Part shown: one piece after another, positions 1 through 22,446 of the stretch
Layout of the letters: each line of letters opens with the position of its first letter
Position numbering within the stretch: the first letter of the stretch is position 1
Virus record (IMG/VR): IMGVR_UViG_3300023179_000551
Span: 1-22,446 of that record
Direction: 5' to 3' (one strand)
DNA from: a virus
Length of the DNA stretch: 22,446 nt
The notes under the pieces: generated by a model
What the model was told of the DNA's origin: nothing
The model's database searches: none
The model's input: the letters and a program-made list of their open reading frames with translations, nothing else
Made by a program: the position numbers and the translations under genes

Positions 1-78
1 TTTAGTATAGATGATCTTGTTATTGAAAATGCAAAACAAATTTTATATGATGATATATTAAATAATTTAGAATTTTAA
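1..78 (+). CDS. 3' end of an unrecognised upstream gene (partial)
   Basis: An open frame enters from the left edge and stops with TAA at 76-78, giving 25 residues ending in ILNNLEF. It lies in the same direction as the cell-wall hydrolase gene that starts 8 bases later, so it is probably the previous gene of the same transcription unit. Too little is visible to say what it encodes. Confidence 0.55.
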   Translation, partial: FSIDDLVIENAKQILYDDILNNLEF

Positions 79-86
79 TATAAAAA

Positions 87-1931
87 ATGATACAGTTAAA
101 ATCATTAATATTTGAAAATAAAAAATCTATTCCACACATACTATTTGTTACAGACAGAGCGTTAGATCGACGTCGAGGATTTGCTAGAAAATTAATATCC
201 AATAGACAATGTACCGGAGAAATTCGTACTCAAGATAAAGGATCATCAGCTGATTTACGAGATACAGTAAATTTATATGCAAATCCATATTATGATTTAG
301 TAGTTGTAATGTCTCGCGGAATTTATGAAGTTTCGGAAAAAACTGATACTGATATTATCAAGGCAAATTATGATATCATAATAAGTTATTGCCATAGCAT
401 CAACGTACCAGTTTGCATGACAACATTTCCTAGTTTGCAATTTGTTGATGATAAATTTAAAGATAAAATTAATTTTACGTTGTCTGATGATAGAAAATTA
501 GATCGATGGATTCAAGACAATGCAGATTACATACTAGATACTGGAATATTTGATGATGATGTGTATTTTGAAGAAAATGGTGTTTTTTTAAATCGAGAAG
601 CACATAATGTATTATATCAAGAAATGCTTACAATTATCAATCGTTTAGATTTTAAAAATGATGAAGAAATTCCAAAACAAAAAATAATACCCGATCGATC
701 AATTTTAAAAATTGGCAGTCAAGGTGATAAAGTTGATGAACTACAAACCATGTTGATTGCATTAGGATATAAAATTAAATTTTCAGAATTAATGACTAAT
801 AAATTTAATATTAGTACCGAAAATGCTGTTAATGCGTTTAAAGAAAAAAACAATTTAAAAACTGATGGAATTGTTGATGATAAGCTTATAAAACTCATAC
901 AAGATGCAATAAATAAACATGAAACTCCAAATGAAGATGATACATTTGATACTGAAAAAGAACGACCAATATATCAAAAAGATATGCCTAAAAATGTTAA
1001 TGAATTTATAGAAAAATACAAAGATATTGCAATTGAAGAACGAGAAAAAAATGGCATTCCTGCTAGTATTACTTTAGCACAAGCCGGTTTAGAATCAGGG
1101 TGGGGTACGTCATATTTAGCTCAAGTAGGACGTAACTTTTTTGGCGTAAGATGTGGTTCATGGACTGGCGATAAAATATACGTAAAAGATGAATTGGGTC
1201 CTAAAAGTTGTTATCGTGCTTATGATTCACCCGAAGCATCATTTAGCGATCATTCACGAGTATTAATGCAACCTAGATATTCAAAAGCGTTTACATTTCC
1301 GGTGACCGATTATGAAAATTGGGCTAAAGAAATTGATGCCGGAGGATACGCAGTAAAAGGTCGTTATGCGCCAGCAGTAATTAAAATAATTAAAACATAC
1401 GGACTCGATAAATATGATAAAACGTCTGCGCCTGCAGTTTCAAGTGATTCTGAAAAAAAATCATCAAATGGGATAGTTGGGTCAATACTTGGAGTAGCTG
1501 GGGCAGCAACCGTTGGAGCAGGTGCATTGTTTGGATTATCAACGGGCCCGGTAAATTCTAAAAAAGCAATGATTGGTGGAATTAATGGAGATTGGGACGG
1601 TTCTATGTCAAGAACATTGCAAATTGCAAAACTTGCTAATGATTTTGTAGGAAGAAATATAATTACGTCACAAAAACGAACTAAAGTAAAAACTGCATCG
1701 GGAAATACATCGGATCATTATGTTGGACAAACGGATGCGTACGCAGTAGATTTGGCAACAAGAGGCGCAGCAGGAGATGAATTATTTTATCATATTATGA
1801 ATTTTTTAGGAAAACCAAATTTAAAACCGGGGAAATGGCATAATATTAACAAAGATGGATATCGATATCAAATTGGATGGCAAGTACCAGATCATTATAA
1901 TCATATACATGTTGGAGTAAAAAAATTATAA
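87..1931 (+). CDS. Multidomain peptidoglycan hydrolase: SGNH-like + PG-binding + GH73 glucosaminidase + M15-like peptidase
   Basis: A 614-residue cell-wall-degrading protein. Residues about 17-188 have the layout of an SGNH/GDSL hydrolase: a first strand HILFVTDR, a central strand YDLVVVMS, VPVCMTTFPS, and a last block ENGVFLNREAH. The catalytic Ser is replaced (TDR instead of GDS) and the DxxH motif is not intact, so this part may bind rather than cut. Residues about 204-273 resemble a peptidoglycan-binding domain (IGSQGDKVDELQTML). Residues about 300-443 are a GH73/FlgJ-type N-acetylglucosaminidase with catalytic-type Glu336 in LESGWG. A Gly/Ala-rich hydrophobic stretch at 462-485 links to a C-terminal domain (about 492-614) with an M15-type zinc site: H544, D555 and HIH at 606-608. 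It probably acts in tail-borne entry or in lysis; no holin is adjacent. Domain calls are from motifs only; the GH73 call is the firmest. Confidence 0.85.
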   Translation: MIQLKSLIFENKKSIPHILFVTDRALDRRRGFARKLISNRQCTGEIRTQDKGSSADLRDTVNLYANPYYDLVVVMSRGIYEVSEKTDTDIIKANYDIIISYCHSINVPVCMTTFPSLQFVDDKFKDKINFTLSDDRKLDRWIQDNADYILDTGIFDDDVYFEENGVFLNREAHNVLYQEMLTIINRLDFKNDEEIPKQKIIPDRSILKIGSQGDKVDELQTMLIALGYKIKFSELMTNKFNISTENAVNAFKEKNNLKTDGIVDDKLIKLIQDAINKHETPNEDDTFDTEKERPIYQKDMPKNVNEFIEKYKDIAIEEREKNGIPASITLAQAGLESGWGTSYLAQVGRNFFGVRCGSWTGDKIYVKDELGPKSCYRAYDSPEASFSDHSRVLMQPRYSKAFTFPVTDYENWAKEIDAGGYAVKGRYAPAVIKIIKTYGLDKYDKTSAPAVSSDSEKKSSNGIVGSILGVAGAATVGAGALFGLSTGPVNSKKAMIGGINGDWDGSMSRTLQIAKLANDFVGRNIITSQKRTKVKTASGNTSDHYVGQTDAYAVDLATRGAAGDELFYHIMNFLGKPNLKPGKWHNINKDGYRYQIGWQVPDHYNHIHVGVKKL

Positions 1932-1951
1932 TTATATTAAAAAAGTAAAAT

Positions 1952-2326
1952 ATGTTTGAAAAATTAATTTCTACGTTAATGGCTTCTCGAGACCAAGCTC
2001 ATGTATTTCATTGGCAATCCGTTGGCCCTGGATCATATGCTGCACATAAAGCATTAGGTAAATATTATGAAGCAATTCCAGATTTAGTTGATTCGTTAGT
2101 TGAAACATATCAAGGAAAATATGGAATAGTAACAGGATATGAACCAGCAGAACGGTTTGATGAATATTCAAAAGAAGGCGTACTAAAATATTTTAAAGCG
2201 TTAGTTACATTTGTAGAACGCGTATATACAAAATTTCCAAAAGAAGATACTAATATTATCAATCAATTGGAAACAATTAAAGATTTAATTTACACAACAA
2301 TATATAAATTGGAAAACTTATCATGA
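1952..2326 (+). CDS. Small Dps/ferritin-like protein
   Basis: A 124-residue, mostly helical protein. The segment HVFHWQSVGPGSYAAH aligns with the Dps signature (FHWnvkGpnF..lH). The four ligands of the Dps ferroxidase site keep their exact spacing: H20, H32 (+12), D47 (+15) and E51 (+4). Known Dps proteins are usually 150-170 residues, so this is a short version of the four-helix bundle. Known Dps proteins oxidise and store iron and shield DNA; I infer a related role for the phage but cannot exclude a ferritin-like fold used for something else. It lies 20 bases after the hydrolase gene, and its stop overlaps the next start by ATGA. Confidence 0.7.
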   Translation: MFEKLISTLMASRDQAHVFHWQSVGPGSYAAHKALGKYYEAIPDLVDSLVETYQGKYGIVTGYEPAERFDEYSKEGVLKYFKALVTFVERVYTKFPKEDTNIINQLETIKDLIYTTIYKLENLS

Positions 2327-2907
2327 AAATTTTTGATTTTAAAAATCCTAGACACGTGCAAATTCTTAAAGAAGAAATATTTCGTGCAAAACGTATTCTT
2401 CGTGAATACAATGAAGCTGAAATTTGGAAACGTTTAACGCTGCAACAGCGAGAAGAACTATTAAGTTCCGTTGATGACGATATGGGTCCGGATTTTGCTG
2501 ATGAATATGCAGAAACGGAATGGCTTGAAATTCCAGATGCCGTTACGAATCGCATTGATATATCTCGTTATACTGCAGATTATGCAAAAAGTGTTGATAA
2601 AGATGCATTAATGTATGCCCGGGGTATTTTATCTATAATATACGACACTAATCGATTTAAAAATACCAAACAACTTCAAGATTTCATAGCAAAAGAAATC
2701 GGAACAAAATCTACAGATCAAGAATCTATGAAGATGGCGTTAATGCAATATGCACGAGATAATTCCGTTAAACTAATGAGTTTAAATATCAAAACACAAC
2801 GCATGGCAGAACCGGCCCATGGCCCTAAAAATCCAGACACTAGTATACTTAGTGGACCGACAAAACCTAGTACTAATCCGTTTAACTTTGGATGGACGGG
2901 AGATTAA
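2323..2907 (+). CDS. Unrecognised phage protein
   Basis: A 194-residue protein that starts inside the stop of the Dps-like gene (ATGA at 2323-2326), which implies translational coupling. The N-terminus is basic and helical (RAKRILREYNEAEIW), the middle is acidic (SSVDDDMGPDFADEYAET) and the C-terminus from about residue 168 is Pro/Ser/Gly-rich and probably disordered (ending NPFNFGWTGD). No catalytic motif or membrane segment is visible. I do not recognise the family. The operon context (cell-wall hydrolase, Dps-like protein, Hc1-like protein) does not fix a function. Confidence 0.75.
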   Translation: MKIFDFKNPRHVQILKEEIFRAKRILREYNEAEIWKRLTLQQREELLSSVDDDMGPDFADEYAETEWLEIPDAVTNRIDISRYTADYAKSVDKDALMYARGILSIIYDTNRFKNTKQLQDFIAKEIGTKSTDQESMKMALMQYARDNSVKLMSLNIKTQRMAEPAHGPKNPDTSILSGPTKPSTNPFNFGWTGD

Positions 2908-3116
2908 TGCAGTTGCGTACGGAATTTATTGCATTAATGGTAATAGAAGTACAAAACAAACAAAAATCAACTGAACCTAAACTTCGCTTTATAAATCGCA
3001 ATCATATTATGCAAATTTGGCAAGATAATGAAGATATTTTTATTGAATTAACAGATTATAACAAACTTAAAATTCAAAATGAAAATATACATAATTTTAT
3101 GGATCGTTTTATATAA
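2907..3116 (+). CDS. Small unrecognised protein
   Basis: A 69-residue protein starting MQLRTEFIAL. I chose the ATG at 2907 because it forms a TAATG overlap with the preceding stop; the in-frame ATG at 2892 would overlap the previous gene by 16 bases. The sequence alternates beta-like strands (FIALMVIEVQ, LRFINRNHIMQIWQ, DIFIELTDYNKLKI), which suggests a small beta-rich fold. Function unknown. It is the last gene before a late-type promoter box at 3122. Confidence 0.65.
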   Translation: MQLRTEFIALMVIEVQNKQKSTEPKLRFINRNHIMQIWQDNEDIFIELTDYNKLKIQNENIHNFMDRFI

Positions 3117-3121
3117 AAATG

Positions 3122-3131
3122 ATATTTATAT
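3122..3131 (+). promoter_or_regulatory. Late-type promoter box ATATTTATAT
   Basis: An exact ATATTTATAT lies in the 33-base gap before the Hc1-like gene, 18 bases before its ATG, followed by the ribosome binding site AAAAAGG. The same box precedes other late genes in this window on both strands. Assignment to the phage late sigma factor is inference. Confidence 0.55.
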
Positions 3132-3149
3132 TAAAATAAAAAGGTTAAC

Positions 3150-3335
3150 ATGACATCACAAGAAATATTTGATCATTTAGAACAACAATGGTCCGTATTT
3201 AAAGAAAATCATGAACGATTTATCGATAAAGGTGTTAAAGCTGCAGGGGTGCGAGCTCGTAAAGCCATTAATGAAATTAAAAAACTTGCAAGTAAATATC
3301 GTTCTACACAATTATCTGAATCAAAAAGTGAATGA
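3150..3335 (+). CDS. Histone H1/Hc1-like DNA-binding protein
   Basis: A 61-residue basic, helical protein. The block DKGVKAAGVRARKAINEIKK followed by LASKYRSTQLSES matches the layout of the Hc1/histone H1-like proteins widespread in Bacteroidetes (a short helix, K-G-x-K-A-A-G-x-R-A-R-K, then an L-K-x-[FY]-R end). These proteins bind DNA and compact the nucleoid. Here it could help package phage DNA or remodel the host nucleoid; which of these is inference. It has its own late-type box and AAAAAGG ribosome binding site, and its stop overlaps the next start (ATGA, 3332-3335). Confidence 0.75.
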   Translation: MTSQEIFDHLEQQWSVFKENHERFIDKGVKAAGVRARKAINEIKKLASKYRSTQLSESKSE

Positions 3336-4177
3336 AACGAACGCAAAAACATATCATATTTAATACTTTGCAACAAATGATTGTTGAACAAGCTGCAGCT
3401 GCGGATGATTCTAAAAAAACATCGTTGGAAACAGATGCGGCTCCGTCATCTGCTAAAAATTCTCCATTTACTCCTGCGGAAGAAAAATTTTTAGGTAAAT
3501 TTGATGCATATGGTTCTGAACATTTGGGTATTATTTATTCATTATCAGATATAGGTATTCGAGAATTTATTGCAAGAAGTGGAAAAGATCTTAATTTAAC
3601 GCCTGATATATTATTAAAATTGCTTCGAGATAAAATTATTAATGTTGTTCCATATACCGGATGGGGTCGAAATAATGATTATACAATTGAATTGCAATTA
3701 TCACTAGATGATGTTAAAGGTTTGGGAGCCGATGACAAAGAAAAAGTAAAAGCCGGAGCAGAAGCATCTGGTGCACCTACTGGAGGTGGCGGAGGTAGCA
3801 GTACGCCCCCACCGCCGCCAGAAGTTTCATGGGTGATACGATATGGTGATTTACTAAAAGAATCTGCAAATATTGTAAAACGTTTAATGATAAATCAATC
3901 AATTACTGAATCTAAACATGAATTAACAAAAATAAATTTATATGTTAAAGATTCTAGAATACTTAAACAATTACCAAAACAATATCTTAAACATTTAGAA
4001 CAAATAATTACATTTTTATCTAAAAAACGACATTCAACAACAGAAAAACAAAAAATTATTGCAGATATTTTAGATAACTTACATGTTAATTTTAAATTAA
4101 ACGACAAACAAATTGCTAAATCATATGAAATGCATAAAAAACAAAAACGTTTTGAAAAATTTGCAAATAAAAAATAA
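3332..4177 (+). CDS. Unrecognised two-part protein with Gly/Pro linker
   Basis: A 281-residue protein coupled by ATGA to the Hc1-like gene. Its parts are a helical N-terminus with an Ala/Ser-rich stretch (about 17-48), a globular segment (about 49-128, including GIIYSLSDIGIREFIARSG), a low-complexity linker (GGGGGSS then five prolines, near 151-163), and a highly basic helical C-terminus (about 190-281, many Lys/His, ending FANKK). The tail could bind nucleic acid, in line with the upstream Hc1-like gene, but this is a guess. The family is not recognised. Confidence 0.75.
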   Translation: MKRTQKHIIFNTLQQMIVEQAAAADDSKKTSLETDAAPSSAKNSPFTPAEEKFLGKFDAYGSEHLGIIYSLSDIGIREFIARSGKDLNLTPDILLKLLRDKIINVVPYTGWGRNNDYTIELQLSLDDVKGLGADDKEKVKAGAEASGAPTGGGGGSSTPPPPPEVSWVIRYGDLLKESANIVKRLMINQSITESKHELTKINLYVKDSRILKQLPKQYLKHLEQIITFLSKKRHSTTEKQKIIADILDNLHVNFKLNDKQIAKSYEMHKKQKRFEKFANKK

Positions 4178-4179
4178 AA

Positions 4180-4211
4180 TTTGGATAAATCAATCAATTT
4201 TATTATATTAA
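4180..4211 (+). promoter_or_regulatory. Host-type (Bacteroidetes) promoter before the DUF4494 gene
   Basis: TTTG at 4180-4183 is followed after exactly 20 bases by TATATTAA at 4204-4211. The base context TTTGGAT is shared with three other promoters in the window. It matches the published Bacteroidetes pattern TTTG, 19-21 bases, TAnnTTTG, although this -7 box is weak. Confidence 0.45.
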
Positions 4212-4241
4212 TAATAAGTTATAAATTTTAAAAACAATAAA

Positions 4242-4451
4242 ATGTCGTATTACACAGCAAAAATTCAACTAATTGACATGGTTGATACACCAAAAGGCAC
4301 AAAAGAAAAACGAACTACCGAAACTTATTTGGTAGAAGCACTTTCAGTAACCGAAGCAGAAGCAAAAGTTGTTGAAGATTTCAAAGGTTACACGTTTGAT
4401 TTTGAAGTTAAATCAGTTTCTGCAAGTAAAATCATTAAAATTATTGAATAA
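4242..4451 (+). CDS. DUF4494-family protein
   Basis: A 69-residue protein. The core ETYLVEALSVTEAEAKVVED followed by a FEVKSVSASKIIKIIE-like end matches the DUF4494 family, small proteins common in Bacteroidetes chromosomes and their phages. Function is unknown in the family as I know it. It opens a run of small plus-strand genes and has its own host-type promoter. Its TAA shares an A with the next ATG (TAATG at 4449-4453). The leader has no Shine-Dalgarno sequence, only A-rich bases, as is usual in Bacteroidetes. Confidence 0.8.
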   Translation: MSYYTAKIQLIDMVDTPKGTKEKRTTETYLVEALSVTEAEAKVVEDFKGYTFDFEVKSVSASKIIKIIE

Positions 4452-4735
4452 TGGCAACATATAAAGAAGGACAAACCGTTGTTGTTACGCAAGATGGCGT
4501 AAATCGCATAGGAGTAATATTGGATCGCTATTTACTTGGCAATACCAAAATGATTGTGCATGATATATTGTTAGAAAATCGTTCTGCAATTATTATGATT
4601 AATACCAACACAAAAGCCAATACTTATATCAATAACAATTTAACTGCTATGTTGTGCGATACTGGAATTATTCAAACTACAATTCCTTACAAACAATTAT
4701 TAGCTGATGATGCATTGCCAATTACTAAAGCATAA
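4451..4735 (+). CDS. Small unrecognised protein, beta-rich
   Basis: A 94-residue protein beginning MATYKEGQTVVVTQDGVNR. The first half looks like a small barrel or SH3-like fold (GQTVVVTQ, RIGVILDRYLLG, MIVHDILLEN), followed by a Thr/Asn-rich part. Its start overlaps the DUF4494 stop by one base, so it is very likely co-translated. No function can be assigned. Confidence 0.65.
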   Translation: MATYKEGQTVVVTQDGVNRIGVILDRYLLGNTKMIVHDILLENRSAIIMINTNTKANTYINNNLTAMLCDTGIIQTTIPYKQLLADDALPITKA

Positions 4736-4738
4736 AAT

Positions 4739-5023
4739 ATGCAACTTGCAAGTTTAATTAAACGTGTACAACAACGTTATCCGGGCAGTTTGTGCATGCA
4801 AATTCATGATGAATATCACGTAATGTATAACAATGAAAGTTTAAATGATATGTTTTTACTACCCGGATTTGATACGGAACATGAAACGTGGCAACAAATA
4901 TCACAATTTGTAAAAATGGAACAAAGCATTAATCGTACTCATCCATTAAAACAAATGATATCCGAACAAAAGAAACTACAAAATCAAGAACGAATTGCAA
5001 ATAGAATTCATAACTATAAATAA
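4739..5023 (+). CDS. Small unrecognised protein
   Basis: A 94-residue protein starting MQLASLIKRVQQRYPGSLCM, 3 bases after the previous stop. The N-terminal half is mixed alpha/beta with a Tyr/His-rich stretch (IHDEYHVMYNN). The C-terminal third is a charged helix (MISEQKKLQNQERIANRIHN). No motif that I recognise. The gene belongs to the compact early operon. Confidence 0.6.
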   Translation: MQLASLIKRVQQRYPGSLCMQIHDEYHVMYNNESLNDMFLLPGFDTEHETWQQISQFVKMEQSINRTHPLKQMISEQKKLQNQERIANRIHNYK

Positions 5024-5027
5024 AGAC

Positions 5028-5420
5028 ATGACAAATAGTATTAATCAACCATGGGCAATTTCAGATAAATTTAGGACCCGATATGGTAACACGTGGGCAG
5101 ATTTAGATTTTATAATTGAAGCAAAAATTTCTGCAGAAAATTTTAAAACAGATCCGATGAATTGTACAATTGGATATTTAAATATATTCAATCAACAAAT
5201 TAAAATGTATTACAAAGATTTGATTGCATATTCAAAATCAATAAATACAATAGCAGAAAATGTTTATGCGAATAAACCTAATAAAGAAACAACATTTCCT
5301 GTTGAAGTTAAAGGTAGAACTTTAGTATTGCGCAAGCATGAACTAGGAAAATTAGCACAAACATTATCTGATGCATTGCAAATATCTATGCGTAGTTATG
5401 AATTAGGTTTATATTTATAA
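5028..5420 (+). CDS. Unrecognised helical protein
   Basis: A 130-residue protein beginning MTNSINQPWAISDKF. I chose the ATG at 5028, 4 bases after the previous stop; an earlier ATG at 4995 would overlap the previous gene by 29 bases. The body is mostly alpha-helical with a Tyr/Ile-rich region (IFNQQIKMYYKDLIAYS) and a short strand pair (FPVEVKGRTLVLRKH). Function unknown. Confidence 0.65.
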   Translation: MTNSINQPWAISDKFRTRYGNTWADLDFIIEAKISAENFKTDPMNCTIGYLNIFNQQIKMYYKDLIAYSKSINTIAENVYANKPNKETTFPVEVKGRTLVLRKHELGKLAQTLSDALQISMRSYELGLYL

Positions 5421-5426
5421 TTGTAG

Positions 5427-5618
5427 ATGCAAACAAAAACATATGCATATTATTTTAAATCAGATTCAACACAAGAGCCAATTGGATTTATAACAGCTCA
5501 TACTATTGTTGAAGCTCAAGAAAAATTGTGCACAATTAAACAGTTGCCTAAATACGAAATTGAGCATTTATTTGTTATCAAACAAAAAAAGGAACGAGAT
5601 GCAAACATTATTCGATAA
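5427..5618 (+). CDS. Small unrecognised protein
   Basis: A 63-residue protein, MQTKTYAYYFKSDSTQEPIG onward, 6 bases after the previous stop. Its plan is strand, strand, helix, strand (YAYYF, PIGFITAH, TIVEAQEKLCTIKQL, HLFVIKQ), a compact alpha/beta mini-domain. Its last 20 bases overlap the next gene. No function assigned. Confidence 0.6.
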   Translation: MQTKTYAYYFKSDSTQEPIGFITAHTIVEAQEKLCTIKQLPKYEIEHLFVIKQKKERDANIIR

Positions 5619-6054
5619 AATTTTTATAGGCAAATCAGAATATTTAGCAGTTAAATCAATGCATGTATCTGAACGTTTGCAATATTTGTTTGATTTATAT
5701 GATTCTGTATCTAAACAAACCCGAAGCATGGATTTGTCAGCATTTTTTACGGAAGTTCAACAAACATTAGAACAATATCATGAAAATGCCGTTGTTGAAA
5801 CGCATGATGTTGCTACGCCGGCTGCTAATTCAAAATCCATGGATTTTGTTGATGTAATGATTGATGATCACAACATCATGATTGAATCAAATAGTTTGCG
5901 AGCTGTACGCCACGTTACCAATAAATTCATAGAATCAGGATATATTTTACAACGAGATTTTGCAACAGAAAAAATGTTTCGCAAAGATAAAACAACGCGT
6001 TATATTCGTATTTATCGCATTATCAATTTTATAAATTCAATGTGTCTTAATTAA
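5599..6054 (+). CDS. Unrecognised phage protein
   Basis: A 151-residue protein starting MQTLFDKIFIGKSEYLAVKS. I prefer the ATG at 5599, which has AAAAGGAACGAG directly upstream, over an in-frame ATG at 5506 that would run 113 bases into the previous gene and give a low-quality N-terminus. The N-terminal two thirds are helical. The C-terminal third (SNSLRAVRHVTNKFIESGYI onward) looks like a small alpha/beta domain with basic residues. Function unknown. Confidence 0.65.
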   Translation: MQTLFDKIFIGKSEYLAVKSMHVSERLQYLFDLYDSVSKQTRSMDLSAFFTEVQQTLEQYHENAVVETHDVATPAANSKSMDFVDVMIDDHNIMIESNSLRAVRHVTNKFIESGYILQRDFATEKMFRKDKTTRYIRIYRIINFINSMCLN

Positions 6055-6061
6055 AAATTAA

Positions 6062-6622
6062 ATGACAAAAAAACAACAAACGCCTGATACTATCATCAAA
6101 CAGTTTGAAAAACCACAATTTGAAATTGCAGATGTAGTATTCTTTACATGGTTAGGTTCAAAAAAATATGGTTATGTTACAAAAATTAAAAAAACTACAT
6201 GGGGTGTTATGTATACAGTTGAATCAAATAATACGCGGTATCCTTGTGGGGTTTCGATTAATGGGTATAAAACAGCGTATACAACGGGATGCATCAATGT
6301 CGATGAAACAAGATCAATTGGACAAAATGAAATTAGGATACGCATCCAAACCGGACATACAAGCACATATACAGAGCTTTTTACAGACACCCGAAGGTCA
6401 ACAATTGAAAGCAGAAGCAAGTCTGACAGTAGCAAACACGTATCTTCATCAAATCATAACTCAATTAAATCACCCCGAATTAGCAATACGAGAAAAGATG
6501 TTGTTAAATCTAGCACTAATGGAAATAATGCGGGAATTGGAAAAAAACGAAAAAATTCTGAGCTCGATATCGCAATTCAACGACAAAAAAATTTCTTAAA
6601 CGGATTCATAAAAAAAGATTAA
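6062..6622 (+). CDS. Beta-rich protein with disordered basic C-terminus (outer gene of an overlapping pair)
   Basis: A 186-residue protein. Residues about 17-90 look like a folded beta domain (FEIADVVFFTWLGSKKYGYV, TTWGVMYTVE, RYPCGVSINGYKTAYTTG). Residues about 105-165 are Ser/Thr/Asn/Lys-rich and probably disordered. The last part, ELDIAIQRQKNFLNGFIKKD, again looks like a structured helix, so the frame seems to be coding to its end. A second frame (6297-6599) lies wholly inside it and also looks like a real protein. It starts 7 bases after the previous stop. No function is recognised. A single frameshift joining the two frames is the main alternative. Confidence 0.65.
   Translation: MTKKQQTPDTIIKQFEKPQFEIADVVFFTWLGSKKYGYVTKIKKTTWGVMYTVESNNTRYPCGVSINGYKTAYTTGCINVDETRSIGQNEIRIRIQTGHTSTYTELFTDTRRSTIESRSKSDSSKHVSSSNHNSIKSPRISNTRKDVVKSSTNGNNAGIGKKRKNSELDIAIQRQKNFLNGFIKKD
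6297..6599 (+). CDS. Candidate nested helical protein in the +1 frame of the gene at 6062
   Basis: A 100-residue frame beginning MSMKQDQLDKMKLGYASKPD, with a second ATG at 6303. It lies entirely within the 6062-6622 gene. The translation is well-behaved and amphipathic (IQSFLQTPEGQQLKAEASLT, ELAIREKMLLNLALMEIMRE), unlike a typical shadow frame, while the overlapping frame is Ser-rich and disordered over most of the same bases. By eye, third-position G+C does not separate the two frames. It could be an overprinted gene, or the displaced C-terminus of the outer gene after a frameshift. Confidence 0.45.
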   Translation: MSMKQDQLDKMKLGYASKPDIQAHIQSFLQTPEGQQLKAEASLTVANTYLHQIITQLNHPELAIREKMLLNLALMEIMRELEKNEKILSSISQFNDKKIS

Positions 6623-6628
6623 TAATTG

Positions 6629-6660
6629 ATTGGATATTAAGATTGTATTTCATATTATTG
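6629..6660 (+). promoter_or_regulatory. Host-type promoter of the CAP-domain gene
   Basis: ATTG at 6629-6632, then exactly 20 bases, then TATTATTG at 6653-6660. This fits the Bacteroidetes TTTG / TAnnTTTG pattern with one mismatch in each box. The -7 box sits inside the inverted repeat ATATTA-TTG-TAATAT (6652-6666). Start codon 31 bases further on. Confidence 0.55.
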
Positions 6661-6691
6661 TAATATAATTAATCAATTAAAAATTTAAGTT

Positions 6692-7249
6692 ATGAAAAAG
6701 TTAGCATTGTTATTTAGTTTAGTAGCATTTTCCGTAAATGCACAAATTAAAGTTGGTAAATGCCAATCGTATTATGCAGATAAACAATTAGCTAAACAAT
6801 TATTTGATTTGATAAATGCGTATAGAAATAGTTTAGGCGAAGCTTCATACATTTGGGAAGAAAATTATTACGTAACTGCAAAAACGCAAAATGATTATTT
6901 AGCTGATAATGGTCTGTGGGGTCATAGAACTAATTATATGCCCGGTACTGAATTAATTGTAGCTGTTAATAATTTACAAATTACAATTAATTCCGATGTA
7001 TATTCAATGTTAGCCGATTCTTGTTTACGCCAATGGAAACATTCTGAATTTCATCACAAAATACTTAAAACTCCAATACTATCAAAATTACAAACTTCAC
7101 GTACGATAACAGTAAATAATGTAAATTTAAACGTACGTTTGTGTAAATACGGAGCAATATCAGTTAACATATTAGACTATGGTGATGTTAAACATATTTC
7201 TTGTATTTTACATTTAGGTTATTATAACGATCCATTAAAAGATATGTAA
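6692..7249 (+). CDS. Secreted CAP/SCP-domain protein
   Basis: A 185-residue protein with a signal peptide (MKKLALLFSLVAFSVNA, cleavage probably before Q18). Residues about 35-130 fit the CAP (SCP/PR-1) superfamily: LFDLINAYRNSLG, YIWEENY, then GLWGHR with H78, GTE with E87, and W115 followed by SEFHHKIL (H121/H122). These correspond to the His/Glu cleft residues of CAP proteins. Prokaryotic CAP proteins are exported and their chemistry is mostly unknown. A phage copy driven by a host-type promoter could act in the periplasm during infection, for example in superinfection exclusion; that is inference. The first residues MKKLALLF are shared with two other genes nearby. Confidence 0.75.
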   Translation: MKKLALLFSLVAFSVNAQIKVGKCQSYYADKQLAKQLFDLINAYRNSLGEASYIWEENYYVTAKTQNDYLADNGLWGHRTNYMPGTELIVAVNNLQITINSDVYSMLADSCLRQWKHSEFHHKILKTPILSKLQTSRTITVNNVNLNVRLCKYGAISVNILDYGDVKHISCILHLGYYNDPLKDM

Positions 7250-7262
7250 AAAATAATAACAG

Positions 7263-7292
7263 ATAAAATGGGATTATCCCATTTTATTTTTT
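7263..7292. terminator. Bidirectional hairpin terminator between convergent genes
   Basis: A perfect 11-base-pair stem, ATAAAATGGGA (7263-7273) with TCCCATTTTAT (7276+1 to 7287), around a TTA loop, followed by a T run on the plus strand and preceded by an A-rich stretch that serves the minus strand. It sits between the CAP gene and the minus-strand gene that ends at 7293. Confidence 0.75.
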
Positions 7293-8645
7293 TTAGTATG
7301 CTTCTAATTTTACAATTTTAAATTGTCCACCTAATGCAGTTGTAGTTGCTTTAGCTCCTATACTATTTAAATCATCTTTAGTAGTTGTTGTTGATTGATC
7401 TGCTTTTTTAATTGAAAAAATTAATCTGGCATATTGTGCTGCATCGCCACCTGTTTCTACTTTTGCTACCATAGTAGGAGTTACCCCAGCTGTATTACCA
7501 ATTGCTTTAAGTAGCGATTGGCCTCGTTGATATGCTAAAAACGCATTACCTCCAGACATCGGATCTTTTACTACACCTTCGGCATCTGCAGTTGGATCTG
7601 CAGGTACCTGATTTGGCTGTAAACCTAATGCTTTAGCAAATCCAGCTTGATCAAGTTTAACCGGACGATCATATGATGCTCCAGATTCAATTCGCATTGC
7701 TGTTATTTCACCTAATTTTTTTGCATCTTCGATTGCTTTAGTAACCTGTGGTGCTACATTAGCATCCATGGTAACTTTCAATGTTGGAAATAAATTTTTT
7801 GGTAAATCGGCTGTAGTTTCCGGGCCGGGTGTCCACAATATTTCGGATGTTTGTGTTCCTGTAGTTTTTGCACTAGCTGCTTTGTATTGTTGATTTGCAT
7901 ATATAATACAACTAGTTGAATTTACTTGTTCCGAATTAATTAAATCTAAACTTCCTGCTCCTGGAGTAGTCTTTGCATTTCCTTGGATGAAAGAACCACC
8001 TTTAATATTACCTTTGTTGTCTGCGCTATACGGAAATATATCTATTTGATTGATATATGAACCAGCTTTCTTTTTACCTGTATAGTCATCTGATGCAATA
8101 TTGCCTATGTTAAAATCATTACAATAAGTTAAAATATTAGACATATCTGAACTTTGTCCTGCATCCTGGCCCGTAACACCCGTAGTACTAACGATACCAA
8201 CTGTTAAAACCTTACCCGGATCATTTGGACTTTCATTTAATTGTATTACTGTTTCGTTACCCCATTCTGTAATTGAATCCGCGGCTTCCACTGCATCTCG
8301 TAATTTAGTTATATCTTTAAATGTACCCTTTAAAGGATTTGTTGTATTATATTGTACAATAGCTTTACTAGAAAATGCAATCCATGCTGCGGCTATATCA
8401 ACTGTCGTTGTTGAAAAACTTGCACCATATTTTGTCAATAAACTTTTTATTGTCTGAACACTTGTAGTAAATTTTGTACCCCAATTTTTTGAATCATTTA
8501 TAAACGAATCAATTACTGAATTTGGATTTTTAACAGCAGCCGGTGCCCCTAATGCTTCATTTAATAATTTTCTAATTTGATGTTCATTTAAATTTTTAGT
8601 TCCAAAACGTGCCATGTTTTGAGCTAATAATCGTTCTAAATTCAT
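7293..8645 (-). CDS. Putative virion protein with shared N-terminal motif and OmpA-like C-terminal domain
   Basis: A 450-residue protein reading leftwards. The N-terminus MNLERLLAQNMARFGTKNLN shares the LL-x-(E/Q)NM-x-RFG(T/S)KNL motif with the two minus-strand genes at 9302 and 10371. The middle (about 45-280) is Ser/Thr/Gly-rich with no clear motif. Residues about 285-415 have the order of an OmpA-like domain: strand FPTLKVTMDANV, helix VTKAIEDAKK, strand EITAMRIESGAS, then GGNAFLAYQRGQSLLKAI and a last strand VAKVETGGDAAQYARLIF. OmpA-like domains bind peptidoglycan, but the usual binding Asp/Arg are not clearly kept. A late-type box lies 53 bases upstream. A structural role is inferred from the late-type promoter and the shared motif. 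Confidence 0.65.
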   Translation of the reverse strand: MNLERLLAQNMARFGTKNLNEHQIRKLLNEALGAPAAVKNPNSVIDSFINDSKNWGTKFTTSVQTIKSLLTKYGASFSTTTVDIAAAWIAFSSKAIVQYNTTNPLKGTFKDITKLRDAVEAADSITEWGNETVIQLNESPNDPGKVLTVGIVSTTGVTGQDAGQSSDMSNILTYCNDFNIGNIASDDYTGKKKAGSYINQIDIFPYSADNKGNIKGGSFIQGNAKTTPGAGSLDLINSEQVNSTSCIIYANQQYKAASAKTTGTQTSEILWTPGPETTADLPKNLFPTLKVTMDANVAPQVTKAIEDAKKLGEITAMRIESGASYDRPVKLDQAGFAKALGLQPNQVPADPTADAEGVVKDPMSGGNAFLAYQRGQSLLKAIGNTAGVTPTMVAKVETGGDAAQYARLIFSIKKADQSTTTTKDDLNSIGAKATTTALGGQFKIVKLEAY

Positions 8646-8698
8646 GTTTTTTTATTCCTTTATGGTTTTTAATATATATTTCAATGTTACAATTGCAA

Positions 8699-8708
8699 TA
8701 ATAAATAT
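8699..8708 (-). promoter_or_regulatory. Late-type promoter box (variant ATATTTATTA), leftward
   Basis: The minus strand reads ATATTTATTA 53 bases before the ATG at 8645, preceded by a T run and G-T-A-T as at the other two minus-strand copies. An AAAGGAATA ribosome binding site lies about 9 bases before the start codon. Confidence 0.45.
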
Positions 8709-8730
8709 CATACAAAAAAAAATAACGTTA

Positions 8731-8762
8731 TTTGGATTTATAAAAACATTTTCATATTATTG
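8731..8762 (+). promoter_or_regulatory. Host-type promoter of the secreted-protein gene at 8791
   Basis: TTTG at 8731-8734, exactly 20 bases, then TATTATTG at 8755-8762: the best match in the window to the Bacteroidetes consensus. The inverted repeat ATATTA-TTG-TAATAT spans 8754-8768 and could be an operator over the -7 box. The leader has no Shine-Dalgarno sequence. Confidence 0.6.
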
Positions 8763-8790
8763 TAATATAAACCAATTAAAAATTTAAGTT

Positions 8791-9252
8791 ATGAAAAAGT
8801 TAGCATTGTTATTTATGTTGATATACAACGTTATTATATCTCAAACTGTTCCTAAAAGTTTAAAAATTGGATTTACTAAATTTTTGGAATTGCATAATTA
8901 TTCCAATATTGAACTTGATAATGCATTGTCAAATCCGGATACTATATTATATAAACCTTCTACATCATGTTATGTTATAGATTTTGAACACAATCAAATT
9001 TTGCTCTATCAAAAAGATTCTTTAGTTGCACAGGCACCAATTGTTTCTATTCATTTCAATGTTGCTGCACATGATTTAAAATTTGAAAATTGGGATTTTG
9101 TTATTAAATTGCAAGATTATGCTAATGATACAGAAATTCGAATTAACATGCAACACAATACATTTATTTATTCATATGTATTTGATATCAAATCAATTGG
9201 ATATTATGAACGTATAACAGCGATATCGCGAGATGTAGTATTTATTCCGTAA
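8791..9252 (+). CDS. Secreted protein of unknown function (MKKLALLF family)
   Basis: A 153-residue protein with a signal peptide (MKKLALLFMLIYNVIISQ, probably cut before T19, a typical Bacteroidetes SQ end). The mature part is beta-rich and has a central block SCYVIDFEHNQILLYQKDSL that resembles CKYVINTSDYTVDFYRNSVL in the gene at 9952; the two are probably distant paralogues. No catalytic motif is visible. It is expected in the periplasm. Host-type promoter upstream, hairpin terminator downstream, so it is a one-gene unit. Confidence 0.7.
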   Translation: MKKLALLFMLIYNVIISQTVPKSLKIGFTKFLELHNYSNIELDNALSNPDTILYKPSTSCYVIDFEHNQILLYQKDSLVAQAPIVSIHFNVAAHDLKFENWDFVIKLQDYANDTEIRINMQHNTFIYSYVFDIKSIGYYERITAISRDVVFIP

Positions 9253-9262
9253 TAATAGTAAA

Positions 9263-9298
9263 AATGGGGGCATTGCCCCCATTACATGTTTATTTTTT
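9263..9298. terminator. Hairpin terminator between convergent genes
   Basis: A perfect stem AATGGGGGC (9263-9271) with GCCCCCATT (9275-9283), loop ATT, followed by a T-rich stretch. It is 11 bases after the stop of the plus-strand gene and 19 bases before the end of the minus-strand gene, so it can serve both. Confidence 0.75.
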
Positions 9299-9301
9299 AT
9301 T

Positions 9302-9832
9302 CTATTTTGGTGCTGTACTTTGAAATGCCGTTACGGTAAGTGAACCAATATATTCTGATACAGTTGTTTTTGCATTTGGATCATTGGATTTTGGTTTAAC
9401 CAATACTATCATATAGTTAGGATCTTTAGAAAATAAGTTTGATCCTTTTCCAATCATTGGACTCACAATGCTACGAAATTTTGCTTCATCTTGTCCGGTA
9501 ATTTTATTTAACCATATATTTCCAGTAATTGTTTGTGCAGTTGCATCAAGTTTTAATCCATCATATGAAGTAATAGGAATTCCTGCCAATGTTATACTTC
9601 GAATAAAACCTGAATAATCTGTTGCTGCATTTTTACCTAAACCTGATATCGTAAATGAAGCTTTACCTGTCATATCAATTCCACCTTTATTTGTTGGAAG
9701 ACTTAATGCCATTGGAAATGCATATGTAAAATCTTCCATCAATCGCTGCAAATTTTGTTTTTCTGATTTGGTTAAATTTTTGGATCCAAAACGAATCATG
9801 TTTTCAGCTAATATGTTTTGTAGTTTAATCAT
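9302..9832 (-). CDS. Putative virion protein with shared N-terminal motif
   Basis: A 176-residue protein reading leftwards. I chose the ATG at 9832 because it has AAAAAGGATACAA directly upstream and restores the shared N-terminus MIKLQNILAENMIRFGSKNL; the frame continues open to 9901, but that extension covers the promoter region. The mature part is beta-rich with Gly/Thr/Ser (KASFTISGLGKN, SITLAGIPITSYDGL, VSEYIGSLTVTAF) and no catalytic motif. An exact late-type box lies 17 bases before the start. Virion or internal-head protein is inference. Confidence 0.7.
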   Translation of the reverse strand: MIKLQNILAENMIRFGSKNLTKSEKQNLQRLMEDFTYAFPMALSLPTNKGGIDMTGKASFTISGLGKNAATDYSGFIRSITLAGIPITSYDGLKLDATAQTITGNIWLNKITGQDEAKFRSIVSPMIGKGSNLFSKDPNYMIVLVKPKSNDPNAKTTVSEYIGSLTVTAFQSTAPK

Positions 9833-9849
9833 TTGTATCCTTTTTCTAC

Positions 9850-9859
9850 ATATAAATAT
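9850..9859 (-). promoter_or_regulatory. Late-type promoter box ATATTTATAT, leftward
   Basis: The minus strand reads ATATTTATAT exactly, 17 bases before the ATG at 9832 and followed by the ribosome binding site AAAAAGGAT. Same arrangement as the plus-strand late genes. Confidence 0.55.
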
Positions 9860-9887
9860 TACACAAAAAAAAAAATACAAAAAACAA

Positions 9888-9919
9888 TTTGGATATATCA
9901 AACTAATTTCATATTATTT
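9888..9919 (+). promoter_or_regulatory. Host-type promoter of the secreted-protein gene at 9952
   Basis: TTTG at 9888-9891, exactly 20 bases, then TATTATTT at 9912-9919. The inverted repeat ATATTA-TTT-TAATAT (9911-9925) overlaps the -7 box. Confidence 0.55.
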
Positions 9920-9951
9920 TAATATAATTAACCAGTTAAAAAATTAAAATC

Positions 9952-10365
9952 ATGAAAAAGTTAGCCTTGTTATTTGCATTTGGTTTAAATGTTATTTGTT
10001 TTTCTCAAACAATTATAATTCAAGTCGATGAAATACAATCATTTTATGGTGATACGTCGCAAAATATAAATGAAATTTTCAATAACGTAAGTTACATTAC
10101 CCAACCCGAGTCTAAAAATTGTAAGTATGTAATTAATACTTCTGATTATACGGTGGATTTTTATCGCAATAGCGTATTACAAACTACAGAAGCTATAGAA
10201 ATTGAATTCGTTAATAATCATATGATTGTACGGATACTTGAATTCGGTTTCAACATAGGACTCATAATAGATTTTAACGTCGAATCCGTAGTTTTTTATG
10301 ATATACAACCATCTTTTGTAGAATACATGAAATTTACAAAATTTGAAATTGTAAAATCAAATTAA
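9952..10365 (+). CDS. Secreted protein of unknown function (MKKLALLF family)
   Basis: A 137-residue protein with a signal peptide (MKKLALLFAFGLNVICFSQ, probably cut before T20). The mature part is beta-rich (TIIIQVDEIQSFYG, IEIEFVNNHMIVRILEF, SVVFYDIQPSFVEY). It is probably a distant paralogue of the gene at 8791, judged from the aligned block around Cys and the following strand pair. No enzyme motif. Expected in the periplasm or outer envelope. Host-type promoter upstream. Its terminator lies inside the 3' end of the facing gene. Confidence 0.7.
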   Translation: MKKLALLFAFGLNVICFSQTIIIQVDEIQSFYGDTSQNINEIFNNVSYITQPESKNCKYVINTSDYTVDFYRNSVLQTTEAIEIEFVNNHMIVRILEFGFNIGLIIDFNVESVVFYDIQPSFVEYMKFTKFEIVKSN

Positions 10366-10370
10366 TAAAT

Positions 10371-10982
10371 TTATGGTTTTACCGTCGGCCGTGCGCCGGC
10401 TTTTTTCAAATGTGTACCTACTGCTTCGATTGCTGCATTATATGCTTGATATTTCGGAATATTGTCTGTAGTTAAATATTGATTTAATACAGCACAAGAA
10501 TTGCCTTCGGAAAATTTAGTCGTCGCATTGAATGTAGAATTAATTAATGGAGTACATGACACCCATTGTCGAGAAATAGTTGGGTTTTTACTAGCAGCCG
10601 CATTTATCTTTCTTACTGCTTCTAGATAAGTTACTTTGCCCTTGGTTACATCATTTGGCCACAGAAACGTTCTAGGCATCACAGCATATCCACCAATCGT
10701 CCAGTGTGTTTGTGTTTGTTCAAGTTTTGGGGTTGTGACAAGATCTGGATACAATGCATTAGCCGTTTTAGCAATATTACCTAATAAAGTTTGTAACGTA
10801 TTTATCATTTCGCTCGATTTCGGATCCGGATTTTGTTCCATTAGTTGATATTTAACATGTTCATGCAAACCATGTTGGTTGATGGTTTCCATGATTGATT
10901 TAAGTATTAATTTTTTTTGTGCTGCTTCGGATAAATTTTTGGTACCAAAACGAAGCATGTTTTCTGAAAGTAAGTTTTTCAT
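10371..10982 (-). CDS. Putative virion protein with shared N-terminal motif
   Basis: A 203-residue protein reading leftwards with the cleanest copy of the shared N-terminus: MKNLLSENMLRFGTKNLSE. A helical segment follows (AAQKKLILKSIMETINQHGL), then an alpha/beta body with Trp/Pro-rich parts (THWTIGGYAVMPRTFLWPND) and two Cys (WVSCTPL, SCAVLNQ). No catalytic motif. A late-type box variant lies 38 bases upstream. Role as a virion or internal-head protein is inferred from the motif and promoter. Confidence 0.7.
   Translation of the reverse strand: MKNLLSENMLRFGTKNLSEAAQKKLILKSIMETINQHGLHEHVKYQLMEQNPDPKSSEMINTLQTLLGNIAKTANALYPDLVTTPKLEQTQTHWTIGGYAVMPRTFLWPNDVTKGKVTYLEAVRKINAAASKNPTISRQWVSCTPLINSTFNATTKFSEGNSCAVLNQYLTTDNIPKYQAYNAAIEAVGTHLKKAGARPTVKP
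10384..10406 (+). terminator. Rightward terminator embedded in the facing gene's 3' coding end
   Basis: Stem GTCGGC (10384-10389) with GCCGGC (10395-10400), one G-U pair, loop CGTGC, followed by six T. It lies 19 bases after the stop of the plus-strand gene but inside the last codons of the minus-strand gene (encoding GARPT). It is the most G+C-rich spot in the neighbourhood. Confidence 0.65.
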
Positions 10983-11020
10983 TTTTTTGTATCTTTTTTT
11001 TTGGGTTATCTTGTTAACAA

Positions 11021-11030
11021 TAATAAATAT
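11021..11030 (-). promoter_or_regulatory. Late-type promoter box (variant ATATTTATTA), leftward
   Basis: The minus strand reads TTTTTTGTGTAATATTTATT here, 38 bases before the ATG at 10982. The same T run, GTGTA/GTATG spacer and box occur at the other two minus-strand genes. Confidence 0.45.
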
Positions 11031-11053
11031 TACACAAAAAAAAAATAATGTTA

Positions 11054-11085
11054 TTTGGATTTTTTACTTTTTTTACATAATATAA
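11054..11085 (+). promoter_or_regulatory. Host-type promoter of the UV endonuclease gene
   Basis: TTTG at 11054-11057, exactly 20 bases, then TAATATAA at 11078-11085. The -33 context TTATTTGGAT is identical to that at 8791. The start codon follows only 12 bases after the -7 box, so the transcript would have almost no leader. Confidence 0.5.
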
Positions 11086-11097
11086 AATAAAACATAT

Positions 11098-12123
11098 ATG
11101 ATTCGTTTCGGTTATGCTTGTATCAACATGGAGTTATCCGCGCGTGGTATTCGTACCGGCCGTGCCATGATTGATCGCAAATTCAAGCTTGGTGGCTTAC
11201 GGCTTGCATCTGACATTGCACTTGCCAATGCCCGCGATTTACTTGCTATTCTGCAATGGAATGAAGCACATGGCATACGATTGTTTCGGTTAGGCTCCGA
11301 GCTCTTTCCACGTTGGAATCATTACGAATTTGCTGATTTGCCTGACATTGATCTTATTGTGCAGCATTTACGTTCTGCAGGTGATTATGCTCGCGACCAT
11401 GGGCATCGCATCACAACGCATCCTGGCCCATTTCATATTCTTGGTAGTCCTGATGCTGTAGTTGTTGATAATTCTATCATTGGTCTTGAACGACATTCTG
11501 AGCTCTTTGATATGATGGGCTTTGCACCTAGCTTTGAAAACAAGATCAATATTCATGTTGGTGCTACTTACAATGATAAGCCTGGTACTATTATGCGATG
11601 GCTGCATAACTATGATCGTTTATCAGATTCTTGCAAGGCGCGTTTGGTTATTGAGAATGATGATAAAGCTTCCATGTATTCGGTGCGCGAGTTGTATGAG
11701 ATGTTGCATGCTGAAATTGCTATACCAATTACGTTTGATTATTGGCATCACACTTTCAATACTGGTGACTTGTCTGAACAAGAAGCATTCTTTATGGCTC
11801 GTGAAACTTGGCAACGCCATGGCGTTACTCAATGTACGCATTACAGTGAGTCCCGTCGACGTGAAGCACAAATTCTCATTGAACGTATGTTTGCACATCA
11901 TAATATCGATATTGTTGATTTGCCCAAATGGCCAACGTTCCACAAACAATACAAAGAATTTACCAAAATCAAAGAACAAGCTCATGCTGATTACATTACA
12001 CGGCTCCCAGATACGTACGGTGTAGCTGATCTCGATGTTATGGTCGAAGCAAAAGCTAAAGAACAAGCATTGCTCAATTTAAACGTTGAATGTTGTCAAA
12101 ACGCTCAATTAATTTTAGAATAA
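11098..12123 (+). CDS. uvsE: UV-damage endonuclease (UvdE/UvsE)
   Basis: A 341-residue TIM-barrel repair enzyme that nicks DNA 5' of UV photoproducts. The N-terminus MIRFGYACINMEL and the C-terminal block DVMVEAKAKEQAL are family hallmarks. The metal ligands known from the Thermus enzyme are all present: H108 (THPG), H153 (IHVGA), E186 (IENDD), D214 and H217 (FDYWHH), H248 (THYSES) and E317 (VEAK); the Lys of AKAKEQ is kept. Codon use is visibly richer in G+C (many GCC, CGT, GGC, GAG) than in flanking genes, a sign of acquisition from another source. It stands alone, with a host-type promoter and a 45-base gap to the next gene. Length is normal to slightly long for the family. Confidence 0.93.
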   Translation: MIRFGYACINMELSARGIRTGRAMIDRKFKLGGLRLASDIALANARDLLAILQWNEAHGIRLFRLGSELFPRWNHYEFADLPDIDLIVQHLRSAGDYARDHGHRITTHPGPFHILGSPDAVVVDNSIIGLERHSELFDMMGFAPSFENKINIHVGATYNDKPGTIMRWLHNYDRLSDSCKARLVIENDDKASMYSVRELYEMLHAEIAIPITFDYWHHTFNTGDLSEQEAFFMARETWQRHGVTQCTHYSESRRREAQILIERMFAHHNIDIVDLPKWPTFHKQYKEFTKIKEQAHADYITRLPDTYGVADLDVMVEAKAKEQALLNLNVECCQNAQLILE

Positions 12124-12124
12124 T

Positions 12125-12134
12125 ATATTTATAT
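12125..12134 (+). promoter_or_regulatory. Late-type promoter box ATATTTATAT
   Basis: Exact ATATTTATAT directly after the endonuclease stop and 34 bases before the ATG at 12169, which has AAAAAAGG as ribosome binding site. Confidence 0.5.
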
Positions 12135-12168
12135 AAAATATTAATAATTAAATAAAAAAGGTAAAATT

Positions 12169-12360
12169 ATGCCAAGTTATGATTCAAATTACAAATACAA
12201 AAGCAATGTTATTGACAACGTTGAAGATGCAAAAGAAATTATTCGAAATGTAGGTAAAGCACTTTCTGAAGGAAAAACTGATAAAAATTCTGCATTAGAC
12301 AATTTAGCACGAGCAATTCAAAAATTGGAAGAAGCTCGATATTTTATCGATAGAGGATAA
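12169..12360 (+). CDS. Small helical unrecognised protein
   Basis: A 63-residue charged protein, MPSYDSNYKYKSNVIDNVED onward. From residue 15 it is two amphipathic helices (AKEIIRNVGKALSEGK and SALDNLARAIQKLEEARYFI), likely a small helical hairpin that could dimerise. It has its own late-type box and an AAAAAAGG ribosome binding site. Its stop is followed directly by the G+C-rich structured region. Function unknown. Confidence 0.65.
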   Translation: MPSYDSNYKYKSNVIDNVEDAKEIIRNVGKALSEGKTDKNSALDNLARAIQKLEEARYFIDRG

Positions 12361-12401
12361 TAATTAAACGTTTTTCTATATGTTGTATTAACTATTTTAT
12401 C

Positions 12402-12500
12402 ATGAAATTTTATAAACAATATTGTCCCGTTATCAGACAAACAATCTCTGCAGGCGGAGCGGTCGGGAGCAAACGAGGAGAGACAAGCCAAGCGGGTTAA
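12402..12500 (+). other. Short frame MKFYKQYC..., possibly the disrupted start of the zinc-ribbon gene
   Basis: A 32-residue frame beginning ATGAAATTTTAT. The bases TGAAATTTTAT (12403-12413) recur at 12566-12576. Joining at the repeat, which removes 163 bases, gives a single frame beginning MKFYHIVIKQKVIVKRNV and continuing into the zinc-ribbon protein. As it stands the frame runs into the structured region and stops at 12498-12500. It could be a leader peptide, the 5' remnant of an interrupted gene, or chance. Confidence 0.35.
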
Positions 12501-12522
12501 AGCCCCAACTCATGCTTCCGAC
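12424..12522 (+). ncRNA. Candidate structured RNA element
   Basis: A G+C-rich segment with nested complementary arms. Hairpin 1: CTCTG (12446-12450), loop CAGG, CGGAG (12455-12459). Main stem: GTCGGGAGC (12462-12470) with GCTTCCGAC (12514-12522), nine pairs including one G-U. Inside it GAG (12475-12477) can pair with CTC (12509-12511), and GGG (12494-12496) with CCC (12503-12505). CCCGTT (12426-12431 region) can also pair with AGCGGG (12491-12496), giving a possible pseudoknot. It is not a tRNA: no T-loop or acceptor end. I do not recognise the class. An orientation on the plus strand is assumed from the flanking genes. Confidence 0.4.
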
Positions 12523-12550
12523 ATTGAAATTAAATCTTAACTAATTTACA

Positions 12551-12576
12551 AAGATAAATTTCAATTGAAATTTTAT
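12551..12576 (+). other. Hairpin GATAAATTTC / GAAATTTTATC around the second direct repeat
   Basis: AAATTTCAATTGAAATTT (about 12556-12573) is a perfect palindrome, extended by GATA and TATC on either side with a one-base bulge. It has no following T run, so it is a weak terminator candidate. It may instead be part of the structured element or control access to the start region of the zinc-ribbon gene. Confidence 0.35.
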
Positions 12577-12603
12577 CACATTGTAATAAAACAAAAAGTG
12601 ATT

Positions 12604-12771
12604 GTGAAAAGAAACGTAAAAAGTAGTACGTCCCCGCGTGGATTTAAAAAATTGCAATGCAAATATTGTAATGAAATTTGTCAAAAAGTAGATATGAATG
12701 CAACAGCAGTAACATGCAGTAGTTGCGTATCAAAACTTGTTAATGGCCATCAATTGGAAATACGAAAATAA
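12604..12771 (+). CDS. Small zinc-ribbon protein lacking an ATG start
   Basis: The frame encodes about 55 residues from the GTG at 12604 (VKRNVKSSTSPRGFKK...). Two Cys pairs, CKYC and CSSC, spaced by 17 residues form a zinc-ribbon of the CxxC...CxxC type. The basic N-terminus suggests nucleic-acid contact. There is no in-frame ATG between the stop at 12538 and the Cys motif; GTG at 12598 or 12604, or TTG at 12565, are the only starts. If the 163 bases between the direct repeats are skipped, an ATG-started 68-residue protein results. Function unknown. The HD-domain gene follows 20 bases later. Confidence 0.6.
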   Translation: MKRNVKSSTSPRGFKKLQCKYCNEICQKVDMNATAVTCSSCVSKLVNGHQLEIRK

Positions 12772-12791
12772 ATCTTTATATTAAATAAGTT

Positions 12792-13568
12792 ATGTTACAA
12801 GCAGAAAAAATAAAATCAAATTGGGAAAGATATCGCAATTTAGTTGATCAGTTCTTTCCTACACGAAAAAATGCATTAAATCAAATGTATGATGCATTTG
12901 AAGATCGTATGGTAATGATGCCAGCATCGTCCATTGCACATTATCACAATGCGTTTGCTGGCGGATACGTAGATCACATACTTCGAGTAATGGATTGTGC
13001 ATTAACTTTGCATAATACATGGATGGTATGTGGTGCTGATATGTCTGGTTATACTGAAGAAGAATTATTGTTTGCAGCAATGCATCACGATTTAGGTAAA
13101 GTAGGATTTCCAGGAGATGGTAACGAAGTTTATCAAGTAGAAACTTCAGATTGGCATCGCAAGAATCAAAACAAAATGTATCGTCATAATGAAAACATTC
13201 CATTTACCATGGTGCCAGATCTTTCAATTTGGTTGCTGCAAGAATATGATGTTAAAATGTCTTGGAATGAATATCAGGCAATTAAAATTCATGATGGAAT
13301 GTATGATGATGCAAATAAGCCGTATTTTGTTGCTCGTTCAGCACAAGCCAAATTGAAAACAAATCTTCCTATCATTTTGCATCATGCAGATCATATGGCA
13401 GCACAAATTGAATATGAACGTTGGAGAAATCGAAATAACGAATCACCTAAACCGGTTTCTGAAAAAAATAAAATACAAAAATCTGCAGCATTAAAAAATC
13501 TTGCAGAAAATAATCCGGATGTAGAACAAGCAATAACGGATATTTTCAAAGCATTTAACGGAGAATAA
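12792..13568 (+). CDS. HD-domain phosphohydrolase-like protein
   Basis: A 258-residue protein with the HD metal-site series: H62 (GGYVDHILRV), HHDLGKVG at 98-105 with H99/D100, KIHDG with H167/D168, and HHADHMA with H198 and D200. HD proteins hydrolyse phosphate esters of nucleotides (dNTPases, cyclic-nucleotide or ppGpp hydrolases). The substrate here cannot be told; a role in nucleotide metabolism or against host nucleotide signalling is inference. The C-terminus (from about 210) is a charged helical tail (KPVSEKNKIQKSAALKNLAE). It is 1 base before the next gene, so it is translated together with the membrane protein and the sigma factor. Confidence 0.8.
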   Translation: MLQAEKIKSNWERYRNLVDQFFPTRKNALNQMYDAFEDRMVMMPASSIAHYHNAFAGGYVDHILRVMDCALTLHNTWMVCGADMSGYTEEELLFAAMHHDLGKVGFPGDGNEVYQVETSDWHRKNQNKMYRHNENIPFTMVPDLSIWLLQEYDVKMSWNEYQAIKIHDGMYDDANKPYFVARSAQAKLKTNLPIILHHADHMAAQIEYERWRNRNNESPKPVSEKNKIQKSAALKNLAENNPDVEQAITDIFKAFNGE

Positions 13569-13569
13569 C

Positions 13570-13884
13570 ATGATATTTTTAATCGTAACAAACATATGTT
13601 TGCTTGTAATTAGCGCATATTTAGGATATCGAATATGGTATCTTGCTGGAATAATTGCTGACCTACAAGATCAAGATGATGATGTTGTTTCATATGTTCA
13701 ATCGTTAGAAGATACAAATCAATTTATGTATGAACAAATAAAAAAATCATATGAAAACATGCAAGAAATTGATCGTTTAGGTGCATTTGAAGCAGAAGAC
13801 GAAGCTGGCACAACATTTCAATTATTAAATGATGTTATCATAAAACTTAAGGAGCAATTTGATGTCCAGGAAGAAACAAAGTAA
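13570..13884 (+). CDS. Membrane-anchored coiled-coil protein, unknown function
   Basis: A 104-residue protein. Residues 2-22 form one transmembrane helix (FLIVTNICLLVISAYLGYRI), followed by an acidic stretch (LQDQDDDVVSYVQSLED) and a coiled-coil-like tail with RLGAFEAEDEAGTTFQLLN, and a final helix VIIKLKEQF. It probably sits in the inner membrane with the tail in the cytoplasm. Its start overlaps nothing but is 1 base after the HD gene. Its end overlaps the sigma-factor gene by 23 bases, and the AAGGAG for that gene lies inside its coding sequence. Confidence 0.75.
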   Translation: MIFLIVTNICLLVISAYLGYRIWYLAGIIADLQDQDDDVVSYVQSLEDTNQFMYEQIKKSYENMQEIDRLGAFEAEDEAGTTFQLLNDVIIKLKEQFDVQEETK

Positions 13885-14557
13885 AACATATTTTACAAAA
13901 ATAACAGATATTGCAATATCTGCTTATAATAAATCAAATAATGTTTCAATTAGAGAAAAAATTTATCGTAGATTTATTTATCCACCTTTTATGAAACTTA
14001 CTGAAAATATTATCAATAAAATTAAACCAGATTATATTGATTCATCATTTCAAGATTTGCAAACTGATTTAGTTACGTATTTAACGGCTCGTTTGGATAA
14101 ATTTAAACCAGAATTTGGAAAAGCATATTCATATTATACAAGAACAACATTTAATTATTTAATTGCAGAAAATCAAAAAGGTTATAACAAATTAAAATTA
14201 GATGCATTAGAAATTAATATTGACGAACAACGAAATGTTGTAACAGAAATTCATAACGATGAAATGCAAGAAACATTGCGAGAATTTATGGACGCATACG
14301 TTAAATATTGTTTTGACAATTTAAATTATATTTTTTCTACTCCTACGGATATTCATGTTGCAGATTCCGTATTACATATTTTTGAAACTCGAGAAAATAT
14401 TTTAGAATTTAATAAAAAAGCATTGTATATTTTAATTCGAGAACGATCAGGTTTAGAAACTTCAAATATTACTAAAGTTATAAAAACATTAAAATCAATT
14501 TATGATACTAAATTTTTAGAATATTCACAATCAGATTTTATAAAATTGCCTTTTTGA
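13862..14557 (+). CDS. 55: Late-transcription sigma factor, T4 gp55-like
   Basis: A 231-residue sigma-70-type protein. The pattern IREKIYRRFIYPPFMKLTEN, then DYIDSSFQDLQTDLVTYLTA and KFKPEFGKAYSYYTRTTFNY, is the sigma region 2 plan (core binding and -10 recognition) as found in T4-type gp55 proteins; T4 gp55 is about 185 residues and lacks most of region 4. Such factors redirect host RNA polymerase to late promoters together with the sliding clamp. I chose the ATG at 13862, with AAGGAG eight bases upstream, over the TTG at 13859. It sits immediately before the baseplate operon, whose first gene carries a late-type box. The C-terminus ends SDFIKLPF, which could hold the clamp-binding tail. Confidence 0.8.
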   Translation: MSRKKQSKTYFTKITDIAISAYNKSNNVSIREKIYRRFIYPPFMKLTENIINKIKPDYIDSSFQDLQTDLVTYLTARLDKFKPEFGKAYSYYTRTTFNYLIAENQKGYNKLKLDALEINIDEQRNVVTEIHNDEMQETLREFMDAYVKYCFDNLNYIFSTPTDIHVADSVLHIFETRENILEFNKKALYILIRERSGLETSNITKVIKTLKSIYDTKFLEYSQSDFIKLPF

Positions 14558-14566
14558 TATTTATTT
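14557..14566 (+). promoter_or_regulatory. Late-type promoter box (variant ATATTTATTT)
   Basis: It overlaps the stop codon of the sigma-factor gene (TGA at 14555-14557) and lies 13 bases before the ATG at 14580, followed by AAAAGG. It probably starts the baseplate operon. Confidence 0.5.
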
Positions 14567-14579
14567 AAAAGGTTTTGTT

Positions 14580-15011
14580 ATGGATAAAAATGATGAAATA
14601 TTTAAAGGTACATCGTTTTCAGATCTAATGTCCGATGTTTATCATAATTCAAAAAAGAAAGACCGACAAATCAATCAACTTATTGCACAACTTCACCCAT
14701 TAATTAAAAATGCATCCGATGCTACAATCATTGTGCCTTTAATTAAAGAATATCTAGATGTTGCAGTTAAAAATGATGATCATTTAGTTAAATTAACTGC
14801 AATAGTTCAACGCTATATTTCTACAAAACAAACTATTTCTGGAGCAGATGGATTACTTAGTGATGAAGAAAAACAACAACTTCTTCATGTTGCTGAACAA
14901 ACGTTATCTGCAGAATTAACTGATGAATTAGATTCAATTGAACAAGAATCAATAGCATTAAAACAACGTATAGCATCATCAAATAAAACAAAAAAGGATA
15001 TTGATGTCTGA
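14580..15011 (+). CDS. Unrecognised helical protein at the head of the baseplate operon
   Basis: A 143-residue charged, almost wholly helical protein. Residues 1-30 are polar (FKGTSFSDLMSDVYHNSKKK); later helices include LTAIVQRYIS and LLSDEEKQQLLHVAEQTLSA, and the end is a coiled-coil-like stretch (LDSIEQESIALKQRIASSNK). It overlaps the following hub gene by 8 bases. The position between gp55 and the hub protein suggests a tail-assembly role (chaperone or baseplate part), but no family is recognised. Confidence 0.65.
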   Translation: MDKNDEIFKGTSFSDLMSDVYHNSKKKDRQINQLIAQLHPLIKNASDATIIVPLIKEYLDVAVKNDDHLVKLTAIVQRYISTKQTISGADGLLSDEEKQQLLHVAEQTLSAELTDELDSIEQESIALKQRIASSNKTKKDIDV

Positions 15012-16038
15012 GCAAAACAGTACGTTATTTTTAATTGGCGAAGTTGTAAATGGTTATGATAATACATTAAAATATATTGAATCGGGGTCGACTTCTACAA
15101 CTAATAAATTATTTACTATACAAGTACGTACAGTTAATCGATATACAAAACAAACTGATACATATACGTGTCGTCCGTTTAATTTAAACATCAAACAAAT
15201 TCCATTAATCGGAGAACATGTATTAATATTTTGTGCATATAATCAAGAAACTACATTAGATGTTACAAATATTGAATGGTATTATTTACAACCATATGCA
15301 ATACAATCTTCAATTAATTCAAATATTGTTCCGGGAATTTCATACGGCAAAAATATATCAGAAGATCAAATTAAGAATATTCAGCCAGGAAAAGTTTTTC
15401 AAACAAAATTTATTTCTCCATTACAACCATATGAAGGTGATATTATGATTGAAGGTCGTTGGGGAAATACAATACGATTAGGAAGTACTACTTCAAATCA
15501 AGATGAATTGCTAAATCCAACATGGAGTGGAACAGAATTGGGTGATCCAATAATGATATTTTCAAATGGTCAACAAAATAAATCTAATAAACAATTTGTA
15601 GTAGAAAATTTAAAACAAGATCCAGCATCAATGTATTTAACATCTACACAAAAAATCAATAATTTTTATTTAGGAACTAATACAAATAAACGACCATTAA
15701 CTAAATTTAAATCAGAATCTCAATTTGATAAATCGCAATTTATTGGTTCTGCAGATCGAATTATATTAACAGCAAAAACGGATATAGCTGTTGTAGATTC
15801 AGTTAAAGCAATTGTGTTAAATTCACCCAAAGTGTATATTGGTAACGATGGTGCCGCAGAACCAATTCCGCACGGAAAAGTGTTGTATGATATATTAAAT
15901 GATATTTTATTAACGTTGTCTGCAGGTACCGTTGGTACAGCTGGAATAACAAGTCAATTTATAAACAATGAAAATATTTCATCAGCTAGACGCAAATTAA
16001 ATCAACTATTAAGTAAAAATTATTTCATAAAAAAATAA
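15004..16038 (+). CDS. Baseplate hub / spike protein with gp5-like OB region
   Basis: A 344-residue protein. I use the ATG at 15004 (ribosome binding site AAAAAGGATATTG) rather than the TTG at 15001. The region around residues 140-165 (YEGDIMIEGRWGNTIRLGST) is typical of the gp5/VgrG-type OB-fold and hub segment, and DRIILTAKTDIAVVDSVKAI followed by LNSPKVYIG near 250-280 resembles the strand repeats at the foot of a spike beta-helix. No lysozyme domain is present, unlike T4 gp5; the separate cell-wall hydrolase at 87 may supply that activity. The gene order (hub, then gp25, then gp6) supports a baseplate role. Confidence 0.7.
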   Translation: MSEQNSTLFLIGEVVNGYDNTLKYIESGSTSTTNKLFTIQVRTVNRYTKQTDTYTCRPFNLNIKQIPLIGEHVLIFCAYNQETTLDVTNIEWYYLQPYAIQSSINSNIVPGISYGKNISEDQIKNIQPGKVFQTKFISPLQPYEGDIMIEGRWGNTIRLGSTTSNQDELLNPTWSGTELGDPIMIFSNGQQNKSNKQFVVENLKQDPASMYLTSTQKINNFYLGTNTNKRPLTKFKSESQFDKSQFIGSADRIILTAKTDIAVVDSVKAIVLNSPKVYIGNDGAAEPIPHGKVLYDILNDILLTLSAGTVGTAGITSQFINNENISSARRKLNQLLSKNYFIKK

Positions 16039-16045
16039 GGACATT

Positions 16046-16861
16046 ATGCCAATTACTCCGCCATTAGATAAAATACCCGCATTGCCAGCTCAAGGAGTAT
16101 CATTATTAATGAAGCAAGTAAATTTACAAGTTTCAAAATTAATTAATGATATAAATAAATTGTTAGAGTCTATTAATAAACTTTCTGAAACAACTAGTTG
16201 CAGTGATCCTAAAACTAAACAAGCAAAAGATGATTTAGCTAATGTTTTAAATGGTATTACTAAAATACAACAGCTGCCAACTAAAATACAACCAGTTATA
16301 ACTGGATTACAATTAGCAGTTACAACTGCACAAGCAATAAAAGCTGCGCAACTATTAAATCCAGCAACAGCACCAGCAATTATTTCAGCAGAATTACTAT
16401 TAGTACAAAATATGACTATTGCAAATAGTATACAAGCATTAACTCAACTACAACAAATACCGCAAATACTTAAAGATTCGTTATCTGGAATTAATTTACC
16501 ATTAAATGATTCATTGAATACATTATCTACAATTTGCAACGTTGAAAATACTTCATACGAATTGCCAAACGAATTAATTTCTACTACACCTACACAAACT
16601 ATTGATTCAGATTTTTATAACACATTTAATGTATCGGATTCGGATTTAGATGCAAGATTACAGTTGATACAAGATCTTGTAGCACAACAAAAAGATTTAT
16701 TAACTTCATTAGAAGAAGCTCCTAGTAAAGTTTATGAAGGCGAAACACAACCAACACCTGAATTAGGAAAACCTGGAGATTATTTTGTTGATAATAAAAA
16801 TCGTATAATATATGGTCCTAAAATTTTAAGAAATGAATGGCCCGCGGGCGTAAATTACTAA
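16046..16861 (+). CDS. Tail/baseplate-associated helical protein with collagen-like tip motif
   Basis: A 271-residue protein, 7 bases after the hub gene with AAGGACATT as ribosome binding site. Residues about 20-180 are long Ala/Leu/Ile/Gln-rich helices (TGLQLAVTTAQAIKAAQLL), probably a helical bundle or trimeric coiled coil. The C-terminus (about 233-271) has GKPGDYFVDNKNRIIYGPK and a final WPAGVNY, a motif seen at the ends of phage fibre and tip proteins (G-x-P-G-D-Y-[YF]-[VI]-D ... IYGPK). It is most likely a structural tail protein; exact position unknown. Confidence 0.65.
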   Translation: MPITPPLDKIPALPAQGVSLLMKQVNLQVSKLINDINKLLESINKLSETTSCSDPKTKQAKDDLANVLNGITKIQQLPTKIQPVITGLQLAVTTAQAIKAAQLLNPATAPAIISAELLLVQNMTIANSIQALTQLQQIPQILKDSLSGINLPLNDSLNTLSTICNVENTSYELPNELISTTPTQTIDSDFYNTFNVSDSDLDARLQLIQDLVAQQKDLLTSLEEAPSKVYEGETQPTPELGKPGDYFVDNKNRIIYGPKILRNEWPAGVNY

Positions 16862-16866
16862 ACTTA

Positions 16867-16876
16867 ATATTTATAT
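16867..16876 (+). promoter_or_regulatory. Late-type promoter box ATATTTATAT
   Basis: Exact ATATTTATAT in the 27-base gap between two baseplate-operon genes, 12 bases before the ATG at 16889. If it works as a promoter the leader would be very short; no AAGG follows. Confidence 0.45.
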
Positions 16877-16888
16877 AAAAGTATTCAT

Positions 16889-17392
16889 ATGGATTCAAAA
16901 ATTTTAATAAAAGCACTTAAAACTGCAATGCGAGAAGTTATAAAAGAAGAATTAACCGAAATTCTTCGGGAAGGTTTACAATCTACAATTACGGAAATAA
17001 AACAATCTACACCTGTTTTACAACCAATTCAAAAAAATACAACAAATCAAATTAAAAAATCAAAAATACAGTTTCAAGATAATAAATGGGCAGATATTTT
17101 AAATGAAACAAATGCTTTGTCAGAAGATCATTCGATAACAATGAATAGTTTTCGTGATATAATGAATGAAGGTATTGAAGAAATTCGAATGACATCACAA
17201 GATGCAAACAATTTTGGAACGATGCGAAAAAATATAAAAGAATCAATTGAAATTGCACCAGTTGAAACAAAAATCATGGAAGATCCTGAAACCGGAACAG
17301 TTCTCGAGGTACCTCAAGAAATTCAACATGTAATGACCCGAGATTATTCTTCGTTGATGCATGCAATCAATAAAAAACGAGGAATAAAATAA
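16889..17392 (+). CDS. Unrecognised protein before gp25
   Basis: A 167-residue charged protein. The N-terminal helix LIKALKTAMREVIKEELTEI is followed by a polar linker (about 35-65), a segment FQDNKWADILNETNALSED, and a C-terminal part ending VMTRDYSSLMHAINKKRG. Near residue 130 it has MEDPETGTVLEVPQEI, which looks like a short beta-hairpin. It lies 1 base before the gp25 gene. The context points to a tail-assembly protein, but no family is recognised. Confidence 0.65.
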   Translation: MDSKILIKALKTAMREVIKEELTEILREGLQSTITEIKQSTPVLQPIQKNTTNQIKKSKIQFQDNKWADILNETNALSEDHSITMNSFRDIMNEGIEEIRMTSQDANNFGTMRKNIKESIEIAPVETKIMEDPETGTVLEVPQEIQHVMTRDYSSLMHAINKKRGIK

Positions 17393-17393
17393 A

Positions 17394-17837
17394 ATGTCAT
17401 ATGTAGTCGATAATAATCCTAAAATTATCAATAAAAACCCAACTCCATTGGGAATTAAATCCACGTTCAATGGAGTTGGAATTTTTACTACAAATTACAC
17501 AAATTCACAACAAGCTCGAGATAATTTTAAAAATTTATTATTAACTAGAAAAGGAGAACGTTTATATCATCCAAATTTTGGTTGTGATTTATTAAATATA
17601 TTGTTTCAGCCCATAACTGATCAAATAACCGATGATATCAATACTACAATACGAAATACAGTTTCATATTGGTTGCCGTATTTATCAATTGATACTATTG
17701 ATATTGATACGTCATCAAACGATATAATACCAAATCATACAATAAAAATCAATATTGTATTTAGCGTATTCGATAGTATTGAAACAAATACAATTGTAAT
17801 TTTTGCAGCAGAAAATGGAATATTACGGATAGAATAA
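17394..17837 (+). CDS. 25: Baseplate wedge subunit, T4 gp25-like
   Basis: A 147-residue protein of the GPW/gp25 family. The signature NFKNLLLTRKGERLYHPNFG lies at residues 44-63 and is followed by LLNILFQPITDQ. gp25 forms the conserved core of the baseplate wedge and helps nucleate sheath polymerisation in contractile tails. The length fits the family (T4 gp25 is 132 residues). It lies 2 bases before the gp6 gene, the same order as in many T4-like phages. Confidence 0.92.
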   Translation: MSYVVDNNPKIINKNPTPLGIKSTFNGVGIFTTNYTNSQQARDNFKNLLLTRKGERLYHPNFGCDLLNILFQPITDQITDDINTTIRNTVSYWLPYLSIDTIDIDTSSNDIIPNHTIKINIVFSVFDSIETNTIVIFAAENGILRIE

Positions 17838-17839
17838 AA

Positions 17840-19723
17840 ATGGAATTAAAAAAACGAGACGTATCGTATTTAGGAAAAGATTTTGGTCAATTTAGAAAAA
17901 ACTTAATTGATTTTACAAAACAATATTTTCCACAAACATATACTGATTTTAATGAATCTTCTCCTGGTATGATGTTTTTAGAATTGTCAGCATATGTTGG
18001 AGATGTACTATCATACTACGCTGATACAAATTTGAAAGAATCGTTGCTAGAACAAGCTACGGAACGAGCTAATATTTACGATTTAGCTCGAGCGTTAGGA
18101 TATAAACCAAAAAATGTTATACCAGCATATGTTGATCTAGATGTATATCAATTGGTACCTGCAATCGGATCTGGTTCTAATGTAATGCCAGATTTTAATT
18201 ATGCATTATCAATTAAACCAGGTATGCAAATAAAACAAGAAACGGGAAACGTAGAATTTAGAACGTTAGATTCTATAGATTTTGCATTTTCTTCTAGTGT
18301 CAATCCAACCGCCGTTACAATTTTCCAAACAAATACAGTAACAAATGATCCATTATATTTTTTATTAAAAAAACAAATTCGTGCAGTATCTGGTAATATT
18401 GTTACAGCTACATACACATTTGGTTCGCCTATTCCTTATGATAAAATTGTATTACCAGATACAAATATTATTGAAATAATTTCAGTACAAGAATCTGATG
18501 GTGATAATTGGTATGAAGTTCCATATTTAGCTCAAGATACTATATTTGAAACAGTACCGAATATTGTAGAAAATGATCCTGTATTATCTACATATCGAGA
18601 TTCGGCGCCTAGTTTATTAAAATTGCGAAAAGCATCAAAACGTTTTATAACAAGATTGCGAAGCGATAATCGTTTAGAAATACAATTTGGAGCAGGTGTA
18701 TCGGATAATAACGATGAAGAAATTGTACCTAATCCGGATAATGTAGGAAATGGTTTAGCGGGATTTCGTAAAAACATCAATGTAGATATTGATCCATCTA
18801 ATTTTTTATATACAAGAACATATGGACAGGCGCCTGCAAATACTACTTTAACTGTAACATATTCTATAAGTAATGGTATAACGGAAAACGTAGCAGCAAA
18901 TACGTTAACAAATATTAAGTTGATTAATTTTACACAAGATATAAATTCTATTAATAATGCTAACATGATGAATTTTGTAAAAAATTCAATTTCAGTTAAT
19001 AATTCATTGCCTGCAGCTGGTGCAAAAAATATAGAATCATTACAAGATATAAAAAATAATGCATTAGCAAATTTTGCAACACAAAATCGATTAGTAACAC
19101 GAGAAGATTATATAATACGTTGTTATTCTATGCCATCAAAATTTGGTAGTATAGCAAAAGCATATATTGTACCAGATGATCAAATTACTCAACAAGATTT
19201 AATTGATCGACGAATTGCAAATCCATTGGCATTAAATTTATATGTTTTAGGATATAATTCATCAAAACAATTAACTATTTCAAATCAAGCAATCAAAGAA
19301 AATTTAAAAACATATCTAAATTATTATAGAATCTTAACAGATGCAGTTAATATTAAAGATGCATTCATAATTAATATCGGCGTAAATTTTCAAATATCAG
19401 TTTTATCAAATTATAATAGTAACGAAGTTTTATTGAAATGTATTGATGCATTAAAACTTTATTTTGATATTGATAAATGGCAAATAAATCAACCAATTGT
19501 AAAATCAGATATCATGAATGTATTAGCAAATGTAACTGGAGTTCAAAATATCATAAATATTGAAATTCAAAATTTATTTGATAGTACATTGAATTATTCT
19601 GGAAATATTTATGATATTTCAACTGCAACAAAAAATGGTGTTATTTATCCATCACTTGATCCTAGTATTTTTGAAGTTAAATTTCCAAATCAAGATATTC
19701 GCGGTCGAGTCGTAAATTATTAA
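17840..19723 (+). CDS. 6: Baseplate wedge subunit, T4 gp6-like (baseplate J family)
   Basis: A 627-residue protein, close to T4 gp6 (660). The N-terminal block SSPGMMFLELSAYVGDVLSY followed by NLKESLLEQATERANIYDLA (about 40-82) is the hallmark of gp6/baseplate J-like proteins. A later conserved part, LVTREDYIIRCYSMPSKFGS (about 419-440), matches the family's middle domain. gp6 dimers tie neighbouring wedges into the baseplate ring. The C-terminal 170 residues are mixed alpha/beta, ending FPNQDIRGRVVNY. It follows gp25 by 2 bases, so the two are translated together. Confidence 0.93.
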   Translation: MELKKRDVSYLGKDFGQFRKNLIDFTKQYFPQTYTDFNESSPGMMFLELSAYVGDVLSYYADTNLKESLLEQATERANIYDLARALGYKPKNVIPAYVDLDVYQLVPAIGSGSNVMPDFNYALSIKPGMQIKQETGNVEFRTLDSIDFAFSSSVNPTAVTIFQTNTVTNDPLYFLLKKQIRAVSGNIVTATYTFGSPIPYDKIVLPDTNIIEIISVQESDGDNWYEVPYLAQDTIFETVPNIVENDPVLSTYRDSAPSLLKLRKASKRFITRLRSDNRLEIQFGAGVSDNNDEEIVPNPDNVGNGLAGFRKNINVDIDPSNFLYTRTYGQAPANTTLTVTYSISNGITENVAANTLTNIKLINFTQDINSINNANMMNFVKNSISVNNSLPAAGAKNIESLQDIKNNALANFATQNRLVTREDYIIRCYSMPSKFGSIAKAYIVPDDQITQQDLIDRRIANPLALNLYVLGYNSSKQLTISNQAIKENLKTYLNYYRILTDAVNIKDAFIINIGVNFQISVLSNYNSNEVLLKCIDALKLYFDIDKWQINQPIVKSDIMNVLANVTGVQNIINIEIQNLFDSTLNYSGNIYDISTATKNGVIYPSLDPSIFEVKFPNQDIRGRVVNY

Positions 19724-19730
19724 TCTTTTT

Positions 19731-19740
19731 ATATTTATAT
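19731..19740 (+). promoter_or_regulatory. Late-type promoter box ATATTTATAT
   Basis: Exact ATATTTATAT 7 bases after the gp6 stop and 16 bases before the next ATG, followed by AAAAAAGG. It likely separates the wedge genes from the fibre genes. Confidence 0.55.
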
Positions 19741-19756
19741 GTAAAAAAGGATTGTA

Positions 19757-20188
19757 ATGGGCGTATTGAATACAAATCGTTTGCAAATCGTTGCCGGTGG
19801 TTTAATTTCTGCTAGTTTTGTTAGTGATTTATATGATGTTTTTACGAGTCATGTTGCAGAATCGGTTTCTATTTCAGGATCATTAATTGTTACTGGTAGT
19901 ATTACTAGTAGTTTATTTGGAACTGCAACAACTGCTTCATATGTATTAAATTCTGTTAGTTCATCATATTCTGCTACATCTTCATATGTTTCCAGTGCAG
20001 TTTCTGCATCATATGTATCGGGGTCGTTAGTTCGATCAATAACCGGTTCATTTAACTATGTTTCGGTTGCAACTAATTTTATCACACAAGGTACAGTATT
20101 TATGTATACAGCATCATTACCAACCACAGATCCGGGCGTAGTAAATCAATTATGGAGAAGTGGAAGTCATTTAATGATTAGTATTTAA
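19757..20188 (+). CDS. Fibre-like protein with Ser/Tyr repeats
   Basis: A 143-residue protein. After a helical start (MGVLNTNRLQIVAGGLISAS) residues about 38-90 consist of short SxY repeats: ASYVLNS, SSYSATS, SSYVSSA, SASYVSG. Repeats of this kind occur in the shafts of phage tail fibres and make extended trimeric beta structure. The end (TASLPTTDPGVVNQLWRSGS) resembles a small tip motif. Good AAAAAAGG ribosome binding site and late box upstream. Probably a short tail-fibre or connector piece. Confidence 0.65.
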   Translation: MGVLNTNRLQIVAGGLISASFVSDLYDVFTSHVAESVSISGSLIVTGSITSSLFGTATTASYVLNSVSSSYSATSSYVSSAVSASYVSGSLVRSITGSFNYVSVATNFITQGTVFMYTASLPTTDPGVVNQLWRSGSHLMISI

Positions 20189-20196
20189 GGTAATAT

Positions 20197-21393
20197 ATGT
20201 TTAAAATATTTTATGCAAATTCTGATGCTACTTTATATCAAGGTAGTACTGCTACTAGTGCTACGTCATTAACAAATACTGGATTAGATGAGATTTTAGA
20301 AGTTGGCAAATATTTAAGTAACGATGGCACAACATTATTAAAATCTAGATCTGTTATTAAATTTGATATAAATGAAATTCAAGAAACATTACAAACTTAT
20401 AATGTTTCATTAAATTCATGTAAATTTGTAATGCAGTTATTTACAACTCAAGCAAAAAATTTACCTAGTGAATATACAATTGATGCTAAAATTGTAGCTC
20501 AGCCATGGATTAATGGTACTGGATATTTGGGTTCTAGACCAATTGTATCAAATGGCGTACAGTGGGCTAAACCATATGAATCTTGGTCATTTAATGCTCA
20601 ATCAGGAAGTATGTGGATTTCTAGTTCACAACAAATACAAATAAATAGTTCTTCATTATATGTATCAGGATCGGGTACTGGAGGTAGTTGGCTATGGCAA
20701 TCGGGTAGTGGAATTTTTAATATATCTAATTTTAATCAAGTATTTTTTACACAACCAGGATTGCAATCAAATGAATCATTTTCATATCGACCTACTGATA
20801 TATACATGGATGTTACTGATGCAATTTCATTATGGATTAGCGGAAGTGGAGGACATGTTATACAAAATAACGGATTTTTATTAAAATTTTCCGATCAAGA
20901 TGAATCTAATTCAGCAGTTACTGGATATATTAGATTTTTTAGTAGGGATACTCATACCATATATGTTCCTAGATTAATCATGTATTTTGATAATTCCGAA
21001 TATGATTCAAATTTAGAAAACGTTAATTTAGAATCATTTTTAATTTTTTCAAAACTAAAACCAGAATATAAAGATACGGAAATTGTTAAAATAAGAATTT
21101 ATGGTCGAGATAAATTTCCTAGAAAATCTCCTAATAATTTATTTCCAACTCAAACTATAAAAAAATTACCAATTACTACATATTATGCAGTTCGAGATGC
21201 TGCTACAGATGAATACATAATTCCATATGATAATATTTATAATAAAGTAAGTTGCGATAATACTAGTAACTACATATATGTAGATTTAAACGGTTTTATG
21301 CCAGAACGATATTATCGTTTAGAATTTATGATTACAGATGGATTTACAAAGCAATATATCGATGATCAAATTTATTTTAAAGTAGTTAGATAA
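20197..21393 (+). CDS. Tail structural protein, beta-rich
   Basis: A 398-residue protein 8 bases after the previous stop, with TTTAAGG as ribosome binding site. The N-terminus (DATLYQGSTATS, ILEVGKYL, LLKSRSVIKFDINEIQETL) has the plan of a DNRLRE-type beta-sandwich (a strand of the form SRSxxxFD). Residues about 150-170 are Gly/Ser-rich (SGSGTGGSWLWQSGSG), a flexible loop or repeat. The C-terminal 130 residues include FSRDTHTIYVPRLIMYF and GFMPERYYRLEFMIT, typical of stacked beta domains. It is probably a baseplate-fibre adaptor or fibre subunit. It shares TAATG with the next gene. Confidence 0.65.
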   Translation: MFKIFYANSDATLYQGSTATSATSLTNTGLDEILEVGKYLSNDGTTLLKSRSVIKFDINEIQETLQTYNVSLNSCKFVMQLFTTQAKNLPSEYTIDAKIVAQPWINGTGYLGSRPIVSNGVQWAKPYESWSFNAQSGSMWISSSQQIQINSSSLYVSGSGTGGSWLWQSGSGIFNISNFNQVFFTQPGLQSNESFSYRPTDIYMDVTDAISLWISGSGGHVIQNNGFLLKFSDQDESNSAVTGYIRFFSRDTHTIYVPRLIMYFDNSEYDSNLENVNLESFLIFSKLKPEYKDTEIVKIRIYGRDKFPRKSPNNLFPTQTIKKLPITTYYAVRDAATDEYIIPYDNIYNKVSCDNTSNYIYVDLNGFMPERYYRLEFMITDGFTKQYIDDQIYFKVVR

Positions 21394-22446
21394 TGCCAAA
21401 AGAACAAAGTTTATTAAAAAGTTCAGAAAATAATACAAATTCAAAAGATTTTGTTGTTGCATCTCCGACATCATATTATATTCGTAATGGACTTACTATA
21501 ACATCAAATAATAATGCAATAATACCAAGAGATTCTGCAGGAAATATTATTATACATGAAAATAGTATAAACAACCCATTACTCATAATTGAGCCCACTA
21601 ATAGAGAAGTTGATAAAAAAAGTTTTTTAGAAACAATTGAAACTAGATTTCAATATTTTAGTTTTCCGCCGTTAATTACAAATACAGGTGATACGCCCGC
21701 TCCAGAAATTTCATTAGATGATATTCTAATTGATCCAGTTTATGCTAGATATCAACCAACGGAACCTAGAAAAATACTTGTTGGTCCAGTACCATCGGGT
21801 ATATTAATGGATAAATTAGTTGATGGAAATCCTACTCAAGAAATCAATAGTTATTTTGTTAATAAAATAGTAAAAAATAGTGGAGCCGATTTAAGATTTA
21901 GAATTAAAATAGAACATCGTTTTGATACTCCAAATAATGAATTTGGAACTGCATTTTTTTATATTGCAAAAACCAATTCTGACTCCGGATTAAATCGTAC
22001 ATATTTGGGTCCATATTACAATTCAGCGTTTAACAATGAAGATCAACAAAAACAATTTGTACAAAACATTAATAATTTTATAGCAGCTACTACAACATAT
22101 TGTGATTTAGCATTACAAACATCTTATTATACTGCAGTTAATAGTTTAATTTTATTCTTAAAAAGACAATTACCAAAAATAAATGGAATTATAATAACAT
22201 CGGGTATTATAAGTTTAACAAAAGATTTAGTTAATAACTATCAATTGAATAATGAAATTGATGCAATTAATCCGACAATACGTACTGATATAATAAAATA
22301 TTTAAATACTTATGAATCCGATGTTAATTTGGGATTACCAGGTCAAATTGGTCAATATGGTGTACAAAATTTATTCATCGATGTTGTTATTCCTAATTCT
22401 ACATTAGAAATTGGAGATATTTTTAGCATTACAGCATATTCAAATG
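21393..22446 (+). CDS. Unrecognised tail protein, truncated by the window edge
   Basis: An open frame from the ATG at 21393 (TAATG overlap with the previous stop) to the right edge, 351 codons with no stop. It begins MPKEQSLLKSSENNTNSKDF and then SPTSYYIRNGLTIT. It includes a Pro-rich stretch (IDPVYARYQPTEPRKILVGP), beta strands (LRFRIKIEHRFDT, GTAFFYIAKT) and a helical part (YCDLALQTSYYTAVNSLILF). The operon position suggests a large baseplate or fibre protein. No family is recognised. Confidence 0.65.
   Translation, partial: MPKEQSLLKSSENNTNSKDFVVASPTSYYIRNGLTITSNNNAIIPRDSAGNIIIHENSINNPLLIIEPTNREVDKKSFLETIETRFQYFSFPPLITNTGDTPAPEISLDDILIDPVYARYQPTEPRKILVGPVPSGILMDKLVDGNPTQEINSYFVNKIVKNSGADLRFRIKIEHRFDTPNNEFGTAFFYIAKTNSDSGLNRTYLGPYYNSAFNNEDQQKQFVQNINNFIAATTTYCDLALQTSYYTAVNSLILFLKRQLPKINGIIITSGIISLTKDLVNNYQLNNEIDAINPTIRTDIIKYLNTYESDVNLGLPGQIGQYGVQNLFIDVVIPNSTLEIGDIFSITAYSN

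Follow-up and report, generated by a model that had tools for sequence, protein, structure and literature searches.

A hypervariable island of convergent gene pairs in T4-like phages: a probable cassette array for the exchange of effector pairs

Gene layout of the island and its intergenic regions

The window comprises an entire IMG/VR record (22,446 bases) from a contractile-tailed phage, in which a lysin of the glucosaminidase type, a baseplate wedge protein and the UV endonuclease UvdE could be recognized. Head genes were absent from this 22-kb fragment, and gp21 and gp23 are known from its relatives only. Between a conserved gene and the gene for UvdE, rightward “S” genes with a common MKKLALLF signal peptide (S genes 1 to 3) each face a leftward “T” gene that starts with a common N-terminal tag, LxENMxRFG[TS]KNLxE (Table 1). 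The three leftward tags and the three rightward MKKLALLF starts had been noticed before in a sequence-only reading of this DNA, and they were indeed present, with no MKKLALLF start expected by chance; the coordinates of the gaps named in that reading were also correct. For T gene 2, listed as an open reading frame at 9302-9901, the most likely start is the ATG ending at 9832 and not the upstream TTG.

Table 1. Features of the island and its borders in the window
Feature	Position	Strand	Evidence or remark
Conserved left-border gene	6062..6622	+	Borders the island in related loci too
Right half-cassette: leader of S gene 1 with its TTGGAT-type promoter	6623..6691	+	Aligns with 8646-8790 (z 11.5) and 9833-9951 (z 12.3)
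S gene 1, signal peptide MKKLALLFSLVAFSVNAQ, CAP-like body, 185 aa	6692..7249	+	Pfam CAP, E 8.5e-4
Terminator-like hairpin between the convergent S1/T1 ends	7250..7292	.	-13.4 kcal/mol, z -4.27
T gene 1, tag MNLERLLAQNMARFGTKNLNE, 450 aa, C-terminal part weakly OmpA/MotB-like	7293..8645	-	Tag logo; AlphaFold2 and Foldseek
Divergent cassette 1	8646..8790	.	Late-type box in leftward sense (near 8709); A-tract; TTTGGAT (8731); promoter and leader in rightward sense
S gene 2, MKKLALLF signal peptide, all-beta body, 153 aa, family S0	8791..9252	+	AlphaFold2 pLDDT 89.6
Terminator-like hairpin between S2/T2	9253..9301	.	z -3.04, computed on 9250-9302
T gene 2, tag MIKLQNILAENMIRFGSKNL, 176 aa	9302..9832	-	ATG start at 9832
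Divergent cassette 2	9833..9951	.	Late-type box in leftward sense (near 9860); A-tract; TTTGGAT (9888)
S gene 3, MKKLALLF signal peptide, superfamily of S gene 2, 137 aa	9952..10365	+	
T gene 3, extended tag MKNLLSENMLRFGTKNLSEAAQ...QLMEQ, 203 aa	10371..10982	-	
Third cassette, T-side left half and right half reading into UvdE	10983..11097	.	
UV endonuclease UvdE, forming the conserved border on the right	11098..12123	+	PF03851, E 1.5e-57

The gaps between the units had been described as near-copies of each other, and comparison of their alignment scores with those of dinucleotide shuffles placed this similarity well beyond chance for AT-rich DNA, with z values of 6 to 12 for the similar pairs. 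The gap at 8646-8790 scored 74 against 9833-9951 (shuffles, 25.9±4.3) and 67 against 10983-11097 (26.1±4.4), while the latter two reached 46 with each other (24.2±3.7). The gap at 6623-6691 scored 67 against 8646-8790 (22.9±3.8) and 64 against 9833-9951 (20.9±3.5), and its alignment with 10983-11097 was at chance level (z -0.9 against dinucleotide shuffles). Since 6623-6691 and 10983-11097 were both similar to the other gaps and not to each other, the proposed half-and-half pattern was confirmed, the gap before 6692 keeping the right half only and that before UvdE mainly the left half.

TTTGGAT together with a TATATTA-like box constituted a promoter class that was also present before the gene at 4242 and before UvdE, so that part of the similarity of the gaps is a shared promoter. 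TTGGA[TA] was found upstream of 77% of the S genes and also of UvdE. The arrangement TTTG-N20-TATTATTG resembles the TTTG...TAnnTTTG promoter of Bacteroidota, a likeness of sequence without expression data. A leftward “late box” had also been claimed. This box exists as (G/A)ATATTTAT in leftward sense, but it is not exclusive to leftward genes because it precedes several window genes on the + strand as well (boxes at 3121, 12124, 14556, 16866, and 19730). In sense orientation, ATATTTAT was located upstream of 67% of the T genes (antisense, 4%) and also of several genes from the stretch of the window that holds virion genes. By analogy with T4, it is inferred that T genes are expressed late and S genes earlier.

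As RNA, the inverted repeat attributed to the gaps folded no better than the shuffles (z -0.30, +0.87, and -0.41), which ruled it out as a terminator. Hairpins followed by U-rich sequence were positioned at the convergent ends of two of the three S/T pairs in the window (7250-7292, z -4.3; 9250-9302, z -3.0), so that these two pairs look like self-contained expression units. A search in Rfam gave no match.

Protein bodies and the shared leader of the T genes

Eighty related viral loci, found via UvdE, were kept; the counts given here are drawn from related phages, with redundancy lowered but not eliminated. Between the same conserved gene and UvdE, these loci carried mostly one to three convergent “>S <T” pairs, with the tagged genes always opposite to the UvdE strand (101/101) and 87 of the 90 S genes on it; some T genes were without an S gene. 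The gene bodies, which the sequence-only reading had described as different within the window, changed even between phages with UvdE proteins 94-96% identical. An unchanged set and order of bodies in relatives would have refuted this reading, and the related loci did not show it. The locus is a small hypervariable island, and the uncultivated T4-like phages that carry it form a large group. According to the baseplate protein, the nearest isolates were Microcystis phage Mel-JY01 (54%) and Flavobacterium phage immuto (42%). The S signal peptides mostly ended with AQ or SQ, and these ends together with the promoter type suggest a host from the Bacteroidota, although the host is not settled.

Among the S proteins, 17 of 61 matched the CAP domain (PF00188), with relatives down to an E value of 2.9e-15; S gene 1 itself, with 20.6 bits, remained just under the gathering score of 21.1. 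The bodies of 93 T proteins gave only single, scattered matches to Pfam, PHROGs and PADLOC, and those to PADLOC were weak and taken as chance. Single T relatives matched LysM, OmpA and endolysin models, and a region of T gene 1 resembled OmpA/MotB peptidoglycan-binding domains below the threshold (best Foldseek E value, 0.0095). The AlphaFold2 model of T gene 1 was poor overall (pLDDT 59), and its OmpA-like reading rests on this one region. These matches hint, weakly, at the cell envelope. A direct search for relatives of single bodies from the window found none, which is consistent with rapid turnover; this search was limited by the tool, and the UvdE loci do hold some.

The tag itself was widespread. 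The NMxRFGTKN DNA pattern matched in at least 119 stretches of IMG/VR, and the tag was found on 184 distinct proteins of about 90 body families, nearly always N-terminally and in front of sequences otherwise unrelated. The logo of these 184 proteins read K-N-[IL]-L-[AS]-E-N-[ML]-x-R-F-G-T-K-N-L-x-E, with conservation ending there, from 2.98 bits at the E in position +8 to 1.25 bits at the following residue. L and E at positions -6/-4 and +6/+8 were nearly fixed with a variable residue between them, and neither E had been part of the search pattern; counting one representative per body family, the E at +8 occurred in 51 of 57 (background, 5.7%). T gene 3 and many relatives possessed a longer form of about 50 residues ending with RRRLMEQ or similar. 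The first 50 or so residues of T gene 3 were 76-80% identical to several T proteins, and the remainder could not be aligned. RRFG-type tagged genes elsewhere were mostly arranged in same-strand runs without S partners. Only two contigs with the tag, both from bacterial MAGs, were present among 84,980 bacterial and archaeal species genomes, which ruled out the tag as a host signal. A tblastn search of the tag against isolated phages yielded no match, which may be a technical effect of so short a query; a scan with the DNA pattern did not find the tag in the two nearest isolates either, although Mel-JY01 and immuto both have gp21.

In T4, L/I-X-E is the motif of the prohead protease gp21, and the first 10 residues of IPIII are enough for packaging (PMC9026906). 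The tag starts and ends with L/I-x-E and so matches the gp21 site, from which cleavage can only be inferred. As a control, T4 ipII and ipIII both start with MKTYQEFIAEA, the sole [LI]xE of each being at residue 10, and that of ipI at residue 19. Within residues 4-65, [LI]xE[QNASG] was found in 118 of 124 T-strand island proteins; it was much rarer in S proteins (10 of 76) and in other genes (217 of 718). The T bodies were not enriched in L-x-E, with a slight depletion (z -1.4) not significant alone, and the other genes contained it in excess. Twelve of the 19 long tagged contigs encoded gp21 and 11 gp23, and gp21 was identified in three further tagged contigs.

Based on the L-x-E sites, on gp21 and gp23 in the relatives and on the promoter box shared with virion genes, the T proteins are probably capsid-targeted and probably injected analogues of the T4 internal proteins; packaging, cleavage and injection are inferences without virion proteomics or cleavage data. 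Alternatively, the tag may be a conserved N-terminal signal of a different kind that serves, for instance, a phage-specific chaperone, recruitment to the membrane or the control of translation. Direct packaging data are lacking, and the RFGTKN core between the L-x-E sites is far more conserved than L-x-E alone would need, which leaves room for such a signal. It is nevertheless unlikely: L-x-E is located exactly where conservation ends, the promoter box is of the late type, gp21 exists in relatives, and untagged T genes in the same position, which often start with another short leader such as MIKLKxLLxEQ, also contain an N-terminal L-x-E in 38 of 43 cases.

Junctions and inheritance of the S+T pairs

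Recombination between shared flanks would leave breakpoints at the end of the tag or signal-peptide codons, and such breakpoints were found in three pairs of loci. The T genes next to UvdE in L146 and L148 were 87-100% identical over the 150 nt upstream, nearly identical through the tag and at chance level after about codon 20; the UvdE of each was 95-96% identical to that of the window. Between L152 and L157, identity of the T genes fell after about codon 50, at the end of the longer tag, and the S genes of L216 and L222 were identical over 56 nt through the NAQ end of the signal peptide and at chance level thereafter. In 391 T pairs with like leaders but unlike bodies, the modal breakpoint was at codons 16-20, with scatter; in this systematic comparison, only 47% of the T and 53% of the S breakpoints were 15 nt or less from a shared site. 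Protein conservation would also end where it does if there were only selection on the tag.

The gaps recorded a second kind of junction. The sole T-UvdE gap of locus L155 consisted of the left half of 9833-9951 and the right half of 10983-11097, the latter being near-identical in both phages. This indicates that the window corresponds approximately to an L155-like island with an extra pair, S at 9952 and T at 10371, inside the cassette core; loss of this pair from the L155 lineage is an equivalent alternative to its insertion in the window. S leaders resembled each other more closely inside one phage (0.766) than across phages (0.676), also where the bodies differed, the within-phage value being above all 2,000 permutations, and no greater similarity within than between phages was observed for T leaders.

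Junctions and the L155 gap together support the proposal that conserved ends and variable bodies result from recombination between shared flanks. The shared ends look like functional address signals, for capsid targeting and Sec export, and selection contributes too. A rival account without any exchange makes use of this point: the pairs would be tandem duplicates of one ancestral S+T pair with fast-diverging bodies, the promoters and probably functional leaders being conserved anyway, and S genes 2 and 3 do belong to one superfamily. It is weakened and appears quite improbable since S gene 1 (CAP-like) and the S0 family (all-beta) represent different kinds of body, the L155 gap combines halves of two different gaps of the window, and the near-identical upstream regions and tags of L146 and L148 in front of chance-level bodies are hard to obtain by gradual divergence.

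What is exchanged could be read from 65 non-redundant pairs. Combinations with the same T had the same S family in 32 of 36 cases, compared to 5.9±2.3 after shuffling, which shows that the S+T pair is an inherited unit. The earlier idea of a platform for swapping gene bodies stands with respect to exchange but not to the unit, which is mostly the convergent pair and not a single body. An interaction of S and T has not been shown, and linkage would lead to pair inheritance even without it. The possibility that T is packaged cargo and S an unrelated accessory gene, paired by physical linkage only, has to be given not quite an even chance. With cassettes on both sides, the two genes of a convergent pair would be transferred jointly in any case; some T genes lack an S gene, and the RRFG-type genes elsewhere mostly do so. 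The strict matching of classes does not fit easily: CAP-like S occurred with T of 400 aa or more in 14 of 14 cases and S0 with T below 400 aa in 22 of 22 (P 2.6e-10). In addition, the OmpA-like, LysM and endolysin matches among the T proteins weakly indicate the compartment in which S would act.

Proposed mechanism and comparison with known systems

We consider the island likely to be a cassette array through which phages exchange effector pairs, each with a capsid-targeted T and a Sec-exported S protein. At the level of sequence, this is supported by conserved ends and variable bodies, the junctions, pair inheritance, the L-x-E sites and gp21 and gp23 in relatives; expression timing, cleavage, packaging, injection and S-T interaction are inferred. 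A unit would be a convergent pair: its S gene, preceded by a TTTGGAT-type promoter, begins with a Sec signal peptide, and its T gene, preceded by the late-type box common to virion genes, begins with a putative capsid-targeting propeptide. Neighboring units would join at a divergent cassette composed of T leader, late box, A-tract, TTTGGAT and S leader, which is near-identical between units and phages and may thus permit homologous recombination there or in the leader codons, by which new S+T pairs could be acquired with the reading frame kept and a suitable promoter in front. T would be made late, its tag LxENMxRFGTKNLxE would bind the prohead core, a gp21-type protease would cut after L-x-E, and the product would enter the head together with the DNA and reach the next host in the manner of T4 internal proteins. 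The infected cell may export S, which would cooperate with its cognate T or counteract it.

One version of these last steps is more specific: virion-packed T would reach the envelope or cytoplasm of the next cell, early and exported S would protect against its own T or aid it, and the pairs would be traded via the divergent cassette. This remains doubtful; only co-inheritance and class matching were demonstrated, and S-T binding or neutralization is inferred.

If the reading as capsid-targeted effectors is true, one short motif predicts hundreds of injected proteins in uncultivated T4-like phages, most of them without a family, and the T set is a source of new counter-defense or envelope-acting proteins; fixed address labels with interchangeable bodies would let phages trade injected proteins. 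The tag is a candidate for a capsid-targeting signal beyond the enteric T4 phages, shuffling driven by cassettes can be seen directly in the junctions, and the pairing of S and T raises a new, testable question.

The closest counterparts of the T proteins are T4 IPI, IPII and IPIII with their capsid targeting sequence (CTS), which also have a short common N-terminal propeptide ending with (L/I)xE, unrelated bodies and a phage gp21, the propeptide nature of the tag being inferred. The CTS sequence MKTYQEFIAE revealed no homology with the tag, and only the L/I-x-E pattern is in common. The tag is longer and more conserved than the CTS, contains two L-x-E sites and heads many more body families, and the T genes, unlike those of the T4 internal proteins, are paired with convergent Sec-signal genes. 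T4 ipII and ipIII adjoin the UV-repair gene denV (PMC9026906, PMC3012670), whereas the T genes adjoin UvdE. T4 internal proteins are injected, and each of three blocks a different GmrSD restriction enzyme (PMC12373910), so that the T proteins are expected to be delivered effectors of many kinds. The ejection proteins of the giant phages SPN3US and phiKZ are likewise inner-head proteins with common N-terminal propeptides and several cleavage sites (PMC5694885), properties that are inferred on the T side; their propeptides are mostly longer than 100 residues and cut at A/S-x-E, whereas T tags comprise about 20 or 50 residues with L/I-x-E (PMC5694885). If S served in exclusion, its counterpart would be T4 Spackle, an early periplasmic protein that blocks a virion-borne protein (PMC7677548), but the S families are CAP-like or all-beta and there are no interaction data.

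For the exchange itself, mobile regulatory cassettes named PeSL were reportedly described in T4-type phages by Arbiol in 2010 and Comeau in 2014. As cited in PMC4503421, they resemble the island in that repeated regulatory DNA among variable genes provides homology for shuffling. Compared to PeSL, which have a stem-loop beside an early promoter, the cassette of the island is a divergent one with two promoters, its homology extends into the coding leaders, and hairpins are located at the convergent ends without a significant promoter stem-loop. The island would work like the T4 internal-protein loci and PeSL shuffling, the differences being the tag sequence, the divergent cassette reaching into the leaders and the secreted partners.

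Leaders and genes in the head cluster

In the head gene cluster of three other phages (L135, L136, and L139), the gene adjacent to that of the prohead protease gp21 begins like MMNSLKKLYRDFFGLTE and is variable afterwards, and such a start followed by variable sequence would be, as judged from the sequence, the pattern expected of a gp21 substrate. The protease itself contains LTE close to its own N terminus in these clusters. Leaders resembling a capsid targeting sequence (CTS), for instance, MIKLIDLLTES, are present on three proteins of the cultured Flavobacterium phage immuto (MW353176.1, L233).

A second tagged class and atypical island genes

The ENMRRFGTKNL-tagged genes (L097, L102, L029, and other loci with this pattern) form a second tagged class, mostly below 160 aa, and are arranged in same-strand runs, mostly without secreted partners. 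The large leftward genes of L149, L150, and L162 encode 500 to 760 aa, with leaders ending in xxEQ, such as IISEQDP. A few genes in the rightward S position (L201, L210, and the S proteins of alignment A2) do not encode ordinary signal-peptide proteins: one matched rhomboid, and an HNH nuclease is suggested by the sequence MDYKKIHDLIIERA...RHHIVPKCMGG.

Positions of the features in the window and in other phages
Feature	Location	Remark
UvdE, UV-repair endonuclease	window 11098-12123	adjoins cargo island
ipII/ipIII and neighbor denV	T4 NC_000866 64939-66415	denV, UV-repair endonuclease other than UvdE
Large leftward genes	L149 893-4730	island left end; non-tag leader
Large leftward genes	L150 2296-6052	island left end; non-tag leader
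Large leftward genes	L162 651-4029	island left end; non-tag leader
Immuto proteins with CTS-like leaders	MW353176.1 1803, 24977, 25470	

UV-repair neighbors in T4 and the window

A UV-repair endonuclease gene is located beside the cargo genes in both T4 and the window island, but this is denV in T4 and UvdE in the window.
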